From IMG/VR virus record IMGVR_UViG_3300028608_000006, positions 62,001 through 126,000 of that record: a stretch of 64,000 bases of DNA. The stretch is one strand, 5' to 3'. The notes beneath the pieces were generated by a model. That model worked only from the letters and a program-made list of their open reading frames with translations, had not been told where the DNA came from and searched no databases. The DNA comes from a virus. Shown here piece after piece: positions 1 to 64,000 of the stretch. The first letter of the stretch is position 1. The number at the start of each line of letters is the position of its first letter. A program made the position numbers and the translations under genes.

Positions 1-689
1 ATTGGGTCCTTCTCGAACATCGGTGTCTGGTAGAACGACATCGGATACTCTATAGGGAGCTTGGATACGTTCAGCATGAAGCCACGGTCTTTCATGCTTT
101 GCAGGGCTTGTGGTTGCACGCACCACTCGATGGTCGCGTCGTCCAGCACAGCTTCCATCCAGCGCTCGAAGCGGGATTCACGTACCACGAAGGTGTGGGA
201 GTTGGCCTCGGTCTGGAAACGCACGTAGCGAACTTCTTCTTCGTCAACCAGACCTTGGTAGGTGTAGATAGACAGTTGTTCAGGCGGTGTTGGTACCAAG
301 TCCATGAAGAACTTGACCAACCCGGCGTTACGGCGCTCAGAGACCGAACTCAGGACGCTGGAGTAGTTCGCTGGGCGTACGGCTGGCGGGTAGATCATGG
401 TCATGGCATTAACCACGAGGCCGTCGTGTGGGATCTCCTGACCCTGCCAGATTGCCGGGACGTCAACGAACTTGCCAGCTGTCAGATCCATTGGCTCGGA
501 GTAGCCTTCTTTAGGGAGGCTCGCCAGATACTCGTCACGGAACGCATTCCAGTCTTCGGCGCTGCCCTCGTAACCTTTGCTGGCGGCTGTCTCGTAATTC
601 ATGCCGGGGTTCGCTGCGAAATCGGCGATCGACACGCCGTGTTTAAGTTGTTCTGCGGTCAGGTCGATAGGGGTCAGTTGTTCAGTCAC
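1..689 (-). CDS. Hypothetical protein, 3' end cut by window
   Basis: The reading frame is open from a GTG at 689 to the window edge, giving 229 visible codons; the C-terminus lies outside. The start is supported by AAAGGAG seven bases upstream and by a GTGA junction with the stop of the small upstream gene, which suggests translational coupling. An ATG five bases earlier is followed at once by a stop, so GTG is the start. The product begins MTEQLTPIDLT, is acidic and soluble-looking, has no signal peptide or membrane segment, and is not recognised. Confidence 0.8.
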   Translation of the reverse strand, partial: MTEQLTPIDLTAEQLKHGVSIADFAANPGMNYETAASKGYEGSAEDWNAFRDEYLASLPKEGYSEPMDLTAGKFVDVPAIWQGQEIPHDGLVVNAMTMIYPPAVRPANYSSVLSSVSERRNAGLVKFFMDLVPTPPEQLSIYTYQGLVDEEEVRYVRFQTEANSHTFVVRESRFERWMEAVLDDATIEWCVQPQALQSMKDRGFMLNVSKLPIEYPMSFYQTPMFEKDP

Positions 690-865
690 TTCATTGCTCC
701 TTTCGTGGAATCGTGTGCAGGGGATGTCCCGCATGGGGTAACTTTGTAAATGTTGCCGCCGTAAGGTGATGGTGTCTTTGTAATCTCGATACGGCTAAGC
801 TGCGGTGGAATCTGTATAGATACAAACCCCAGTTCCGCAGTATTTGTTTTTGGTTTGTTATCCAT
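686..865 (-). CDS. Small hypothetical protein (59 aa)
   Basis: Fifty-nine codons start at ATG 865 behind TTGGAG and end in a TGA that overlaps the GTG of the next gene. It begins MDNKPKTNTAELGF and contains an SYGGN-like loop region (SPYGGNIYK) and one Cys. No family is recognised. Only 30 bp separate it from the divergent helicase gene, so the promoter for this pair must overlap the helicase coding sequence or that short gap. Tight coupling and a good ribosome site support it as real. Confidence 0.65.
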   Translation of the reverse strand: MDNKPKTNTAELGFVSIQIPPQLSRIEITKTPSPYGGNIYKVTPCGTSPAHDSTKGAMK

Positions 866-895
866 TTGTTACTCCAAGATTAGGACAAAAAGATT

Positions 896-3748
896 ATGTA
901 TAACCCATTCTCGGTTGGCGTAAAACAAACCGGAGTCTACGTTCATGTGACTGGCGTTTCGTTTTACAACCTAGCCAAGGACATCGAGAAGTTCTACAGC
1001 ACGGCGCTGGTCACAAAGTATATGATTCGCCGTGAAAGCTGGGACACAATCAAAGTCCATAATTTCTACTTGGTTGAGCTGCACTTCTTGTTAGGTGAAT
1101 TGCTCAAGCTGAAAACACTGCGTAGCCGTCGTCGTTCTCTTAATGAGCTGCGTCAGCTGTTGGAAACTGATACGTGGATCAAGGACACGGTCACGCCTTC
1201 TGGTAAACCTTTCGACTTTAAGCGACTGGATGCCTTTACCAAGAGCCCTTTCCCTAAACAACGGGAGTTCTTGGAACAGTATCCCCTGATCACCAAGAGT
1301 TACCACCTTAAAGGCATCCTGCTGGACTCTGTACCGGGTTCGGGTAAAGCGATGCCCAAGAGTACCAAGGTTAAGGTACCGGGCGGCTGGAAGGCTCTGG
1401 GAGCGATTCAGGTAGGCGATCAGGTCATGACCCCTTCAGGTCGTGTGTCTGATGTGTCGGGTGTGCATGATCAAGGTGTAACTGACGTTTACCGCTTCTA
1501 CTTCGAAGACGGTCGTTGGGCAGACTCTCACCCTGAACACTTGTGGCATGTGGATGAGGTCAGTGTTGTAGATGGCGAAGTGGTCATTAGCCCTGACAAC
1601 GTAACCACGACGCAAGACATCCTCGATCACTTCCAAGACTACGAGTATCAGATCCCGCTGGTTAGCAAGATCGATGGCTTGTTGTCGGGTGAAGGTTTCG
1701 CTTCCATTGAGGTGGCTGAAGAACTGTTGCTGTCAAGTATAGCAATAGACGATCCAGTCCTAGAATTACCGTATTCAGAACGCTTTAATATTGCCAAGGC
1801 GATGTTGGGTCGTTCCGGCTGTCAGATCTCTGCGGGGAGTGTTGCCTTTGTTACTTCTAACACCATGGCGGCATCTAACTTCCAAGCCTTGATCTGGAGC
1901 TTGGGTGGTATTGCTGAGAAGACGGCTATTGTTGACGTCGGTTACCGGGTAGATGTTTACCACGGCGAGATCGAAGAACTGGTGGCTGATCTGGTAGGCC
2001 CTGGGCTTAAGCTGGAAGAGTTGCTTGACCTAGACATGTACAAGAACCTGCGTCTGAAGATCGTGGGTGTGGAGAAACGTGATCGTGAAGAAACCCTGTG
2101 TATTACAGTTGACGATCCTGATCACCTGTTTGTTGTGGACGACTACATTGTAACCCACAACACATTCACTTCGCTGATGTGGTCTCACCTGCTGGGTAAC
2201 GGCAAGACGATCATCATCTGTCCGCTCAACATTGTGGACAGCGTGTGGATGACCCAGATCAAGGAACACTTCAAAGTGACGCCTCGTATCTGGAACAGCA
2301 AGACGGGTCTTCCGTTAACGGATGCTTACGACTACTACATCGTGCATTACGACGCGTTGGTCGGTCCTCGCTTTGCTTATCTGCGGGAATGGATGAAGAC
2401 CACCGTCAAAGCAGACAAGCAGAAGTTTAAGTTGATTGTCGATGAGTCGCAGAACTTTAACGAGATCTCGGCTAAACAGACTCAGAACCTGATTGAGTTA
2501 GCGGACTTGCAATTGTTCGCGGATGCTCTGCCAGTCTCTGGGACTCCGTTTAAGGCACTGGGGAGTGAGATCTACCCCATGCTGTGCATCTTCGATTTGC
2601 ACTTCGACAGCATCGCTAGGGAGTTCTTTAAAGCGTCTTACGGGCGTAACCGTCCTTCACTCATGGGAATGTTGTCGCACCGCATTGGTCGCAGCAAGTT
2701 TACCATCCCTGAGTTGCTCGGCTTGGGTGATCCTCCGCCAATTGAGATCGTTAAGGTACAAGTCCCGAACAGCGACAAGTACACACTCGACTCGATCAAG
2801 CTGGAGATGCAGGTGTACATCCAAGAGCGCTTTGCGTTCTACGAAGAACACATGCCTCAGTACGTCACCTTCTTTAATGAGATCCTTCAGGACTACGAGT
2901 ACGACAACCAGAAGAATCCTAAGGAGCTAGAAGACCTAGCGAAGTACCGGAAGATTGTTCAACGGTTCCGTACCCAGGGTTACAGCAGCTTTACCGATGC
3001 GCAAGACAGCATGTTCTGTAAGCGTGTTGAAGAAGACATTGAAAGCAGGCTCCGTGGTAAAGACCTCTCGGATTTCCGTAACGTTAAGTCGGCGGTGAAG
3101 TATCTGGGTCTGAAGCTGCGTGGGGAGGCACTCGGTAACGTACTCGGTCGCGCTCGCATCAATGCGATCAAGGAAACCATCGAACACGCCAACCTTGAGC
3201 ACTACATCGATGACGTTGAAAAGAAGACGGTGATCTTTACCTCTTACGTTGACGTTCTGAAGCTCTGTGACGAGTACCTGACGAAGAAAGGTTACACTGG
3301 GATCACGGTGTACGGTGAGAACAGTAAGGACCGTGACGCGGCTATTAAACGCTTTGCAGAAGATCCACGTATCAACCCATTAACTGCGGTGTACGACTCC
3401 CTTAAGGAAGGGTACCCTCTGTTGATGGCGAACCAGGAACTCATGCTCAATGCCCCATGGCGTGACTTTGAACTGAAACAAGTTCAAGCACGTATCTGGC
3501 GTACTGGTCAGACTTCCCCTTGCTTCTTCCGTATGTTCGACATGGACACAGGGGACAAGGTTAACATCACGACGCGCAGTATCAACGTGATGGAATGGTC
3601 GAAGGAACAAGTCGATGCATTGTTAGGTCGTGCTGAAGGACACATCATGCTGGCTGATGTTACCGGCGAAGAGATGTTCGACATGAGCGATGAAGCCTTT
3701 ACCCAACCGCTGACCAGAAGTAACAGCGTACTGGATCTGTTTAACTAA
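896..3748 (+). CDS. SNF2-type superfamily 2 helicase with intein in the P-loop
   Basis: The 950-aa precursor is a split helicase of 679 extein residues carrying a 271-aa intein. The N-extein ends in the Walker A sequence VPGSGK (146-151) and the C-extein resumes with TFTSL at 423, restoring GSGKT. Helicase motifs follow in order: motif II DESQ (516-519), motif III-like SGTPF, an IFTSY strand opening the second RecA domain, and motif VI QARIWRTGQ (864-872), which is typical of SNF2/Rad54-type ATPases. It is expected to be an ATP-dependent DNA translocase acting on phage DNA in replication, repair or transcription. ATG 896 follows AGGA. An internal-head gene follows 22 bp downstream on the same strand. 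The exact role is not known. Confidence 0.9.
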   Translation: MYNPFSVGVKQTGVYVHVTGVSFYNLAKDIEKFYSTALVTKYMIRRESWDTIKVHNFYLVELHFLLGELLKLKTLRSRRRSLNELRQLLETDTWIKDTVTPSGKPFDFKRLDAFTKSPFPKQREFLEQYPLITKSYHLKGILLDSVPGSGKAMPKSTKVKVPGGWKALGAIQVGDQVMTPSGRVSDVSGVHDQGVTDVYRFYFEDGRWADSHPEHLWHVDEVSVVDGEVVISPDNVTTTQDILDHFQDYEYQIPLVSKIDGLLSGEGFASIEVAEELLLSSIAIDDPVLELPYSERFNIAKAMLGRSGCQISAGSVAFVTSNTMAASNFQALIWSLGGIAEKTAIVDVGYRVDVYHGEIEELVADLVGPGLKLEELLDLDMYKNLRLKIVGVEKRDREETLCITVDDPDHLFVVDDYIVTHNTFTSLMWSHLLGNGKTIIICPLNIVDSVWMTQIKEHFKVTPRIWNSKTGLPLTDAYDYYIVHYDALVGPRFAYLREWMKTTVKADKQKFKLIVDESQNFNEISAKQTQNLIELADLQLFADALPVSGTPFKALGSEIYPMLCIFDLHFDSIAREFFKASYGRNRPSLMGMLSHRIGRSKFTIPELLGLGDPPPIEIVKVQVPNSDKYTLDSIKLEMQVYIQERFAFYEEHMPQYVTFFNEILQDYEYDNQKNPKELEDLAKYRKIVQRFRTQGYSSFTDAQDSMFCKRVEEDIESRLRGKDLSDFRNVKSAVKYLGLKLRGEALGNVLGRARINAIKETIEHANLEHYIDDVEKKTVIFTSYVDVLKLCDEYLTKKGYTGITVYGENSKDRDAAIKRFAEDPRINPLTAVYDSLKEGYPLLMANQELMLNAPWRDFELKQVQARIWRTGQTSPCFFRMFDMDTGDKVNITTRSINVMEWSKEQVDALLGRAEGHIMLADVTGEEMFDMSDEAFTQPLTRSNSVLDLFN
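1349..2161 (+). other. Intein with class 3 features, inserted after the Walker A lysine
   Basis: Precursor residues 152-422 form a self-splicing element. Block A reads AMPKSTKVK with Ala at position 1, so the usual Cys/Ser nucleophile is missing. Block B contains HPEHLW, with Trp217 two residues after His215. Block F contains TLCITV with Cys402. Block G reads VTHN, with Thr420 before the terminal His421-Asn422, and the first C-extein residue is Thr423. Trp in B, Cys in F and Thr in G are the WCT marks of class 3 inteins, which splice through the block F Cys. The middle holds a worn LAGLIDADG-like region (about 259-345), so homing activity is probably lost. Confidence 0.88.
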
Positions 3749-3770
3749 ACTTACCTATCGGGGATTCCCT

Positions 3771-4826
3771 ATGTGCTACAACATCGACACCACTGATCAG
3801 TTCGACTCCGTGCCGAGCGAGCAACACGTAGAAACCGTTATGACCGGCTTGATGGACTCGCTGGGCGGTAACGAGGGCATGGACTTGAGCGCTGCTCAGG
3901 TGTACGTACAAGGCGTTCTGTTCGCTGATGGTTCGGTACGTGGTCTGCCTCTGCCGGAAGTCGCCGGCAACGAAGAAGGTGGTTTCTTCAGCAAGGTGGG
4001 CGACGGCATCAAGAAGGTCTGGGAGTACATCAAGAAGATGTTCGCCTCGATCTGGGGTGTCTTCTTCAAATCGGACAAGAAGAAGATGGAAGAAAAGGTA
4101 GACGCTGCCTTGGCCGACGCGGAGAAAGAACTCGAAGCCATGGAGAAGGCTGCTCCTGCACCGGCTGCTGTCCCGCAGGTCGTCCACAAGGCTGAAGCGG
4201 CTATCGCCAAGCTTGAACCGAGCCCAGAGAAGACCAAGCTGGAAAAGGTAGTGGAAGAGATCAAGGAAGCCAAGGCTGAACCAGCTAAGCAGGCCAAAGA
4301 ACTCCACGAGCTCCTGCCGGAAATCTTCAAGGCTGACGTGCTGGACAACGGCAAAATCAAGCGCGCAACCGACAAGCTGAAAGGTGCTGTGGGTCGCTTG
4401 CAAGCCAAGAAGGTTGAACTGGATAAGGCCGAGAAAGATGGTCACTCCATCAACGGCCAAGAAATCCAGCAATACCTCAACGGTTTGATCGGTCTTCCTG
4501 ACGCTTCCCTGGGCATCAAGGACATCGCTTCTGCTCGCGGTTGGATCCAACAGTCCAAGCGTTGCAAGACGGCTATGGGTAACACTCTCGGCGGCATGCT
4601 CAGTGACCAAGCCCGTTACCGTCAACGGATCGAAGAGTGTGAGAAAGGTATCAACGCTTACGCTGGTCCGAAAGACAAAGGCAACAAAGAGCTGAGCAAG
4701 AAGATCGAAGCACTCAAAGCTGACTTTGCTTGTATCAGTGGCATCATCGCCATCACCGACACGGTTTCCTTGGCCATCATCGAAATCAGTGAGACCATTG
4801 AAAAAGCCTGCGTAAGCGTCGTCTAA
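3771..4826 (+). CDS. Probable internal head (inner body) protein, paralogue A
   Basis: This 351-aa protein is a clear paralogue of the 397-aa product at 50388-51581. Both share a roughly 65-residue N-terminal region (EGM-LSAAQ, near residues 35-43), then GNEEGG (66-71 here), an amphipathic WEYIKKMF segment (about 84-91), a Lys/Ala/Glu-rich helical middle with the PEKTKLEK motif, and a helical C-terminus. phiKZ-type phages carry paralogous inner-body proteins trimmed by the prohead protease after S/A/G-x-E; the conserved GNE fits such a site. The virion role is inference. ATG 3771 follows GGGGA; a strong hairpin ends the transcript. Confidence 0.6.
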   Translation: MCYNIDTTDQFDSVPSEQHVETVMTGLMDSLGGNEGMDLSAAQVYVQGVLFADGSVRGLPLPEVAGNEEGGFFSKVGDGIKKVWEYIKKMFASIWGVFFKSDKKKMEEKVDAALADAEKELEAMEKAAPAPAAVPQVVHKAEAAIAKLEPSPEKTKLEKVVEEIKEAKAEPAKQAKELHELLPEIFKADVLDNGKIKRATDKLKGAVGRLQAKKVELDKAEKDGHSINGQEIQQYLNGLIGLPDASLGIKDIASARGWIQQSKRCKTAMGNTLGGMLSDQARYRQRIEECEKGINAYAGPKDKGNKELSKKIEALKADFACISGIIAITDTVSLAIIEISETIEKACVSVV

Positions 4827-4849
4827 AACAAAAAAGAAACCCCCAACCC

Positions 4850-4884
4850 ATAACCTACCACTCCGCAATGGAGTGGTAGGTTAT
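4850..4884. terminator. Bidirectional hairpin terminator
   Basis: A perfect 15-bp stem (ATAACCTACCACTCC and its complement) closes a 5-base loop between the converging genes ending at 4826 and 4897. Read on the minus strand it is followed about 10 bases later by TTTCTTTTTTG. It can serve both strands. Confidence 0.85.
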
Positions 4885-4896
4885 AAAGGAGTAGTT

Positions 4897-5142
4897 TCAA
4901 TCGAATGCCTGCATCTTGATCATTGCTGCGTTGATGTTTACTTGGCACTGCTCAGCTTCAGCAGTCAGCCGGTTGTAGTCACTTACGTCGTCACGTTCCA
5001 AAGCAACCCAAGCGGCTTTGGTAAGACGGTACGATTCTTCTTCCAGCTCTGCAATCTGGTCTTGTAGCATGAAGCGCATGCGAACGAAGTTCACTTGTGC
5101 ATTCATTTGTACATCGCTGTAACCTGGGATGATGCGAATCAT
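4897..5142 (-). CDS. Small helical hypothetical protein (81 aa)
   Basis: ATG 5142 follows AAGGAG by six bases. The product is almost entirely helical, with heptad-like Leu/Glu spacing (DQIAELEEESYRLTKAAW), so a coiled-coil or helical-bundle protein is likely. It is the last gene of the minus operon that begins at 5841 and ends at the hairpin at 4850. It resembles the 87-aa product at 5156 and the 75-aa product at 7749 in length and helix pattern; common ancestry is possible but weak. Function unknown. Confidence 0.75.
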   Translation of the reverse strand: MIRIIPGYSDVQMNAQVNFVRMRFMLQDQIAELEEESYRLTKAAWVALERDDVSDYNRLTAEAEQCQVNINAAMIKMQAFD

Positions 5143-5155
5143 TTGTTGCTCCTTG

Positions 5156-5419
5156 TTAGATAGCGAGGGCGCCGTACAGACCGACGTACTCGGCGATCAT
5201 GTTGTCCAGCTTGAGTTGTTCTTCTTTGACCATGGAACGTGCGGTGAACTGATCACGCGGGTCAGGCATCGAAGTGACACAGTCTTTGTAGCACTGCAAG
5301 GTGAAAGTTTGTTGCTCGATCTTCCAGCGCAGTTCCAGAGGGCTAGCGCCAACTGGGTACTTTGGCAGGGAGGCTTTAACGGCTTTCTTTGCAACAGGAA
5401 ACTGGATAACATTATTCAT
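5156..5419 (-). CDS. Small hypothetical protein (87 aa)
   Basis: The start is ATG 5419, set by TTTGGAG six bases upstream; the longer open frame to 5530 would overlap the preceding gene and has no ribosome site. The product begins MNNVIQFPVAKK and continues as two probable amphipathic helices. No known domain is seen. It lies between the 120-aa and 81-aa genes of the same minus operon, with a small hairpin (5439-5462) in front of it. Confidence 0.75.
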   Translation of the reverse strand: MNNVIQFPVAKKAVKASLPKYPVGASPLELRWKIEQQTFTLQCYKDCVTSMPDPRDQFTARSMVKEEQLKLDNMIAEYVGLYGALAI

Positions 5420-5438
5420 TTGAAACTCCAAAGCGATC

Positions 5439-5462
5439 GGGTAAAGCATTATTGCCTTACCC
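5439..5462 (-). terminator. Weak hairpin between operon genes
   Basis: GGGTAAAGC and GCCTTACCC pair around ATTATT with one mismatch. No U-tract follows, so it may attenuate transcription or protect mRNA ends rather than fully stop transcription. Confidence 0.4.
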
Positions 5463-5478
5463 TTATTAGTTAAACGGA

Positions 5479-5841
5479 TCAACCGAACCAGTGGTCCTGC
5501 ATGAAGGTAGGACCCAGGTCCCATTCCCACACAGAGATCTTCGCCTCGTTGTCTTCAGACTTGGCCCACTCACGGTAGCTCTCGATATGGGCATCGAGTT
5601 CTTCCTTGGACTTGAAGTACGAGGTGTAGTCTTCCCGATCCCAACCCATAGGCCAGGTCTTGGAGCGGGTGATCGTCTTGTACATGTCGTCCGGTGCCCA
5701 GCCTTCACCCTCGGCAATGACCTTGGCGAAGTGAGCTTTGAACACATCACCGACCCACGCTGAAGTGAGTTCCCCATCAGGAGTCACAACATGGACAGCG
5801 GTCTTACCAGCAACTTGACTCAGGTGCATTACATTGGACAT
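5479..5841 (-). CDS. Hypothetical protein (120 aa), first gene of early-type operon
   Basis: ATG 5841 is preceded by AAGGA at seven bases; an in-frame TTG six bases earlier is a poorer start. The product has many aromatic residues (WPMGWDREDYTSYF, near its middle) and a Trp-rich C-terminus (WEWDLGPTFMQDHWFG). No domain is recognised. It is the first gene behind the TATATTAC promoter at 5889, so it should be made early in infection. Confidence 0.75.
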   Translation of the reverse strand: MSNVMHLSQVAGKTAVHVVTPDGELTSAWVGDVFKAHFAKVIAEGEGWAPDDMYKTITRSKTWPMGWDREDYTSYFKSKEELDAHIESYREWAKSEDNEAKISVWEWDLGPTFMQDHWFG

Positions 5842-5888
5842 GATCAATTCCTTGTAGGACAGAAAGATTTGTATTACTTACTAAACTG

Positions 5889-5920
5889 GTAATATAGGCC
5901 TGAAAAGAAATGTAAGTTAA
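5889..5920 (-). promoter_or_regulatory. Early-type promoter, TATATTAC family (copy 1)
   Basis: The minus strand reads TTAACT, 18 bases, then TATATTAC, embedded in the shared block TCARRYCTAYATTACY. It lies 47 bases before the ATG at 5841. The core equals the phiKZ early-promoter core; use by a virion RNA polymerase is inferred. Confidence 0.75.
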
Positions 5921-5924
5921 ACGA

Positions 5925-5959
5925 ATACCCCTCCCTACCACTGCGGTAGGGAGGGGTAT
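5925..5959 (-). terminator. Strong hairpin terminator
   Basis: A 15-bp stem (ATACCCCTCCCTACC) with a five-base loop lies just after the stop of the 126-aa gene and just before the next promoter, insulating two minus operons. Confidence 0.8.
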
Positions 5960-5972
5960 AACGTCCGTGTTC

Positions 5973-6353
5973 TTATTCCGCAGCTGGACCTTCTAGCAAC
6001 TGGGTCATTCCTGTTAGGCAGAGTTCAGCAACTACCAGACGCGACCTGAACCGAGTGTCCAGCCATTTCATCAACGGCAGGAAACCTTCTTTGCTTTCAG
6101 CATGGAGCACGGCTGGATCATGGCTGTCGGCATCGATATAAAGCATGATCGACGCACGCTCGAAGAAGGTGCCCGGAGCTACACCACGCTCGTCAGCATC
6201 CAAGAGTTCCAAATGACGCAGACTTTCACGCGAACCAACAATCTTGATACCGTCGTGAATAACCGCCACCTTCCGACGCTCAACAGAGATCAGTCGACCA
6301 GAAGCGGTTTGCACTACAACACCCGGGATTTCGTTTTGATCTTCGTGTTGCAT
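5973..6353 (-). CDS. Hypothetical protein (126 aa)
   Basis: ATG 6353 follows AAGGAG. The product starts MQHEDQNEIPGVVVQTASGR; its first half looks beta-rich and the second half helical. No membrane segment, signal or known motif is visible. It is the last gene of the operon that runs from 9694 down to the hairpin at 5925. Function unknown. Confidence 0.75.
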   Translation of the reverse strand: MQHEDQNEIPGVVVQTASGRLISVERRKVAVIHDGIKIVGSRESLRHLELLDADERGVAPGTFFERASIMLYIDADSHDPAVLHAESKEGFLPLMKWLDTRFRSRLVVAELCLTGMTQLLEGPAAE

Positions 6354-6363
6354 TTGTTTCTCC

Positions 6364-6948
6364 TTAGCTGGCTTGCTTCATTTGTTCACAGTACGCTTCA
6401 ACACGCGCAGGCGATACACCCTGTTCGTGCAGGCTAGCAAAGAACTCAGCGGTGAATTCTTGGTTAACCTTACGCGGAATACCCGAGAAACCGAAATCAC
6501 GGAACAACAGGATCTTGCCAATGAAGGCTTTGATCTTCTGCTCTTCCATCCAGTTCTCTACGACGGTGTTCATGATCTCGTCTTCGTCGTCCGGGTTCCA
6601 CTTGTCGTTCTCACGCAACCACTTAGGGTTAGCCTTGATCTCGATCCCGTACAACTTGGAGCCATCCATGATCATGCCATGGTTCCCATCATCCATCAGT
6701 TGTTTCATGATGATAGGAAGGTCATGCATTTCCCGGAAAGCTTCTTCTAGGAACTTCACCGGAAATTTTGCAGTGCACACGTTGTAAATGATGCTGCGCT
6801 GGATGAAATCCGGAATACCAGGTGCGATACGCTTGGCCATCTTTACCAACTTCTTAGGGTTGGTGGTCCAGTTGTCCTGGAAGTAACGCAGCACCTGGTT
6901 CTCTTGTTCCAGAGCCGGGAGTGTTTCATCTACCTTGAAGTCAGTCAT
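6364..6948 (-). CDS. Hypothetical protein (194 aa), paralogue of the 173-aa gene at 44599
   Basis: This protein and the product of 44599-45120 are clearly homologous. Shared features in order are TTNPKKL.KMA, a region ending G.HGMI, IKANP.WLR..D.WNPDDE (acidic and Trp-rich), and F.GKI.LF..FGFSG. No enzyme motif is recognised. The ATG overlaps the upstream stop (TAATG), with AAGGAC upstream, so the two are coupled. It has about 20 extra C-terminal residues compared with its paralogue. Function unknown; two copies in separate operons suggest a conserved role. Confidence 0.8.
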   Translation of the reverse strand: MTDFKVDETLPALEQENQVLRYFQDNWTTNPKKLVKMAKRIAPGIPDFIQRSIIYNVCTAKFPVKFLEEAFREMHDLPIIMKQLMDDGNHGMIMDGSKLYGIEIKANPKWLRENDKWNPDDEDEIMNTVVENWMEEQKIKAFIGKILLFRDFGFSGIPRKVNQEFTAEFFASLHEQGVSPARVEAYCEQMKQAS

Positions 6949-7346
6949 TACAAGTCCTTAGGCTGCTGAGACTCTGCCCAGTTTTTGATAGCCGCATGAA
7001 ACGCGTCGATAAAGTTGTTGAAGTCCCTGTCCGTCATAATGGGGGACTCGTTGGTGGCGTAGTGTTCCCTGGACGCGTGACTTTCTAACTTCCCAAACTT
7101 GTATTCCCCCAACTTATTTTCGTCATCAGGTCCGGAGAAAGTTAGCACAAAATTCCCCACAATGAAGTCGCCTTCAAACAACGCGGCGGAGAACTGCTCA
7201 GGGGTGGAACCCTGAGGTATTACTTTGACTTCTTTCTCGACACCGTTACTGTTCTCGAACTTCACAGCGAGAAGATAAGGTTGTTGCTCCGCGGTGTACG
7301 AAAGAGCGGTCCATTCGGTAAACAGTTTGTTCAGAGCATCAGACAT
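6948..7346 (-). CDS. Hypothetical protein (132 aa)
   Basis: ATG 7346 follows AAGGAC. The product is acidic with a beta-rich centre (EGDFIVGNFVLTFSG) and a helical C-terminus (FNNFIDAFHAAIKNW). No known domain. Its stop overlaps the start of the next gene, so it is translated as part of the operon starting at 9694. Confidence 0.75.
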   Translation of the reverse strand: MSDALNKLFTEWTALSYTAEQQPYLLAVKFENSNGVEKEVKVIPQGSTPEQFSAALFEGDFIVGNFVLTFSGPDDENKLGEYKFGKLESHASREHYATNESPIMTDRDFNNFIDAFHAAIKNWAESQQPKDL

Positions 7347-7357
7347 TGCGCGTGTCC

Positions 7358-7747
7358 TTACGAAAAGAGGTGATCGATGATTTCACTGAGGGTACGACCG
7401 CCGGACGGTTCGTCGTCATGCAATTTGTTAGCCCCGGTGATATTGGCGAAGTGCACGTCAGCGAGGGTGTGAGTAACAAAGAACAAACCCTTGTCGATCC
7501 CAGCATGCTCACTGTACACCACGTACACAGTACGGGCGTCATCACGACGATCTTTACCGCGAACGTTCACCAGTTCCTGACGGCGCAGGATGGTCTTGGA
7601 CTGGGTGACGCAGTCGATACCTTCTTTCAGCATACCGATGTCAGCAATCTTCAATTGAGGTCCTGACAGGTCACCCTCCTTCAAACCGCCCAGTGCTTCC
7701 AGCTTTTCGTTCAGGCGCAGGAAACCTGTTGGAATGTTGTCGTTCAT
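7358..7747 (-). CDS. Hypothetical protein (129 aa)
   Basis: ATG 7747 is chosen because AAGGG precedes it by seven bases and it sits two bases after the upstream stop; an in-frame GTG at 7777 lies inside the upstream gene. The product has a central strand region (ARTVYVVYSEH, GLFFVTHTLADVHF) and a polar C-terminus. No family recognised. Confidence 0.72.
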   Translation of the reverse strand: MNDNIPTGFLRLNEKLEALGGLKEGDLSGPQLKIADIGMLKEGIDCVTQSKTILRRQELVNVRGKDRRDDARTVYVVYSEHAGIDKGLFFVTHTLADVHFANITGANKLHDDEPSGGRTLSEIIDHLFS

Positions 7748-7748
7748 T

Positions 7749-7976
7749 TCAAAGCCCTTGTCTAATTTTGTCTTCACGGCGCCCTACTTCCATCTGCAAC
7801 CAGCCGATGCGGATAACTGCCGCTTCACGGTCGATGTACGAGGCGTAGGTGCTAACGGTATGGCGGAGGGTTACAATTTGTTTCTTCAGGATGTCAAGTT
7901 CCACCATTTCCCGCATGCCCGGCATCGAGTTGCCTTTACGCTCACGATACGGAAGGATGTTTACTACTTTGCCCAT
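7749..7976 (-). CDS. Small helical hypothetical protein (75 aa)
   Basis: ATG 7976 follows AAGGAAAAC. After MGKVVNILPYRERKG the product is a single long helical region with regular hydrophobic spacing. The MGKVV.(L)P opening is shared with the 88-aa product immediately upstream. The start lies two bases after the upstream stop. Function unknown. Confidence 0.7.
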   Translation of the reverse strand: MGKVVNILPYRERKGNSMPGMREMVELDILKKQIVTLRHTVSTYASYIDREAAVIRIGWLQMEVGRREDKIRQGL

Positions 7977-7978
7977 GA

Positions 7979-8245
7979 TCAGTTTTCCTTAAAGGACCCC
8001 GGTGTGTAAAGCCTAGGTGGGGATGCCTTACCCTGGCTCTTGAAATACAGCTCCCTACGTTCGTTGGCTTCTGTTAGAAACTCAACAGCCCGTTTTACTA
8101 TCGCATCCCGATAAGCGTAACTCATTGCGGGATTAAGAGACGAGAAGAGTTGTTCCGCCTTAATCAGCAGATCGCCAATGGCTTGCAACTCTTCGAGACG
8201 CTTAAGGTTACAATAGACGTTCTGGAGCGGAACAACCTTTCCCAT
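7979..8245 (-). CDS. Small helical hypothetical protein (88 aa)
   Basis: ATG 8245 follows AAGGAG with a suitable gap; the open frame continues upstream to 8284 without a ribosome site. The product begins MGKVVPLQNVYCNLKRLEEL and is mostly helical, with a Pro-rich tail. It is not recognised. It belongs to the minus operon beginning at 9694. Confidence 0.72.
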   Translation of the reverse strand: MGKVVPLQNVYCNLKRLEELQAIGDLLIKAEQLFSSLNPAMSYAYRDAIVKRAVEFLTEANERRELYFKSQGKASPPRLYTPGSFKEN

Positions 8246-8255
8246 GACTCTCTCC

Positions 8256-8468
8256 TTATTTAGTGAAGTATTGCCAAAGATCATGAACCGCTAGCATTAC
8301 CGGAACCAACAACAACGTAGAACCTAAGCAGAAGACCGCGGTGTTGGCAAATTGAGCCGACTGCTTATCCCGTGCTTCTTGGTTGGACGTATACCACGCC
8401 CACCAAGCGTCACGCTCTTCCTTAGTGCCATCATGCTTACAACCGGGCGGAGCTTTATAAAGACTCAT
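8256..8468 (-). CDS. Small membrane protein (70 aa, one TM)
   Basis: A polar, Trp-containing N-terminus (residues 1-40) is followed by one hydrophobic segment (about 42-61) and a short tail. The ATG overlaps the stop of the 408-aa gene (TAATG) with only a weak ribosome site, so expression probably depends on coupling. An inner-membrane location is inferred; no family match. Confidence 0.7.
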   Translation of the reverse strand: MSLYKAPPGCKHDGTKEERDAWWAWYTSNQEARDKQSAQFANTAVFCLGSTLLLVPVMLAVHDLWQYFTK

Positions 8469-9694
8469 TAGAACTTCGCTCGTTCAATCCAATCTTCGTT
8501 GCAAGCGAAGAACTCTTCAGGCGACTTGTACTCCTGAATGACTTCGCCGTTTTCCCAGATCTTGAGGTTAGCCGACATGAAGTTGGCCTGCACTTTGTTA
8601 CCACGCTTCGACAACAACCGACCGATATCGTTGATGTCTTCCTTCTCCAGTGCATAGAGCGGGCAGAAGTTCGTTTGCTCGCCTACCTTCCAGTTTACGA
8701 AGAGAGCGATGTCGCGGTTGAACTTCGGTGTCTTCGAGATATAGATCGCCGGTAACCCTAATTCACACAGGTCGTCGATATCACCCACGAATGGAATACC
8801 ACCCACATTACTCACCGCCAAGCGACCATAGTTCCTCTCATCGATGATCACGGGTTGGCAGAGACGCTGAGCAGATTCGATATCGGCGTCGTACCTTTTC
8901 AGCACGCTACCCGGTGCTGGGACGATTTGGGGGATCTCGTCCAACTCAACTGGGGTCAGTTTCACATAACGACGCAGGACGTTGTAAAGACCGCCGTTGC
9001 GCTCAACCCACTTTGTCAAAGCTTCCACCTGACCTTCACGAGAGGAGTTAGCGATCTCCGCCATTACCTGTTCAAGCGTATCAGGACCGTGAAGGATGGA
9101 GCGCACGCGAATGGGATCGTCACCATCAAAGTCCAGATTAGGACGCTCAGGATCGATGATAACTTTGGTTCCCCGTGGGACCTCACCAGTCTCCAAGAGC
9201 TCGTCCAGTTGCTCAGGGGTAATACGGTGAACCTCTCCGGTGTGAAGGTTGGTGGCCTCTATTTCGGCTCTCCTTTCCTTCTTTGCCTCCTCAATGATTG
9301 GATAGAGGGTTTCGGGCAGAGGATCGTCGATAGCCCTGTGATAACAGACCGGGGTGAGTATCCGGGGCATCTCGTCAGGGAAAGCGCAAACGAAACTGAT
9401 TTCTTCACCAGCAACCAACAGGCGATGAATGAACAACCCACGACGCGTGGTAATGTACGCCACCAGATTGCCAGTGCATTCGTGCTTGTTATGCACCACC
9501 AACGCAATGTGCGCAAGGGTGTTGTTGCGGGTGTCAACCAACGTACGGAGGTAACGATCACCCTCGTTCAAAGGCGGTGGTGTGAAGTCGTACTCGTCAT
9601 AGGGAATGCCATCACTGTCACGCCCTTTTGCGCACTTGTAGTCCATGTACGGATTAGGGGTTACGTTCTTGCCATCATTTTTACTAGTGGTCAT
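8468..9694 (-). CDS. Hypothetical protein (408 aa), first gene of early-type operon
   Basis: ATG 9694 lies 48 bases downstream of the promoter at 9743. The protein is acidic with a Pro-rich N-terminus (DFTPPPLNEGDRYL), a beta-rich segment (LAHIALVVHNKHE, LVAYITTRRGLFIHRLL), an acidic middle (DFDGDDPIRVRS) and a mixed C-terminal domain. No enzyme motif, signal or membrane segment is seen. It is the longest unrecognised protein of this operon. Eight genes follow without a strong terminator until 5925. Confidence 0.8.
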   Translation of the reverse strand: MTTSKNDGKNVTPNPYMDYKCAKGRDSDGIPYDEYDFTPPPLNEGDRYLRTLVDTRNNTLAHIALVVHNKHECTGNLVAYITTRRGLFIHRLLVAGEEISFVCAFPDEMPRILTPVCYHRAIDDPLPETLYPIIEEAKKERRAEIEATNLHTGEVHRITPEQLDELLETGEVPRGTKVIIDPERPNLDFDGDDPIRVRSILHGPDTLEQVMAEIANSSREGQVEALTKWVERNGGLYNVLRRYVKLTPVELDEIPQIVPAPGSVLKRYDADIESAQRLCQPVIIDERNYGRLAVSNVGGIPFVGDIDDLCELGLPAIYISKTPKFNRDIALFVNWKVGEQTNFCPLYALEKEDINDIGRLLSKRGNKVQANFMSANLKIWENGEVIQEYKSPEEFFACNEDWIERAKF

Positions 9695-9742
9695 GTTAAA
9701 TTACTCTCGATGGGAATTAAAACGAATTGTTCTTACTTGGTA

Positions 9743-9774
9743 ATAATGTAGGTCTGAGTTTTATTACAAGTTAA
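9743..9774 (-). promoter_or_regulatory. Early-type promoter, TACATTAT variant (copy 2)
   Basis: TTAACT, 18 bases, TACATTAT on the minus strand, preceded by the shared TCAGACC block; a second TTAC follows two bases on. It lies 48 bases before the ATG at 9694. Confidence 0.7.
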
Positions 9775-9874
9775 ACCCGTTACGAATAAGAAAATAGGAT
9801 ATGCGAAGCCAGTTTTTAAACCATGTGATTTTATGTTCTACCCCACTCACCCGGTAACTACCTGTGGATTTCCT

Positions 9875-10450
9875 ATGGCCTTCCCAAATCAACAATTGTT
9901 TTTGGAACGGTTCGTCGCTACTAACAAAGTCAGATATAGTGATAAACCACAATTCATCGCACAACTCGACCAACTGACACTCGCCCAGATCACCTTCACT
10001 AACCCCCGGACGGAAACCAACGGCGGTGTGACGAAGCATCTGGTCGACATGGCAGTCCCCGGGGTTTTCAACGCCTTAAACCAGAAGTTCATCCCTGGGA
10101 ACTATCCAGACCACGGTGTGGCCAATTTGGTTTCCCCCGACCCCTTGAGTGCAGCCGAACTACCCCTGGAGCTGACGCCAGGGATCTACTGGCAACTCAC
10201 TGGCGTAGGCGCGCAGAAGCAGGGTGCTGTGCTCATCCCCAAGGAAGGCAAGACCAAGGCTGCCATTATTTCGCTTATTAAGGAAAATTGTCTGTTCGCC
10301 CTTCTGGATGCAGACATCACGGTAGCCACTGATCTGTCCACCGCAACAATCGTATCCTCAACGATCATCGGTTCTTTGGTGGTGGTCGAAATGGGCGAGC
10401 CGATTCATGACGGTACTTATCTCCACGACGGCACGATTACCTACGGTTAA
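9875..10450 (+). CDS. Structural-type protein (191 aa), member of a three-copy family
   Basis: ATG 9875 (GGA eight bases upstream) gives MAFPNQQLFLERFVATNK, which matches the N-terminus of its paralogue at 30758-31345. An ATG 42 bases earlier lacks a ribosome site. A third paralogue is at 31492-32067. All are 191-195 aa and share an N-terminal Y.D.P helix region, a PG[VI]Y strand near the middle and a C-terminal beta-rich half. Its place directly before the tail fibre suggests a virion or fibre-attachment role, by inference only. The 114 bp before it hold no clear plus-strand promoter. Confidence 0.72.
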   Translation: MAFPNQQLFLERFVATNKVRYSDKPQFIAQLDQLTLAQITFTNPRTETNGGVTKHLVDMAVPGVFNALNQKFIPGNYPDHGVANLVSPDPLSAAELPLELTPGIYWQLTGVGAQKQGAVLIPKEGKTKAAIISLIKENCLFALLDADITVATDLSTATIVSSTIIGSLVVVEMGEPIHDGTYLHDGTITYG

Positions 10451-10493
10451 GTGACGTTACATTTTTAAAGGTTAATTCCTAAAGGGAAGAGTT

Positions 10494-13400
10494 ATGCCTA
10501 CCAACATCACAGAAGTAAGTGAATTTCCGGAAGACATCCCCCTCATCGAAACAGGGGAACCGGTCCGTGGCGGTCCTACCGGCGCTGACAACCGTGCGGC
10601 CATCCTGCTGGCCAACCGTACTCGTTACCTGAAAGACCTCGTCGAGACGCTCAGCGCTCAAGGCATCAAGGTTGTCGGCACGCTGACCACTGAAGACGAG
10701 CTGCTCGAAATCGATACCAATGGCATGATGGTTGGCACCGGTTACTTCGTCGAAAACCACCTGCGTGTCTGGAACGGCAGTGGTTGGGCTGACTCGGGTA
10801 ACCTCGCTGGCCAACGTGGCATCACCTTCCTCGGTGTATGGCCGGACAACCAACAGCTGCCTGACCCATCGCTGAACGAAATCGGCGACGCATACGTCTG
10901 GCAGCACGACATCTTCCTGCTCCTGCCGACTCCTGACAACTGGGTCAAGATCGGTATCCCGGGTGCTGAAGGTAAGGACGTTTACGAAGTAGCCGTCGAA
11001 GAAGGCTTCACCGGCACCAAGACCCAGTTCCTGACCTCGCTGATCGGTAAAGATGCATTCAAGATCGCTCAGGACAACGGCTACGCTGGCAACCAAGCGC
11101 AATGGCTCGCCAGCCTGGTCGGTAAGTCCACTTACCAGATCTGGCTTGATCGCGGTGGTATCGGTAGCGAGGATGCATTCCTCACCGCGATGAAAATCAA
11201 AGGTGATAAAGGCGACAAGGGTAACACGGGTGATCAGGGTATTCCTGCTCTGGCGTTCACTGTAGCGGGTGTCAAGGCTACTGTTGGCGCACTGCCTCGT
11301 CCTGGTAACGCGGCAGATGCCTGGTTCGTAGGCACTACTCTGTACGTCTGGACCAATGGCGATTACCTCGCACTGCCTGGCATGGGTGGTCAGAGCGCCT
11401 ACGATCTGGCCGTCCTCGGTGGCTACGGCGGTACTCAGTCCCAGTGGATCGCGAGTCTGACCGGCAAGTCGGTTTATCAGACTTGGGTCGATGCTGGTGG
11501 CACGGGTGGTACTGCCGCTTTCCTGACCGCTATGAAGGTCAAGGGTGACCAAGGTATCCAAGGTATCCAGGGCGAGACCGGTCCTTCCGGTAAGAACCTC
11601 CAGGTTCTCGGCACCGTGGCAGACCAATCGGGTCTGGCGGGCAAACCACTCGTCGACCAAGCGGCCTACGTCACACTCGACACCGGTCACCTGTGGGTAT
11701 ACGTGCTGGCTAGCACTGGGTGGGTTGACCTCGGCAAGTTCCGTGGCGCTGATGGTACCAACGGTATCAACGGCACTAATGGTCTGGCGGGTCTCAGTGC
11801 TTACCAAGTTTGGTTGGCGGCGGGTAACGTCGGTTCTCAGGCTCAGTTCTTGGCTTCCCTCAAAGGAACCAATCTGGTCATTAAAGGTGCTGTAGCAACT
11901 CAGTCGGCACTGCCAGCTTCCCCAGCTGATCAGGACGCTTACGGCGTTCGTGATACCAACACCGTTCAGCTCTGGACGAACGGTCAGTGGAACAACCTGG
12001 GTGCCTTTAAAGGTGAACAGGGTGAAGAAGGTCCTGAAGGCCAAGCTGGTCACTCGTTCGCTCTCCTGGGTAGCTTTGCCAACATGGGTGCGTTGCAAGC
12101 AGCCCACCCTACTGGCGCTCTGGGTGATGCTTACCTGATCGGTTCGAACGTCGCCATTTGGAGTACGGCGAGCGGTGGTTCGTGGATCGATGGTGGTCCA
12201 GTTCGTGGTCCAGAGGGTAAGTCTGCTTATCAGCTCTGGAAAGATGCGGGTAATTCCGGCACTGAAGCCCAGTTCCTGGCGTCGCTGAAGGGTACTGACG
12301 GCGAGAACGGTGAAGACGGCGCTGATGGCCTCAACATGGTTATCACCGACGTTGTAAACACCTACAGCGCTCTGCCACTCGCTCCAGCTGACAAGTCGGT
12401 TTATGCGGTGCGGGATGTCAACAAGCTGTACGCGCGCATCGGCAGCTCCTGGAAAGACATGGGTACCTTCAAAGGTACTGACGGTATCAATGGTACCAAC
12501 GGTACTGATGGTAAAGATGGCCAGTCCGTCGAAATCGTCAAGGTCCTCACCGTAATCGATCCGAACGTTCCGTCGGTTGCCGGTAACAACGGCAAAGCTT
12601 ACGTTGACATGGACGGCAACATCTACTTCTGCATCGCTGGTTCTTGGGTGCTGGGTGGTAAGGTTGGTGCGACGGGCGACAAGGGTGAAGCCGGTACGGG
12701 TCTCTCGCTCCGTGGTACCGTGGCTACTGTGACGGCACTCCCTGCCAAAGCAACTGCTGAAGATGGCGACGGCTGGTTCACCCAAGATGACAAGATGCTG
12801 TATGTCTTGACTGACGGTGAGTGGGCGGGTCCGTTCGACATCAACGGCATGCAGGGTATTCAGGGTGAACAAGGTCCTGAAGGTCAGGCTGGTAAGTCGA
12901 TCTCGATCCTGGGTGCATACGCTACTCTGGGAGCACTGGCTGCGGCACATCCAACTGGCGCGTTGGGCGATGGTTACTTGGTTGGCAACAACCTAGCAAT
13001 CTGGACTACCGCTGGTGGTGGTCAGTGGATCGACATCGGTCTCATCCGTGGTCCTCAAGGTATTCAGGGTATCCCTGGTCCGCAAGGTATCCAAGGTGTT
13101 CCGGGTCCTCGTGGTCTGATCGGTAGCCGTTGGTTGAAGCTGCCTGTGGGTGTGGACGTTCCAGAAGTGGGCTTCACCGGTAACGTGGGTGACTGGGCGG
13201 TTTCCGAAACGTTCAAGGTCTACTACAAAACCGCTGACCAAGGCTGGATCTTCTGGGGTGAGTTGGTGGCGGGTGATGTTAACTCTCCATTCCTCGGCCA
13301 AGGCAAGGTTGTACGTTACGGTACTCAGTGGATTCCACTGCCTGTTGACGAAGTTCCGCTTCTGGTTGATGGCAAGCTGTACGTCCGTCAACTGGTCGAC

Positions 13401-14402
13401 GGTAGCGACGACAATGAAGGTGAGTGGGTAGAGCTTCCGAACTACGTTGTCGATGTTCCTACCGACAGCAACACCTACATGCGTAAAGGCGACCATACCT
13501 GGTTCCAGTACACCCCACCTACGCTGACCAGCTTGGGCGGTGTGCCGACTACGGCGTTGGGCGATACCGTTGCCACACTGGTAGCTGGTAAAATCCCGGC
13601 GGGTCAACTGCCTAGCTACGTCGATGATGTGTTGGAGTTTGCTAACCAAGCGGCCTTCCCGGCGACTGGTGAAACAGGGAAGATCTACATCTCCCTCGCA
13701 ACCAACGCTCAGTTCCGCTGGACGGGTAGTGTCTACATCGGTCTGGTGGCTTCGCCTGGCACCACGGATGCTGTTGCAGAGGGTACTACTAACCTCTACC
13801 ACACTCCTGCTCGTGTGCGCGCCGTTACACTGGCTGGCGTCTCCTTCGGTACTGGTGGCGCTATCACCGCTGCGGATACTGTCCTCACGGCCTTCGGTAA
13901 AATCCAGGCGCAGATCACTGCGTTCGTACCTGGGTTCGCCGATGTCCCAACGGACAGCAACTTGTACGTTCGTAAGGGCGACAAGACCTGGGTGGTTCTG
14001 CCAGCTCAAGGTATCGCGGCACCTGCGAACGACGGTAAACAATACGTCTACAAAGGTACCGGCTGGGTTTCCTTCGACCGTTACGACGTACCGATCCTGG
14101 CTCTGTCTGCAACTGGCGGTATCGACCCGAACGTTAACCTGTTCGCTCGTATCGACAACAGTGGTGCAACTGCTAAAACCATTACGCTGGCCGACGGTCC
14201 GAAAGGCGCCTCTGCTCGTGCTCTGGTACTGGTAGTGAAAGTCAACGGTGCTGCTGGTGTGATTACCTTCGCTCCTACTGGTGCAACCGCATTGGTTTGG
14301 AACACCGGTTCTCCTCCGGCCTTGACTGGCAGCCGTACTTACCTCACGTTCACCTGGGATGGTGTCGAGTGGGTGGGTGCGGCAGGTGCAGTAGTGCCTT
14401 AA
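10494..14402 (+). CDS. Large modular tail fibre with collagen-like repeats (1302 aa)
   Basis: The protein is built from three repeating elements. Collagen-like Gly-x-y runs occur about six times (KGDKGDKGNTGDQGIP; IQGIPGPQGIQGVPGPRG). About seven copies of a 24-residue unit follow the pattern Y..W...G..G....FL.SL.G (for example GNSGTEAQFLASLKG). About nine copies of a roughly 45-residue beta module follow the pattern ALP....GD.Y.V...LYVW..G.W.D.G. The C-terminal third has paired VPTDSN.Y.RKGD.TW motifs and a small terminal domain. This is typical of trimeric receptor-binding fibres. ATG 10494 follows AAGGGAAG. A hairpin follows the stop. Confidence 0.88.
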   Translation: MPTNITEVSEFPEDIPLIETGEPVRGGPTGADNRAAILLANRTRYLKDLVETLSAQGIKVVGTLTTEDELLEIDTNGMMVGTGYFVENHLRVWNGSGWADSGNLAGQRGITFLGVWPDNQQLPDPSLNEIGDAYVWQHDIFLLLPTPDNWVKIGIPGAEGKDVYEVAVEEGFTGTKTQFLTSLIGKDAFKIAQDNGYAGNQAQWLASLVGKSTYQIWLDRGGIGSEDAFLTAMKIKGDKGDKGNTGDQGIPALAFTVAGVKATVGALPRPGNAADAWFVGTTLYVWTNGDYLALPGMGGQSAYDLAVLGGYGGTQSQWIASLTGKSVYQTWVDAGGTGGTAAFLTAMKVKGDQGIQGIQGETGPSGKNLQVLGTVADQSGLAGKPLVDQAAYVTLDTGHLWVYVLASTGWVDLGKFRGADGTNGINGTNGLAGLSAYQVWLAAGNVGSQAQFLASLKGTNLVIKGAVATQSALPASPADQDAYGVRDTNTVQLWTNGQWNNLGAFKGEQGEEGPEGQAGHSFALLGSFANMGALQAAHPTGALGDAYLIGSNVAIWSTASGGSWIDGGPVRGPEGKSAYQLWKDAGNSGTEAQFLASLKGTDGENGEDGADGLNMVITDVVNTYSALPLAPADKSVYAVRDVNKLYARIGSSWKDMGTFKGTDGINGTNGTDGKDGQSVEIVKVLTVIDPNVPSVAGNNGKAYVDMDGNIYFCIAGSWVLGGKVGATGDKGEAGTGLSLRGTVATVTALPAKATAEDGDGWFTQDDKMLYVLTDGEWAGPFDINGMQGIQGEQGPEGQAGKSISILGAYATLGALAAAHPTGALGDGYLVGNNLAIWTTAGGGQWIDIGLIRGPQGIQGIPGPQGIQGVPGPRGLIGSRWLKLPVGVDVPEVGFTGNVGDWAVSETFKVYYKTADQGWIFWGELVAGDVNSPFLGQGKVVRYGTQWIPLPVDEVPLLVDGKLYVRQLVDGSDDNEGEWVELPNYVVDVPTDSNTYMRKGDHTWFQYTPPTLTSLGGVPTTALGDTVATLVAGKIPAGQLPSYVDDVLEFANQAAFPATGETGKIYISLATNAQFRWTGSVYIGLVASPGTTDAVAEGTTNLYHTPARVRAVTLAGVSFGTGGAITAADTVLTAFGKIQAQITAFVPGFADVPTDSNLYVRKGDKTWVVLPAQGIAAPANDGKQYVYKGTGWVSFDRYDVPILALSATGGIDPNVNLFARIDNSGATAKTITLADGPKGASARALVLVVKVNGAAGVITFAPTGATALVWNTGSPPALTGSRTYLTFTWDGVEWVGAAGAVVP

Positions 14403-14410
14403 CCCCTGAG

Positions 14411-14449
14411 CACATGGAGCCTCCCTTTCACGGGGAGGTTTCCTGTGTG
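14411..14449 (+). terminator. Hairpin after the tail fibre gene
   Basis: CCTCCC and GGGAGG form the inner stem, extended outward by CACA-GGA against TCC-TGTG with small bulges, starting eight bases after the fibre stop. Confidence 0.6.
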
Positions 14450-14471
14450 CTTATTTAAAGGAGTTGCAGTT

Positions 14472-15443
14472 ATGTTTGAAGCACTCGTGGGGATAGGTTC
14501 AAGAGGACAGACACTTTTCCCTGACTCTGGTCCTGGCTCCAAGAACCTTCTTTACGGTAATGAGCAATTAGGTTACTTCGGCTCCGTTGCTCAAGTCGAC
14601 ATGGTCAATGCCGGCAAGATACGAAGTCTTTTTAACTTCTACGCTGGTGTCGACGACAGTAATGTATTCGTTTGGCACAAAATGTTTTACAAGGGTCGGG
14701 TGTTGTTTATCCCTAGCCAGACACTCGCGTACAACCTCAGCTGGAACCAGCTGTATAACGCCGGACTAGTTTACGGTGTGGATGGTAACGGTTACGCGCC
14801 AACCGCCACTCCGACGAACCAATTTAAGATTCTCAACGTTGGCACAGATGTCTTGAAGATTAGACTCCTCTCTGCCGACTCGAACCCCGATCCCACCACC
14901 TTTGTTTCGCAACAACTGTTAACAAGCGGACCGGCGAACGTTACCGGATCTGAATGGGTTTCTTTGGTTTACGCTTTGATCCAAAACGCACCGGTTGGTT
15001 ACTCTGGACCTAAGTGGAGTTTGATCTCTCCAAACTCCTTTGCTTGGGGTGGTCGCAAGGTTCATACACAACGGACCATTAACAACAGTCCAAGTAGCGC
15101 GCAACATGTGGATAACGTATATTCGTACGCCTCGCCTAAGACGGAGGCTAACTATTGGCTCCCCGTACTTGAGTTGATTCCAGGTAACGAACTCCCGCTG
15201 CTGCCGTACATTGATTTGGCTGCTCAGCTTGATCCGCTTCAACCGATATCGGTCACACAGATTGTCCAAGACGTCGGGTTAACGAAGTACAGAGTGGTAA
15301 ATACCACCGTAGTGATTCATGAACCCCCAGTGGTGACCGATATCACTTACCCTGTACAGATTCAAAAGATCCGACGCACCGAGATCCAAATAGAGACCAC
15401 ACCTCTTCAGAGTTTGGTGGTTACAGACTTCGTTTATTCCTGA
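14472..15443 (+). CDS. Adhesion-region protein with one repeated beta domain (323 aa)
   Basis: ATG 14472 follows AAAGGAG; the open frame begins 27 bases earlier but without a site. After MFEALVG the protein carries one copy of the domain shared by five genes here: GYFG, then KGRVLFIPSQTLAYNLSW..LY.AG..YGVDGNG, NQFKIL, SEW and finally WLPVLELIPG. A beta-rich tail of about 85 residues follows. A virion surface role is inferred from its position next to the tail fibre. Confidence 0.7.
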   Translation: MFEALVGIGSRGQTLFPDSGPGSKNLLYGNEQLGYFGSVAQVDMVNAGKIRSLFNFYAGVDDSNVFVWHKMFYKGRVLFIPSQTLAYNLSWNQLYNAGLVYGVDGNGYAPTATPTNQFKILNVGTDVLKIRLLSADSNPDPTTFVSQQLLTSGPANVTGSEWVSLVYALIQNAPVGYSGPKWSLISPNSFAWGGRKVHTQRTINNSPSSAQHVDNVYSYASPKTEANYWLPVLELIPGNELPLLPYIDLAAQLDPLQPISVTQIVQDVGLTKYRVVNTTVVIHEPPVVTDITYPVQIQKIRRTEIQIETTPLQSLVVTDFVYS

Positions 15444-15453
15444 GGTATAGTGA

Positions 15454-16413
15454 ATGTACGTCAAACTTAAATGGCTGAACCGTAACCAAGTTCCGGTGAC
15501 GACCAAGGTTTACAGAAACGATACACAAAAGCCCAATGACCAATTGGGTACTGCGTTGGCAACCCTCGACGGCTCGATCCTCACCTGGACCGACAACACC
15601 GTGGTGAGCCGTAGTACGTACTGGTACACCCTCGAAACCATCAACGGCGGTCAGAGTGTCTACTCAGCGCCGATAAAGGTAGTGGCTGATTATAACAATG
15701 GGCCTGGTCCTCGTGATCTGCAATGGGGTGATTCCCAGCTGGGTTACTTCGGTACGATTCTCTCGGTTGACTTCATTAACCCTGCCGACGTTACTGCGCT
15801 GCTTAACGTTCCGCCACAAGTTAACACCTCTTATCCGATGCCTGCATGGAGTAAGTGGATTCGACGGGGGAAGATTCTCTACATCCCGGCCGCGCCTATC
15901 CACCTGTACGCACCATACGACACGTACTACAAGTCGGGTGTTCACTTCGGCACCGATGACAATGGTCCTTGGATGCCGAGCACGGTAACAGTTCCGGTTA
16001 ACCAGCGAAAAATCATCACCAAAGGTTTCGACCAGTTCATTGTTCGTCTTCCCACAGGTGCTGATGACCGGAACAATCCAACGGACAGCATTATTGCGGC
16101 GCCCGCGGATAGTCTGCGTCGTTACAGCGAAGTGGCGGACCTTATTTACCCAATGGTTAACTCAGTGGTGTGTCCAAGTGCAAGGGTTCCCAAGCTCCCT
16201 AACGCGGTAACCCCCAACATCATGAACGGTGGTCGAGAAATAGCCTTGTCTACTCGCATGGGTACGACTGGATTTACTCGTGCGTTCCCGACTTCTCCAC
16301 CGACCGATCCGGTAGCTTTTGAGAAGTTGTTCGCCAGTCCATGGTCCACCGCCTGCGTTTGGATGCCGGTATTGGAAATGATCCCTGATAAAGGCATTGA
16401 GGTGGTAATATGA
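15454..16413 (+). CDS. FN3-like plus repeated-domain adhesion protein (319 aa)
   Basis: Residues 1-80 resemble a fibronectin type III fold (VYRNDTQ, TWTDNTVVSRSTYWYTLETINGGQ, YSAPIKV). The rest is one copy of the domain shared with its neighbours: GPGPRDLQWGDSQLGYFG, RRGKILYIPAAP, YKSGVHFGTDDNG, NQRKI, WMPVLEMIP. Its stop overlaps the start of the next gene (ATGA). Both features suggest surface-exposed virion proteins; the exact role is unknown. Confidence 0.7.
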   Translation: MYVKLKWLNRNQVPVTTKVYRNDTQKPNDQLGTALATLDGSILTWTDNTVVSRSTYWYTLETINGGQSVYSAPIKVVADYNNGPGPRDLQWGDSQLGYFGTILSVDFINPADVTALLNVPPQVNTSYPMPAWSKWIRRGKILYIPAAPIHLYAPYDTYYKSGVHFGTDDNGPWMPSTVTVPVNQRKIITKGFDQFIVRLPTGADDRNNPTDSIIAAPADSLRRYSEVADLIYPMVNSVVCPSARVPKLPNAVTPNIMNGGREIALSTRMGTTGFTRAFPTSPPTDPVAFEKLFASPWSTACVWMPVLEMIPDKGIEVVI

Positions 16414-17309
16414 GTATCACAATCAAGTGGGTCAATCCAAACACCACGTTTGATGAGGTTCAGGTTTTCCGTTCTGACACCAAACTGGCCGCCGGGGCAA
16501 TCCCTACCAACAAGATCGCCACGATCACGGACAGCGGAATCCTCCAGTACGAGGACACCACTGCGCTTCAGAACAAGTACTACTGGTACGTGATTGCGGT
16601 TAAGAAGGGAACTGAGGTTGTGTACGCGCCCCAGTCTGTGGCCATCAACATGCCGTACACCGGTCCTGGTCCGTCGACCCTTCAGTCGGGAACGTGGGAG
16701 CGTGGATTCTTCGGGATCATGCAAGCGGCCGATTTGGTGCTTACTCAAGAAATCCAAGCAATAACTGGCGGTACCGCCAACGCCACCCAAGGAGAATGGG
16801 GTAAGTTTATCCTGAAGGGTAAAATCTTGTTTGCCCCTCTTCGGCATGTTTTAACCATTAGCTGGAATGCCTTGTACAGTGCCGGCTGCATGTACGGGGT
16901 GGCTGGGAATGGCCCCGCAACTGGCCACGGGTTGACTGGTGTGGACCAACTCAAGATCCTCAGCAAGGGAGAACATGATTTCATTATCAGAACCCCTCGT
17001 TGCCAAACGTCTGCTGATTACGTCTACAATTCTGGCGTTCCAAAGGACTACGATAGCGAATGGTTCCACTGCTTTGTTAGCATGTTTAACCAGAACAACC
17101 CGTTCCCTAGTAGCGACGTGGCGAGTTATGACCCCGCCATTTACTTCCTTCAGACAAGTAGTTACAACACTGTGTTTGCTGAGTTCAATGGCGCTAACGC
17201 CGCTTCTCAATACGCCGGCAGTAATCCAGGACAGGTCATGGCACCAGGCTCTGGTACCCCTCGCGCCAGCGCCTTCATGCAGCGCATGATCCTCGAACTC
17301 GTTCTTTAA
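16410..17309 (+). CDS. FN3-like plus repeated-domain adhesion protein (299 aa)
   Basis: It is a close paralogue of the preceding gene, with which it overlaps by four bases. An FN3-like N-terminus (VQVFRSDTKLAAG, YWYVIAVKKGTE, VYAPQSV) is followed by one repeated domain: GPGPSTLQSG, GFFG, LKGKILFAPLRHVLTISW..LY.AG.MYGVAGNG, DQLKIL, then a shorter ending that lacks the W.PVLEL of the others but closes with MILELVL. Duplication followed by divergence is evident. Confidence 0.7.
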   Translation: MSITIKWVNPNTTFDEVQVFRSDTKLAAGAIPTNKIATITDSGILQYEDTTALQNKYYWYVIAVKKGTEVVYAPQSVAINMPYTGPGPSTLQSGTWERGFFGIMQAADLVLTQEIQAITGGTANATQGEWGKFILKGKILFAPLRHVLTISWNALYSAGCMYGVAGNGPATGHGLTGVDQLKILSKGEHDFIIRTPRCQTSADYVYNSGVPKDYDSEWFHCFVSMFNQNNPFPSSDVASYDPAIYFLQTSSYNTVFAEFNGANAASQYAGSNPGQVMAPGSGTPRASAFMQRMILELVL

Positions 17310-17336
17310 CACAACCCCTCCTTTAAGGAATTGATT

Positions 17337-17987
17337 ATGTCTCTTGTTACCCGCAATACCAAACTGATCCACGCTGAAACCATGGCTTACCCACTGTTCT
17401 TGTCGGACATGCCGCGGTACGCCCCTAACACCGTGTTCCCTGCCAGCGTCGATTCCGACTGCCTGATCGACTTCGAAATCGAAGTGGTCCATGACGTCGC
17501 TCAACCAGAAGGCGATATCATCTCTGAAGGCGTCCCAGAGTTCCGTGACGGCGAATGGTACCAGACCTGGACCGTCCGTAACTTCAGCGACGAAGAGAAG
17601 GCTGCAAAGCTTGCAGAGCGTAAATCCGTTATGCAGGGAGAAGCCGAGCAACTCCGTCTGAACGCCTTCGCTTTTGGCTTCCCGTACCAGTTCGGTGAAA
17701 ACGTTTACCACGTACAAGTACGTACTGGTGACCGTGGCAACATCTCCGACCTGCGCACCATCGCCAAGGAAGTGATCGCTGGCGGCGGTGAGATGACTTT
17801 CGATTTCCGTACGCTGGAAAACGTTGAAGTTCCACTCACTGCTCCAGAGATGGTAGCGCTGGCCGACAAGACCTTCGTGCAAGTGGTTGCCGGCTACAAG
17901 GTGATCTGGGCTTACAAGAAGGCCATCGATCTCGCCACCACCATGGAAGAGCTCCCTACAGCACCGGGAACCTTCTTCACCCTGTAA
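17337..17987 (+). CDS. DUF4376-type protein, probable tail-fibre assembly factor (216 aa)
   Basis: ATG 17337 follows AAGGAA by six bases. The C-terminal half has the pattern of DUF4376 proteins that lie next to phage fibres: YHVQVRTGDRGNISDLR, then FDFRTLENVEVPLTAPEMVALAD and a helical end (YKKAIDLATTMEEL). The N-terminal half (PEFRDGEWYQTWTVRNFSDEEK) resembles the start of fibre assembly chaperones. It probably helps fold or attach the fibre encoded upstream. The family assignment is from pattern recognition only. Confidence 0.65.
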   Translation: MSLVTRNTKLIHAETMAYPLFLSDMPRYAPNTVFPASVDSDCLIDFEIEVVHDVAQPEGDIISEGVPEFRDGEWYQTWTVRNFSDEEKAAKLAERKSVMQGEAEQLRLNAFAFGFPYQFGENVYHVQVRTGDRGNISDLRTIAKEVIAGGGEMTFDFRTLENVEVPLTAPEMVALADKTFVQVVAGYKVIWAYKKAIDLATTMEELPTAPGTFFTL

Positions 17988-17995
17988 CCCTCAAC

Positions 17996-18015
17996 CCTCC
18001 CTCTTCGGAGGGAGG
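17996..18015 (+). terminator. UUCG-tetraloop hairpin
   Basis: CCTCCCTC and GAGGGAGG form a perfect 8-bp stem closed by C(UUCG)G, an unusually stable loop, nine bases after the preceding stop. Confidence 0.75.
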
Positions 18016-18038
18016 ATTAACCACATGGAGTTTTAACG

Positions 18039-18497
18039 ATGAGTGACTTTACAAGGTTCAGTGCAGTTGAGTCTTTGAGTTACGACCAGGGTGCTAGTCG
18101 TTTCTACGGCAAGGACTTCTGGAAGGTGGCCGCAGGATATCGTTATTACATCGGGTTCAAGGGATCTTCTCGGTACATTGACGTTCCGACTGGGTTCCTA
18201 ACTGATGGCGCTACCATCCCACGGTTCTTGTGGTGGCTGCTTCCTCCTTTGGGCGAATACAGTCAGGCCACCACCCTTCACGATTACCTGTGTAGAACAT
18301 ACAAAATCATCGAAGTGATCGATGGTGTTCCAACGGAGGTGGCGGTAACCCGTAAGGAGATTGACGGGATCTTACGCGAAGCAATGGAAGTGCTTGAGGT
18401 AGCGGCTTGGAAACGCTTCCTGATCAATTGCGGCGTTGAAGGTTACCGGGTAGTGACTAATCCCACTAAACCCAAAGGACTCGCACTCGCTGAATAA
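18039..18497 (+). CDS. DUF1353 family protein (152 aa)
   Basis: The hallmark of the family is present: VPTGFLTDGATIPRFLWWLLPP (residues about 50-71), followed by G.YSQATTLHDYLC. Family members are common near phage tail and lysis genes; their biochemical role is not settled. ATG 18039 follows GGAG. The gene lies between the fibre-assembly-like gene and the next repeated-domain protein, preceded by the UUCG hairpin. Confidence 0.85.
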   Translation: MSDFTRFSAVESLSYDQGASRFYGKDFWKVAAGYRYYIGFKGSSRYIDVPTGFLTDGATIPRFLWWLLPPLGEYSQATTLHDYLCRTYKIIEVIDGVPTEVAVTRKEIDGILREAMEVLEVAAWKRFLINCGVEGYRVVTNPTKPKGLALAE

Positions 18498-18526
18498 CAA
18501 CATATTCCTTTGGGGGAGAACACATC

Positions 18527-19717
18527 GTGTTCGAATCTCTTCTATTTACAGCCGCGTTGGCTGGAGCTGACGACAACTCTGATTTGGCATTTCCAGGAGG
18601 AACGATTTACAGAGGGGTCGTTAAATCTGCTAACTTTATTACGGGCGACGTCCTGGCACAAGCCATCGGTCTGACAGACGGTACCCCTCACAACAACGCA
18701 GCGGGTTGGTTGCATTTCATTGAAGCCGACGGCACCGAGCTTTACATCTCGAAAAAGACCCTGCGGTATGGTCTGACGTATCAGTCGATTGACACGGCAC
18801 AATCCGGTAACAGCAAAGAAGTTACAATTGGTGGCGAAGTTTACATCGTCAGATTTATCAACGGTAATGAGGGCGCCACTAAGTTTGCTTACCAGCGTTA
18901 CATGTTGCCGTTGATTGATCCACCAAAACGGAATTCCTACCCAACAGACCCGGTGGTCCCAACATGGGGTTACTACACACCACTCATGATGGGTAACAAC
19001 GAACCAGACTACACCCAGCCTGGTTCTCAAACCATGTGTGCGGAAGCATATGGAGCGGGCTGGCTGACGCGCGGTTATCCTAATTTTGCATCCGTATGGT
19101 ACCAAGACAACCTCACCCCTCAGCTGTACCATGGCTGGCGCCCCCTGCTTATTAAGAAGTCTAGCCTACCGGTATCGGCCTACAAAGGACTGGTGAACCA
19201 AGCTAACTTTATCACGTTTGCAGCACTGGCTACAACGATGGGGGTTACCGAAGGCACACCGAGCAATGACACAGTGGAGTGGCTGCATTTCGTCGAAGAG
19301 GGTAAAGAAGTTTATATCCCCCGCATGGGTATTCGTCACACCATCAGTTGGGAACAATTGAATGCTAGAAACTTGATCACGGGTAACCGAACCATTGACA
19401 TTGGCGGACAAACGTTCAAGGTTCGCCTCATGACAGGGTGTGAACAAGACCCAGGTATCGCTGGCGGTGGTTTAGCGGCGCGGGAATGGAAGAAGTACAT
19501 CGTTGGTCTGACTGATGGGACGTACGACTCTCAAACAGCAGCTTGGGCGGGCGTGGGTAACGACGGAATCAATATTAGTATTTTGCAGGAAGCGTCTGCT
19601 AACGAAACGGGTGCCCACTCGGGCGCGGGTTATCCTGGTATCGCTGACATTTGGTATATCTCCGCCGATCAACTACACCCGTTCTTCAACTGGCGTCCAT
19701 TGCTGGAAAAGGTATGA
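18527..19717 (+). CDS. Two-copy repeated-domain adhesion protein (396 aa)
   Basis: The start is GTG 18527 behind GGGGGAG; the resulting MFESLLFTAALAG parallels the MFEALVG of the 14472 gene. Two tandem copies of the shared domain follow (about 25-205 and 215-396), each with Y.G.V..ANFIT, GTP.N....WLHF, the E..YI...LR.G...  segment, I.G..(Y/F).VR, and a terminal WRPLL. Surface adhesin or fibre-tip role is inferred. Confidence 0.72.
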   Translation: MFESLLFTAALAGADDNSDLAFPGGTIYRGVVKSANFITGDVLAQAIGLTDGTPHNNAAGWLHFIEADGTELYISKKTLRYGLTYQSIDTAQSGNSKEVTIGGEVYIVRFINGNEGATKFAYQRYMLPLIDPPKRNSYPTDPVVPTWGYYTPLMMGNNEPDYTQPGSQTMCAEAYGAGWLTRGYPNFASVWYQDNLTPQLYHGWRPLLIKKSSLPVSAYKGLVNQANFITFAALATTMGVTEGTPSNDTVEWLHFVEEGKEVYIPRMGIRHTISWEQLNARNLITGNRTIDIGGQTFKVRLMTGCEQDPGIAGGGLAAREWKKYIVGLTDGTYDSQTAAWAGVGNDGINISILQEASANETGAHSGAGYPGIADIWYISADQLHPFFNWRPLLEKV

Positions 19718-19731
19718 GTTAATAACGATAC

Positions 19732-19748
19732 CCTCCCCTCTAGGGAGG
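19732..19748 (+). terminator. Short GC hairpin
   Basis: CCTCCC and GGGAGG around CTCTA, followed by TTTCTA, 15 bases after the stop of the 396-aa gene. Confidence 0.6.
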
Positions 19749-19779
19749 TTTCTACATCGCTTTCTCCATGGGGAATACC

Positions 19780-21984
19780 ATGATTGAACAATTAGTCTCG
19801 ACAGGGAGTCAGGTAGAAATACCATTCGTTCCACCTGCTGTAGAGCCAGGCAACCCGTTTCAAGGATTCGTCAGCTCTGACGATCTGATCGACGGCGCTG
19901 CACTGGCTTCTTTACTTGCGCTGACCTCGGGCACTCCGTTCAACAACAAAGCAGGTTGGCTGAAATACATCGATGCGGGCAAAACGTTCTACATCGCACG
20001 TAAGCCACTTCGTTACGGAACTACAGTTGCTGCTTATAAAGCGGCTGCGTTGTTGGCTGGTAAGAACGTTACCATTCGTGGCGACATCTACAAGGTCCGC
20101 TTGATGTCTGGTATGGCCGCGGATCCGTTCAACTCCATTATCGGTATTGCCGGCGGCGGAGAGTGGAACCAGTACTTGTACCCGATCTTTGCAGCGGCTA
20201 ACCGTCCTACAGCGGCTGTGTGGTCGTATTACACGGCGGCTGATCTAGGACTCGCGCTCAACGATAGTCTCTATGGACAAAAGGGTTGGGTCACGGTCAC
20301 CAAAGATCAGCACAACACCATCACTACCGCTTTGGCTGCTCGCGGCTGGGACTACTCTGGTGGGACGAGTGTTAACCCTATCGACCGACGCACCGTTATC
20401 AACGATGCTAACGTGAACGAAGGTAACGGTACAGCTAGTCTGGACGTCTATGGTTTCCGACCTTTGTTGGAATTCATTGGCGTGGCTCCTCCTGAAGACC
20501 TGTACTACGGTGAAATTGCCGACGCGGACTTCATCACTCCGAGCGCGCTTGCTGCTGTGGTGAACTTAGCGTCTGGGGGTACTGTAACCAACGCCACGTC
20601 CAATTGGTTGAAGTATCGTTATAAAGGCAAGACCACGTACCTCGCGAAGAAGCCCCTGAGACACGGAATGACTTGGGAGCAAATGGATGCGGTAGGCGTC
20701 GTTAAGGGGAATATCCCCTATCTGTTCGGTGGTAAACGCTACGCGTTGACTCTTCCAACAGGTTCTGATACCGACCCAACTCCTAGCTACGGGTCTATTG
20801 CAACGGCTGGGTCTTTCAACGACCTGATTTACCCTGTGTACAACGGCGCGGCTGGTGGTCAGGCTGAGGTTATTGCCTATCCTCGTTGGGCTGCGTTTAC
20901 GGACGCCGACTTGGGCTTCGCAACAAATAAAGCCGCAGCTTCCGGAGGACTTGGTACGCTGACCTGGTGTAAAGAGGTTATCACCGGTGGGGCTAACCAC
21001 TTACTGCGTGGTTACAACGATGCTGACAACGTCGGTAACCGACAGATACTGGCGGGTTGGTACGTCGCTAACGGTGGTACTCAGCAGTACGCAGGGTGGC
21101 GTCCGCAGATCGAAGAGTTGACCGATCTGTCGAACGCTTGGTCAAGGGTGGCTAACCTTCCTGCCACACGGATGAACATTGGTTCAGCTTCGGTTGGCGG
21201 AAAGATTTATACCTTCGGTGGTGATGCGAACGATGGCAGTAACCCCACGGGAGCCTTGAGTGTCTACGACCCTGCGTTGGGAACATGGACCGCTAAAGCG
21301 GTGGGCCCTGCTATCCGTACTTGGCACTGCATGTGCGAAGGGACTGACGGTAAGGTCTACGTGCACGGTGGCTATAACTCCAGTGGCGTCTTTAGTGACC
21401 TGTGGGCTTATGACCCAGTAGCTAACACTTGGGCGCAAAAGGCTAGTGCCATCGACCGGTACGACGGTGTTATGACGTCTTACGGTGGCAAGTTGTACGT
21501 TGTTGGTGGTTATACCAACACCTACGCGAATGACCTGCGTTGCTACGACATCGCTACCAACACATGGAGTGTTAAAGCGAGCTTTGTAGGTGGTCGTCGT
21601 CACATGACGTTAAATGCTGTAGACGGGAAGCTGTACATGTCGGGCGGCAACGTGGGTGGTACCGAATTCTGGTCTTACGATATCGGTACTGATGTCTGGA
21701 CAAAGATGGCCGACCACCCAATGGGGAACATCGTTCAACACAGGTCCACGGTAGTGGGTGGGAAGATCTACTTCTTCGGCGGTAACGCCGGCGGGACGAT
21801 TGTCAAGAAGCTGTGGGTCTACGATCCTGTTGGTAACACGTGGACTCAACTGGCGGATATACTGACCACTAATGGCAGGACTACGCCGTTCATGACAGCC
21901 CCAGGCGACGGCCGCATTTACGTAGGCGGCGGTTATTATCCTGGCGTTGGTGTGTTGTCTGACGTCTGGACGTACAAACCATAA
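19780..21984 (+). CDS. Repeated-domain protein with C-terminal Kelch beta-propeller (734 aa)
   Basis: ATG 19780 has GGGGA six bases upstream and is preferred to the ATG at 19768. Residues about 20-225 and 240-450 are two copies of the domain found in the four genes upstream (GWLKYIDAGKTFYIARKPLRYG, WRPLLE). From about 455 to the end are six Kelch motifs, each with GGK.Y.FGG or DGK.Y..GG and a Y(D)P...TW partner strand; the last blade has Y(K)P. This predicts a six-bladed propeller, a usual protein- or glycan-binding scaffold. It ends the plus-strand fibre region. Confidence 0.8.
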   Translation: MIEQLVSTGSQVEIPFVPPAVEPGNPFQGFVSSDDLIDGAALASLLALTSGTPFNNKAGWLKYIDAGKTFYIARKPLRYGTTVAAYKAAALLAGKNVTIRGDIYKVRLMSGMAADPFNSIIGIAGGGEWNQYLYPIFAAANRPTAAVWSYYTAADLGLALNDSLYGQKGWVTVTKDQHNTITTALAARGWDYSGGTSVNPIDRRTVINDANVNEGNGTASLDVYGFRPLLEFIGVAPPEDLYYGEIADADFITPSALAAVVNLASGGTVTNATSNWLKYRYKGKTTYLAKKPLRHGMTWEQMDAVGVVKGNIPYLFGGKRYALTLPTGSDTDPTPSYGSIATAGSFNDLIYPVYNGAAGGQAEVIAYPRWAAFTDADLGFATNKAAASGGLGTLTWCKEVITGGANHLLRGYNDADNVGNRQILAGWYVANGGTQQYAGWRPQIEELTDLSNAWSRVANLPATRMNIGSASVGGKIYTFGGDANDGSNPTGALSVYDPALGTWTAKAVGPAIRTWHCMCEGTDGKVYVHGGYNSSGVFSDLWAYDPVANTWAQKASAIDRYDGVMTSYGGKLYVVGGYTNTYANDLRCYDIATNTWSVKASFVGGRRHMTLNAVDGKLYMSGGNVGGTEFWSYDIGTDVWTKMADHPMGNIVQHRSTVVGGKIYFFGGNAGGTIVKKLWVYDPVGNTWTQLADILTTNGRTTPFMTAPGDGRIYVGGGYYPGVGVLSDVWTYKP

Positions 21985-22005
21985 AGCAAAAAAAAGAGAA
22001 GGAAC

Positions 22006-22041
22006 TATAACCCTCCTACCCTTGCGGGTAGGAGGGTTATA
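22006..22041. terminator. Bidirectional hairpin terminator
   Basis: A perfect 16-bp stem (TATAACCCTCCTACCC) with loop TTGC separates the converging genes ending at 21984 and 22051. On the minus strand an eight-T run follows about 13 bases later. Confidence 0.88.
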
Positions 22042-22050
22042 ACTGCTTGG

Positions 22051-22275
22051 TTACAATTCGAGTTCCGCTTCCATGGCTTCGAGTACAGTGTCGAAGTCAC
22101 CGGAGTGTTCCTCGGCTACCAGACCGCCCATGCCCAAACCGGTGATGTCGTCCAGAGAACCATGCCATTGCTCATCGGTAGGATCGAAGAACAAAGAGAT
22201 GGGTGTACTGTGATCAGCGCAATGACGCACCAGCTTTTCCAAACGTTCTTCAAGCGAAACTTTTACATGAGGCAT
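22051..22275 (-). CDS. Small acidic hypothetical protein (74 aa)
   Basis: ATG 22275 has only a weak site (GGTAG). The product has a helical N-terminus (LEERLEKLVRHCADH), a short strand (ISLFFDP) and an acidic helix at the end. No known family. It is the last gene of the minus block that begins near 24077 and ends at the hairpin at 22006. Confidence 0.65.
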   Translation of the reverse strand: MPHVKVSLEERLEKLVRHCADHSTPISLFFDPTDEQWHGSLDDITGLGMGGLVAEEHSGDFDTVLEAMEAELEL

Positions 22276-22290
22276 AAGAGCTACCCATTG

Positions 22291-22668
22291 TTAGAATTTA
22301 GATTTAGCGTTCAGCGTGTTATTGATTTCAACCCCAAGATCTTTCAAAGAACGCTGCCCAATAACAACTTGCCCACGATGCCAACCCTTCAGCGTTTGAA
22401 AGGAATCCTTACACACCACCTTTACTTCGGTTTGTGCGATTCGGGACAACATCTCACATAGAGTATTAAGGTCGGCTTTGTCGTAAGCATGGAAGTAATG
22501 AACACGGGAGGTTGTCCGTACAACATGGATCGTCAAATAATCATCAAGGTCAGCAGGCGCTTTGTTCTCGAGCAACTTGATCCCGTACTGAGGGAAGAAG
22601 TCAGGGCGTCCGATAATCCTTAAGCCATCTAACGATCCCAGAGCAGGTTTCGGGATCAGCTTGCTCAT
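22291..22668 (-). CDS. Hypothetical protein (125 aa)
   Basis: ATG 22668 follows GAGGTAG and lies two bases after the upstream stop; a longer open frame would overlap that gene. The product starts MSKLIPKPALGSLDG and is a mixed alpha/beta protein (LTIHVVRTTSRVHYFHAYDK). No motif is recognised. Confidence 0.72.
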   Translation of the reverse strand: MSKLIPKPALGSLDGLRIIGRPDFFPQYGIKLLENKAPADLDDYLTIHVVRTTSRVHYFHAYDKADLNTLCEMLSRIAQTEVKVVCKDSFQTLKGWHRGQVVIGQRSLKDLGVEINNTLNAKSKF

Positions 22669-22670
22669 AA

Positions 22671-23165
22671 CTACCTCGGTGTTTTCGTAGCAAGGTACTG
22701 CCACGGTCCATTGGTCCAGAAGGTGTAGTCTTGTGGAAGGTCGATCAGAATCAAATCTAACGAAACATCCAACACCGTATTACCATGCTGATACTTGACC
22801 GTTACCTTCTGTTTATTGCTACGCGCTCTACCGAGCAGTGTCACCTTATAATAAACGGGCGCACCTTGGTTCTTCGAAGAAGGATGTTGCTGCCAGACTT
22901 CTTTACCAGCGTACCCCTCCAACAGCTTACGGATACGCGCACGCTCTTCGTTACGAGCACGAAGTTCGATCTTCAGTTCAGCTTGCCTCTCCAAGTGGAG
23001 GTTAGTGTTGAACTTCCTGGCATGCCACTGGATTTTTTGAACAGGCGTGAGTTCTTCATGCTCGTAGGAATAACTTTTCTCAGCGCCAACCTTTGCCCAA
23101 CCCAAAAGATCACTGTACATCTCACGACTGAGAACGATCTGATGGGGATCATTATTTACTTTCAT
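22671..23165 (-). CDS. Hypothetical protein (164 aa)
   Basis: ATG 23165 follows GGAGGTGATC, one of the best ribosome sites in the block, and overlaps the upstream gene by 14 bases. The middle is a charged helix (LERQAELKIELRARNEERAR) and the C-terminal third is beta-rich and basic (YYKVTLLGRARSNKQKVTVK). A nucleic-acid-binding role is conceivable from charge alone; no family is recognised. Confidence 0.75.
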   Translation of the reverse strand: MKVNNDPHQIVLSREMYSDLLGWAKVGAEKSYSYEHEELTPVQKIQWHARKFNTNLHLERQAELKIELRARNEERARIRKLLEGYAGKEVWQQHPSSKNQGAPVYYKVTLLGRARSNKQKVTVKYQHGNTVLDVSLDLILIDLPQDYTFWTNGPWQYLATKTPR

Positions 23166-23544
23166 GATCACCTCCGACAACTTGGACCGCAGGCGCACGG
23201 TTAAATGCGAAGTCCTGAAGAGGGATGCCTAACAGGAACTGACGCAGGGCGGTCTTGGTCAGACGGAAGTCACGAGCGCCATCTTCGAACTCCGCCACGG
23301 GCTTAACGCGCAGGGTGTGAGTAAACGCATCGGCCACAATCTCGATCTCGGCGATGGGGTTACCTTTCTTGCCTTCGATCTTGATCACGGTACGCCCATC
23401 GATGTTGTAGTGGTTGTACGTGAGGACAAAACTGGAAACAACATACTTCTCTTTGGACGGATGTACAGCTTTAATAGCCTGAGCTAGAGCAGCGCACTTC
23501 TCGAACTCGGACAGTTTGTCTTTGCCGTACGCAACTTCTTTCAT
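23152..23544 (-). CDS. Hypothetical protein (130 aa)
   Basis: ATG 23544 follows GGAG and overlaps the upstream stop by four bases (ATGA). The product has a helical start and an antiparallel-strand-like centre (VVSSFVLTYNHYNIDGRTVIKIEG, quoted in part: FVLTYNHYNIDG). No known domain. It is translationally coupled on both sides. Confidence 0.75.
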   Translation of the reverse strand: MKEVAYGKDKLSEFEKCAALAQAIKAVHPSKEKYVVSSFVLTYNHYNIDGRTVIKIEGKKGNPIAEIEIVADAFTHTLRVKPVAEFEDGARDFRLTKTALRQFLLGIPLQDFAFNRAPAVQVVGGDHESK

Positions 23545-24077
23545 GATTGCAACTCCACCGAAGAATGGTCATCACCGAGATCCAAGCCAGCCTGTTCTTC
23601 CAGCTCTTTGATACGAGCCTGAAGTTCAAGGACCTGAGCTTGGAGCGCCTTCTCGTTACCCAGAGACGCTTCCAGATGACGGGACAGCCAGCGGATACGT
23701 TCTTTACCAGCAGTCAGGTAAACGATGGACGAAGGCTTACCCGACATGATTGCCCGGTGTTTATCGTCGGAACTCATGTCCCCGTAGAGGAACACCTCGT
23801 TCGCCAACTCGTCATCGGTGTGATCACCCAGACACAGATCACCACGTTCTTTGTTGATCAGGTTAGGGAACGTATCTTCCCGACCTTCCAAGAACCAACG
23901 CGACGAAGGAGTAGGGCCTGCCAACAAGACAGGTACACCCAGTTCAGCCAAGACATTTGCCCGAGTACTGGATTTAGTGATTTCGAGAACTTGCTCGAAG
24001 CTCAACTCTGGCATACGGAACTCTTCACCACGAATACGAAGAGTACGGCCTTTAACTGGATTAGGACGGTCACCCAT
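23541..24077 (-). CDS. Hypothetical protein with C-terminal coiled coil (178 aa)
   Basis: ATG 24077 follows AAGGAATT. Residues about 138-168 (EKALQAQVLELQARIKELEE) form a clear coiled coil, so it probably oligomerises. The N-terminal part contains LAGPTPSSRWFLEGRED and an acidic middle. No family recognised. It is the first gene of a four- to five-gene coupled block. Confidence 0.78.
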   Translation of the reverse strand: MGDRPNPVKGRTLRIRGEEFRMPELSFEQVLEITKSSTRANVLAELGVPVLLAGPTPSSRWFLEGREDTFPNLINKERGDLCLGDHTDDELANEVFLYGDMSSDDKHRAIMSGKPSSIVYLTAGKERIRWLSRHLEASLGNEKALQAQVLELQARIKELEEQAGLDLGDDHSSVELQS

Positions 24078-24109
24078 GAAATAATTCCTTGTGCAAAAAT
24101 AGAGGTAAG

Positions 24110-24137
24110 CCCCTGTCCCCGGTTAGGAAGACAGGGG
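24110..24137 (-). terminator. GC hairpin terminator
   Basis: CCCCTGTC and GACAGGGG form an 8-bp stem directly after the stop of the 268-aa gene. The loop can pair further (CCC/GG). Confidence 0.65.
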
Positions 24138-24143
24138 TAGTAA

Positions 24144-24950
24144 TCAAGCTGGTTGTAGCACTGACTCGAGACGTTGCGCCAGTTGTTGCTTCTCGCGTGC
24201 GTTCATGTGTTCCACGCTGCGAGGGGTCGAACGGCGATCACGCTTTTCTTGCTTTTCGAGTACCCGCAATGTACGGTTGATTTGCGACTTTGGATACTCG
24301 TTCAGATCGTAGGCGTAAACGTAGCCGTCAACGCTGATCATGTTCTTGCTGGCGTCTTCAGGATCGATGTAGATCTTGCACGGCAGGTCCAGCTTATCGG
24401 CGGAACGAATGGTCGTCCGCAGGATAGTCAGTTCCGAGTGCACGGCGCTCATGATCTTCGGGAAGAAGTCAGCAATGATAGCTGCGGTCTTCTCGTAGAT
24501 ACGAGGGCCTTTGATCAGGTTGTTGGTCAGCAGTTCGAAGACTGCCTCTTCGATGGTGATCGAAGAACGCGGGACGTAGAAAGTGAAAGATACACTGCCC
24601 CGCACAACAACGTAGTGGGTACGCTCAGTACAGCCGATCGTAACCAGACGGAAATCCCCATTGTTACCCTCGATCATGCCATACGAAATGATCGGGTGAT
24701 TCAGTACAACTTTAACCACGCGGTCGCTGTTCTCTTCCGCTGGTGTGCGGAACGAGGGCTTACCGGTCTGCGAGAGCACAACCAGTGTGCGCTCCTCCGT
24801 GGATTGGGCGAACTCTTTGTCAATGCCGAGGTCCGACAACAAAGAGAAAGCTTCGCCATCTCCTGGGTGGTTGGTAGCTTGCAAGACGATCCCAAGCGGA
24901 CTCGGGGTGTATTGGTGGCTGATTGCATTCTTCTTAGCTTGAGACGTCAT
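24144..24950 (-). CDS. Hypothetical protein (268 aa)
   Basis: ATG 24950 follows GGAG. The product has a beta-rich first half (RLVTIGCTERTHYVVVRGSVSF, quoted in part: THYVVVRGSVSFTFYVP), a helical middle and a basic, charged C-terminus (EKQEKRDRRSTPRSVEHMNA). No enzyme motif or membrane segment is visible. It is monocistronic or the end of the operon containing 24990-30324. Confidence 0.75.
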   Translation of the reverse strand: MTSQAKKNAISHQYTPSPLGIVLQATNHPGDGEAFSLLSDLGIDKEFAQSTEERTLVVLSQTGKPSFRTPAEENSDRVVKVVLNHPIISYGMIEGNNGDFRLVTIGCTERTHYVVVRGSVSFTFYVPRSSITIEEAVFELLTNNLIKGPRIYEKTAAIIADFFPKIMSAVHSELTILRTTIRSADKLDLPCKIYIDPEDASKNMISVDGYVYAYDLNEYPKSQINRTLRVLEKQEKRDRRSTPRSVEHMNAREKQQLAQRLESVLQPA

Positions 24951-24989
24951 CGTTAAAACTCCATGATTAACAACAAATATAAGCGACGC

Positions 24990-25511
24990 TTACACCCACT
25001 TAATAGTGACGTCGCTCGGGCCAACACTTTCTTCTGGGTTCTTTACATCGTTAAATGGATGTGTCATCCTGGTACTGGACTTGTTAGTGTTCAGCACTTC
25101 GATTTCCCCGACACGAGCCATATGAACTCTGTCCAAAATACGGTGTTCCTGTGTAATATGAGCATCCCAGACTAATTTGTCTGTAGTGAGTGTCACAGGT
25201 TTTACAACGCGTTCCTGTCCTTCGAATACAGGTTGGTACACAAAGAAGTTCATGTGAGGGAATTTATCCTTCTCAAAGAACCTCGCGACATTAGGAAACA
25301 CCCCAATGAAGCATGCCTCAACCGTAGGAGATACTGAGATCGCCTTCATAGGAGGTTCTGGATACGCCCAGGAGGAGTCTTCTGCTTCCCCCGGAGTATC
25401 TGAGCCCGCCTGTGTCCCCGGCGTCCAGATCCCCTCTAGATCTCCGTTAAAGCTGATATGGTACAAGGAGAGACCTAGCAACAAGCGGCTACGAACAAAC
25501 CGAACGTTCAT
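24990..25511 (-). CDS. Hypothetical protein with YHIS motif (173 aa)
   Basis: The N-terminus reads LYHISFNGDLEGIWTP, followed by a Pro/acidic linker, ISVSPTVEACFIGVFPNV, a beta-rich middle (NFFVYQPV) and HPFNDVKNP near the end. The pattern recalls small phage proteins opening with YH[IV]S and a loosely ADP-ribosyl-transferase-like layout, but I cannot name a family. The start overlaps the upstream stop by four bases. A 5-bp hairpin (24980-24992) over its stop, followed by U-rich sequence, may end the transcript. Confidence 0.7.
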   Translation of the reverse strand: MNVRFVRSRLLLGLSLYHISFNGDLEGIWTPGTQAGSDTPGEAEDSSWAYPEPPMKAISVSPTVEACFIGVFPNVARFFEKDKFPHMNFFVYQPVFEGQERVVKPVTLTTDKLVWDAHITQEHRILDRVHMARVGEIEVLNTNKSSTRMTHPFNDVKNPEESVGPSDVTIKWV

Positions 25512-25756
25512 AGTTGTTGCACGAACTGGTGGTTAGCGATAGTAAGCAGACCTACGCAACGAGCGTTATCCAACCCACCTCCACCGGCCACCAACGTGTG
25601 TACTTTGCTGTTGTGCTCAACAACCAACAACAGGGTCTTGATGTTACCCCATTCGTTGTTCTCGATACCGTCAGCCATCAACCGCAAGAACTTAACTGCG
25701 TCCTCGTTGGAGTTGATCTGACCGTTGTTGGGCAGTTCGTGGATCTTAGCTACCAT
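25508..25756 (-). CDS. Small hypothetical protein (82 aa)
   Basis: ATG 25756 follows AAGGACC and overlaps the upstream gene by 11 bases. It contains a hydrophobic strand pair (IKTLLLVVEHNSKVHTLVAGGGG) flanked by helices. The GGGG turn and LDNARCVGLLTIA recall small alpha/beta proteins, but no family is recognised. Confidence 0.72.
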   Translation of the reverse strand: MVAKIHELPNNGQINSNEDAVKFLRLMADGIENNEWGNIKTLLLVVEHNSKVHTLVAGGGGLDNARCVGLLTIANHQFVQQL

Positions 25757-26324
25757 GACGGAGGTCCTTGAGCTGCTGGACGATAACAGGACCCGACATC
25801 GCTTCGATCTCCGCCTTCGTCAGTCCGTGATTCAGGCCGCGCTCAGGGAACTTGAACCCCACGCTCTTGTTCGGGTTGGTGAACGCTGAGACGCCCGGTT
25901 CTTGTCCACGACGGAAACCGCCACCAAACGGTTTCACCACGACAACATTCTTCGCCGGCTCTTGACCGGGGAACGACGGTTTTCGGGAAATCGTACCCGA
26001 GCTATGGTGATACCACGGACGGAGGAAATCCACAATCTTCTTGCGCAGACCACGACGATCGACCTGAACACGGTCTTGGTTAAGGATACGTTCAGGTTCG
26101 TTGATACCGAGATAGTCGCCGTGGATTGCATGGTGGTACATATGCTCGACATCGTTATCCATCATGACCTTGCCAGCGAAGTCACCGGCGAAGTAGTAGC
26201 GTGGTCGGGTGATCATTGCCTTGCTCCCATCGCGGGATTCAAAGCCGAGATTGACACCTGGAATAACAAATCCGCCAACCACCAATTGGTTAAAGCGGAT
26301 GCCCAGACCGGTTGCGCCTTTCAT
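25746..26324 (-). CDS. Hypothetical protein (192 aa)
   Basis: ATG 26324 follows TTTGGAG; it overlaps the upstream gene by 35 bases. The product is Gly/Pro-rich and basic: N-terminal strands (FNQLVVGGFVIPGVNLGF), a His-rich patch (HMYHHAIHGDY), RRGLRKKIVDFL and a Gly/Arg segment (KPFGGGFRRGQEPG). No family recognised; the basic character would suit nucleic-acid contact. Confidence 0.72.
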   Translation of the reverse strand: MKGATGLGIRFNQLVVGGFVIPGVNLGFESRDGSKAMITRPRYYFAGDFAGKVMMDNDVEHMYHHAIHGDYLGINEPERILNQDRVQVDRRGLRKKIVDFLRPWYHHSSGTISRKPSFPGQEPAKNVVVVKPFGGGFRRGQEPGVSAFTNPNKSVGFKFPERGLNHGLTKAEIEAMSGPVIVQQLKDLRHGS

Positions 26325-26535
26325 AATAGTTCTCCAAAGCCTTGTCAATATGTTCCCGAGAGGGATGAGTCATTTCACGATGCTTCCTGCTCCGATAATC
26401 GAAGCCACCATTCCACACAACAAAATCTGCAACAATTAACCGACTCTGGATAAAGTACACCGTAGTCGGTTCATGGTTGGCGCTGCGGGAAAGGAGTTGA
26501 CAAATAGCAAGCCCTAACGTGTTTTTAAGTTTCAT
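26290..26535 (-). CDS. Small basic hypothetical protein (81 aa)
   Basis: ATG 26535 has TAAGGGCG upstream and overlaps the preceding stop by 11 bases. The product starts MKLKNTLGLAICQLL and ends in a basic, His/Arg-rich helix (HIDKALENYYERRNRSGHPL). No family recognised. Overlaps on both sides (11 and 35 bases) show extreme packing. Confidence 0.65.
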   Translation of the reverse strand: MKLKNTLGLAICQLLSRSANHEPTTVYFIQSRLIVADFVVWNGGFDYRSRKHREMTHPSREHIDKALENYYERRNRSGHPL

Positions 26536-27025
26536 CGCCCTTACCAAAGTACCTAGCGACCACAACCTTTACATACTCCTTAGGCGGGAGTACCCATTCA
26601 GCAGCCTTCTTGTGAAAGCGTCTGTATTCCTTATCGGCCAGAATCCAGATCACCCGATCAGCCACAACCAAACCACCGTTATCAAAACCCAAGTAGGGTT
26701 CTTTCAGCTTACGGCATTTGCTGAACGTTTCTTTGATAGCGGTCTCTTCGGTGTGCCCTTCCAAGATCTTGTCGAGGTAGTGCCGATACAAACCGATCAT
26801 TTCCAGATGGTCGTAGTCCACCCAGCGGTTACGATAATGACTGATGCTGATGTGGGGCGTTGACCAACTGATATCTTTCATATCAGGTTGGTAGCCGTGA
26901 CGACCCCAATCAACATGACCGATAGTCCCCACGTTTACAACATCACCGTAATTAACCCGACCAGTGTAACGAAGAACACGTTCGTTATTACCGACAGTGA
27001 GGGAGTTCATTCGAATCGACTTCAT
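26525..27025 (-). CDS. Hypothetical protein (166 aa)
   Basis: ATG 27025 follows GGGGGAG and overlaps the upstream stop by four bases. The product has Tyr/Gly-rich strands at the start (VLRYTGRVNYGDVVNVGTIG), an aromatic middle and a basic C-terminus. No known domain. Confidence 0.75.
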   Translation of the reverse strand: MKSIRMNSLTVGNNERVLRYTGRVNYGDVVNVGTIGHVDWGRHGYQPDMKDISWSTPHISISHYRNRWVDYDHLEMIGLYRHYLDKILEGHTEETAIKETFSKCRKLKEPYLGFDNGGLVVADRVIWILADKEYRRFHKKAAEWVLPPKEYVKVVVARYFGKGDET

Positions 27026-27471
27026 ACGCTCCCCCAAATATCGTTAAGTAGCGAGAGTACGCCCCGCAACTTCGCCAGGTTCTCGTCCGTTTCAGGGAGA
27101 TCATGAGAAACCATACCGATCTCTTTAGCCGCCGAGAATACTTGTGTTTTGGTGCCGTGCAACAACATAACCTTGAGTTGTTGTTTCTCGGTTGCTTTGT
27201 TGACCCAGACATAGCTGTTGTGAACCGGGGCTAGAGGCTGCTTTCCGTCGCGAGCATCCGCAATGGCCCGCGCGATCCACCGGAAATAACCGGGGTATTT
27301 CCTCGCGAGAGGCATAATGATCTCCTCATATGCCTTCTTGAAACCAGCCGTAGGCGCATTCACGTCTTGGTTGACTGGTTCATTTTCAGTCGCCTTAAGG
27401 AACCGGGCGATTACGTCTTTGGCCTCGTGTTGAAGAACGCGGAGTTGTTCTTCATTTAAAATGTCGTTCAT
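27022..27471 (-). CDS. Helical hypothetical protein (149 aa)
   Basis: ATG 27471 follows AAGG at seven bases. The product is largely helical: an N-terminal coiled segment (NEEQLRVLQHEAKDVIARF), a central FKKAYEEIIMPLARKYPGYF helix and a C-terminal LAKLRGVLSLLNDIW helix. No family recognised. It is coupled to the next gene by an ATGA overlap. Confidence 0.75.
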   Translation of the reverse strand: MNDILNEEQLRVLQHEAKDVIARFLKATENEPVNQDVNAPTAGFKKAYEEIIMPLARKYPGYFRWIARAIADARDGKQPLAPVHNSYVWVNKATEKQQLKVMLLHGTKTQVFSAAKEIGMVSHDLPETDENLAKLRGVLSLLNDIWGSV

Positions 27472-27480
27472 TTCAATACC

Positions 27481-27726
27481 TTATTTAGCCACGTAATCCG
27501 GCATAGGGAGTCCCAGGAAATGATTGTGGATCGCTTCACGCAACCATTCCTCATGTCCTGGTTCCCCGTGTTTGATTTTCGCAAACAATTCAGGAATCAA
27601 CTTCAACAAATCAATCGCCATTGCACCTGAGTCTGCGTGTGGGGTGTCGTGCGAGATTGCATGACCGACAACCCATTCCAGTTTCTCAATAACCTCGCCA
27701 ATGTGATCCTTCAGTTCTTGCGACAT
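27481..27726 (-). CDS. Small helical hypothetical protein (81 aa)
   Basis: ATG 27726 follows GGATAGG. The sequence is helical with several His residues (GHAISHDTPHADSG) and the ending HNHFLGLPMPDYVAK. No known motif. A hairpin (27744-27768) in front separates it from the 194-aa gene, so its expression may be reduced or independently initiated. Confidence 0.7.
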   Translation of the reverse strand: MSQELKDHIGEVIEKLEWVVGHAISHDTPHADSGAMAIDLLKLIPELFAKIKHGEPGHEEWLREAIHNHFLGLPMPDYVAK

Positions 27727-27743
27727 AACCTATCCTAAATCCA

Positions 27744-27768
27744 GCGTTGAGTTATACTATCTCAACGC
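27744..27768 (-). terminator. Hairpin over the stop of the upstream gene
   Basis: GCGTTGAG and CTCAACGC form a perfect 8-bp stem with a 9-base AT-rich loop; the stop codon of the 194-aa gene lies within it. No clear U-tract. Confidence 0.5.
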
Positions 27769-28341
27769 CAGATGGAGAACAGGTTTATACAGGCGGCAAC
27801 CCCCGCCTTTATTACCCGGATAGAGGACGTAATCGATCATGCCCGGTTGAGTATCTTCGGTAACCGACAAGGTAACGTCAACCGACTCACCCTTCCATTT
27901 ACCCACAAGGTGAGCGTGATACTCGCCCCGTTTGTTGTAATCCAGCAGCTCAACAAAGAACGGCCATACCACGCGGTAGAAATGGAAGGCACTAGTACGA
28001 GAATCCAAAACCAAGGCCTCGTACAGGTTCTTCCAAGCCGTCTCAAAATCCCGACTAGGTTTGTCAACGACGTACGTGCTATATCGAAGCAGACCCAGCC
28101 AGTAGTAGCGAGTTTGCCGGCCATCGCTGATCGAAATCAAACGATGACCGTTACACTGAGTGACAGCGTAGAAATTGATCGGGCCCTTCAAACCGTGACG
28201 AGCGCGGATAACACCTTCTTTGAAACACCGGCGGCGGAGTTGGGTACATTGGGTTGGAATGCCGGAATCAAAGCGGATGTTCAGTTGTTGGTTGTTGCGT
28301 GCTTGGAAAACGCCGGTTACCAGATACTCTTTTGAAAGCAT
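27757..28341 (-). CDS. Hypothetical protein (194 aa)
   Basis: ATG 28341 follows a full AGGAGGT site. The product begins MLSKEYLVTGVFQARN, has a basic Cys-containing region (CTQLRRRCFKEGVIRARHG), aromatic helices (FYRVVWPFFVELLDYN) and a beta-rich end. No family recognised. It lies 23 bases after the stop of the membrane protein gene upstream. Confidence 0.75.
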   Translation of the reverse strand: MLSKEYLVTGVFQARNNQQLNIRFDSGIPTQCTQLRRRCFKEGVIRARHGLKGPINFYAVTQCNGHRLISISDGRQTRYYWLGLLRYSTYVVDKPSRDFETAWKNLYEALVLDSRTSAFHFYRVVWPFFVELLDYNKRGEYHAHLVGKWKGESVDVTLSVTEDTQPGMIDYVLYPGNKGGGCRLYKPVLHLALR

Positions 28342-28364
28342 GGCGTTACCTCCTGGGTAGTTAA

Positions 28365-29663
28365 TCAATCGATAATAGAACGCTCTGCCGCCTTGGGATC
28401 GTCTGCGACCTCCTGCTTGTCAACAGGTTTGCAGAAACCACCGTAAGTTGCCATGATGAGCCCCTTGTCAGTGAAGAAGGTGTACTTGATTGCGGGTTTG
28501 AGGATTTGTGTACCCCGCTCGCCGTCAGAGAAACGGTAAGCCCAGTACTTTGGTTCAGCATCACCAATGATGTCCAGTCGAACACCCGGCAGGTTCACCA
28601 CGGTAACTTCTTGTACATCACTTTCCTGTACCCAGCGCTGACCCCACAAAGAGTACGCCGGATAGCTGTAAGTGCGCTTACCGGTGATGGTAAGGTTGCC
28701 CACTTTGATCGAGCATTCACGAGCATCGGAATACCGACCGATCTTGAGATCTCGCTGGATGTACGCATACCCCGCAACAACGAACGCGGACACAATCAAC
28801 AGGATCATGAACCACAGATAGCAGAGGTATTTGATACGAGCACGACGCAGGGTCTTGACTAATGCTTTCTCGGTCATGAGGTCGCGAGCCATCGCACCCT
28901 TGTCCTCGACAGGAACGTCAGGAACAGGTTCAGGTTGAGCCTTTACTTTCTGCCGCTCGTCGTACAGGCGGATTTGCTCCTTGACCAACTGCGGCATGTA
29001 AACCTGTTTCCAGATAGCCTGACCATCGAAATCCCTGATCCAAATCTCGTCGCGCACAATAAAGGCGTCGTGCTCGGCGTAGAGCGCCGGCATAGGGAGA
29101 CAATCTGTACGACCCACGATGTTGAACAACCCATCTTCCTTGAATGCACTCGCCAGTTGGGTCACCAGCGCATCATACTGCTCAAGAGGAACAGTAGGCG
29201 TAGGAGGAACAGAAGTCCCCGCTACGTCCTGATGCTCCCACTTGCCATTCAGCATTACCGCCAGCCGACCTTTCCAGAAGTAAGCGTCCAGGTGCTTATA
29301 CCCCTCGGGTCCTGGGAACTCCTGATCGTGAGGCCACGTACCGAGCATATGGAGTGAGTCGTTTTCCGGAAGTACATCTTCCAGAAGCCCCTCAGTGTCG
29401 ATTTCAGCAGGCTTGTCTTCATGCCAGGCTAAGTCAGGACCGTAAATCAAATGCTGCCCACGAAAAGTGACAGCGTCCCCAATTTGAGGATTTTCGATAT
29501 CGAGCAGGCTGGCCGTAGACGGTAGGTCACAAAGGAACCTGCGCGTCTGTTTACCCGAAGCCAGATCCTCAAAGAACTGTTTCGACTCGATCCCCCAATC
29601 TGGGTATTGCGGAGTGGTGGTCTTAGCGTTCAGATCAGTATCGTCTTGACTGCTAATGATCAT
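28365..29663 (-). CDS. Membrane-anchored hypothetical protein (432 aa)
   Basis: ATG 29663 follows AAGGAATT. Residues 1-250 are acidic and soluble-looking, with two weak W.G..A-type stretches (LHMLGTWPHDQEFPGPEG; AYFWKGRLAVMLNGKWEH) that resemble the beta modules of the tail fibre. A single strong membrane segment lies near 280-302 (YLCYLWFMILLIVSAFVVAG), followed by a beta-rich domain of about 130 residues. By the positive-inside rule (RRARIKY before the segment) the C-terminal domain is probably periplasmic. No family recognised. Confidence 0.75.
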   Translation of the reverse strand: MIISSQDDTDLNAKTTTPQYPDWGIESKQFFEDLASGKQTRRFLCDLPSTASLLDIENPQIGDAVTFRGQHLIYGPDLAWHEDKPAEIDTEGLLEDVLPENDSLHMLGTWPHDQEFPGPEGYKHLDAYFWKGRLAVMLNGKWEHQDVAGTSVPPTPTVPLEQYDALVTQLASAFKEDGLFNIVGRTDCLPMPALYAEHDAFIVRDEIWIRDFDGQAIWKQVYMPQLVKEQIRLYDERQKVKAQPEPVPDVPVEDKGAMARDLMTEKALVKTLRRARIKYLCYLWFMILLIVSAFVVAGYAYIQRDLKIGRYSDARECSIKVGNLTITGKRTYSYPAYSLWGQRWVQESDVQEVTVVNLPGVRLDIIGDAEPKYWAYRFSDGERGTQILKPAIKYTFFTDKGLIMATYGGFCKPVDKQEVADDPKAAERSIID

Positions 29664-29707
29664 AATTAAATTCCTTGTTTTAGGCAAAAAGTAAAATAAC
29701 CCCACCT

Positions 29708-29734
29708 ACTCCATCAGGGGCTACCTAATGGAGT
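29708..29734 (-). terminator. Hairpin between operon genes
   Basis: ACTCCAT and ATGGAGT form a 7-bp stem with a 13-base loop, just after the stop of the 190-aa gene. The stem is AT-richer than the other hairpins here. Confidence 0.45.
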
Positions 29735-29751
29735 AAATGGAAGTTAAGTGT

Positions 29752-30324
29752 TTAAGCATCGTCAAGCCGTACCAGGTGGAACGGGAACATTACCACGGTT
29801 TCTTCGTTGTAGTTGTTGTACGTCAACAACCCAAACTCGGGGTGTGGTGAAAACCGTTTCAGGCTGATCTGCACGCTCTCGTTATCAAGGGTGAGCATGA
29901 GGGATTCGCGCTTGAAGTGTTTAACCACGGTGGCGAGCACGCGCAGGTAACCGGTTTCCATGAACTCTTTTACGAGGTCAGCGGTTTCAGCGCCAACAGC
30001 GCAGCCGTACATGGAAGGTTCGTGGGCACGCTTGGCGAAATCATTGAACACGCAAACTGCCGCCGAACCAGTTGTAATAATGTCCTCGGTGTTCAGCAGG
30101 CGATTTTGTGGGTAGTTCGGGGTCCGGGTGATATCTTTGAGGAGATCCAGCGCGAAGACCAGTTCATCCAATACTTCTTTGTTGAGCTGCGTTTGAGCGA
30201 ACTCTCGTACGAACCCGATATTGAGAGATTCAACAATCTCTTCGTGTGTTACCGGTTTGTGTTCCTTTTCAACGACGAGAGGTTTCACTTCATTGACAGC
30301 CTCCGCTTTTAGTGCTAAGTTCAT
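29752..30324 (-). CDS. Hypothetical protein (190 aa), first gene of early-type operon
   Basis: ATG 30324 follows AAAGGAC. The product is mostly helical (VREFAQTQLNKEVLDELVF, DLVKEFMETGYLRVLATVV) with a beta-rich C-terminus. No enzyme motif or membrane segment. It lies about 100 bases downstream of the TATATTAC promoter at 30426, the longest leader among the eight promoters. Confidence 0.75.
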   Translation of the reverse strand: MNLALKAEAVNEVKPLVVEKEHKPVTHEEIVESLNIGFVREFAQTQLNKEVLDELVFALDLLKDITRTPNYPQNRLLNTEDIITTGSAAVCVFNDFAKRAHEPSMYGCAVGAETADLVKEFMETGYLRVLATVVKHFKRESLMLTLDNESVQISLKRFSPHPEFGLLTYNNYNEETVVMFPFHLVRLDDA

Positions 30325-30425
30325 AAGGGTGTCCTTTAAAAGAGCGGTGATGTTGCAATTAGATACAAACGTGGGTTATATTAAAAATCAATTTACAAGT
30401 GTTAGACGCTCTGTCCATCATGTAA

Positions 30426-30457
30426 GTAATATAGGTTTGACTTATTGCTTGATGTAA
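30426..30457 (-). promoter_or_regulatory. Early-type promoter, TATATTAC (copy 3)
   Basis: The minus strand reads GTCAAACCTATATTAC, matching the shared block; the upstream hexamer (TTACAT) is weak. The 100-base leader holds a 14-base stretch (30382-30395) also found at the promoter at 50303. Confidence 0.7.
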
Positions 30458-30469
30458 GAGCGCCTAGGT

Positions 30470-30646
30470 TTAGGATGGAAAGTTCCAGCCGATCAACGCA
30501 CCCAGAACAACAGCACACACCGCCAGTGTGAAGATCGTGATCTTGATGCGCTTGCGGCGTTGGGCTTGTTTCTTCAGGATGTCGGTGTGCATGTTCTCCA
30601 TGAAGTTGCAGTCTTCTTCTTTACCCTTGATTTCCGGATTTACCAT
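30470..30646 (-). CDS. Small membrane protein (58 aa, one TM)
   Basis: ATG 30646 follows CTAAGGAG. The product has a charged N-terminus, a basic stretch (KKQAQRRKRIK, 25-35) and one membrane segment (about 36-54), so a cytoplasmic N-terminus is likely. It ends at TAA 30470, just before the promoter at 30426. A degenerate TTATATTTGC near 30700 could be its promoter. No family recognised. Confidence 0.72.
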   Translation of the reverse strand: MVNPEIKGKEEDCNFMENMHTDILKKQAQRRKRIKITIFTLAVCAVVLGALIGWNFPS

Positions 30647-30718
30647 GACTGTCTCTCCTTAGTCGGTTTGTCGGTATAAATGCGTCTTCTTGTGAAATTG
30701 CAAATATAAGCCTAGATC

Positions 30719-30744
30719 GGAAGAGCACCCGGAGGCACTCTTCC
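30719..30744 (-). terminator. Hairpin terminator
   Basis: GGAAGAG and CTCTTCC form a 7-bp stem around a GC-rich loop, 14 bases after the stop of the 195-aa gene; TTATATTTG follows on the minus strand. Confidence 0.6.
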
Positions 30745-30757
30745 TTTCTGGTATTGG

Positions 30758-31345
30758 TTACAGGTCTTCTGGATAAGTCAGTTGACCGTAGTCGGTGTCA
30801 GGGATGGTGATGATGGCTTCGGAGGCGAGGGCAAAAGGAATCACCCCGTAGATGCATGGACCGTCAACCGTCAGCTTAGTAGCGTCAGAAACGATCTCGC
30901 TGCCCGATACAACCACGCGAACTGCGGTGGTGAAGGCAGTCTTGGCGGCGGCCTGTTGGCTACCTACGGCCATACCGTAAGGCAACAGAACCATGATTCG
31001 ATCAGTGGTACTGTCAGTGTCTTTGTAGCAGTAGACACCCGGAACACTTTTAGCCAGCACAGCGGCTTTGTTGGGTTGCGTGAGCGGGTCAACCAGGTCG
31101 TAACCATTCACGTCATGCAGGTCCGCCGCATGGTACGTTTGGTTAATACCGATGAAGTTACGCGACGCGGATTTGACGGTAAGGGAACGTACACCTGTTC
31201 CAGAACCGGTGAGGGATTCGAAAGTCAGTTCACTTTCGGTAAGACCCGTAAACAGCGCTTTCATCGGAGCGTCGTCTTTATAACGATCCAGGTTGAAAGC
31301 GACGAAACGGTCAACAAACAAACCCATACGGGTAGCTTTGGCCAT
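30758..31345 (-). CDS. Structural-type protein (195 aa), three-copy family
   Basis: ATG 31345 follows CGGAG; the open frame runs further upstream but without a ribosome site. It shares with the product of 31492-32067 the run F....Y.DD..M...F..L....L, then (V/I)KS.SR.F.G, a GV[YF].Y strand and an SG/AG-(S)-(E/D)I segment. The 9875-10450 product is a more distant member. All are beta-rich in the second half. Function unknown; virion role inferred from the fibre-adjacent copy. Confidence 0.72.
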   Translation of the reverse strand: MAKATRMGLFVDRFVAFNLDRYKDDAPMKALFTGLTESELTFESLTGSGTGVRSLTVKSASRNFIGINQTYHAADLHDVNGYDLVDPLTQPNKAAVLAKSVPGVYCYKDTDSTTDRIMVLLPYGMAVGSQQAAAKTAFTTAVRVVVSGSEIVSDATKLTVDGPCIYGVIPFALASEAIITIPDTDYGQLTYPEDL

Positions 31346-31431
31346 TTGTAGAACTCCGGGAGGTGATGAAAAGGTGACGAAGTAAAAACCCCGTGACATA
31401 GTATCCCCACCGGTTTCCCGGGCAAGCATAA

Positions 31432-31472
31432 ATAACCCCTACCCCAGCCAGTGACGGTGGGGTAGGGGTTAT
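31432..31472 (-). terminator. Strong hairpin terminator
   Basis: A perfect 14-bp stem (ATAACCCCTACCCC) with a 13-base loop ends the transcript of the 191-aa gene, so its paralogue downstream needs its own promoter. Confidence 0.82.
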
Positions 31473-31491
31473 CCGCGTTACTTACCGAACC

Positions 31492-32067
31492 TTACAGGTC
31501 CAGCGGTTCAGCGTCTTCTTCCAGCTCGTCGACCGGCGCCTTGGCAACGGCGTATTCGATTTCGCCAGCGATGAAGTCGCTGCTGACCACGATGGTGCTA
31601 GTGCCGTCGCCCAGGGTAATGTCGCTACCCGCTACGTCGTACTTCAGAGCCGCGATCAGAGCAGAGACCGCTTCCTCGCCAACGTCGGCGCCTTCAACGT
31701 CAGGAACCACGACGATCAGTTTGGTTTCGCCGTCTTCGCCCAGGTAGGAGAACACGCCGCCTTCGACTTGACCCAGAGCAGCGGTCTTGTCTTCCAGCAC
31801 TTCGTCGGAAGTCAGGGTGATCACCTTGTCGCTGTGAACATCCACCGGACGCCATTTCTGGGCAGGACCCTGGAACGAACGGGAAACCGATTTGATGCTG
31901 GCGCTGTGAATGCCGCCGGATTTGGTGACCACGCCGAGTTCCAGATCTTCCAGACCGAGGTTGTCGAACTTCGCCAGCATGCGAGGATCGTCTTTGTAGA
32001 TCTGCTGGTTCTTCTGGACGAACGGGGTGAGCAGGAGCAGCATAGCAGCAAGTTTAGCTTGTGACAT
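31492..32067 (-). CDS. Structural-type protein (191 aa), three-copy family
   Basis: ATG 32067 follows GAGG. It is a paralogue of the neighbouring 195-aa product (IYKDDPRMLAKFDNLGLEDLE against RYKDDAPMKALFTGLTESEL; IKSVSRSFQG against VKSASRNFIG). It is more acidic, with a strongly acidic tail (VDELEEDAEPLDL). The hydrophobic N-terminus (LAAMLLLLTPFVQ) is aligned with the amphipathic start of the paralogue, so it is probably not a signal peptide. Confidence 0.72.
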   Translation of the reverse strand: MSQAKLAAMLLLLTPFVQKNQQIYKDDPRMLAKFDNLGLEDLELGVVTKSGGIHSASIKSVSRSFQGPAQKWRPVDVHSDKVITLTSDEVLEDKTAALGQVEGGVFSYLGEDGETKLIVVVPDVEGADVGEEAVSALIAALKYDVAGSDITLGDGTSTIVVSSDFIAGEIEYAVAKAPVDELEEDAEPLDL

Positions 32068-32102
32068 CGGAGTTTCCTCAATGGAGAGATGTGGTTACTG
32101 CG

Positions 32103-32321
32103 TTACAATACAATCGCTTTTGCCCCAAGCCCTATGAGCATGAGCCAGAACAAAACCCCACCCGTTTTGTACGGGGGAAATCTATTCACCAGTACGAGAC
32201 CGGTATACCCTAAAATGGTTAGCAGATAGATGTAGTTCTGTGTCGCCATGCCAATCATGAAGATAACGAACATGGCAAACACGCTACGTACGTCAAGCAA
32301 TAAACGTAATTCTGGTGTCAT
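32103..32321 (-). CDS. Small multi-span membrane protein (72 aa), holin-like size
   Basis: ATG 32321 follows AAAGAG. Three hydrophobic segments (about 13-27, 30-46, 54-71) fill the protein, separated by short polar turns, one with NRFPPYKTGG. Size and layout fit a class I holin, but no endolysin is next to it and no family is recognised, so that reading is tentative. Confidence 0.6.
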   Translation of the reverse strand: MTPELRLLLDVRSVFAMFVIFMIGMATQNYIYLLTILGYTGLVLVNRFPPYKTGGVLFWLMLIGLGAKAIVL

Positions 32322-32350
32322 GCTTGATCTCTTTCTAAACAAAAAAGAAA

Positions 32351-32376
32351 AGGAAGGGTTAAACAACACCCTTCCT
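32351..32376 (-). terminator. Intrinsic terminator of the chaperonin gene
   Basis: AGGAAGGGT and ACCCTTCCT pair over 9 bp; on the minus strand TTTTCTTTTTTG follows at once, the most classical U-tract in the window. Confidence 0.88.
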
Positions 32377-32385
32377 CGCCTAGAG

Positions 32386-34089
32386 TTAACGCTTAACGGC
32401 TACTGCCGACAACTTGTCACCCAGCAGGATGCTGCTTGCATTGGCCAGAATTTTGGCTGTTTGCAAACCACCACGAAGCGCAGTGATAGTTGCGTAGGCA
32501 GTGTCGTAGACGCCCAGCTCCTCACTGGTACCCTTCTCCCCGGTAGCCAGGTTGGTGCAGACTGGAACAACGTCACCCTCTATAGAGTTCCAGGTAAGTT
32601 CTTTGAATGGACTTACCTCGTCGGAGGTCTGCTGCATCAGGTGGTTGTACGAGGCGTAGCAGATCTTGCCGAGACCAGAAATGATGCTGGCTTTGACAGT
32701 GGTATGACGTTGGTCTTCTGGGGATTCCTGGATAAACCCAGTGTTGTCGTTCAGAGCACGATGCAGAGCCGACAGGACGCGATGACCGGAAATAACCAAC
32801 GACGATCCAACACCTGGCAAGATACCATTCACCAGAGCGCTCTTGACCGCCTTCACAACGTCTTCGAACCGGTCAATGCGTTCTTTTACGTCCGAGTAGG
32901 TTTCGCCGCCCACAAAGATCGTGACGAGTTCACCGCGCAGGTTACGGATACGGGTCTCGTTGAACTTCGCCCGCACACTGAAACGATCACCCATTTCGTA
33001 GCTGCTCAGCTCACCGACAATTGCATCGGCACGCTTGTTCAGCTCCAGACGAACGTCTTCAGGAATATCACTCAGGATAGAACGAGTTCCATTGACGGTC
33101 AGTTTGGAGCGGACCGGATTGATAACAGTGTTGCCGACGTCTTCTAGGTTGGTGAAGATCGGCGCTTGGAACATGGCCGCGATGTCTTGCATCAACAGAG
33201 TGCCGACAGAACCACCGGCGTTGGTATTGATAGCCACAAACGTAGCGCCCGGGATACCTTTGGACGGTTGACCGGCTGCTTCTGCCTGACGCTGCTGCAT
33301 GGTGCTGTTGTTGATACGCGCCATGACTTGGCAGGCATCGTGTTCGACCGAACGACCGATCACCACGACAGTTTTGCCGGAATAACGAATAGCAAGCTCG
33401 ATCATCACTTCAGTCGCATCACCACCACGACCGACGTTACCGTCAATGATGATAGGGTAGAACTCGGTGAAGTCAGTGTCGCCGCCGTTGCCGTTCTTGG
33501 CGAAAGCTGGGTTACTGAAGTGCATATTGATCGGCAGACCATTGCTGCGAACCACCTTGTCAGTGGAAGATTGGCCTTCCTTGAGTTCGATCTCAGGGTA
33601 ACGATCGCCGGACGCCTTATAGATGTCGGTAACGATACGGCTGAGTTCTTCGTCGTTGTTGGAAGAGGTCAACGCCAACTTGAACAGACGAGGGTCATCA
33701 ACCTTAACCTGGATGGTCATGGCTTTCAGTTCTTCGACGATCAGGTTCATGCACTCTTCGATGTACTTCTGTTCACGGAAGCTTGGGTGAGCAGTGAACA
33801 GTTCGTACAGCAGAGAGGTCAGCATTACGGTGGTAGTGGTGCCGTCGCCGCATTCGTGGTCGGTCTTGATGGCCGCTTCAGTGATCACACGATTGATCAG
33901 TTCGTAGCGTGGGTCATCGAAACGAATCGACTTGGCCACAGTCACACCATCTTTGGTAACCTTTACAGCGGTGCCGTTGGCGATGTACGCCAGTTTGCCG
34001 TTTGGACCCATGGTGGCCACAACAGCTTTCTTGACCTGGCTAACCACGTCTTTTACGAATTCTTGGGTATCATCGATTGTCAACATCAT
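32386..34089 (-). CDS. groEL: GroEL-like group I chaperonin (567 aa)
   Basis: This ATP-driven folding cage protein retains the GroEL nucleotide pocket: TMGPNGK (26-32), VTKDGVTVAKSI (44-55), GDGTTTT (81-87, equivalent to E. coli GDGTTTA with Asp82), Asp410 in place of catalytic Asp398, and GVGSS (426-430) for GGG at 414-416. Length (567) is near the 548 of E. coli, with small insertions in the apical part; the C-terminal GGM tail is absent. No GroES is seen in the window. Phages of the EL/OBP type carry such chaperonins, which fold phage proteins. It has its own promoter at 34145 and intrinsic terminator, so it is a single-gene unit. Confidence 0.93.
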   Translation of the reverse strand: MMLTIDDTQEFVKDVVSQVKKAVVATMGPNGKLAYIANGTAVKVTKDGVTVAKSIRFDDPRYELINRVITEAAIKTDHECGDGTTTTVMLTSLLYELFTAHPSFREQKYIEECMNLIVEELKAMTIQVKVDDPRLFKLALTSSNNDEELSRIVTDIYKASGDRYPEIELKEGQSSTDKVVRSNGLPINMHFSNPAFAKNGNGGDTDFTEFYPIIIDGNVGRGGDATEVMIELAIRYSGKTVVVIGRSVEHDACQVMARINNSTMQQRQAEAAGQPSKGIPGATFVAINTNAGGSVGTLLMQDIAAMFQAPIFTNLEDVGNTVINPVRSKLTVNGTRSILSDIPEDVRLELNKRADAIVGELSSYEMGDRFSVRAKFNETRIRNLRGELVTIFVGGETYSDVKERIDRFEDVVKAVKSALVNGILPGVGSSLVISGHRVLSALHRALNDNTGFIQESPEDQRHTTVKASIISGLGKICYASYNHLMQQTSDEVSPFKELTWNSIEGDVVPVCTNLATGEKGTSEELGVYDTAYATITALRGGLQTAKILANASSILLGDKLSAVAVKR

Positions 34090-34144
34090 TACAAGGTTAC
34101 TCCGTTACAAGGTTACAAGGGATAATTGCTGTGCATCTAAACTA

Positions 34145-34176
34145 GTAATATAGGTTTGAAAATATACAAATAAATA
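34145..34176 (-). promoter_or_regulatory. Early-type promoter, TATATTAC (copy 4)
   Basis: TTTCAAACCTATATTAC on the minus strand, 55 bases before the chaperonin ATG; the upstream hexamer (TATTTA) is AT-rich but not TTAACT. Confidence 0.75.
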
Positions 34177-34178
34177 AA

Positions 34179-34201
34179 GTCCTCCCGGTTTAGGGGAGGA
34201 C
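34179..34201 (-). terminator. Hairpin terminator with U-rich tail
   Basis: GTCCTCCC and GGGAGGAC pair over 8 bp after the 94-aa gene; the minus strand continues TTTATTTATTTG. It abuts the chaperonin promoter. Confidence 0.8.
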
Positions 34202-34215
34202 CTTACTTAAAGAGG

Positions 34216-34500
34216 TTACTTACGTTCCGGTGGATCCATTTGCACGAGGAAGAACTTCCCGTCGTGTTCCTGGAAACGGAAGATGGATTGCTCCACGAAG
34301 CGGTGGTGGTGTTGCAGTTCCACCGAGGCCACCAGCTCAACACTGGTGTTCTTCAGTTTGGTGACTGGGCCGATGATGTCGTCGATGTGAGGACCGTCTT
34401 CATCAGGTTGCATCACCAACATCAGCCGGCGGATAGCCAGTTGATCCAACGCCCGGTTCAGTTGTTCAGGGGTGAGGTTGTTGGGAGTCTTCAGTTGCAT
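34216..34500 (-). CDS. Small hypothetical protein (94 aa)
   Basis: The ATG overlaps the upstream stop (TAATG), with GGGGACC before it. The product has a helical start (LTPEQLNRALDQLAIRRL) and a beta-rich second half (VELVASVELQHHHRF, FFLVQMDP). No family recognised. It ends the operon that starts near 38100-39955. Confidence 0.72.
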   Translation of the reverse strand: MQLKTPNNLTPEQLNRALDQLAIRRLMLVMQPDEDGPHIDDIIGPVTKLKNTSVELVASVELQHHHRFVEQSIFRFQEHDGKFFLVQMDPPERK

Positions 34501-34793
34501 TACAGGTCCCCTTTACGAACCAGGTAGAACACGTTGCCAGCCTGAGCGAAGCGGAACTCGCCTTCGATCTTGGCCTTGCCATTCCAGCCTTTCATGTCCA
34601 GGTACACGTCAAACTTTTTACCGAGGGGATAAATGCCCTGGACACGGCCGATCACGTTTTCGGTGGTAACAGCTTGAGCGGTTGGATCAATGCCGCAGAC
34701 GACGTGAACGCCTTCAGTTTTCTGCTGCTCCTGCAAACGCTTGACTGCGTCGGCGCTGAGCTTTTGTACAACTTTCACGTTGGGGTTAGCCAT
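34500..34793 (-). CDS. Small basic hypothetical protein (97 aa)
   Basis: ATG 34793 follows AAGGAAAAC and overlaps the upstream gene by eight bases. Helix at the N-terminus, then strands (FDVYLDMKGWNGKAKIEGEF). It resembles its downstream neighbour in layout (helix then beta-rich half ending in FYLV or FFLV), so the two may be distant duplicates. Function unknown. Confidence 0.72.
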   Translation of the reverse strand: MANPNVKVVQKLSADAVKRLQEQQKTEGVHVVCGIDPTAQAVTTENVIGRVQGIYPLGKKFDVYLDMKGWNGKAKIEGEFRFAQAGNVFYLVRKGDL

Positions 34794-35283
34794 TTACGTT
34801 TTCCTTGTCGTCGAGGTTTTGTTTCTTAAGGTGGGTGAGCAGTTTGTTAAGGGTATGCCGAATGTCGTCTTCGGTCATGAAAGAGTTTCGATTATCCAGA
34901 CGCATGGACGTGGCAGAGATCACCACCGTTGCTTGTTTCGAGACGACCGGTAGGACATAGAGAAACAACTCACGGGTGTCACGGCGAGCGATTATCCAAC
35001 AGGTATTCGACGACCCGGTGGTGTCAGCCTCTCTATGGAACACCCCAGCGTCTACCAGATCCTTAAAGATCTCTGGAGTTGGAGCGGTTGGGTTGAACCG
35101 GATGCGGTCGACCTTCCCCGAAGCTTGTCGAAGCGCTTCTGCTTCTTGCCGATGGCGATTGCCGGAGAACGTCATCTCCATCATGCCGAATGGTGCATCA
35201 CGGATTTCTTTAGAACGTGTATCACCGGCCAGCTGAAGAACCCGCTCCTTCAACCAGCCACCAATCTTTCGCAAGTGCTTCAT
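34786..35283 (-). CDS. Hypothetical protein (165 aa)
   Basis: ATG 35283 follows AAGGAG. The N-terminus is basic and helical; the middle holds FNPTAPTPEIFKDLVDAG and a strand pair (CWIIARRDTRELFLYVLPVV); the C-terminus is helical and charged. No motif recognised. Confidence 0.75.
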   Translation of the reverse strand: MKHLRKIGGWLKERVLQLAGDTRSKEIRDAPFGMMEMTFSGNRHRQEAEALRQASGKVDRIRFNPTAPTPEIFKDLVDAGVFHREADTTGSSNTCWIIARRDTRELFLYVLPVVSKQATVVISATSMRLDNRNSFMTEDDIRHTLNKLLTHLKKQNLDDKENVNG

Positions 35284-35294
35284 TGCAACGCTCC

Positions 35295-35891
35295 TTACTT
35301 ACGTTCGGAAATCACGATCGATTGAATCGTGTTTGAATACACGTTCGGCCAGTCTTTCGGCATAGCTTTACGACTGAAGATGGTCAGAGGAAGATGACTA
35401 ACCCGAGGATCGTCAAAGCTCTCGAACTGATCGTCCGGGATTTCTTCTTCATCATCAGGCTCATCGTCTGGACCGTGTTGATCGAACCAGTCATCCTGAG
35501 CATCTTGGTCGTGGGACTTCTCTTCCTCATCCACCTCCAAACGACGGAGATGTTTCGGACCCGTCTGACATTCCTTACAGATTGTCTTGGTCCACTTCTC
35601 TCGTGGGTACTCATCCACGAAATAAGGAGTGTGAGAGATCGTGTCACAGCGGGGTACTTCTTTCCCGCAGTCAGAACAGTCGACCGGTTCAGTCCGTCGT
35701 TCTTCCAGATGGTTCATGTAGCAGGGATTGCAGAGCAGATACATCTCCGAACCCATGCTGTCATTCTCAGACGTGTGACCGTACGCTTGGTCACCCGGCT
35801 GAAGATGTTCGCAAGCACCGCCTTCGCAAACACCACCCTCTTCGCCGAACCCCACCGATTTGGAGGTTCTCCCGTGAGTAAACCAATTCAT
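35295..35891 (-). CDS. Cys-rich, acidic putative zinc-binding protein (198 aa)
   Basis: Cysteines occur as C22/C27, C54-C57, C72-C75, C82 and C105-C108, with several His nearby, giving three CxxC pairs and one or two plausible zinc sites. Residues 119-162 are extremely acidic (DDEPDDEEEIPDDQFESFDD). ATG 35891 follows AGGAGGG and overlaps the stop of the protease gene upstream (ATGA). A zinc-ribbon regulator or a DNA-mimic-like inhibitor are both possible; neither is shown. Confidence 0.7.
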   Translation of the reverse strand: MNWFTHGRTSKSVGFGEEGGVCEGGACEHLQPGDQAYGHTSENDSMGSEMYLLCNPCYMNHLEERRTEPVDCSDCGKEVPRCDTISHTPYFVDEYPREKWTKTICKECQTGPKHLRRLEVDEEEKSHDQDAQDDWFDQHGPDDEPDDEEEIPDDQFESFDDPRVSHLPLTIFSRKAMPKDWPNVYSNTIQSIVISERK

Positions 35892-36409
35892 GACACCCTC
35901 CTGACTGCTTTCGGTAGCTTGGTCACCTGGGTCTTACCACCGGTATGAGGATCCATGACCTTAGCGAGTTTGAGGGCTTTCTTGGCGCTCTTACCCATCT
36001 TCAGGGCAGCATCCGCATAAACACCACCCGACCCGATAGAGGTCGGCGCAATGATGTTCGTGATGAGGAAACTGTCCGGGACGTTGGGGCCTTGTTTATA
36101 AGCCCCTTGGACCAGCCAACCGTTGTGGAACTCGTCGACAATGATTGCCGTGAAGTTCATTTTGAAAGGGATCTTCAAGTCAGTGCGGTGGGTAAGTCCT
36201 CCGTCGCTCATCAATGCTTCTTTGATGAACAACTCAGAACCCGCCATGCCGGAACGACCAAAGGCAATGGCCCTGTGACCCATGATCTTCCATTCCTCAC
36301 CTTCGGTCGGAGTGAGAACCTTTTTTGCCGGGGTGTTAACCTTAGTCCCGTTGCGAGTACGCAACGAATCAGATACCAATTTACCCTTTACCCAGACTAC
36401 TGTGGTCAT
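35888..36409 (-). CDS. HslV/proteasome-like Ntn hydrolase (173 aa)
   Basis: The N-terminus MTTVVWVKGKLVSDS matches MTTIV..R starts of HslV, where Thr2 becomes the nucleophile after Met removal. Asp14, the Lys29-Lys30 pair and SIGSGGVYADAAL (124-136) correspond to the Asp, Lys and IGSGG elements of the proteasome beta fold, followed by SAKKALKLAKVMDPHTGG (141-158). Length is like HslV (about 175). No HslU-type ATPase is visible here. A peptide-bond hydrolase acting on host or phage proteins is likely. It is coupled upstream to a 45-aa basic protein and downstream to the Cys-rich protein by ATGA overlaps. Confidence 0.75.
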   Translation of the reverse strand: MTTVVWVKGKLVSDSLRTRNGTKVNTPAKKVLTPTEGEEWKIMGHRAIAFGRSGMAGSELFIKEALMSDGGLTHRTDLKIPFKMNFTAIIVDEFHNGWLVQGAYKQGPNVPDSFLITNIIAPTSIGSGGVYADAALKMGKSAKKALKLAKVMDPHTGGKTQVTKLPKAVRRVS

Positions 36410-36543
36410 ACCCTTCTTCCTTCCCTTTCAACCAGCGCGCGGCGGAAATCTTCTTCCACGGTTAATACTTCACCCAGGATTGGTTTCTTGGGTAGTTGGT
36501 TAGCGGCACGCTTAGCGCGCAGCTTCTTGTCTTTGACTTTCAT
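36406..36543 (-). CDS. Small basic protein upstream of the protease (45 aa)
   Basis: ATG 36543 follows AAGGAG; the frame extends upstream without a site. The product starts MKVKDKKLRAKRAANQLPKK and is strongly basic at both ends. Its stop overlaps the protease start by four bases, so they are made together. No family recognised. Confidence 0.65.
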   Translation of the reverse strand: MKVKDKKLRAKRAANQLPKKPILGEVLTVEEDFRRALVEREGRRV

Positions 36544-36553
36544 GTCGCACTCC

Positions 36554-37159
36554 TTACTGATACTGAAAGGTGGTGTCGAGTGTGATACGAACCAATTGAC
36601 GGTTGGTGTCTTGACTAACCACATGACCCTCGTGGACAAAGGTGGAGTTGCCCAGGTAGACCACGTTCTCCTTTAACCAGAAGCTTTCCATTTGGGAGAA
36701 CTGAGGTCGCAGGTGTTCACAGTCACCGCCATGACTAGCAACACCTTCGATAGTCCCGACGAAGGCTTCACAAGCAATAAAGCTACTTGCCATGATGACA
36801 CCACCGAGTTCCGACTGGTATTGCAGACGGTGTTGGTCTTCAGTCAACATACGACCAGGAGTACCGTTTAACCAACCACCACTGCTACCCCAGCTGAACA
36901 GGTAGTTACCGTCGATGTGCACACCACCCCGACGAAGTTTATTAGACTTCTTCAGGAACTGCTCATCGATGGTAACGTAGAACCCGGTGTGCTCCGGAAT
37001 GCCCGCATCGGCGAGCATGCTGTTGATGATGTCCTGATACTCATCAGGAACCCCTTGTAGCGGATGACCAGCAAGATTACGCGCCATGTAAACATGTGCA
37101 CCGGTGAACTCAGGAAACGTAATCTGGCCTACAGCACGAACTTTGGAATGCAGTTGCAT
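36554..37159 (-). CDS. Candidate 2-oxoglutarate/Fe(II) dioxygenase (201 aa)
   Basis: The residues needed for a double-stranded beta-helix iron site are in order: H81-I-D83 (in RRGGVHIDGNY), a distal His in VHEGH (H176 or H179), and an Arg 11-12 residues later (R187 or R191, in NRQLVRITLD) that could bind 2-oxoglutarate. Between them is a beta-rich region. ATG 37159 follows AAGGGAT. The substrate is unknown. Without an alignment this is a motif-level call; an unrelated beta protein is the alternative. Confidence 0.45.
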   Translation of the reverse strand: MQLHSKVRAVGQITFPEFTGAHVYMARNLAGHPLQGVPDEYQDIINSMLADAGIPEHTGFYVTIDEQFLKKSNKLRRGGVHIDGNYLFSWGSSGGWLNGTPGRMLTEDQHRLQYQSELGGVIMASSFIACEAFVGTIEGVASHGGDCEHLRPQFSQMESFWLKENVVYLGNSTFVHEGHVVSQDTNRQLVRITLDTTFQYQ

Positions 37160-37169
37160 GGATAATCCC

Positions 37170-37535
37170 TTAATGCAAAGAACGCGAATGGCTACCGGCT
37201 TTCTTTAAGGCCGCTGTTACCAAGCTGTTCTGGCGAGTGTTGTCTTCGGTCATGAGTTTGAGCAGAGATGGGCTGGCTTTAACCAACGGACTCATCTCCA
37301 TCTCAAACCGACCGCCCTTGCGAATGTGCAGTACCCCGAGTTGATGACCAAACTCGACGCTGGCGAATTCAATGAAGTCGCCCTCGTTGCACTGCGTGAT
37401 AGCCAACTGCAACATCCGCGGCATGGCGGTGTCGAAGTAACTGTAGTGACGAGCCATGATGACGTCTTTCGACTTACCGCGATACATTACGGCTACAACA
37501 CGACGACGGCTTGGACTTTCGAAATCGTGGCTCAT
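37170..37535 (-). CDS. Hypothetical protein (121 aa)
   Basis: ATG 37535 follows GGAG and overlaps the upstream stop (ATGA). The N-terminus is basic (RRRVVAVMYRGKSKD); the middle is a strand-helix mix (GDFIEFASVEFGHQLGVLHI). No known domain. Confidence 0.75.
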   Translation of the reverse strand: MSHDFESPSRRRVVAVMYRGKSKDVIMARHYSYFDTAMPRMLQLAITQCNEGDFIEFASVEFGHQLGVLHIRKGGRFEMEMSPLVKASPSLLKLMTEDNTRQNSLVTAALKKAGSHSRSLH

Positions 37536-37777
37536 TGCGCGATCTCCAGAGCTTTAATCTGGGTTGGGTACATTAACTCCAGATCGTCTGGAGTACGAGG
37601 TGTAGTCGAGATCACACCGATACCCGCCGCCTTTTCACGACCCTTGTTGAAGTCGTCCATCGACATGGTCTTAACTGGTACCGGGGTGCTACGACGGATC
37701 ATTTCCTGGAACGCCAAACGTTCTTGCTCCAGTGCTGCGTTCAAGCGACGAATTGCTTTTGCTTTCTTACCGTTCAT
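37532..37777 (-). CDS. Small hypothetical protein (81 aa)
   Basis: ATG 37777 follows AGGAG. The N-terminus is a basic helix (KKAKAIRRLNAALEQERLAF); the rest is polar. No family recognised. It is the first gene after the hairpin at 37804. Confidence 0.72.
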   Translation of the reverse strand: MNGKKAKAIRRLNAALEQERLAFQEMIRRSTPVPVKTMSMDDFNKGREKAAGIGVISTTPRTPDDLELMYPTQIKALEIAQ

Positions 37778-37803
37778 GCGGTGACTCCTAAGGCGTAGTT
37801 ATC

Positions 37804-37846
37804 GGCACCAAGGGTTAGTTGGTTACAAGAATGGGATCTTGGTGCC
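37804..37846 (-). terminator. Long-loop hairpin
   Basis: GGCACCAAG and CTTGGTGCC form a perfect 9-bp stem with a 25-base loop that itself contains TTAGTTGGTTAC. It follows the stop of the 81-aa gene at 37855. Confidence 0.6.
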
Positions 37847-37854
37847 GTACAGGG

Positions 37855-38100
37855 TTATTGTTTAGCAGCTTCCTTTACAGCGCGGACGCTGGCAGGGCGG
37901 GTAACACGGTAAGGGTTCAGTTGGTGTACTGTTCCCTCGTGATCTTTGTAACTGAATTCAAAGACCAAGCAATCATCGGATTGGGGATGAGACTCCGAGA
38001 TAAACTCACCCATAGCGGTAACCATGAGTTGTTGTGTGTACACATCCATGGATGGCGAACCAGCAGTCAGCTGGATTTTTACATGCTTATTTCGCGCCAT
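37855..38100 (-). CDS. Small hypothetical protein (81 aa)
   Basis: The ATG lies two bases after the upstream stop, with AGGAAG before it. Beta-rich start (HVKIQLTAGSPSMDVYTQQL) and a basic C-terminal helix. No family recognised. Confidence 0.72.
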   Translation of the reverse strand: MARNKHVKIQLTAGSPSMDVYTQQLMVTAMGEFISESHPQSDDCLVFEFSYKDHEGTVHQLNPYRVTRPASVRAVKEAAKQ

Positions 38101-38102
38101 TA

Positions 38103-38849
38103 TTACTTCCTCGGAAGACTGAGAGTGCCTTTGCGTTCTTTCTCACGCGCCTCTACTTCGTCGAGCATGACCAAACGACGGCGAGCCGACTCAATGTTAC
38201 CTTTAACCAACTGCATTTCAAGCTCATCAGTGAGCGATGCGTATAGACGCTCTTGTTCACTGATGATCCTCTCGACGTGCACACGGGTTTCTTCCGTGGT
38301 CATCTTCGGCCGTGCGTTGCCGTAGCCTTGTTGCTCAAGAGCGCGGCGTTCGTCATTGGACGTAAATGCCAGAGGATCTTTACCCGTGTCCAGAATCGGA
38401 CCACCAAATGGAGCGGCTTCAACAGGAGGCATACCGGGACGCTGACCCGGCTCCGACCACTTGGTGTTCTTCCAGTCCTCGCGGATATTGGTAGAAGCCA
38501 TCGAGCGGTTGGCCGACCGAGACTCGTGTGGTAGTTCCAACAACGGGCCACCACGAACATCACCGATAGGAGTAACCGTCAGGCGATCGATCTTGCCCTG
38601 ACTGGTCATTACCATTGCTTCCACTTGCACTGTCTTTGGATGCTTGGCTTTCATCTCCTCGAAGGAAGCGTCCACAGCCTCCTGGAACTCCGGAGTGCTT
38701 TGATCCGCAGCAGCACCCGTCAACTTATCGGCCATCTCGTCCAGCGCATCGTGGGCGGTGTTGTGGTCACACTCGTGGATACGACGGTACAGCAAGATCC
38801 AACGATCCATGGACTGGTACAGGGAGTGTGCTTTCTTGTTGATGTTCAT
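38103..38849 (-). CDS. Hypothetical protein (248 aa)
   Basis: The ATG overlaps the stop of a 41-aa membrane protein (ATGA). N-terminal helices with His/Cys (HECDHNTAHDALDEMADKL), a short strand region (VQVEAMVMTSQGKIDRLTV), a Pro/Gly-rich low-complexity linker (GQRPGMPPVEAAPFGGP) and a long charged helix at the C-terminus. No domain recognised. Confidence 0.72.
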   Translation of the reverse strand: MNINKKAHSLYQSMDRWILLYRRIHECDHNTAHDALDEMADKLTGAAADQSTPEFQEAVDASFEEMKAKHPKTVQVEAMVMTSQGKIDRLTVTPIGDVRGGPLLELPHESRSANRSMASTNIREDWKNTKWSEPGQRPGMPPVEAAPFGGPILDTGKDPLAFTSNDERRALEQQGYGNARPKMTTEETRVHVERIISEQERLYASLTDELEMQLVKGNIESARRRLVMLDEVEAREKERKGTLSLPRK

Positions 38850-38971
38850 ACCAGGTTTTCCAATTTGACCAGACCAAAATAAACGTACGCGCAGACAATT
38901 GCCAGCGACACCAGTGTTGCGCCACCGAGGATAATAATCGCTCGGCGGAGATCAGCTTTATTAGTTTGCAT
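38846..38971 (-). CDS. Small membrane protein (41 aa, one TM)
   Basis: ATG 38971 follows AAAGGAT; the 41 codons end in TGA overlapping the next start. A basic N-terminus (KADLRR) precedes one membrane helix (11-34), giving a probable N-in orientation. No family recognised; the coupling and ribosome site support it. Confidence 0.7.
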   Translation of the reverse strand: MQTNKADLRRAIIILGGATLVSLAIVCAYVYFGLVKLENLV

Positions 38972-38981
38972 GACAGATCCT

Positions 38982-39431
38982 TTAGAAACGGTAGACGACT
39001 TTAGTCATCTGCCCTTTGACCGGTACTTGCTCGGGTTGATTGATGTAAGTGCACTGAGTGTACACCGACTTATCTTCAAACCCAGCATCCGAATCCTTAA
39101 CGAGATGGCTTACACCGATGTTCACCATCCCGTTCTCTTGTTGGTAGATGTACAACACCCGATTGTGACTTGCCTGGAAGTAAGTCTTTGCGATACCTTC
39201 TTCCAAGCCGACAGCCTTTGGATTGATCTCCATGTAGGACGAACTGCCGTGCACAATACTCGAACCGCTCATCAAGAAAGCATTGGTGATCGGTTTCATT
39301 TCGATGCGGTCAAAATCTTCCGCACTGTCAACATGCCCATACTCACCACACAAAATACCATTTGGCATGTCATCAGCCACAGCAGACAACGACAACAACG
39401 AAACAACAACACCTACGAACAACTGTTTCAT
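38982..39431 (-). CDS. Secreted (periplasmic) hypothetical protein (149 aa)
   Basis: An N-terminal signal peptide (MKQLFVGVVVSLLSLSAVA, cleavage likely after AVA at 19) precedes a beta-rich domain with two Cys (C28 and one near 127) that could form a disulfide. ATG 39431 follows AAAGGAG and overlaps the upstream stop. A periplasmic action, such as blocking superinfection or altering the envelope, is inferred only from the signal. Confidence 0.78.
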   Translation of the reverse strand: MKQLFVGVVVSLLSLSAVADDMPNGILCGEYGHVDSAEDFDRIEMKPITNAFLMSGSSIVHGSSSYMEINPKAVGLEEGIAKTYFQASHNRVLYIYQQENGMVNIGVSHLVKDSDAGFEDKSVYTQCTYINQPEQVPVKGQMTKVVYRF

Positions 39432-39955
39432 GCGGCTACTCCTTTAACCAGATCATTCATCGAAATGCCGTCGATATCACGCAGGTGGTCGGCAAATGTT
39501 TTACGCAGCTCACCCAACTTCTGTTTGAAGGAGTTGTGTTCACCAGCGCGGTTGAAGTCCCAACGGATTTCGAAGTCATGCAGACCTTCGCCGAAGATTT
39601 GAAGAATCAACGTATCTTTCCGGATGGAAGCGTGGAAGAACATTGGTTTCTCTTGAAGCAAGACATGACTGAACAGCGAAGGCTTCTTCGAGTCTGCCCA
39701 ACGCTCGATCTCTTCCAACACACCGATTTGCTCATACAGCTCATCACGGTACAGATCCAATTGCTTGGAGAAGTGCGCGATGTCCTGGGTGTGCGGAATG
39801 TCAATGCGGTTAGTCCACTTGCCATGCTTGCCGAAATCGAATTCGGTACTGAAGCGCAGATCCCCCAAACGGTTACGATGAGCTTCAGACAGGATCACAA
39901 CGTTACGGTTAAGGAACGCTTGACCCAGATTACGTTTGCTAAAGATTACAGCCAT
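39428..39955 (-). CDS. Hypothetical protein (175 aa), first gene behind promoter
   Basis: ATG 39955 follows AGGAG. The product has a beta-rich start, an acidic helix (LYRDELYEQIGVLEEIERW) and a helical C-terminus. No known domain. It lies 73 bases after the promoter at 40029 and is coupled to the secreted protein gene. Confidence 0.75.
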   Translation of the reverse strand: MAVIFSKRNLGQAFLNRNVVILSEAHRNRLGDLRFSTEFDFGKHGKWTNRIDIPHTQDIAHFSKQLDLYRDELYEQIGVLEEIERWADSKKPSLFSHVLLQEKPMFFHASIRKDTLILQIFGEGLHDFEIRWDFNRAGEHNSFKQKLGELRKTFADHLRDIDGISMNDLVKGVAA

Positions 39956-40028
39956 TGCGGTATTGCTCCTAATAGTTCGAGTGCAGTTCTTTGCACCCGG
40001 TAAAAAGTTTGTGTTACATTACAGGTGG

Positions 40029-40060
40029 GTAATATAGGCTTGAAACCAACTGTAAGTTAA
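40029..40060 (-). promoter_or_regulatory. Early-type promoter, TATATTAC (copy 5)
   Basis: TTAACT, 18 bases, TATATTAC with the full TTCAAGCC block. Its upstream hexamer overlaps the stop codon of the acetyltransferase gene, so the promoter is partly coding. Confidence 0.78.
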
Positions 40061-40500
40061 ACGGGTTCGGTCATGCCAATCGAGATCGGAATAAACCCCA
40101 GCGATTGGTAGAACTTGAAGGACCCCTCATTGCCGTAGATGCTGTTTACCTTTAATGGTCCTTTGACCATGCTCTTCAGCTCGGTAAACAATCGACGACC
40201 AATCCCTCTTCTGCGGAACTCTGCGGACACAAAGAACTCCGAGATCGACTCCGGGTCATCCACAGAGGTAGCAATGAACCCTACAGACAAATCATTGACC
40301 TTCGCCAACACCAACATGTCAATCGACAAGAAGGCCTTGGTAGTCAGGTCTTCCATTACATCGGGTGCGATCACCATGCGTTCTTTAATGAACTGATAAT
40401 CGTAGTTCATCAGCTCGTGGTACATTCCAAACAAATCCATCAAGTAGATATTGGTTGGATCCACATTAGCTAACTTAACGTAACGTACTTCTTGAGACAT
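40057..40500 (-). CDS. GNAT-family N-acetyltransferase (147 aa)
   Basis: The acetyl-CoA-binding motif A is clear: SEFFVSAEFRRRGIGRRLFTEL (R96-x-x-G99-I-G101), followed by motif B with NSIYGNEGSFKFYQSLGF (about 119-136). It should transfer an acetyl group from acetyl-CoA to a host or phage protein or small molecule; the substrate is unknown. ATG 40500 follows AAGGATT; the frame extends upstream without a site. Phage GNATs are known to modify host RNA polymerase or nucleoid proteins, a possibility here. Confidence 0.85.
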   Translation of the reverse strand: MSQEVRYVKLANVDPTNIYLMDLFGMYHELMNYDYQFIKERMVIAPDVMEDLTTKAFLSIDMLVLAKVNDLSVGFIATSVDDPESISEFFVSAEFRRRGIGRRLFTELKSMVKGPLKVNSIYGNEGSFKFYQSLGFIPISIGMTEPV

Positions 40501-40571
40501 CGAAAAATCCTTAATCGAAGTTAACCGAACGGTGGTAACAAATGCACAGCGAGGTAAAAATAAAGCCGTAC

Positions 40572-40603
40572 CCAACCACAGAACCCGAAGGCCCTGTGGT
40601 TGG
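40572..40603 (-). terminator. Hairpin terminator
   Basis: CCAACCACAG and CTGTGGTTGG form a perfect 10-bp stem with a 12-base loop, after the secreted protein gene that ends at 40618. Confidence 0.75.
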
Positions 40604-40617
40604 TTTGGCGTGGGTTG

Positions 40618-41079
40618 TTACTTGTCAGCTACACAGTCGGCTACAGTGACGAGACCCTTCACAGGACCTACACCATCTTTAGCGTGTGGTGAATCCGGAT
40701 TGTCGAACACGTAGACGATGAAGTAGGGTTTACCGCTACCGTCTTCCTGCTTGAGCAACAGCGTGGTTGGATCGCCAGCCATGACGTCGACCTGGCTGAG
40801 TTGGTTGTTGGTCAGGATGTGACGCTCAGGGAACGCCCGTCCTTTATTAAGGATGAAACCGTCCTTGGTCTGGATGACCGTGGTCTTGGCTTCAACTACC
40901 GGGTTGTCAGTGACGGCCTTCTTGTTCACCATGGTGTTGCTGGTGAACTTGCCACAGCTGAACGTGATGTCGTTCGAACTACGGATGACCGGGTTGGGTT
41001 TGTTTTCAACAATCGGTTTGTTAGAAGCGTGAGCGACGAAAGTCAGTGCCAACAGTGCAAGGATACTAAGTGCTTTCAT
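40618..41079 (-). CDS. Secreted (periplasmic) hypothetical protein (153 aa)
   Basis: Signal peptide MKALSILALLALTFVAHA with a likely cut after AHA (residue 18), then a beta-rich domain with Cys42 and Cys149 (near the C-terminus) able to pair. ATG 41079 follows GGAG. Together with the secreted 149-aa protein at 38982 it forms a periplasm-directed set. No family recognised. Confidence 0.78.
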   Translation of the reverse strand: MKALSILALLALTFVAHASNKPIVENKPNPVIRSSNDITFSCGKFTSNTMVNKKAVTDNPVVEAKTTVIQTKDGFILNKGRAFPERHILTNNQLSQVDVMAGDPTTLLLKQEDGSGKPYFIVYVFDNPDSPHAKDGVGPVKGLVTVADCVADK

Positions 41080-41108
41080 GTCGTGTTACTCCGTTAACTG
41101 GTTGTGGA

Positions 41109-41528
41109 TTACTTGTTGTTTTTCTTGAGTTGCTTTTTCATCTGCTTCCGCCAGCCTTTAACCATGGCCTTGGAAACCATGTTGAAACTGTCCGACGCCA
41201 AGTCAGCGAAATGACGCTCAACTTTGCGGAATGGACCCTGCAACGCCAGTCGCATAAGGAACTGCGGACTGATCATAACCACGCTAGCCACACCACGCAC
41301 TTCAGACTCACCCATGTTGCGGATAGGCTTTAGGCGGGCCTCGTTCATCTCCTGACGAGCAGCGGACACCGGGAGATTAGGGATTACGGACGGAGTAAGC
41401 GAGATCGCCACATCCGAACGAGGTGGATCCATTGGATATTTCTTCCAGACGTCTTGCTGCTCCTTAGGAACGGGTTTCGCCAGCTCCTCGGCAATGCGTT
41501 TATCAGCGTAACTGGTGTCACGTTTCAT
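41109..41528 (-). CDS. Basic hypothetical protein (139 aa), first gene behind promoter
   Basis: ATG 41528 follows AAGGACTTG; a TTG two codons earlier is less likely. The product has a Pro-rich middle and a strongly basic C-terminal helix (VKGWRKQMKKQLKKNNK). No family recognised. Promoter copy 6 lies 46 bases upstream. Confidence 0.74.
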   Translation of the reverse strand: MKRDTSYADKRIAEELAKPVPKEQQDVWKKYPMDPPRSDVAISLTPSVIPNLPVSAARQEMNEARLKPIRNMGESEVRGVASVVMISPQFLMRLALQGPFRKVERHFADLASDSFNMVSKAMVKGWRKQMKKQLKKNNK

Positions 41529-41574
41529 AATCAAGTCCTTGTGTAACAGTTTAATTGCTTTGCTTACTGTCTTG

Positions 41575-41606
41575 GTAATGTAGACTTGAAGCAGACTGTA
41601 AGTTAA
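41575..41606 (-). promoter_or_regulatory. Early-type promoter, TACATTAC (copy 6)
   Basis: TTAACT, 18 bases, TACATTAC on the minus strand within TTCAAGTCTACATTACC. It abuts the stop codon of the 42-aa gene. Confidence 0.76.
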
Positions 41607-41735
41607 TTACTTAGCTTTCGCTATTCCGCCCACACCGTTGTAGGCAGCCAACATCAAACCGCCGGCAGAACAACCACCGATAACCAAGATCACCGCAATG
41701 ATCAAACCACGAAACAGATTGGAACGCTTAGCCAT
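41607..41735 (-). CDS. Small membrane or lipoprotein-like protein (42 aa)
   Basis: ATG 41735 overlaps the upstream gene by eight bases. The basic N-terminus (MAKRSNLFR) is followed by a hydrophobic stretch (10-33) containing VIGGC with Cys22, which loosely fits a lipobox; a Gly-rich single membrane helix is the alternative. No family recognised. Confidence 0.62.
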   Translation of the reverse strand: MAKRSNLFRGLIIAVILVIGGCSAGGLMLAAYNGVGGIAKAK

Positions 41736-42177
41736 TACTTTTGCTCTTGAACCATTGGTCTAAAGTTTTAGGACGACGCTCCGGCATGTAACCGATAGCA
41801 CCCATGTGGAAACCAAACCGCCCAATCGGTTTAATACGCGACTGGTTGCAGATCTCACGAAAGCGGTCAATACAGATAGGACGTGGGCTTAACTCCCCGG
41901 CCATCAACTTCTTGAGCGCGGCCTTTAGAACATCCTCGGCCAGACGCACGCGATTAGTTCCGTCTACTGTCGGGTAACCCATCCCAACGAATCCAGGTCC
42001 CCGTTGGTAAATAGATAACATCACCTGCTTCTCAGAGTAGTCCGAGTAGATGGTCAGTCCGCCGTCAGGAGTTGTGTGGATCTTGACTTCATGCCCGTCT
42101 AACAGTACAACCTTTTCAACGCCGTCAAACAATTCGTTGATAATCAACAAGCGAAATAGCTTGCGTAGCCTTTCCAT
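41728..42177 (-). CDS. Hypothetical protein (149 aa)
   Basis: ATG 42177 follows AGGAGCG. Beta-rich first half (VVLLDGHEVKIHTTPDGG, LTIYSDYSEKQVMLSIY), helical middle and basic C-terminus. No motif recognised. It lies downstream of the hairpin at 42196. Confidence 0.74.
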   Translation of the reverse strand: MERLRKLFRLLIINELFDGVEKVVLLDGHEVKIHTTPDGGLTIYSDYSEKQVMLSIYQRGPGFVGMGYPTVDGTNRVRLAEDVLKAALKKLMAGELSPRPICIDRFREICNQSRIKPIGRFGFHMGAIGYMPERRPKTLDQWFKSKSNG

Positions 42178-42195
42178 AAAACGCTCCTACTAAAA

Positions 42196-42219
42196 CGCCT
42201 CCCCGGCTAGGAGGAGGCG
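42196..42219 (-). terminator. GC hairpin terminator
   Basis: CGCCTCC and GGAGGCG form a 7-bp stem, seven bases after the stop of the LemA-like gene. Confidence 0.65.
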
Positions 42220-42225
42220 CTATCG

Positions 42226-42822
42226 TTACTGTTGCTTGCCGAACTTGATCACTTCCTGCTTGCCGGTGTCGAACGCGAGTTGCGTCTTGGCGTCAGAGAC
42301 CACTTGGCAGGATTTCACGATGTCAGCTTTGGGGAACCCGGCGAACGATAGGAGCATGCCGCGCCACAAATAACCGCGCATGTTTTCGTACGTGCCACAG
42401 GCTTCCAGTTTTCGCGATTGGGCAATTTGGAATTCTTTCCGGCCGCCTTCGATCACGTCTTGTATTTTCAGATACAGTTTGCTGTCAAGAGTGGGATTCT
42501 GTTCTTTGATCCACTGCATGGCCGCCTGACTGCCATTGGGTCCGTAACGCCCCTCGAAGGTCGCCTTGAGCGTATCCTTCAAATCACCCGCATACATCTG
42601 GGTGACGCCGGCGGTTTCCTGGATGGTCAAGGTGACCGTGCTTAGGACGTTTTCGGAGTCCTTGTTGAGCTTGTTGATGGTGGTCTCAGCCTGAATGGCC
42701 GAGTCATGCGCGCTGGTGTAAGTTCCCACTACCACAGCGCCGATCAAAACAATGCCTACCAGCAACACACCCAAAATACAAGCCACCAGCATACCGGTGG
42801 ACATTTTCTTCGTAGCAGTCAT
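42226..42822 (-). CDS. LemA-like membrane protein (198 aa)
   Basis: One N-terminal membrane segment (about 10-33) is followed by a helical bundle with LemA features: AIQAETTINKL, VTLTIQETAG.T.MYA..LKD, and the end segment EACGTYENMRGYLWRGMLLSFAGFP, which resembles the ARRDYN..V..YN....FP signature in layout. Length matches LemA (about 185-200). LemA proteins are often encoded next to TPM-domain membrane proteins, and here the overlapping upstream gene has such features. Function of LemA is unsettled. The call rests on pattern, not alignment. Confidence 0.6.
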   Translation of the reverse strand: MTATKKMSTGMLVACILGVLLVGIVLIGAVVVGTYTSAHDSAIQAETTINKLNKDSENVLSTVTLTIQETAGVTQMYAGDLKDTLKATFEGRYGPNGSQAAMQWIKEQNPTLDSKLYLKIQDVIEGGRKEFQIAQSRKLEACGTYENMRGYLWRGMLLSFAGFPKADIVKSCQVVSDAKTQLAFDTGKQEVIKFGKQQ

Positions 42823-43928
42823 GCTCTTGCTTTCCTTACGTAGAAAACTTCTTCCTTAATGAAGAAGTAAGAGAGGCCAGCCGTCGCCGTGAGGTTCAGG
42901 AGGACCAGTAGTACAACCCACCAGGTTGGTGGATCGATCGCTTGCATCATGTAAGCGAATTCTTCGTTCGGCACACGGTTGAAATCTTTCATGATCAAAG
43001 CATATTGCTCTTTAACCACGTCGATACCAAACTCACGCTCGTACGTTGCCGATTGCAGTTGCTTCAGGAGGATCTGGTTGTTCTGACCGTCGGCGAAGGA
43101 CATTGCTTTCGCCCACTTGATCTGCTCGTTCTCATCAACACCGTACAACAAGATGATGTCGTTCTTCCGAGCCCCACGCCAGTACTCCATGAGTGCATAG
43201 AAATAGTCAGGGTCGTTTTTCGTTACGACCAAGATTATGTTCATCTGCTTCAACGCCGAATCTTTACGCAGCTTATTGTTAAGCCAGATATTGATCCCGT
43301 CGTAATCCTGCTTCGTGTCGTCGAGCACACGATAGTAGTTGTAGTAGTCGTACGGCATCGGGTAAGCCGGTAACGTCCCCGCATACTTAGCGGAGATAGT
43401 AGCATCCGTCTTGAACCGATCATCATCGACCAAGAGGTAGTTACGCACCGATTCCGTTTCCGATACAGGATCCCCTACTTCCACATCGCTCCAGCGCGGC
43501 GGCTCGCTCAATCCACGACGATCTATTCGGTCGATCGTGTGCAGCGTACCCAACGAGGTCCGCACGTCCCAGTCGACGTCATAGGAGTGCTCGTGACACC
43601 ATTTAGGGGAGCAAGACCGTGAGGTATGTGCTTTACCCTTGGAGTCGTAGGTAGTAGAAGAGGTACAGGTCTCGCCACACTGATACGAGTGGCTACACGA
43701 AACCTCGTCCCGCTCCTTCTTGACCACAAAGCCGTTGAGAATATCGAAGTCGTGAGTCTTCATCATCCCCGACAGCGCTAGCAACCCCATGCACAGAGCT
43801 GTCGAAAGAACCAATGCCCCTATTTGAGACACCCACTCTTTCCAGCAGATCTTGTGGTTCCAGAAGAACTTGCAAAACGTGATGAGGATGATGGAAGGCA
43901 CGGCCATTAAAGCGAGGTAGAATCCCAT
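42819..43928 (-). CDS. Membrane protein with Cys-rich ectodomain and TPM-like region (369 aa)
   Basis: Two membrane segments lie at about 3-20 and 34-56, one at about 340-362. Between them are a Cys-rich stretch (C78, C84, C88, C106, C111, in a CSHSYQCGETC context) and a domain at about 205-310 reading INIWLNNKLRKDSALKQMNIILVV, quoted in part as LKQMNIILVVTKNDP, then FYALMEYWRGARKNDIILLYGV, which resembles TPM domains. ATG 43928 follows AGGAAT. Its stop overlaps the LemA-like start. Confidence 0.6.
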   Translation of the reverse strand: MGFYLALMAVPSIILITFCKFFWNHKICWKEWVSQIGALVLSTALCMGLLALSGMMKTHDFDILNGFVVKKERDEVSCSHSYQCGETCTSSTTYDSKGKAHTSRSCSPKWCHEHSYDVDWDVRTSLGTLHTIDRIDRRGLSEPPRWSDVEVGDPVSETESVRNYLLVDDDRFKTDATISAKYAGTLPAYPMPYDYYNYYRVLDDTKQDYDGINIWLNNKLRKDSALKQMNIILVVTKNDPDYFYALMEYWRGARKNDIILLYGVDENEQIKWAKAMSFADGQNNQILLKQLQSATYEREFGIDVVKEQYALIMKDFNRVPNEEFAYMMQAIDPPTWWVVLLVLLNLTATAGLSYFFIKEEVFYVRKARA

Positions 43929-43951
43929 TCCGTTATTCCTGGTCCTGTGAA

Positions 43952-43975
43952 AGACCCCAGCCGAAACTAGGGTCT
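43952..43975 (-). terminator. Short hairpin
   Basis: AGACCC and GGGTCT form a 6-bp stem with a 12-base loop after the 207-aa gene; CCAG/CTGG offers an alternative pairing. Confidence 0.45.
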
Positions 43976-43982
43976 GGTTGGG

Positions 43983-44606
43983 TTACGCGTTGAAGGTGGC
44001 TTCTTCGGCTCGGAGCAGTTGCTCGACACCCATAGCGTGTGCTTCCACCAGAGGAACGTCATGACGGAAGTGGCAGTCGATGACCCACTCCAGCGACGGC
44101 GTACCTTCCACGATAGAACCGATGTCCGGGACTTCTTGGTCCAGATCGTAGTCTTCCGCCTTCAGGTTGTTGATGGCGTGAACCACGAAGGTGAACAGCG
44201 GCGTCAGGTAGATCTCGCTGATGCCTTCACGGTCAGCAAACGACATACCCCACTGACGAACACCCACCGCGCTACCCGACGTAGCGAAGAGCGATGGATC
44301 ACCCTTGACGATACGTTCACGGTAATCGCCGTCACGGATTTCACGGAACAACTTGGTGGCCTTGAGGTATGCCTGGATATCGGCTTTCAAGTCCATCAGT
44401 TGGGTCCGTGCTTCTTCCGTCACGTCAGGTTTCTCAGTCGCCAGTGCAAACACACGCAGCATGACTTCCAGACCTTCGTTAGCCGCGGCGATGGCTTCGG
44501 CGGGAGTGCAGCCGACTTTGACTTCGTACTCGGCCAGCCAGCGCAGCGAAACTGCTTTGGTATGAGTGTCGAAGATTGGAGCGGTACGTTCTTGTTTATT
44601 AACCAT
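43983..44606 (-). CDS. Hypothetical protein with two Trp-anchored helical repeats (207 aa)
   Basis: ATG 44606 follows GGGAAG and overlaps the upstream gene by eight bases. Two units of the repeat seen throughout 44-55.6 kb are present, one near the N-terminus (SLRWLAEYEVKVGCTPAEAI) and one at the C-terminus (SLEWVIDCHFRHDVPLVEAH). Between them is a charged helical region. No known family. Confidence 0.72.
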   Translation of the reverse strand: MVNKQERTAPIFDTHTKAVSLRWLAEYEVKVGCTPAEAIAAANEGLEVMLRVFALATEKPDVTEEARTQLMDLKADIQAYLKATKLFREIRDGDYRERIVKGDPSLFATSGSAVGVRQWGMSFADREGISEIYLTPLFTFVVHAINNLKAEDYDLDQEVPDIGSIVEGTPSLEWVIDCHFRHDVPLVEAHAMGVEQLLRAEEATFNA

Positions 44607-45120
44607 TGATAAACTTCCCAAAGACACGTTGTTTACGAATTCGGCGGAACAAGCCCGAAAAACCGAAGAAAGGGAACAAAGCAATCTTCCCCTTGAAATG
44701 TGCTACGTTGTTCTCGATCATCCAAGCCTCGATGAGGTTGTGCTGAATATCCAGCTCGTCATCGGGGTTCCAACGATCGGATTGACGCAACCAACGCGGG
44801 TTAGCTTTAATCCGCACTGGACTTACTACATCACCCACCACAATCATGCCGTGGTCACCCTGTTCAATGAACTCTGCGATAATCTGCGGGTAAACCTCGG
44901 CCTGACGGAAACACTCTTTGACATAACCCACAGGATCACGCGAACGAAGAATGGAAGAAACCAGCCCTTCCACTGTTTCGCTGCGATGATTCTTCGCTTC
45001 CCGAGCTGCCATTTTCTGCAACTTCTTGGGATTGGTGGTCATGTTCTCTTTCAAGAACTTGAGGAACGCAGCTTCCTGCTGAATAGGAGTCAGCTGCGCC
45101 TTTGCATCTACTTCATCCAT
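44599..45120 (-). CDS. Hypothetical protein (173 aa), paralogue of the 194-aa gene at 6364
   Basis: Shares with the 6364-6948 product the runs TTNPKKL.KMA.R, HGMI, IKANP.WLR..DRWNPDDE and FKGKIALFPFFGFSG. The central WLRQSDRWNPDDELDIQHNL may itself be a divergent Trp-anchored repeat. The ribosome site is weak; the ATG lies six bases after the upstream stop. Function unknown. Confidence 0.76.
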   Translation of the reverse strand: MDEVDAKAQLTPIQQEAAFLKFLKENMTTNPKKLQKMAAREAKNHRSETVEGLVSSILRSRDPVGYVKECFRQAEVYPQIIAEFIEQGDHGMIVVGDVVSPVRIKANPRWLRQSDRWNPDDELDIQHNLIEAWMIENNVAHFKGKIALFPFFGFSGLFRRIRKQRVFGKFING

Positions 45121-45126
45121 ACTGCT

Positions 45127-45444
45127 TTACACCCGAGTTCTTTCGACGTGGTAAATGTAGATCTCGACGTCTTCCCGACCATCGATGTTTTGGTTGGGTG
45201 CGCAGACCGGTTCTTTATTCAGCCAATCAGCTTCGGCGAACTCTTCCTGGACCAAACGTCTAGCAGCATGAGCCACAGCAGAAGTCGGACCAGTAACCCA
45301 CGGTTTGATACCCTCGTACTTCTCGAGGTACCAGTCAATCCATTCCCGGGTAATAAAACGCCGAGGAGCGCCAAGACCACAATCAGCGCCAGGCAGGATA
45401 CGACTGAAGTTCGGTTCAGGAACATCTTCTTCTTTCGTATCCAT
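45127..45444 (-). CDS. Small Trp-anchored repeat protein (105 aa)
   Basis: One repeat unit (REWIDWYLEKYEGIKPW, then TSAVAHAARRL) is preceded by EPNFSRIL, the short EP.F lead-in common to this family. A beta strand ends the protein (DVEIYIYHVE). ATG 45444 has only a weak site two codons after the upstream stop. No known family. Confidence 0.7.
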   Translation of the reverse strand: MDTKEEDVPEPNFSRILPGADCGLGAPRRFITREWIDWYLEKYEGIKPWVTGPTSAVAHAARRLVQEEFAEADWLNKEPVCAPNQNIDGREDVEIYIYHVERTRV

Positions 45445-45447
45445 TTC

Positions 45448-46053
45448 TTATACCCGGTGGGAGATTTGACGTTCAATGATGATTTCGTAAGGGAAGTACA
45501 TCACGCCCTTGCGCTCTTGTGGAGCAGGACCGATGTTCACCCACATCGAAATCCCCTTCTTGCTTTCAGGGGTTGGGAACAACCGCCTGACTGTAGCGTG
45601 ACCCGCTTGATCGATAACACGGTCCTTGTTGCTGTCGGGGTTTACTTTCATGAACCATTCGACCCAGTCCATGTTTACGAACCGACGATCATCAACAGCG
45701 CTGAACGGAGCGGGCTCGATGCCGAACTCAGGATGGCTACTCGGAAGTAGATGCATCATGTTCTCTTCATGGTCCTTGAAGACTTGAAGGCAAGCCTTGA
45801 CACGACTGGCAGGAAACTCATGCATCCCCAACCCAGATTCAAATGCCCGTAGACGCTCATGCAGCCAACGAAGACGCTCGGGGGTTGCACGCAAGATCTC
45901 AACGAGCCGGTCTGGGAGATCAGGATGCTTATCGACCTCGTGATCGATGAACGATTGGATGCTGTTACCGAGACCGCAATCGTGGATATCACCCAGTGGC
46001 AGGTCTTTACGCATTTGTTCTTTTTCAGCTTCGAAGTCAGTGCGAACGCTCAT
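45448..46053 (-). CDS. Trp-anchored repeat protein (201 aa)
   Basis: ATG 46053 follows AAGGATT. The C-terminal part has the unit MDWVEWFMKVNPDSNKDRVI, then AGHATVRRL, preceded by EPAPFS; a weaker unit lies near residue 31 (SIQSFIDHEVDKHPDLPDRL). The end is a beta strand (VMYFPYEIIIERQ), as in the 105-aa neighbour. No known family. Confidence 0.72.
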   Translation of the reverse strand: MSVRTDFEAEKEQMRKDLPLGDIHDCGLGNSIQSFIDHEVDKHPDLPDRLVEILRATPERLRWLHERLRAFESGLGMHEFPASRVKACLQVFKDHEENMMHLLPSSHPEFGIEPAPFSAVDDRRFVNMDWVEWFMKVNPDSNKDRVIDQAGHATVRRLFPTPESKKGISMWVNIGPAPQERKGVMYFPYEIIIERQISHRV

Positions 46054-46083
46054 GGTTGTAATCCTTACAAGGTTATAATTGAG

Positions 46084-46821
46084 TTAAGCGTGGTGTACGG
46101 TGACGGCGGTGCCAGCGAGGTGGGCTTCGTACCAGGATACTTGTTCGGTGTACTTGTAATGCAGCACCCAGTTCATGCTCAGCACCGTACGGTTAATCCC
46201 GGCGCTCTTGAACTCCGGATCGCTGATGAACTTCTCCGGATAGATATTCCGGTGTATAACCCGCGGAAGTTCGCGCTCCAGACCCCGCATGATCTCGCAA
46301 GCCACTTCATGCGCCTGCACAATACCGATGCCGAACTTCTTGGAGTGCCACAACAACCACTCGGTACTTGGTTGGGTGTCGCTTTGATTGCCGAAGATAC
46401 TCGGTTCGTCAGGAGAAGGTTCATACCGCACGGTATTCGCCACCTCTTTCAGCTCGTCGAGGTTACGCTTGAGTTGACCCAAACGCATTTCAACAATCTG
46501 TGCCACTTCACCAGCAGCCTTGACGATGTCGATGCCACGTGCTTTAGCGAGATGGGCAACGAACTCGCGGTTGATTTCAACACTGTTACCGAGGAACAGA
46601 CCTGGTTCATTGCCGAAACCGGATTGTTCGGCTTTAGCCGCCAGCCAAGCAAACCGCTCCATAATCGTTTGGATGGTGGTTTTATCTTCAGGGGTTTGTT
46701 CTTTAACGCGATCCAGCAGTTTGGCCATCTGATCGATAACCGTGGCATCAGCCCACACTGCAATGAAAAGATCTTTACGCGTTTTGCGTGCTACTGATTC
46801 TGGCGAAATGATTTGGACCAT
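46084..46821 (-). CDS. Trp-anchored repeat protein with three units (245 aa)
   Basis: Three units are visible: REFVAHLAKARGIDIVKAAG, TEWLLWHSKKFGIGIVQAHE and MNWVLHYKYTEQVSWYEAHL, the second preceded by DEPSIF. This spacing makes it the clearest member of the family. ATG 46821 follows AAGGAATT and overlaps the 3' end of the upstream gene by 47 bases. No enzyme motif; an all-helical binding protein is likely. Confidence 0.75.
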   Translation of the reverse strand: MVQIISPESVARKTRKDLFIAVWADATVIDQMAKLLDRVKEQTPEDKTTIQTIMERFAWLAAKAEQSGFGNEPGLFLGNSVEINREFVAHLAKARGIDIVKAAGEVAQIVEMRLGQLKRNLDELKEVANTVRYEPSPDEPSIFGNQSDTQPSTEWLLWHSKKFGIGIVQAHEVACEIMRGLERELPRVIHRNIYPEKFISDPEFKSAGINRTVLSMNWVLHYKYTEQVSWYEAHLAGTAVTVHHA

Positions 46822-47464
46822 GGTTCAATTCCTTAGAAAATTCACGTTCTTGACGAAGCTGGTTAATACGTCTGGCCGCTTCGTATACTTTAAGTGGGAA
46901 CTTGGTTTCATCGAACCAACCCCCAATGTAGATCTCAAGACAACGGTTACTTCGCACAGCCTCTTTAAAGACCATGTGAATCCCGTTATCCACTCTGAAA
47001 CTGATCAGCATTTTCCCCATGCCAATCAGCGTCTTCACCGTGTCCCCGATTACAACATTTGTTAAGCTACTGATGGAGGCACGGTATTTCAGCCGTTCGG
47101 AGATAACCGCGTGCAGCTCACGGACTACTCCCAACGAATGAAGCTTATCCCAATGTACTTCTCTTTCAACCCGCTTAACACTGAGGAAGGTCCCCTCGTA
47201 TTCTGGGGTCCGACTAACAATGCTAAACTCCCCTACCCCTAGGCGCAAACGTGGTCCCTTCTCCCAGGTAAACTCTGAGAGTGCTAACACAGGGTTGTCC
47301 TTGTGCTTATGTTTCAGCACACGGTCCGCGTAAGCTTTAAAGAAAGGAGCGATCCCACATCCCTCGTTAAGCGAGTTAACAACATAAGGATGGAGTCGCC
47401 CTAAAGTTTCATGCAAAACCTTCACTTGACGAACATTGCTTATTGGTGCAATTTTTCCGGTCAT
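46775..47464 (-). CDS. Basic hypothetical protein (229 aa)
   Basis: The product starts MTGKIAPISNVRQVKV, has strands (RLRLGVGEFSIVSRTPEYEG) and ends in a charged helix (AARRINQLRQEREFSKELNH). It is rich in Lys/Arg/His. No domain recognised. The ATG at 47464 has only GAG upstream. Its last 15 codons overlap the next gene, which has a strong start of its own. Confidence 0.72.
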   Translation of the reverse strand: MTGKIAPISNVRQVKVLHETLGRLHPYVVNSLNEGCGIAPFFKAYADRVLKHKHKDNPVLALSEFTWEKGPRLRLGVGEFSIVSRTPEYEGTFLSVKRVEREVHWDKLHSLGVVRELHAVISERLKYRASISSLTNVVIGDTVKTLIGMGKMLISFRVDNGIHMVFKEAVRSNRCLEIYIGGWFDETKFPLKVYEAARRINQLRQEREFSKELNHGPNHFARISSTQNA

Positions 47465-47477
47465 TCTAATCTACTAC

Positions 47478-47609
47478 TCAATACCACACTTTTGGGGCCA
47501 TCACGATAAAGACAGTTAAGAAGATCCCAACCACTGCTACCGCGACTATGCAGAAACCAGAGAGCTTATCCAAACAGCTCTCCCATCCTTTCCGGCCGTT
47601 CTTGTCCAT
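47478..47609 (-). CDS. Small membrane protein (43 aa, one TM)
   Basis: ATG 47609 follows GATGAGGAG. A polar start (MDKNGRKGWESCLDKLSG) leads into one membrane helix (about 18-37) and a short tail. No family recognised. A hairpin lies directly upstream. Confidence 0.65.
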   Translation of the reverse strand: MDKNGRKGWESCLDKLSGFCIVAVAVVGIFLTVFIVMAPKVWY

Positions 47610-47622
47610 GAGTGCTCCTCAT

Positions 47623-47640
47623 CGAACTATAGAAAGTTCG
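47623..47640 (-). terminator. Short hairpin
   Basis: CGAACT and AGTTCG pair over 6 bp around a six-base loop, nine bases after the stop at 47650. Confidence 0.4.
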
Positions 47641-47649
47641 GTGTGATGT

Positions 47650-48006
47650 TTAGCCCAGTGATTCACGTTCTTTTTCGGCCTGTTCTTTCGAGGTCTCGTC
47701 AAGAGTGATAGTAAGTTGGCCACACTTACCGCACTTGGTTTCTTTAACCACGTCAAACCCGTAGGACGAAATGAGAAGCGCACGGCCTTCTGCCAGGACT
47801 TGTGTAGTGATACATTGTCCCCTGCCTGGCAGTTTGACCTTACGCAGTTCGTGCATGACCGTCGTACCGAAGTTAGCCAGCGCGTAATCGTCGAAGAGCT
47901 CTTCTAAGGCCGCTTGAACGTTCTCCTTGGGCAACCCCTCAAAGAACACACCCAAGCGCTTACCGACCTCCTCAGCCACCTCATAATCGAATCGAGGCTG
48001 GTCCAT
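47650..48006 (-). CDS. Hypothetical protein with CxxC (118 aa)
   Basis: The ATG overlaps the upstream stop (TGATG). The first half is helical (VQAALEELFDDYALANF); a CGKC pair (C92, C95) sits between strands near the C-terminus, with C65 elsewhere, so one metal site would need another partner. No family recognised. Confidence 0.7.
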   Translation of the reverse strand: MDQPRFDYEVAEEVGKRLGVFFEGLPKENVQAALEELFDDYALANFGTTVMHELRKVKLPGRGQCITTQVLAEGRALLISSYGFDVVKETKCGKCGQLTITLDETSKEQAEKERESLG

Positions 48007-48338
48007 CAGGCGATCATCGCTTTAAGCACGTTGGCGAAACGAATGAGGTCGTTCTCGTTGAAGAGTTCTTCCTCCATGTAGTCGGCGAGCATTTCGCCAT
48101 CAAGCTCACGGACGCTGACCAAGGCGCGGCTGGTTGAGCCTTCCTTGTTTACTTCGTTAATGGTAACCACGCCAGCGAGTGGAGCAAAGCACAGCGCAAA
48201 CCGGCTGAACTCTTCACGGTTGGCATCGGTGAACATGCTGACCCGGATGTGACGCTTGTCTGGGAGAGCAAACAAGGTCTTCAGTTCAGGGAACCACAGA
48301 CCGCCGGCCATCAAAGGTTTTCTGTTGATATTTCTCAT
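48006..48338 (-). CDS. Hypothetical protein (110 aa), related to the C-terminus of its neighbour
   Basis: Residues 30-110 parallel the last 85 residues of the 242-aa product just upstream: IRV..F.D....F..F.L..AP...V..I......G, then LDGE.L..(Y/F), then DL.R. A partial tandem duplication is the simplest explanation. The start overlaps the upstream stop (ATGA); no clear ribosome site. Confidence 0.72.
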   Translation of the reverse strand: MRNINRKPLMAGGLWFPELKTLFALPDKRHIRVSMFTDANREEFSRFALCFAPLAGVVTINEVNKEGSTSRALVSVRELDGEMLADYMEEELFNENDLIRFANVLKAMIA

Positions 48339-49063
48339 CTGGCTTTATACCCAATAGAGGAAGAGAATGTTGTCATGACACGAAAGAGATCGTGCATACC
48401 GAAGTGTTCTTGGTTAACAAACTTAACCAAGGCCTCACCATCGAGAACTTGGAGCGTTGCTACCGGTGTTGCGATACGACCGTTGTCACCCACTCGTTTG
48501 TCAATGCGAATGACATTACTGCGCGGGGCAATGAGAAGCTGGAAGTCGTAGAACTTACCCCAGTCGCTGTCGACAAAGGCGCGAACACGAACATCCTCGG
48601 TGACTTCCAACCAACCCTTCCAGTTTGCCAAGTACCACGGTTGGTCGAATACCAGTTCGCCGTCCAGCGCCTTGAGTTCGTTTACTTCACCCATCACTTC
48701 ATCAGGCGTCTTGGCGAACTGTCGGCATTTGTGGATCAGCCACGCCAACGAAACATTCCGGGTGCCTTCCACAAACATTGCCGGAGCATCTAGCGGGAGA
48801 AGATGGGGTTCATCGATTCGCAGTTGACTAAGAATAAGCTTTCGAACCTTGTCCTGCTTTTCGAAGTGGTTGCTCGAGAAGTCGACAAACGGAACCAGAG
48901 ACCTTACCAAGATTCCTGGGTTCTTCTCTTTCTGCTCGGCGTAGTGCGCGTTGCTTCTTTGTTTCTTATCCCAGTTTGCCCACGCTTGGCTGAAAGGACG
49001 CTCTGCACCGGTAAACGGAGAAGGTTCATCGGCAGCCGGGATATACTCTTTTACTTCACTCAC
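48335..49063 (-). CDS. Hypothetical protein (242 aa), repeat family plus duplicated domain
   Basis: The start is GTG 49063 behind GAGGAAT, four bases after the upstream stop. The N-terminus has DEPSPF, the family lead-in, and a Trp-anchored unit (LAWLIHKCRQFAKTPDEV) near residue 106. The C-terminal 85 residues are a beta-rich domain shared with the 110-aa downstream product. No known family. Confidence 0.72.
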   Translation of the reverse strand: MSEVKEYIPAADEPSPFTGAERPFSQAWANWDKKQRSNAHYAEQKEKNPGILVRSLVPFVDFSSNHFEKQDKVRKLILSQLRIDEPHLLPLDAPAMFVEGTRNVSLAWLIHKCRQFAKTPDEVMGEVNELKALDGELVFDQPWYLANWKGWLEVTEDVRVRAFVDSDWGKFYDFQLLIAPRSNVIRIDKRVGDNGRIATPVATLQVLDGEALVKFVNQEHFGMHDLFRVMTTFSSSIGYKAR

Positions 49064-49066
49064 TGC

Positions 49067-49900
49067 TTATTCCTCTTCAGCAAACCAAGGGTCATCGGGA
49101 TTGAGAACCTTATCGTGGTATTTGATTTTAACCTTGCACGGGTCAGTGGGCTCCCAAGGTAGGATCTCTACGTTACCTCGCATCTTGCCATCGAACTCAC
49201 TGTCGATCATGGACTTAGCCCCAATCTCCCACGCCTGTTTAGGGGTGAGGTTATGAACCCCGCTACACCACATCACCCAACCCATGGACAACTTGCGTAT
49301 ATGGGCAGGATCCAGTAGATCGGGTTCTGCGCCATAAGTCCGTGTGTCAGTAGTAGCGCCGACGTTATCAACTACCAATTGCGGTTTGAGTTTGGCTTCG
49401 AGATAGTCTTGCAACTCCTCGGGAGTTTTATCCCGCATGAGCTTCAGGACCTCGTAGTTGTTCACACCCAAAAGGCTTGGTGTATGGGGACGCACTCGAT
49501 TACCGCGAAGATCGAACCCCGGCTCTGGTCCTATCGCGGTTGGCTTGGTTCTGCCGTAAAAGGCATCACGAACAGAATCGACAATCTTCTCGACATCCTC
49601 CGCGTGCGGATCTTGGCGGAGGATCTTAGATGGGTCTTGAAGCGGTTGGATAGGGTGCCAAGGGTTTTGAGTAACCTGCCCGATACTTGCATTGGGGTCG
49701 GTGTAGAAACCCAACTGGGCGGCCCTACGACATGCCGAGTGACCCACATCCTTTTCCCTAGGACCCTGACCCATGAAACCTGGATTAGGTTGTTTCACTT
49801 GAACATCCAGGAACTCGGCTACTTCTTTGCTTACGATCTGACAACCCGGACGCTCCAGCTTAAGGAAGATCCGGAGTTTACGAAAGGCTTGTCTTAACAT
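49067..49900 (-). CDS. Trp-anchored repeat protein (277 aa)
   Basis: One unit near residue 210 (MGWVMWCSGVHNLTPKQAWE) follows GAEPDLLDP. The N-terminal two thirds are Pro/Gly-rich and poorly structured, with paired DP/NP turns. ATG 49900 follows AAGGACC and overlaps the upstream gene by seven bases. No known family. Confidence 0.72.
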   Translation of the reverse strand: MLRQAFRKLRIFLKLERPGCQIVSKEVAEFLDVQVKQPNPGFMGQGPREKDVGHSACRRAAQLGFYTDPNASIGQVTQNPWHPIQPLQDPSKILRQDPHAEDVEKIVDSVRDAFYGRTKPTAIGPEPGFDLRGNRVRPHTPSLLGVNNYEVLKLMRDKTPEELQDYLEAKLKPQLVVDNVGATTDTRTYGAEPDLLDPAHIRKLSMGWVMWCSGVHNLTPKQAWEIGAKSMIDSEFDGKMRGNVEILPWEPTDPCKVKIKYHDKVLNPDDPWFAEEE

Positions 49901-50262
49901 GGCTTGGTCCTTAAAGGTATAAAGCTGTTCTTGATATGTTCTTCAAGCTCAGAGGTGGGATCGAATGTAAACGCAATGTCCTGAGCCCCGAGGCTCCCCA
50001 TTGGCGCGCTAAGGCACTTGGGAAGATTACCGAAGTTGATGGTGTACGTTTCGTCTAACGGACTTTTAAGATCCCCCACTGCCGCGACGATATCAGCAGG
50101 GTCGTGACGGAGTACATCGCCCCACGACTTTAGCCAGCGATGTAGCGGGCTGTTAGTGTGGTCGATTTCTTCAAACGTCATCTTGATATCTGGTCGTCGC
50201 TCAATACGACGGATACCACCGCACGGCATTACTTCTGTACGCGGAACAATCTTACCTGCCAT
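49894..50262 (-). CDS. Trp-anchored repeat protein (122 aa), first gene behind promoter
   Basis: ATG 50262 has GGGAGAAC upstream. It opens MAGKIVPRTEV and carries one unit (HRWLKSWGDVLRHDPADIVA). Promoter copy 7 lies 40 bases upstream, so this gene leads the operon that runs to at least 47650 and perhaps 43983. Confidence 0.72.
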   Translation of the reverse strand: MAGKIVPRTEVMPCGGIRRIERRPDIKMTFEEIDHTNSPLHRWLKSWGDVLRHDPADIVAAVGDLKSPLDETYTINFGNLPKCLSAPMGSLGAQDIAFTFDPTSELEEHIKNSFIPLRTKPC

Positions 50263-50302
50263 CAAACTGTTCTCCCATTAAAAGAATTGGATTTACACCT
50301 AA

Positions 50303-50334
50303 GTAATGTAGGTTTGAGTTATTGTAAAAATCAA
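50303..50334 (-). promoter_or_regulatory. Early-type promoter, TACATTAC (copy 7)
   Basis: TTGATT, 18 bases, TACATTAC on the minus strand within ACTCAAACCTACATTAC. The upstream element lies in a 14-base stretch repeated at 30382-30395. Confidence 0.76.
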
Positions 50335-50348
50335 TTTATCAAACATAA

Positions 50349-50379
50349 CCCTGCTCCGCCCTTTCGGCACGGAGCAGGG
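50349..50379 (-). terminator. Strong hairpin terminator
   Basis: CCCTGCTCCG and CGGAGCAGGG form a perfect 10-bp stem with an 11-base loop, eight bases after the internal-head paralogue. Confidence 0.8.
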
Positions 50380-50387
50380 GTAGTCGT

Positions 50388-51581
50388 TTACTTGCTTTGT
50401 TTCAGCTCGGGGCATTGGTCGCCGAGAGCGTAGGCGATGTTGCCGACAGCAGAGCTCGTGATGTTGAGGAAGGTAAGGATGCCGGATGTGGCGTTCAGAC
50501 TGCAACTGAGATCAAACAGATCGTCTTCCAGTTCGTCGTGCTTCTTCTCATCCTGGTTCTTGGTAAGCTCACTCCTCAGCTTGTCCATCTTGCCTTTCAC
50601 ATCAGTGTGGATCTCCTTGATCTTCTTCTTGCTGCCCTCGGCCTGATCAAGGGCGCGCTTACTGTCTGCGAGCCAGGACTTACACGCACTGATACTTTTA
50701 AAGTGCTCAGGACGCGAACCGTTAGCAAAGCCTTCAAGGGCCTCGATAACGGCACCAGTTCTGGTGGACATCTCTTTGTAGATGTTTCTAGCGCGTTCAC
50801 TGAACGACTTATCGTCAGCACTTTCTTCGAAAGACTCTTTGCGGGTCTTGATGGTGGCGAGGGCCTTTTCGATGCTTTCGCAGTTTCTTTTGATGTTGTT
50901 GGCGTTGATCACGGAGAATTCGAACACCTCCTTAACCAACTCAGCAACCTGAGGCACAGCTTTTGCAACTTCGGCCGGGGTTGGCTTACTGGCTTCAGCA
51001 GGCTTGGAATCAGGCGCCTTGGAGTTGTTGTCAGACCCGCTCTTGGACGGCTCGGACTTGGCAGGTTCAGCCTTGGTGATCTTGAGATCTTCCTTGACAT
51101 CCGCAACCTTCTTTTCCAGCTTGGTCTTTTCAGGACCGGCCGGGAGCTTTTCAACCTTGGCTTCAACAGCCTTCACGGTAGCCACAACGTTATCCGGTGT
51201 AACCTTTGGAGCGTCCATCGCCTTTACCGCGACTTCAGCCTCGGCAACAGTCGCCTTGATCTTTGCGTCCTTTTCGGCAGCCGGTTTACCGAAGAGGAAT
51301 TCCCAGAGAGATTTGAACATCTTCTGAATGTATTCCCACATCTTCGCGATGCCTTTACCGATGGCGCTAAACAGGCCACCTTCTTCGTTACCGGTAATCT
51401 CGTCGAGACCAGATTCCAGGCCAGCAGCATACATGACACCGTGCAAGTAATGCTGCGCTGCGGAGAGGTTCATACCTTCACTACCGCTAACGGTATCCAT
51501 GAAGCCTGCCATTACTTTCTCGACATGTTCCGGAGCCGGAATGTCGTCGTAATCATCGGCGAAGTCAACAATGTGATTCAT
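50388..51581 (-). CDS. Probable internal head (inner body) protein, paralogue B (397 aa)
   Basis: Paralogue of the 351-aa product at 3771-4826: matching N-terminus (PAPEHVEKVMAGFMD), EGMNLSAAQ, GNEEGG at 64-69, WEYIQKMFKSLWEF, PEKTKLEKKV and a helical C-terminus. It has an extra Ser/Pro/Ala linker (about 175-205). The acidic first 60 residues followed by a conserved GNE could be a propeptide removed by the prohead protease, as in phiKZ inner-body proteins. ATG 51581 follows GGGGGAT. It lies alone between two terminators. Confidence 0.62.
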   Translation of the reverse strand: MNHIVDFADDYDDIPAPEHVEKVMAGFMDTVSGSEGMNLSAAQHYLHGVMYAAGLESGLDEITGNEEGGLFSAIGKGIAKMWEYIQKMFKSLWEFLFGKPAAEKDAKIKATVAEAEVAVKAMDAPKVTPDNVVATVKAVEAKVEKLPAGPEKTKLEKKVADVKEDLKITKAEPAKSEPSKSGSDNNSKAPDSKPAEASKPTPAEVAKAVPQVAELVKEVFEFSVINANNIKRNCESIEKALATIKTRKESFEESADDKSFSERARNIYKEMSTRTGAVIEALEGFANGSRPEHFKSISACKSWLADSKRALDQAEGSKKKIKEIHTDVKGKMDKLRSELTKNQDEKKHDELEDDLFDLSCSLNATSGILTFLNITSSAVGNIAYALGDQCPELKQSK

Positions 51582-51661
51582 ACATCCCCCAGTGGGCTTA
51601 GTGTTATAAGGTGTCTATAGCATATGGTTTCTGGGAGAAGCAAAAAAATAAAGGTAAGTAA

Positions 51662-51687
51662 CCAACGGAGGCCGAAACCCCCGTTGG
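51662..51687 (-). terminator. Hairpin terminator with U-tract
   Basis: CCAACGG and CCGTTGG pair, extended inward by GG/CC; the minus strand then reads TTACCTTTATTTTTTTG. It ends the 172-aa gene. Confidence 0.78.
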
Positions 51688-51695
51688 CTCACTAC

Positions 51696-52214
51696 TTATT
51701 GATGGAAAGGAATTACGGTTGCGGTACACCCTGTATCTCCGTCGCGGCTAACTTCCAGAAAATCGTATCGACCCGGTATAGACTGGGGACCGAACAAGTT
51801 ACTGTAGCCCATTGTGTATGCCACTTGAAAACTCACGTTGTACCGGTGCCGGTAGTCCATTACAAATGCCATGGATACCAATGCTTCGTCCTCCAACGAA
51901 ACGGCGGGCGGTACTGTGTCGAAATCAATGTGACGTTGCGGTTCAGCGGTAAGATGAGCGTGTAAGGTAGTGCCGATGCTCATGGCCATTTGATGATTCA
52001 GGCCATACTTCATCATAAACCAGCGCACCCAACGAGGATGCACTCCTCCACCCCGAGTAAACAAGCTAGGTTCTGTAGGGTCAGGTTTATACTCCGACTT
52101 ATCTGTGATTTGAAGCATCGCAGCTATCGGATGTATATTCATGAACAATGGCATTGCCAAAGAACGCATTGCCCCTACGAGCCCAATTTTTGCGGAAGTA
52201 GCTTTATTAATCAC
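51696..52214 (-). CDS. Trp-anchored repeat protein (172 aa)
   Basis: The start is GTG 52214 behind GAGGTAAAG. Two units follow: PRWVRWFMMKYGLNHQMAMS, after TEPSLF, and MAFVMDYRHRYNVSFQVAYT. The order lead-in, unit, linker, unit matches the 245-aa product at 46084. No known family; helical binding protein suspected. Confidence 0.72.
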   Translation of the reverse strand: MINKATSAKIGLVGAMRSLAMPLFMNIHPIAAMLQITDKSEYKPDPTEPSLFTRGGGVHPRWVRWFMMKYGLNHQMAMSIGTTLHAHLTAEPQRHIDFDTVPPAVSLEDEALVSMAFVMDYRHRYNVSFQVAYTMGYSNLFGPQSIPGRYDFLEVSRDGDTGCTATVIPFHQ

Positions 52215-52264
52215 AAGCTTTACCTCACATTTATTTTATCGTTGAATTGGTTTTCAGAAACGTC

Positions 52265-52708
52265 CTAGTGTTGTAGCAGTAGCTTAGCCATATCGCGGCG
52301 TTTTTCCTTAAGACGCTCGATGTCGACATGGTCTTGCTTTACTTTCAACGGAGATCTGTCCAACGACTGAATCAAGGCCTCTTTTTGTCTGATCAAGTCA
52401 TCTAACGAATACACTCTCACGCCATTCACCACTTGAATGGCGACTCCCATGGGTAACTTTTGTAAGCTTACCTTCTCGTTATAATCCAGAAACGTACCGT
52501 GCTCCGTTACACGCTCCTTATCTGAACCCAGCAAGTAACGTTGGAACTCGTAAGTATCCGACGGTATCGACAAGTCCAGGTCATTGGTGCTGTCCCTTAA
52601 ACCCAACATCAATAAAGCGCCACCCGATGATACAACCACTTCGGACGGGCGTAATCCAATCTCGCTACAGAAATTGAAGTACTCCCGTTCAAACTCTATC
52701 AGGTCCAT
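52265..52708 (-). CDS. Putative nucleotidyltransferase (147 aa)
   Basis: The pattern VSSGGALLMLGLRDSTNDLDL (GG29-30, D43-x-D45) matches the GS/GG...R.T.DLDL core of MNT/AbiEii-type nucleotidyltransferases. It is followed by VYSLDDLIRQKEALI and a basic D(I)ERLK end, which also fits that family. It would transfer an NMP to a protein, tRNA or small molecule. ATG 52708 follows GAGG; a TTG five codons earlier is weaker. No toxin or antitoxin partner is evident; the 61-aa basic neighbour is a candidate at most. Confidence 0.65.
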   Translation of the reverse strand: MDLIEFEREYFNFCSEIGLRPSEVVVSSGGALLMLGLRDSTNDLDLSIPSDTYEFQRYLLGSDKERVTEHGTFLDYNEKVSLQKLPMGVAIQVVNGVRVYSLDDLIRQKEALIQSLDRSPLKVKQDHVDIERLKEKRRDMAKLLLQH

Positions 52709-52719
52709 GTGGGAAATCC

Positions 52720-52905
52720 TCAATTGAAGATGTTTACCACTGTACTTCGTAGGGCCGTGACCATTCGCTTTAACCAGGAGGATCTCCGAGGTAATCGGTT
52801 GCGAGAACCAACTATGTATTGTTGGTAGTCGGCGCTCCCCGAGGAATGGCCACGGTAGTAACTACGAGGTAACGGAGCAACAATGCGGTTACGTGCATTC
52901 AGCAT
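52720..52905 (-). CDS. Small basic protein (61 aa)
   Basis: ATG 52905 follows AGGACT. The product is Arg-rich (SRNRLPRRSSWLKRMVTALR) with a Ser/Tyr/Gly middle and no acidic patch, which suits nucleic-acid binding. It lies 11 bases upstream of the nucleotidyltransferase gene. No family recognised. Confidence 0.65.
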   Translation of the reverse strand: MLNARNRIVAPLPRSYYRGHSSGSADYQQYIVGSRNRLPRRSSWLKRMVTALRSTVVNIFN

Positions 52906-52961
52906 AACTAATAGTCCTGTTGAGTTAAATAATAAATTGAGACGAGTAAAACAAAGAAAGG

Positions 52962-52989
52962 CTAACCCTGCCCGCAAGGGCAGGGTTAG
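52962..52989 (-). terminator. Strong hairpin terminator
   Basis: CTAACCCTGCCC and GGGCAGGGTTAG form a perfect 12-bp stem with loop GCAA; the minus strand continues CTTTCTTTGTTTTAC. Confidence 0.85.
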
Positions 52990-52997
52990 TTTATTGC

Positions 52998-54245
52998 TTA
53001 GTGCTTGAAGCCCAGCATTTGAGCCATGGATGCATTCGGCGTTACGGCCGGCACAGACATGGTTGGAGCAGGCAGAGCAGCTGGGAGGCCGTCTGCGTTC
53101 GAGTTCAGCTTGCCAGCGATTGCGGTGTGAGCCATACGACCCAGGCCGGAACCCAGTGCACCAGCAGCCAGACCCAGAGTACCAGCGGCGGTGTAACGAC
53201 CGAACTCGCTACCGATGTGCTCGTCGAGCATGTCAGCGGCGAAGAAGGAACCGGCGATCGCTGCAACTGCACCGATACCCGAACCGATGCTCAGGCTACC
53301 GCTGTGACCGGTTTCCAGAGCTGCGCCCAGCAGAGCACCGCCAGCTGCAATCCAGCCAGAACGGATGCCTTCGTCACGCTCACCACGCAGGGAGAAACGC
53401 GAACGTGCTTCGACCGACTGACGCGCCGGTTTGAAACCTTCAGCGAACTTGATGAAGGCGGTCAGGGTTTCAGGGGTCTTGCTAACGAACGCGTAGAACT
53501 GTTCGTCGTTGCTCAGCTTGTCATTGGCAACAGCCTGAGCCTGAGGTTGCAGTTCCAGGTTGGCAGTCAGGAAAGCGTTGTACAGCTCGTTACGCTTGGC
53601 TTCGGTGTCGTAACCGATGGCCACTACTGCGGCCAGGTGCAGTTGGAACGGAGTTGGTTGGGCGGCAGTGTTCATGGTGTCTTCCTTAGCGGCAGTAGTG
53701 GTGGTGGAGTTGGTGGCGGTAGTGGTAGCGGTGTCTTGCTTGATTTCTTGACCCAGTGGCATTGCTTGTTGCTCCAGCGAAGTTGGTTGAGTGTCGGCGG
53801 CTTGCTCGAGTTCTACAGACTCGTTGACAGCCGGTGCAGCTTGTTCGGTTACTTGGGCGGCGGCAGGATCCACCCAGTTCTCTTTGACATTGTTGACATA
53901 GGTCTCGGCTGTTTGTTCAGCCAGTTCCAGTACACCAGTACCATGCAATTCATCAACCGGGATCAAGGTACCTTGGATCACGGGTGCATCAGAAGCAGGA
54001 TCGTTAGCCAGAGCCGGATCGGCTTTGCGAACCTGGTTCATGCTGAAGTCTGTTTCCAGCGCTTCGTTAACACGTTTCAGGAAAGCCTGACGTTGTTGCT
54101 TCTCCAGAAGCTTCTCGTCAAACATCACTGCACGGAGTACAGCTTGCAGCCGGCGTGGATTACCGCCGTTTGTTCTGATGGTCTTCAGAGCCTCGATAGT
54201 GGCTTCGAGGTTTGCTTCGTAGTCAGGAACGGAAATCGAATTCAT
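52998..54245 (-). CDS. Hypothetical protein with Thr-rich linker and Gly-zipper C-terminus (415 aa)
   Basis: Three parts are visible: a helical N-terminal third, a Gln/Thr/Ala low-complexity linker (TATTTATNSTTTTAAKEDT, about 171-189), and a second helical domain followed by Gly/Ala-rich hydrophobic stretches (about 300-375, AAGGALLGAALETG, GLAAGALGSGLG) that look like membrane or Gly-zipper segments. ATG 54245 follows AAGGAG. Promoter copy 8 drives it and a terminator follows, so it is a single-gene unit. Function unknown. Confidence 0.75.
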   Translation of the reverse strand: MNSISVPDYEANLEATIEALKTIRTNGGNPRRLQAVLRAVMFDEKLLEKQQRQAFLKRVNEALETDFSMNQVRKADPALANDPASDAPVIQGTLIPVDELHGTGVLELAEQTAETYVNNVKENWVDPAAAQVTEQAAPAVNESVELEQAADTQPTSLEQQAMPLGQEIKQDTATTTATNSTTTTAAKEDTMNTAAQPTPFQLHLAAVVAIGYDTEAKRNELYNAFLTANLELQPQAQAVANDKLSNDEQFYAFVSKTPETLTAFIKFAEGFKPARQSVEARSRFSLRGERDEGIRSGWIAAGGALLGAALETGHSGSLSIGSGIGAVAAIAGSFFAADMLDEHIGSEFGRYTAAGTLGLAAGALGSGLGRMAHTAIAGKLNSNADGLPAALPAPTMSVPAVTPNASMAQMLGFKH

Positions 54246-54321
54246 TTGGTGTAACTCCTTGTCGGGAAAGTATTAGATTCTTTTAAGCAACACAAAGATA
54301 TTTGTATTACTTACTGTGATA

Positions 54322-54353
54322 GTTATATAGACCTGAAACAAACTGTAACTTAA
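54322..54353 (-). promoter_or_regulatory. Early-type promoter, TATATAAC variant (copy 8)
   Basis: TTAAGT, 18 bases, TATATAAC on the minus strand within TTTCAGGTCTATATAAC, 76 bases before ATG 54245. It differs from the core at one position. Confidence 0.7.
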
Positions 54354-54373
54354 AAATAAAAGCAAGCGGACAT

Positions 54374-54410
54374 ATACCCCCTTACCCCACATCAGTGGGG
54401 TAAGGGGTAT
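54374..54410 (-). terminator. Strong hairpin terminator
   Basis: ATACCCC-TTACCCCAC and GTGGGGTAAGGGGTAT pair over 16 bp with one bulged C and loop ATCA, four bases after the Acb1-like gene. Confidence 0.82.
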
Positions 54411-54413
54411 TAG

Positions 54414-54845
54414 TTACTTACCGAGGCTGTACGCTTCGTTGGTAAAGGTCAACTTACGACCTGCCCAATCAGACAACACTTGATTGCACGCGAGGATGTC
54501 GTATTGGTTAAAGTCGTAGGTCAAACTCATGTGCGGGATGTACCCATTATAAGGAGTTTGATAACCACAGGCTTTTAACCGCAAGTGTTCCTCTTGCAGA
54601 TCCTTACTGGTCAAGCGAAAGATCAAACCGTCACCCAATACTTCGATAGCCACAACATGCGCTTCGAAGATACGGGTAGGGTCCAGCTTGGCCAGAGGTT
54701 CTTTGACATCACGCTCATCATAGATCAACGTGCTGTGGAAGTCGTGTTTCGGGGATGGAGCGATCCCAGCGCCACTCAGGAGAGTAATCAGCTCTGCTTC
54801 GAAGTCACTGGTCAGATCAACCGAGATGTAGCTGTAATCGGCCAT
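54414..54845 (-). CDS. acb1: 2H phosphoesterase, candidate anti-CBASS nuclease Acb1 (143 aa)
   Basis: The two HxT/S motifs of the 2H superfamily are present: H37-S-T39 in HDFHSTLIYDERD and H105-M-S107 in GYIPHMSLTYDF, 68 residues apart. Flanking residues (P.P.H..HST.IY, then a helix with EEH..LKA.G and YIPH.SL.YD) agree closely with my memory of T4 Acb1 (gene 57B), whose HxT pairs have nearly the same spacing. Acb1 cleaves cyclic oligonucleotide signals and blocks CBASS immunity. ATG 54845 follows GAGG. The alternative is another 2H enzyme such as an RNA-processing CPDase. Confidence 0.72.
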   Translation of the reverse strand: MADYSYISVDLTSDFEAELITLLSGAGIAPSPKHDFHSTLIYDERDVKEPLAKLDPTRIFEAHVVAIEVLGDGLIFRLTSKDLQEEHLRLKACGYQTPYNGYIPHMSLTYDFNQYDILACNQVLSDWAGRKLTFTNEAYSLGK

Positions 54846-54852
54846 GGCTGCC

Positions 54853-55572
54853 TCAGGAAGGATTAGGGGTGTCCAATACAATCCCTTGGCGGTTGTCGAT
54901 GATGTCCAAACAACGGAACACAGCAAAGACGCCTTGGTGTTCGGTCGACAGACGGTTCGCTTCTTCGAATGCCAGCGCCTTGGTCTGGTGACGGAACGGT
55001 ACATTGTGGAAATTCACCGCACCAGTCGGACCTACCTTGGAGATCACGTAGCGTCCCAAGGTCTTCGCGTACTTCGGCTTATAGCTGTTGGTGCCGGCGA
55101 TGGTCAGTTTGTTGTGGTACATCTGGAAACCTTCCCAGCGCGCATTCACCCACTGCATGACGTACTTATCCCGCGAGTCACGGTCCAGCACCTTTGGATC
55201 AAACGAGCCTTCTTCAAACAGCAGGTTCTCAAACTCCTCCCGCAGCGAACATTCCTTACGATCGGGACGTGCGGCTACAGGAGGCATCCCCTGACCCTGT
55301 TGCAACTCACGGGTGGTGCGGCGGGTCAGGGGAATGGCCACGACGTAAGGATCCGTGTCGTTAGCCGGGGTGAAGACCATTACCTGAGCATCTTCTTTTA
55401 CGTTTGGACCAATGCGTTCGTGCAGGACTTCTACCGCTTCTAGCAGGGCGGCTTCAACGTTAGGTTGCCCCAACTCTACGGTGCGCTTGTTTACCCATGC
55501 TTGATCAATTGCGCGCAGCGAGAGTGGTTCGGTGGACAAGAAATCCACCGGAGTCAGTTCTTGAACAGTCAT
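54853..55572 (-). CDS. Hypothetical protein (239 aa) with one Trp-anchored unit
   Basis: ATG 55572 follows AAGGAAAG. Near residue 24 is a divergent repeat (QAWVNKRTVELGQPNVEAAL); then strands (AQVMVFTPANDTDPYVVAIP), a Pro/Gln linker and a C-terminal mixed domain. It lies seven bases upstream of the Acb1-like gene and is probably co-transcribed with it. No known family. Confidence 0.72.
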   Translation of the reverse strand: MTVQELTPVDFLSTEPLSLRAIDQAWVNKRTVELGQPNVEAALLEAVEVLHERIGPNVKEDAQVMVFTPANDTDPYVVAIPLTRRTTRELQQGQGMPPVAARPDRKECSLREEFENLLFEEGSFDPKVLDRDSRDKYVMQWVNARWEGFQMYHNKLTIAGTNSYKPKYAKTLGRYVISKVGPTGAVNFHNVPFRHQTKALAFEEANRLSTEHQGVFAVFRCLDIIDNRQGIVLDTPNPS

Positions 55573-55592
55573 TGCTTATTCTTTCCTTGAGT

Positions 55593-56060
55593 TTATTCGT
55601 GGCTACCAGGCACATCGAAGTTTGGCAGTCCTGGAAGATCACCGTCCAGAATCTCGGAAACCCAGCGCCCGCCAGCCATTTCGATCGCGCGCCAATCAGC
55701 AGTACCGCCGATTTGTTTGGCGTATTCGTTCAGCAGACGAGGATGGTAGTTGTGGTCGCCCATGAGGCAATGGCCGAGACGATCAGCGATTCTGGAAAGG
55801 TCATCGTGATCAGCACCTTCTACCCGACCATCCGGGTGCAGGACTTGGACCCCGTACCACTTGCAATAGTTTTCCATCGTCACAATGGGTTTGCCGAAAG
55901 TAGACGGCGACTGGCACAGCAGTGGAATACCACGTTGGCTTACGTAGACCTTTGTCTTCGGTTGCCCCGGAACCGAGACCCACTGGATGATGTGTGGGTC
56001 ACTCTCTTTATTTCGCCCCGGAACTTCTGTGGGTGCTTCTGGTTGAATTTCGTTCGCCAT
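55593..56060 (-). CDS. Hypothetical protein (155 aa)
   Basis: ATG 56060 follows GGGGAG. The N-terminus is Pro/Glu-rich; then strands (KTKVYVSQRGIPLLCQ), HPDGRVEGADHDDL and a His-containing helix. No motif recognised. Its first 121 bases overlap the 3' end of the membrane protein gene upstream in another frame. Confidence 0.72.
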   Translation of the reverse strand: MANEIQPEAPTEVPGRNKESDPHIIQWVSVPGQPKTKVYVSQRGIPLLCQSPSTFGKPIVTMENYCKWYGVQVLHPDGRVEGADHDDLSRIADRLGHCLMGDHNYHPRLLNEYAKQIGGTADWRAIEMAGGRWVSEILDGDLPGLPNFDVPGSHE

Positions 56061-56338
56061 CTTTGTTTCTCCCCTGAAGAAGGTTGTTTAGGTCCAAATA
56101 TCTTGTCGTGGAATTTCATCGAAGCCACCATACCGAACGCAGCCCCACAACCCGCACTTATCCCAATGGTCCAATCTCCCTTAACTACTAGGGTAATGGC
56201 GGCTACGTCAAATGCCGCCATTAAGAACGATGTGAAAAACACAGAGCGGGTGTGGTTACCAATCACGTTCTTGTACTGGAACCCTTTTAGAAATACCGCG
56301 CAGAACGAAGAGGCAAGGCTGAGTCCGTATAGCAGCAT
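55940..56338 (-). CDS. Small membrane protein (132 aa) with overlapping 3' end
   Basis: Residues 1-80 hold three hydrophobic segments and FLKGFQYKNVIGNHTRSVFF, FLMAAFDVAAITLVVKGDW and AGCGAAFGMVASMKFHDKIF, a layout typical of small conserved phage membrane proteins. From about residue 93 the sequence becomes basic and Ser/Arg-rich (SSSGSRFRGNRRQRST), exactly where it overlaps the next gene, so that tail may be a by-product. The ATG overlaps the RNase H stop (TGATG). Confidence 0.65.
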   Translation of the reverse strand: MLLYGLSLASSFCAVFLKGFQYKNVIGNHTRSVFFTSFLMAAFDVAAITLVVKGDWTIGISAGCGAAFGMVASMKFHDKIFGPKQPSSGEKQRWRTKFNQKHPQKFRGEIKRVTHTSSSGSRFRGNRRQRST

Positions 56339-56823
56339 CAGCTTAGTCCACTGTATTCGGTGTCATGGGTGGTAGGAGCAGCTGCCGCGTCTTTGGCAAT
56401 CTGGTCGGCCAGTTCGTTATCAGGGATACCGGAGTGAGCCTTGACCTTGAAGAACTTAACCTTGTTCGTCCTGAGCAACTCGTTCAGGATAATCCACAGG
56501 TCTTTGTTCTTGACCATATTGCCATCACGTGTTAGCCAATCGTTGCGGTACCAATTGCGGACCCACTTAGTAGATCCGTCAATCGTGTACTGTGAGTCGG
56601 TATAGATGTTGATCTTTGCATTCGGGCCGAATTCTTCCAATGTGGCGATCACGGCCATGATCTCCATACGGTTGTTGGTGGTTAAGAAATAACCCTTGGC
56701 GAGTGTGACCATCTGGTCTCCGCATCGCACCACAGCACCGTAACCGCCCGGGCCGGGATTGCCGAGTGCACTCCCGTCCGTATAGGCTTCGTAAACAATT
56801 GGAGCCTTTTTAGCTTTTGCCAT
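56338..56823 (-). CDS. rnhA: Ribonuclease HI (161 aa)
   Basis: All catalytic residues of bacterial RNase HI are present at a constant offset of six from E. coli: D16 (YTDGSALGNPGPGGYG), E54 (NRMEIMAVI), D76 (YTDSQ), H130 (KAHSG) and D140. It degrades RNA in RNA-DNA hybrids, removing primers during phage replication. The basic handle region (WVRNWYRNDW) is conserved. It sits in the same minus cluster as the DNA ligase, which would seal the resulting nicks. The start has a weak site (GTAGGTA) after the upstream stop. Confidence 0.95.
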   Translation of the reverse strand: MAKAKKAPIVYEAYTDGSALGNPGPGGYGAVVRCGDQMVTLAKGYFLTTNNRMEIMAVIATLEEFGPNAKINIYTDSQYTIDGSTKWVRNWYRNDWLTRDGNMVKNKDLWIILNELLRTNKVKFFKVKAHSGIPDNELADQIAKDAAAAPTTHDTEYSGLS

Positions 56824-56826
56824 TAC

Positions 56827-57765
56827 CTACACCGTGTTTTGTTCCTGTTTAGCTTCCATCATTTCAATCACCTTGACCCTCGACTTCACAGAGTCAATGA
56901 GATGTTCGACAGCCGCTTCGATCATGGGAACTTCCCAGAACTTGGTTTGTTTGAGCAGACGTTCAGAAAGCTCTGGATCCGCTACGTCAAGCTCCCAATG
57001 AGAGCCACTAATGGCGACCATATAAGAACCCTTTGCAGCACGATAAAAGTTGAACCCGCCGTACTCGTTAAAGTCAATGCGGAAGTAGCCGAATGGGTTG
57101 TCGAAATTCAACGCCCCCGCGGTGTCGATTTCAACCCCACCCAGTGTGCAGCGGTTGATGCGGACAGGTCCTTCTGCTTCGATTTTACCGCCCTTCAGTT
57201 TAGTGCTGGACAGAGTGACGTCATCTTCGCCGCACAACCAAACCCCTTTAAGCTCGCTGGCAATGACTGTGACCAAACCCTTTGCTTTAATGACGGTGCC
57301 TTGGAGGGTTGAGGACTCGGTAACCATGATCCCCGACGGCGTTTCCGAATTCTTCACGGTGGAGTTCTGGATCAGCGCGTCCTTTACCCCGTACGTTGCG
57401 TGCGCGTCTTCGAACTCGCATTCGATCGTGCAGTTATCAAGGGTGCAGTTGTTGGTGGCGACATACTCCAAGACAACATACCCATGGAACACGTCATTGT
57501 TGCTGAAGGCGTTCTCGAGGGTGACAACCGCGAACGCTTCCAGAGGGGTCTTGGTGAACCCCGCCAAGTTCTGGTACAACGACGGATCGAAGTCCACCCG
57601 GGAGAAAGGATCCAAGTAGAAATGGATCTTGTCCTTGTCGTTGAGTTTGACCTCATAAAGACACCACGCACCGGGAGTGTCCTCCGTGATCATGGAAATC
57701 CCTGCTTTATCAGGAACTCGTTTTGTGCCGTTGATAAACAGACCTGTTTCTTCTACTTCACTCAT
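56827..57765 (-). CDS. Beta-helix paralogue 1 (312 aa)
   Basis: One of four consecutive paralogues. Shared plan: N-terminal ETGLF.(N/D)G.K, a strand region (IHFYLDPFSRVDFD), then a run of short polar turns (NNCTLDNCTIECEF, IQNSTVKNSE, ESSTLQGTVI) typical of a parallel beta-helix, a YF.(I/L)(D/E) strand, and a C-terminal DPEL...DS(V/I).SR.KVI helix. ATG 57765 follows GAGGTGA. Not a recognised enzyme; a virion or carbohydrate-related surface role is possible. Confidence 0.7.
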   Translation of the reverse strand: MSEVEETGLFINGTKRVPDKAGISMITEDTPGAWCLYEVKLNDKDKIHFYLDPFSRVDFDPSLYQNLAGFTKTPLEAFAVVTLENAFSNNDVFHGYVVLEYVATNNCTLDNCTIECEFEDAHATYGVKDALIQNSTVKNSETPSGIMVTESSTLQGTVIKAKGLVTVIASELKGVWLCGEDDVTLSSTKLKGGKIEAEGPVRINRCTLGGVEIDTAGALNFDNPFGYFRIDFNEYGGFNFYRAAKGSYMVAISGSHWELDVADPELSERLLKQTKFWEVPMIEAAVEHLIDSVKSRVKVIEMMEAKQEQNTV

Positions 57766-57788
57766 ATTGACTCACCTCGGTGTGTTGA

Positions 57789-58796
57789 TTAGCAGACAGC
57801 GCTTAGACGCAGGTACTCTTGGTGACGATACCGCTCTATCGCCGTCATTACCTTGGTCCTAGACTCAATGCTGTCGTAGATGTATTGCAGGCAGCTTTCT
57901 TCGCTACCCTGCCTACGGTCCCTGAGAACTTGTTGAAGCACGTCCTCAACATTGGGATTATCCACAAAGACAGAAAAACGATCACCCCGAATATCCGGAG
58001 CAATAGCCCACTTGCAACCACCGGTTTGGTAGACGTAGAACTTAACTTTCGGTAGCACCACTTCTAGGAAGTACATAGGTCCGGGTACATGGATGGATTC
58101 CCCAGTGATGCGAACCTTTGGCCAGTTAACACGCTGGATCGTTAACAACCCATGCATGTTAACATGGGTATTCCATGCGTAAACGTCCTCCAGCAGAATC
58201 TGTCCGTCTGTATTGAACTTGGAGAATTGCATATCACATTGATCAACCAGAACCGTGTTGTCAGTCCTAGAGATTACAGTGACATCCTGCAAGGTGCTCC
58301 CCATCACCACAGCATCTTTCGAGAATCGTCCGTCGATAACTTCTGACTCGAGCAGTTCTAGTCGGATGTAGATGTTAAACATCTTTTCATCTACATCCCT
58401 CAGAATAAGGATCGAGGCAGAAAGATGGGACTCTGCGATTATGACGTTAACGAGCGTGCATTCGCCCTCAAACGTACACCGCTGGCTAACGGTGTCTACA
58501 AAAACAGCCCGACAGTATTCGTTGTCGACTACATCCTTATCCAGATCTTTCTGGAGCGTCAGGAAACGTTCACTGTCGATTTCAACACAAGACTCAGGAC
58601 ACAAGTAGAATTCGAGATTGAACTTCCCCACAGGAATGCTGTAGTAGTCCAGAACAATATCTGGATCCACTACGCCCAATTCAAAGGCGGCGGGTTTCCC
58701 CGCGCCTACGGCAACCTGCTTCACGCCGTCGAGAAACAGCCCAGGGGGGCACTTCTCTTTAGCAGGTCTTAATCCAAGCTCTTCCAGCAAACTCAT
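57789..58796 (-). CDS. Beta-helix paralogue 2 (335 aa)
   Basis: It shares PGLFLDGVKQ, FNLEFYLCPES, the polar-turn run (QRCTFEGECTLVNVIIAESH in part) and the C-terminal DSIESRTKVM helix with its neighbours, and has an extra N-terminal LLEELGLRPAKEKCP. ATG 58796 follows AGGAG and overlaps the upstream stop (ATGA). Confidence 0.7.
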   Translation of the reverse strand: MSLLEELGLRPAKEKCPPGLFLDGVKQVAVGAGKPAAFELGVVDPDIVLDYYSIPVGKFNLEFYLCPESCVEIDSERFLTLQKDLDKDVVDNEYCRAVFVDTVSQRCTFEGECTLVNVIIAESHLSASILILRDVDEKMFNIYIRLELLESEVIDGRFSKDAVVMGSTLQDVTVISRTDNTVLVDQCDMQFSKFNTDGQILLEDVYAWNTHVNMHGLLTIQRVNWPKVRITGESIHVPGPMYFLEVVLPKVKFYVYQTGGCKWAIAPDIRGDRFSVFVDNPNVEDVLQQVLRDRRQGSEESCLQYIYDSIESRTKVMTAIERYRHQEYLRLSAVC

Positions 58797-59731
58797 ATTG
58801 GATCTCCTAAAGTTTTCTCAAACTCAGCCCACAACGCTTGAATGAGATTACGACGTGAACGGATCGAGTCCATCACGTACTTGACTGTATCGTCGGGTAG
58901 CAGCTGTTCGCAGTCCACCAAGAGTTCTTTCAGTTTCCCTCGGAACTCTGGATCGTCTACGTTCATATCGAAGCCACCGCCTTGACGGGTGATGGCAAAC
59001 GCCTCACTGCCGGTTTGGTAGCAGTACAACGTCAGGCTCGGGAAGTCGATGCTGAAGAAGTACAGACGATTCGGAATGTGGCAATCGTCAATCTTCATGT
59101 ACATCTCGTTCATACGGCTGTCACAGATGCGAACGAAGTTAATCGCGTGCACACTGGTCTCGTTGAACTTACAACCATTGAGGTACAACGTGCCTCTCGC
59201 CGAGAACGAAGAGTTCTTCAGCGTGGAGCCTTCAATCCACACGCCAGCAGCTTCTGTGATGACCGTGGAGTTGATTACCGATGAATTGAGGATCGTACTA
59301 CCGTCCGAGATCGTAGCGTTCTCCAAACGCGACCCAGAGACACTGAGGTTAACCAGCGGGTGCAATTCGGAGATCTTCAATGAGGATCTGGAGATGTCCG
59401 AGTTACTGACCTTGCAGTTATTGGTGACACTGTTGTACAGCGTGCAGTTTCCAGTGAATGCATCCCGGTAGCTGCTGCTGTTCCTCACAATCACCCAAGC
59501 GTGGTTATCATCGTCATTCTCTTCATCAATATCGAGGTCGAGATAGTGCGACGAATCAATCTTCACCACGGACATGTGATCAAGGAAGAAGTGAACAGTG
59601 AGGATCCCCACCACTACCCGGTACTGACTGAACTCGCCGTCGCCAGCGTCTTCGTCAATCGACGGATTAGTGTTAGTACGGACGGGGTCCAACTTGTGAC
59701 CATCCAAGAACAAACCGGTTTCATGCTTCAT
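58793..59731 (-). CDS. Beta-helix paralogue 3 (312 aa)
   Basis: It has the clearest beta-helix run of the four: Asn/Ser-rich repeats such as NCTLYNSVTNNCKVSNSD, SRLENATISDGSTILNSS, STLKNSSFSARGTLYLNGC. The frame elements ETGLFLDGHK, VHFFLDHMSVV and YVMDSIRSRRNLI match its paralogues. ATG 59731 follows AGGAG. Its stop overlaps the next start. Confidence 0.72.
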   Translation of the reverse strand: MKHETGLFLDGHKLDPVRTNTNPSIDEDAGDGEFSQYRVVVGILTVHFFLDHMSVVKIDSSHYLDLDIDEENDDDNHAWVIVRNSSSYRDAFTGNCTLYNSVTNNCKVSNSDISRSSLKISELHPLVNLSVSGSRLENATISDGSTILNSSVINSTVITEAAGVWIEGSTLKNSSFSARGTLYLNGCKFNETSVHAINFVRICDSRMNEMYMKIDDCHIPNRLYFFSIDFPSLTLYCYQTGSEAFAITRQGGGFDMNVDDPEFRGKLKELLVDCEQLLPDDTVKYVMDSIRSRRNLIQALWAEFEKTLGDPI

Positions 59732-59753
59732 CTTTTAGCTCCTAAGCAAAACA

Positions 59754-59783
59754 TAATCCACCGGAGTTTCCCCCGGTGGATTA
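59754..59783 (-). terminator. Strong hairpin terminator
   Basis: TAATCCACCGG and CCGGTGGATTA form a perfect 11-bp stem with an eight-base loop, eight bases after the 499-aa paralogue; TGTTTTG follows. Confidence 0.8.
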
Positions 59784-59791
59784 GCGTTCAG

Positions 59792-61291
59792 TTAGACTGC
59801 GTAGATGTCGTCCCAAGGCCTTGTGCGGTCACCAACTTCGCGGACAAGCTGTTTAGCTTCATCCAACAGGCGAACGACTTTCAAACGAGACGTGATCGAG
59901 TCAGTCAAGTAACTGGCAACGCTACGGGAAAGGGAAGTAGGTTGAGTGTAGAAACCTTCCGGGTCCAAAGACAACTGGCAGGCTACAACTTTTTCGATTT
60001 CTTCCTTCGGTGCATCCAGGCGTAGACGCTCCATGTTGTGCAGGTTCACGCCGAGATCGAAGTCACGACGGGTGGCACGAACCATGTACATTTTGTGCTG
60101 CGGGGTATCAATCTCCAGGTAGCAGAACTTGTTGGGGATGTAGATCGAGTTGGCCTTGATGTGAGCGCCAGTAAAGCGGGAGTACTTCAACAACAGTTCG
60201 CCTTCGCTGTTCACGCCGCACTTGGTCAGGTGGTTGCCCTTCAGTGTAACTCGAGTACCACGGATGTGGCAGTCGAAGATCTGGCAAGTGCCGACCTGAA
60301 CGTAGCCAGCGCTGCTGATCTGGCTGTCGTGAACCTGCGAATCACGGTACTCGCCCTTACTGATCGAGGAGTTGAAAACCGAGGTACGCTTGAACAGACA
60401 TTCCCGTACATTGAAGCGTTCTTTCACTTCTTTGCTAACCGGTGTCGGCTCGTCGCTCATGTGACCGAAACCACGCGGGTAGTTCGGATCATGTTCCTTG
60501 GTGCACGCCAACACGGCGTTGTTCAACAGGTTGTAAGCCGACTCGGTATTGATGAGGGTCGACTCACCCAGCACGATGTCGTCATTACTGGACGAGTTGA
60601 TCAGCACCAGCACGCCACGGTTGGGAACGTTCTGACGACGGTGGTAGTCCAAACGAGCATCACCGCCACCCACACTGACAGTGGAGTTGCTGTCCAGCAG
60701 GTAATACGCTTCCACATCACCAGCACGCAAACGATACAGAGAGAACACCTTGTCCGTGTACAGCTGGGAGATCGGGTGCGGCAGGTAGAACGGAGTTTCC
60801 AGGTGCTGGCTGCGGATACGGTTGTAGTCGACTTTCAACCCGGTTTCAATCGGATCTTGCAACACGCCTTCGTACATGAAGGTACCCTGAGCCTGAACCC
60901 GCATGACCGCATCAGCTACGGCTTCGGAGATCAGGCTATCCGGATCACGACCAGCCGCTTTCAACACACGCTCGGCGTTCTTGATCTGACGATCAGTTGG
61001 TGCTTCTTCGACCACCACATGTTCGAACACAGGAGAGAAGCCCAGCCCCTTGGACGGCTTGTGGTAATCGACGATCGGTGGTTGAGGCTCATCGACAATC
61101 AGCGCGAGATTGCGCTTCTTCTTTTCAGCGACGATTTCTGGCAGGGTCACGTAGCTGGTATCGCCCGCTGCCTTCTTCTGAGCATCGAGATCTTTGACAA
61201 TCTCAACGGTTTCATTCACAAGTTCCCCGACAATACCCTCGGGAGACTGAGTATCTTCCTTGATCTTTACAACTTTGTCCGTCTTACTCAT
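59792..61291 (-). CDS. Beta-helix paralogue 4, extended (499 aa)
   Basis: Residues from about 140 follow the paralogue plan (ETGLKVD, VEAYYLLDSNSTVSV, the turn run RTSVFNSSISKGEYRDSQVH and beyond, YIPNKFCYLEIDTP, YLTDSITSRLKVVRLLDEA). The first 130 residues are an extra charged helical region (EIVAEKKKRNLALIVDEPQPP). ATG 61291 overlaps the ligase stop (ATGA) with GGAG upstream. Function unknown. Confidence 0.72.
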   Translation of the reverse strand: MSKTDKVVKIKEDTQSPEGIVGELVNETVEIVKDLDAQKKAAGDTSYVTLPEIVAEKKKRNLALIVDEPQPPIVDYHKPSKGLGFSPVFEHVVVEEAPTDRQIKNAERVLKAAGRDPDSLISEAVADAVMRVQAQGTFMYEGVLQDPIETGLKVDYNRIRSQHLETPFYLPHPISQLYTDKVFSLYRLRAGDVEAYYLLDSNSTVSVGGGDARLDYHRRQNVPNRGVLVLINSSSNDDIVLGESTLINTESAYNLLNNAVLACTKEHDPNYPRGFGHMSDEPTPVSKEVKERFNVRECLFKRTSVFNSSISKGEYRDSQVHDSQISSAGYVQVGTCQIFDCHIRGTRVTLKGNHLTKCGVNSEGELLLKYSRFTGAHIKANSIYIPNKFCYLEIDTPQHKMYMVRATRRDFDLGVNLHNMERLRLDAPKEEIEKVVACQLSLDPEGFYTQPTSLSRSVASYLTDSITSRLKVVRLLDEAKQLVREVGDRTRPWDDIYAV

Positions 61292-63252
61292 AGTGGGGCT
61301 CCAGCTTTGATCTGTTGAATGAGTGCGTCGATGCTCGTGGCAGCGGTTGCGTTAATCCTAGGAATATCTTGTTCAGTAGCTTTTAGTATCTTGCTCTGAC
61401 CAGGCTTCTCCCCAATGAGGAGGTAGTTACAATCCTTGGTGAGTTTATCCACCAGCTCAATACCATGATCCCCGAAGTAGCTTTCCAGTTCTTCTCGGGT
61501 TTGACCGATCGTACCTGTGATGCACACCTTCAGTTCAGTGATAGGGCCTTCCGGTTCAGTCCGCACAACGATGTTCTGCAACATGCGTTCGGCGTTTTCT
61601 TTGAACTCTTCACTTTCAAAGCTCAAAGCAATCGGAATCGACAACCCCGCAGAGAACCCAGGAATCTTGATCAGTTCGTCGGCATTACCCAACCACTGAA
61701 GTAAGTTCACATTCCCCGGCCATGCAGCAGCCAGCTTCTTGGCACGTGTCAGATCAACGCCCGGCAGACCCAGCGCCTTAATGACACGGGACAGTGGTTG
61801 ACCCTTACGCACTTCCTGAATGCGGTTGTAGATCTTCTCACCCACTACGCGTTCGTTTAGAAGAAGGATGTCCACCGGTGCCTTGATGTAACCCTGTTCA
61901 ACCAGCTCAGCGATGGTCACAGGACCCAGATCGTCGATATCCAGCGTGCGTTTGTGCGCAAGGTTCACGCAACGTAGCACAAGCTGTGCAGGACAGTCTG
62001 TGACGTTCGTACAGATGAGATCGGCGCTCTGCTTGGTGATACGCTTCTCCAGCGGCATCATGCAGCTAGGGCACTCCTCAGGTGCTTTGAAGAGCTCGGC
62101 TTCACCATGCTCGATCACACGATTCAGACGAGGAATCACGTCACCGTTACGGGTAACACCGATGACAGAACCTTTACGCAGCTCCAAAGCAAGGAACTGT
62201 TTATAGTTGTCCAGCAGCGTACGAGAACAGATCACCCCGCCGATACGAGTAGGGGTATAGATCCCCACCGGCACCACACGACCAGTGCGAGTTGTGTTCC
62301 ACTCGATATCGGTCAGACTGGTTGCCACTTCCACATCTGGATACTTGTACGCCAGCGCCCAGTTCGGGTACTTGTTGGTGACCCCCAGTTGATCTTGCAA
62401 GTCAAAGTTATCGACCTTGATCACAATACCGTCAGCAGGCCAGTCCTTGCTGTTGATGTTCTCCCGGATAGCTTCTAGAGACGCCACAGGTGCGCAGTGG
62501 AAGCCGAGCAGGGTCAGGTGGTTACGCAGTTGACTGTACTTCTGGAAACCCAGTCGACTGCTGCACGAGTAAGCGCCAAATCGCAGAAGACCTTTCACCG
62601 CCGGGTTCTGGTTCTCCGGCAGAGCACGCACCCAACCACTGACTGCGTTACGAGGGGTAGCAGCTTGTTTAACCGCCGTCTCGTTGTACAGTTCAAACTC
62701 GTGGTTGGCAATGTGACCTTCACCTCGGATAGAGATGGTGCCTGGCACAGGCACGTTGTGCAGGTCGGTTAACACCGTTGGGATATTCAGGCCAAACAAT
62801 GGCAGAGCATGAGTCACATCCTCACCCACCAGACCCGAACCCCGGGTAACCATGGAAACCAGTGGTCCATCCACGTAAGTCAGTTCCAGCGCCAGCCCGT
62901 CCAACTTAAGTTCATAGAAGAACTCAGTGTCTTCCGGAAACCGTGCGAGGAACTTATCAACCGCTTCTTGGTTCAGCCCTTTCTTCAGGCTGAGCATTGG
63001 CGAGTCAAAGGTCACCGCTTTCAAGCCTTCATTAGTAGGCTCGTGGATCGGCACAGGTTTGCGGGCAGTCTCGAACAACTCGGCAACTTCCGGGTGTTCT
63101 TCGGCCAACTCTTCGAAACGTTCTACCAGTTTGTCGTAGGCGTAATCGGGGATCTCCGAGGTGTCCTTGTTGAAATACAGATCCGCGTGGTACATGATGT
63201 CACGATTGAGATCGTTCATCTCGGCGAAGATTGTTTTGTGTTTTGCTTTCAT
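61288..63252 (-). CDS. ligA: NAD+-dependent DNA ligase (654 aa)
   Basis: It seals nicks by adenylating Lys116 in KLDG (116-119) using NAD+. The domain order is that of bacterial LigA: domain Ia (about 1-70; YHADLYFNKDTSEIPDYAYD) that binds NMN, adenylation domain, OB fold, a four-Cys zinc finger (C-x2-C-x16-C-x5-C, in ECPSCMMPLEK to TDCPAQ), helix-hairpin-helix repeats, and a C-terminal BRCT domain (about 575-654; VCITGTIGQTREEL). Length is close to E. coli LigA (671). ATG 63252 has AGG upstream. It is probably used with RNase HI in lagging-strand repair. Confidence 0.96.
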   Translation of the reverse strand: MKAKHKTIFAEMNDLNRDIMYHADLYFNKDTSEIPDYAYDKLVERFEELAEEHPEVAELFETARKPVPIHEPTNEGLKAVTFDSPMLSLKKGLNQEAVDKFLARFPEDTEFFYELKLDGLALELTYVDGPLVSMVTRGSGLVGEDVTHALPLFGLNIPTVLTDLHNVPVPGTISIRGEGHIANHEFELYNETAVKQAATPRNAVSGWVRALPENQNPAVKGLLRFGAYSCSSRLGFQKYSQLRNHLTLLGFHCAPVASLEAIRENINSKDWPADGIVIKVDNFDLQDQLGVTNKYPNWALAYKYPDVEVATSLTDIEWNTTRTGRVVPVGIYTPTRIGGVICSRTLLDNYKQFLALELRKGSVIGVTRNGDVIPRLNRVIEHGEAELFKAPEECPSCMMPLEKRITKQSADLICTNVTDCPAQLVLRCVNLAHKRTLDIDDLGPVTIAELVEQGYIKAPVDILLLNERVVGEKIYNRIQEVRKGQPLSRVIKALGLPGVDLTRAKKLAAAWPGNVNLLQWLGNADELIKIPGFSAGLSIPIALSFESEEFKENAERMLQNIVVRTEPEGPITELKVCITGTIGQTREELESYFGDHGIELVDKLTKDCNYLLIGEKPGQSKILKATEQDIPRINATAATSIDALIQQIKAGAPL

Positions 63253-63282
63253 CGAAAAAACCTGCAAGCATAAATAAGGGTA

Positions 63283-63319
63283 TATAAGGAGCCTGAGGAT
63301 AGTCCCCAAGCTCCTTATA
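63283..63319 (-). terminator. Hairpin terminator
   Basis: TATAAGGAGC and GCTCCTTATA form a 10-bp stem with a 17-base loop right after the stop of the 111-aa gene. Confidence 0.68.
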
Positions 63320-63321
63320 CT

Positions 63322-63657
63322 TCAGTGCAGTGTACGTGTAGTCGGTGCGCTGATAAACGACTCAGCTGACCCGATGATTCCACCCACCGTAATAACAGTA
63401 GGTCGGTCGAACATCAGGTGTAAATCTAAATGCCACAGGAAACTCCACATCACCGCTGTGTTGTTTGCTTCGTGTTCCATGATCTCAGCGGCGAAACGGT
63501 GTACGGTGGGATGCAACATCATGGACAGCTTCGGAGCCTCGCGAGCATGCCCCATGAGGACATCCATACAAGTCTTGTCAACTACCACTTCATCGGGTGT
63601 TAAATCGAACGCATGCAGAAAACTGCGGTACGTCCAAATCAATTGTTCTTTGTTCAT
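63322..63657 (-). CDS. Hypothetical protein (111 aa)
   Basis: ATG 63657 follows AAGGGG; the frame runs upstream without a site. The product starts MNKEQLIWTYRSFLHAFDLTPDEV, which loosely resembles the Trp-anchored repeat lead, and continues as His/Met-rich helices (MWSFLWHLDLHLMFD). No known family. Confidence 0.68.
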   Translation of the reverse strand: MNKEQLIWTYRSFLHAFDLTPDEVVVDKTCMDVLMGHAREAPKLSMMLHPTVHRFAAEIMEHEANNTAVMWSFLWHLDLHLMFDRPTVITVGGIIGSAESFISAPTTRTLH

Positions 63658-63698
63658 GCAGTCACCCCTTAGAAGGGTATCCGGTCTGTGGGCGGAGA

Positions 63699-63746
63699 GT
63701 TCCATTACGATGGTCAACCCAGTCATCAATAACGGTGTAATGGAAC
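63699..63746. repeat. Inverted repeat with long loop
   Basis: GTTCCATTAC and GTAATGGAAC are perfect 10-base arms 28 bases apart in the gap between two minus genes. It may be an operator-like site or a long-loop hairpin. No U-tract is seen. Confidence 0.4.
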
Positions 63747-63760
63747 CCCACCCCAGAACC

Positions 63761-64000
63761 TTAGGCCATCCGCGCGGTTAGTCGGGGTGACCTCACTAGG
63801 GATTCCAGCTGAACGATCTCCATCAGATCTCGCTCACGCTTTCCCGGTTTACGGTTAGGCATGTTTGCCAGGTGCCGTTTCTGGATTAGCATTTCCCGTG
63901 CGCTGTAACAATACACGCCGTCAATGCATGCTAACCCGGTATCTTCGCTCAATTCGTGTAGATCGATAAACGGATCGTACACTATTCGCGGGCTTACGTT
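63761..64000 (-). CDS. Hypothetical protein, 5' end cut by window
   Basis: The frame is open through the right edge; 79 codons are visible, ending at TAA 63761. A GTG at 63982 is a possible start but the frame continues beyond the window, so the N-terminus is undecided. The visible part has VYDPFIDLHEL, CYSAREMLIQKRHLANMPNRK and a basic end. No family recognised. Confidence 0.65.
   Translation of the reverse strand, partial: NVSPRIVYDPFIDLHELSEDTGLACIDGVYCYSAREMLIQKRHLANMPNRKPGKRERDLMEIVQLESLVRSPRLTARMA

Follow-up and report, generated by a model that had tools for sequence, protein, structure and literature searches.

The window analysed here, a 64,000-nucleotide stretch of DNA, spans bases 62001-126000 of a virus record of 231,788 bases. 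On its minus strand lies a gene encoding 143 residues (Table 1), in which a sequence-only reading had seen a candidate for the anti-CBASS nuclease Acb1. The open reading frame starts with an ATG that is preceded by a GAGG a few bases 5', ends with a stop codon at 54416-54414, and its translation matched the one given in that reading. The two HxT/S motifs described there were found as H37-S-T39 and H105-M-S107, at a spacing of exactly 68 residues. Related genes are present in other phages, with identities of 89% (L002, the closest), 63% and 48%. Comparison with L002 gave a dN of 0.097 and a dS of 0.79, indicating that the protein is under purifying selection. A megablast search of the acb1 region against phages returned no match.

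Table 1. Features of the acb1-like gene and its surroundings (positions in the window)
Feature	Position	Strand	Evidence
acb1-like gene, 143 aa, 2H phosphodiesterase, Acb1 family	54414..54845	-	PF23474, phrog_755, BCSR5/FBB1 Acb1 fold match
Y6, equivalent of T4 base-stacking Y12	54828..54830	-	alignment; Acb1 role from PMC9117128
Catalytic motif 1, H37-S-T39 (T4 H44/T46)	54729..54737	-	alignments, all members keep it
Y99, equivalent of T4 base-stacking F107	54549..54551	-	alignment
Catalytic motif 2, H105-M-S107 (T4 H113/T115)	54525..54533	-	alignments; His in all, Ser for Thr in the branch
C-terminus, E137-K143 and stop; no E141 equivalent, no lid (T4 145-152)	54414..54434	-	alignment, model
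Strong conserved hairpin, probable operon-end terminator	54378..54407	-	z=-3.7; similar in L002, EL, L015
Upstream gene, 239 aa, ends 7 nt before acb1	54853..55572	-	relatives in L002, L015, L018, L020
RNase H1, constant upstream neighbour of acb1	56338..56823	-	PF00075, 140 bits; synteny
Downstream gene, 415 aa, own promoter-like upstream region	52998..54245	-	related to EL gp127

Organization of the locus and source phage

Given the short gap of 7 nt between the upstream gene and the acb1-like gene, the two are probably co-transcribed. In each of the ten relatives compared, a set ranging from EL-like contigs to the Vibrio phage pTD1, acb1 is preceded by an RNase H gene, and the genes in between vary. 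Because of this constant position and the purifying selection, acb1 looks like an old inherited core gene next to a spot of gene turnover. In the window, the interval between RNase H and acb1 contains a 132-aa reading frame (55940-56338, minus strand) that matches the holin PHROG 7045 (E=2e-11) and overlaps the next gene in a different frame. Upstream of RNase H, three consecutive related reading frames of 312, 335 and 312 aa (56827-59731, minus strand) form a tandem family that is also found in L002 and L032.

The sequence-only reading had assigned the gene a strong terminator of its own and a place near an early-type promoter region. The hairpin is real: it is conserved in L002 with compensating changes, and it has counterparts in EL and L015. 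In L015, however, an additional gene stands between acb1 and the hairpin, which thus probably marks the end of the operon rather than of acb1 itself; on the minus strand, the T-rich run begins about 20 nt beyond the stem. The promoter claim did not hold, since the promoter-like, AT-rich stretch (about 54256-54350) is situated beyond the 3' end of acb1. This stretch, 3' of the hairpin, is conserved, precedes the start of the next gene at 54245 and belongs to that gene. A sigma-70 scan of 52000-60000 returned no minus-strand promoter, which is a weak test, since transcription in such phages relies on RNA polymerases of their own.

We also considered an anti-defence island around acb1 and found it unsupported, as PADLOC returned only weak matches among the neighbours (AbiEii and LmuB). 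Since the synteny with RNase H is fixed and there are no known anti-defence neighbours, the genome context provides no independent support for the function of the gene. The AbiEii match (nucleotidyltransferase toxin, E=3e-4) concerns a 152-aa protein with a GG...D.D pattern (52265-52723, minus strand); it has a relative in EL gp120 (31%) and may be a nucleotidyltransferase-fold protein of these phages. The LmuB/JetC match, of coiled-coil type, concerns a 397-aa protein (50388-51581, minus strand) that is 83% identical in L002, and it probably reflects composition.

Just upstream of the gene for an RNA polymerase beta' subunit, the record carries one for a nuclear shell protein (phrog_4795, E=4.5e-139). 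The source phage is thus predicted to be an EL-like, nucleus-forming jumbo phage. The shell protein (chimallin) is divergent (L078:2236-4377; G000:C1:221235-223376): a direct search with 201phi2-1 gp105 found no match to it, and the Pfam chimallin model does not detect it. GenBank assigns the related Elvirus phage GXNNE2 to the Chimalliviridae. A family profile found acb1 in EL, RisingSun, OBP and five uncultivated EL-like contigs, and gave no match in phiKZ or 201phi2-1.

Family assignment and predicted fold

The protein scored 49.5 bits (E=4.7e-13) against PF23474 ("Anti-CBASS protein Acb1"), above the curated cut-off of 27, and the match was repeated in a Pfam scan of the whole record. It also belongs to phrog_755 (E=1.9e-23). 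Together with the relatives in other phages, these matches indicate that the reading frame is not a chance match. PHROGs labels phrog_755 "RNA ligase". We consider this label a misnomer, as it is also borne by T4 57B, the founding Acb1 and a proven cGAMP nuclease, which is placed in the same PHROG. Grouping with RNA ligase-type CPDases would have spoken against the sequence-only reading, and here the comparison favoured Acb1, PF13563 (2_5_RNA_ligase2) reaching 12.3 bits against its cut-off of 27. PF02834 (LigT) was not listed for this protein in the Pfam scan.

Aligned directly, the protein resembles its T4 counterpart only weakly (29% over 87 residues, 33 bits). Against the PDB, a profile of the wider family, including T4-like rows, found FBB1 Acb1 at E=2.9e-30, and a profile restricted to the EL clade found BCSR5 Acb1 (3e-6) and FBB1 Acb1 (5e-4), with no others below 0.5. 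The family is present in many phages, and plasmids gave a single weak match. A family profile also matched an Acb1-like 2H domain at residues 485-585 of the Pam3 portal protein (PDB 8hds, E=5e-8), an apparent fusion of an anti-CBASS-type domain with a cyanophage virion (portal) protein.

An AlphaFold model built with 24 alignment rows had a mean pLDDT of 90 and a pTM of 0.84. Its 2H fold is closest to solved Acb1 structures: the five top fold matches in the PDB were all Acb1 chains, BCSR5 first and then FBB1, followed by a plant cyclic nucleotide phosphodiesterase, the penguinpox cGAMP phosphodiesterase and LigT-type proteins. Among viral models, RisingSun gp120, which UniProt calls "Anti-CBASS protein Acb1", was best (TM 0.89). 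The Pfam match, the PHROG shared with T4 57B and the fold matches thus support the proposed Acb1 identity. Databases already document the Acb1 family, its function and its occurrence in jumbo phages.

Pocket residues and the jumbo-phage branch

We mapped the residues to T4 numbering through an alignment of 32 family members. H44, T46 and H113 are conserved in all 32, and T115 is a serine in our protein, so that the tetrad reads HST and HMS. A serine in place of the second threonine is acceptable, since HxT/S is permitted among 2H enzymes. The sequence-only reading had seen the motif layout of T4 Acb1 here, and the catalytic tetrad does align with it. Of the four base-stacking aromatics of T4 Acb1, Y12 and F107 have equivalents (Y6 and Y99), W74 is replaced by leucine and W147 has no counterpart. 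The E141 position is occupied by serine, and the chain terminates at the last strand, so that the lid (145-152), to which W147 belongs, is missing. In T4 Acb1 these contacts matter: E141 touches the adenine and accounts for the adenosine requirement, and the lid shuts over the ligand (PMC9117128). With a serine at position 141 and a chain that stops before the lid, the protein is a member of the Acb1 family outside the lidded T4-type subgroup. Catalysis should be the same as in T4-type Acb1, judging from the conserved motifs. Base and ring-size preference is not transferable from T4, as E141, W74 and the lid are missing.

The closest named proteins, EL gp126 (48% identical) and RisingSun gp120 (44%), share the lidless C-terminus and the same site downstream of DNA ligase and RNase H, and differ from the source phage in sequence and in the variable genes between RNase H and acb1. 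T4 57B and FBB1 Acb1 (PDB 7T26/7T27) belong to the same Pfam family and PHROG and have the same 2H fold. Our protein has in common with them the HxT, the second histidine and the Y12 and F107 equivalents, but it is only about 24% identical overall and, in addition to the serine for T115 and the pocket differences listed above, it carries an extra helix before the last strand. BCSR5 Acb1 from a Burkholderia phage (PDB 9Q2G/9Q2Y), for which an open and a closed lid have been described, was the best fold match in its closed form (TM 0.78 over the query) at 18% identity. In the sequence alignment, a similar helix follows its second motif, and the BCSR5-related BcepSauron sits on a long branch on the T4 side of the tree. 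Gp118 of Pectobacterium phage CBB (L080:1501-1947), with HxT/HxS motifs and about 26% identity to our protein, falls into the same lidless branch. A 2017 study listed it among the structural proteins of the virion on the basis of mass spectrometry (PMC5259590); by Pfam, it is an Acb1-family protein (58 bits).

The losses of W74, E141 and the lid tend to co-occur in the jumbo-phage relatives (EL, RisingSun, OBP, pTD1, Miami, EJP2, CBB and uncultivated contigs), with partial exceptions such as EJP2, phiKT1028 and PDCC-1, which have a glutamate at position 141. A family tree computed after removal of the lid, E141 and W74 columns separates a jumbo-phage branch from the T4 side with support of 97/93, long branches leaving some placements unsure, and the lid label requires two changes on this tree. 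A helix (114-123) and an invariant tryptophan (W127) are common to the EL-clade proteins; our guess is that these could stand in for the lid. In the literature searched, we found no discussion of the fact that the lid, E141 and W74 are jointly absent from the jumbo branch, and we know of no member of this lidless branch that has been assayed.

Proposed function in a nucleus-forming phage

We propose, with a probability of about 0.78, that the gene encodes an Acb1-family 2H phosphodiesterase that cleaves CBASS cyclic nucleotides in an EL-like, nucleus-forming phage. Family, fold and catalytic tetrad come directly from the computations; for the substrate and the anti-CBASS effect we extrapolate from T4 and FBB1 Acb1. 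H37/T39 and H105/S107 would perform a metal-independent acid-base cleavage of the 3'-5' bond in cyclic di- or trinucleotides made by the host CBASS cyclases, yielding linear products. With these signals linearised, the cytoplasmic CBASS effectors would stay untriggered, and the source phage would presumably be resistant to CBASS, as the sequence-only reading had suggested. The missing E141, W74 and W147 lid count against this proposal, and the base preference and ring-size range of the lidless branch may differ from those of the T4 type. A tentative and rather doubtful extension is that the jumbo branch as a whole (EL, OBP, pTD1, Miami, CBB and the source phage) represents a lidless Acb1 that degrades different or wider immune nucleotides: the open pocket, devoid of the adenine-reading glutamate and the lid tryptophan, might accept larger rings, cGG or others, and some of these enzymes might be delivered by the virion.

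One rival reading is an enzyme of Acb1 fold whose target has shifted to a different immune signal, such as larger cyclic oligoadenylates, cGG or ADP-ribose-derived molecules, and which counters a non-CBASS or an additional defence. The loss of E141, lid and W74 across the jumbo branch and the well-supported split from the T4 side would fit such a shift, as would the first fold match past the Acb1s, the plant enzyme acting on ADP-ribose 1'',2''-cyclic phosphate. However, the tetrad, the Y12/F107 equivalents and the overall fold are those of Acb1, with the BCSR5 and FBB1 proteins as nearest structures, and we judge this shift unlikely. The database label points instead to RNA repair, by a 2',3'-cyclic phosphodiesterase or a 2'-5' RNA ligase-type enzyme. 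In agreement with this, RNase H is a constant neighbour, LigT and the plant CPDase appear lower in the fold list, and in the relative L015 the 2_5_RNA_ligase2 profile reaches 24 bits, which is still sub-threshold. Yet in each of the 17 family members that were scanned, the Acb1 profile outscored any for RNA ligases or LigT, and the T4 nuclease carries the same label and PHROG. Moreover, no PF09414 RNA ligase was found in the record or in EL in a search whose controls worked; the corresponding search for PF09511 (T4 Rnl1) was uninformative, as the controls themselves gave no match. We therefore regard an RNA-processing role as very improbable.

Even less probable is a mainly structural role in the virion, as the annotation of the RisingSun, XbC2 and CBB relatives would have it. 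Mass spectrometry of CBB virions did recover 7 peptides of gp118, covering 60% of it (PMC5259590), and particles of Vibrio phage 6E351A contained Acb1 (PMC12028318). In our protein, however, the catalytic site is intact and conserved, RisingSun gp120 is missing from the list of proteins that mass spectrometry detected in the RisingSun lysate (PMC6034870), and presence in the particle fits delivery of an enzyme and need not mean a structural role.

Returning to the anti-CBASS enzyme that we favour, the nuclear shell of these phages shields their DNA against DNA-cutting defences. It should offer no cover against CBASS, because the effectors of that system can act lethally outside the shell, in the cytoplasm; a phage with a nucleus would therefore profit from an Acb1. 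Indeed, CBASS III-C in P. aeruginosa blocks a phiKZ-like phage by more than 10^5-fold (PMC10889362). Lacking the lid and E141, the jumbo branch represents a natural experiment on the residues that determine the specificity of Acb1. Which nucleus-forming phages would survive CBASS can be predicted directly from the distribution of acb1, an apparent core gene of the EL, RisingSun, OBP and Vibrio lineages that gave no match in phiKZ and 201phi2-1.
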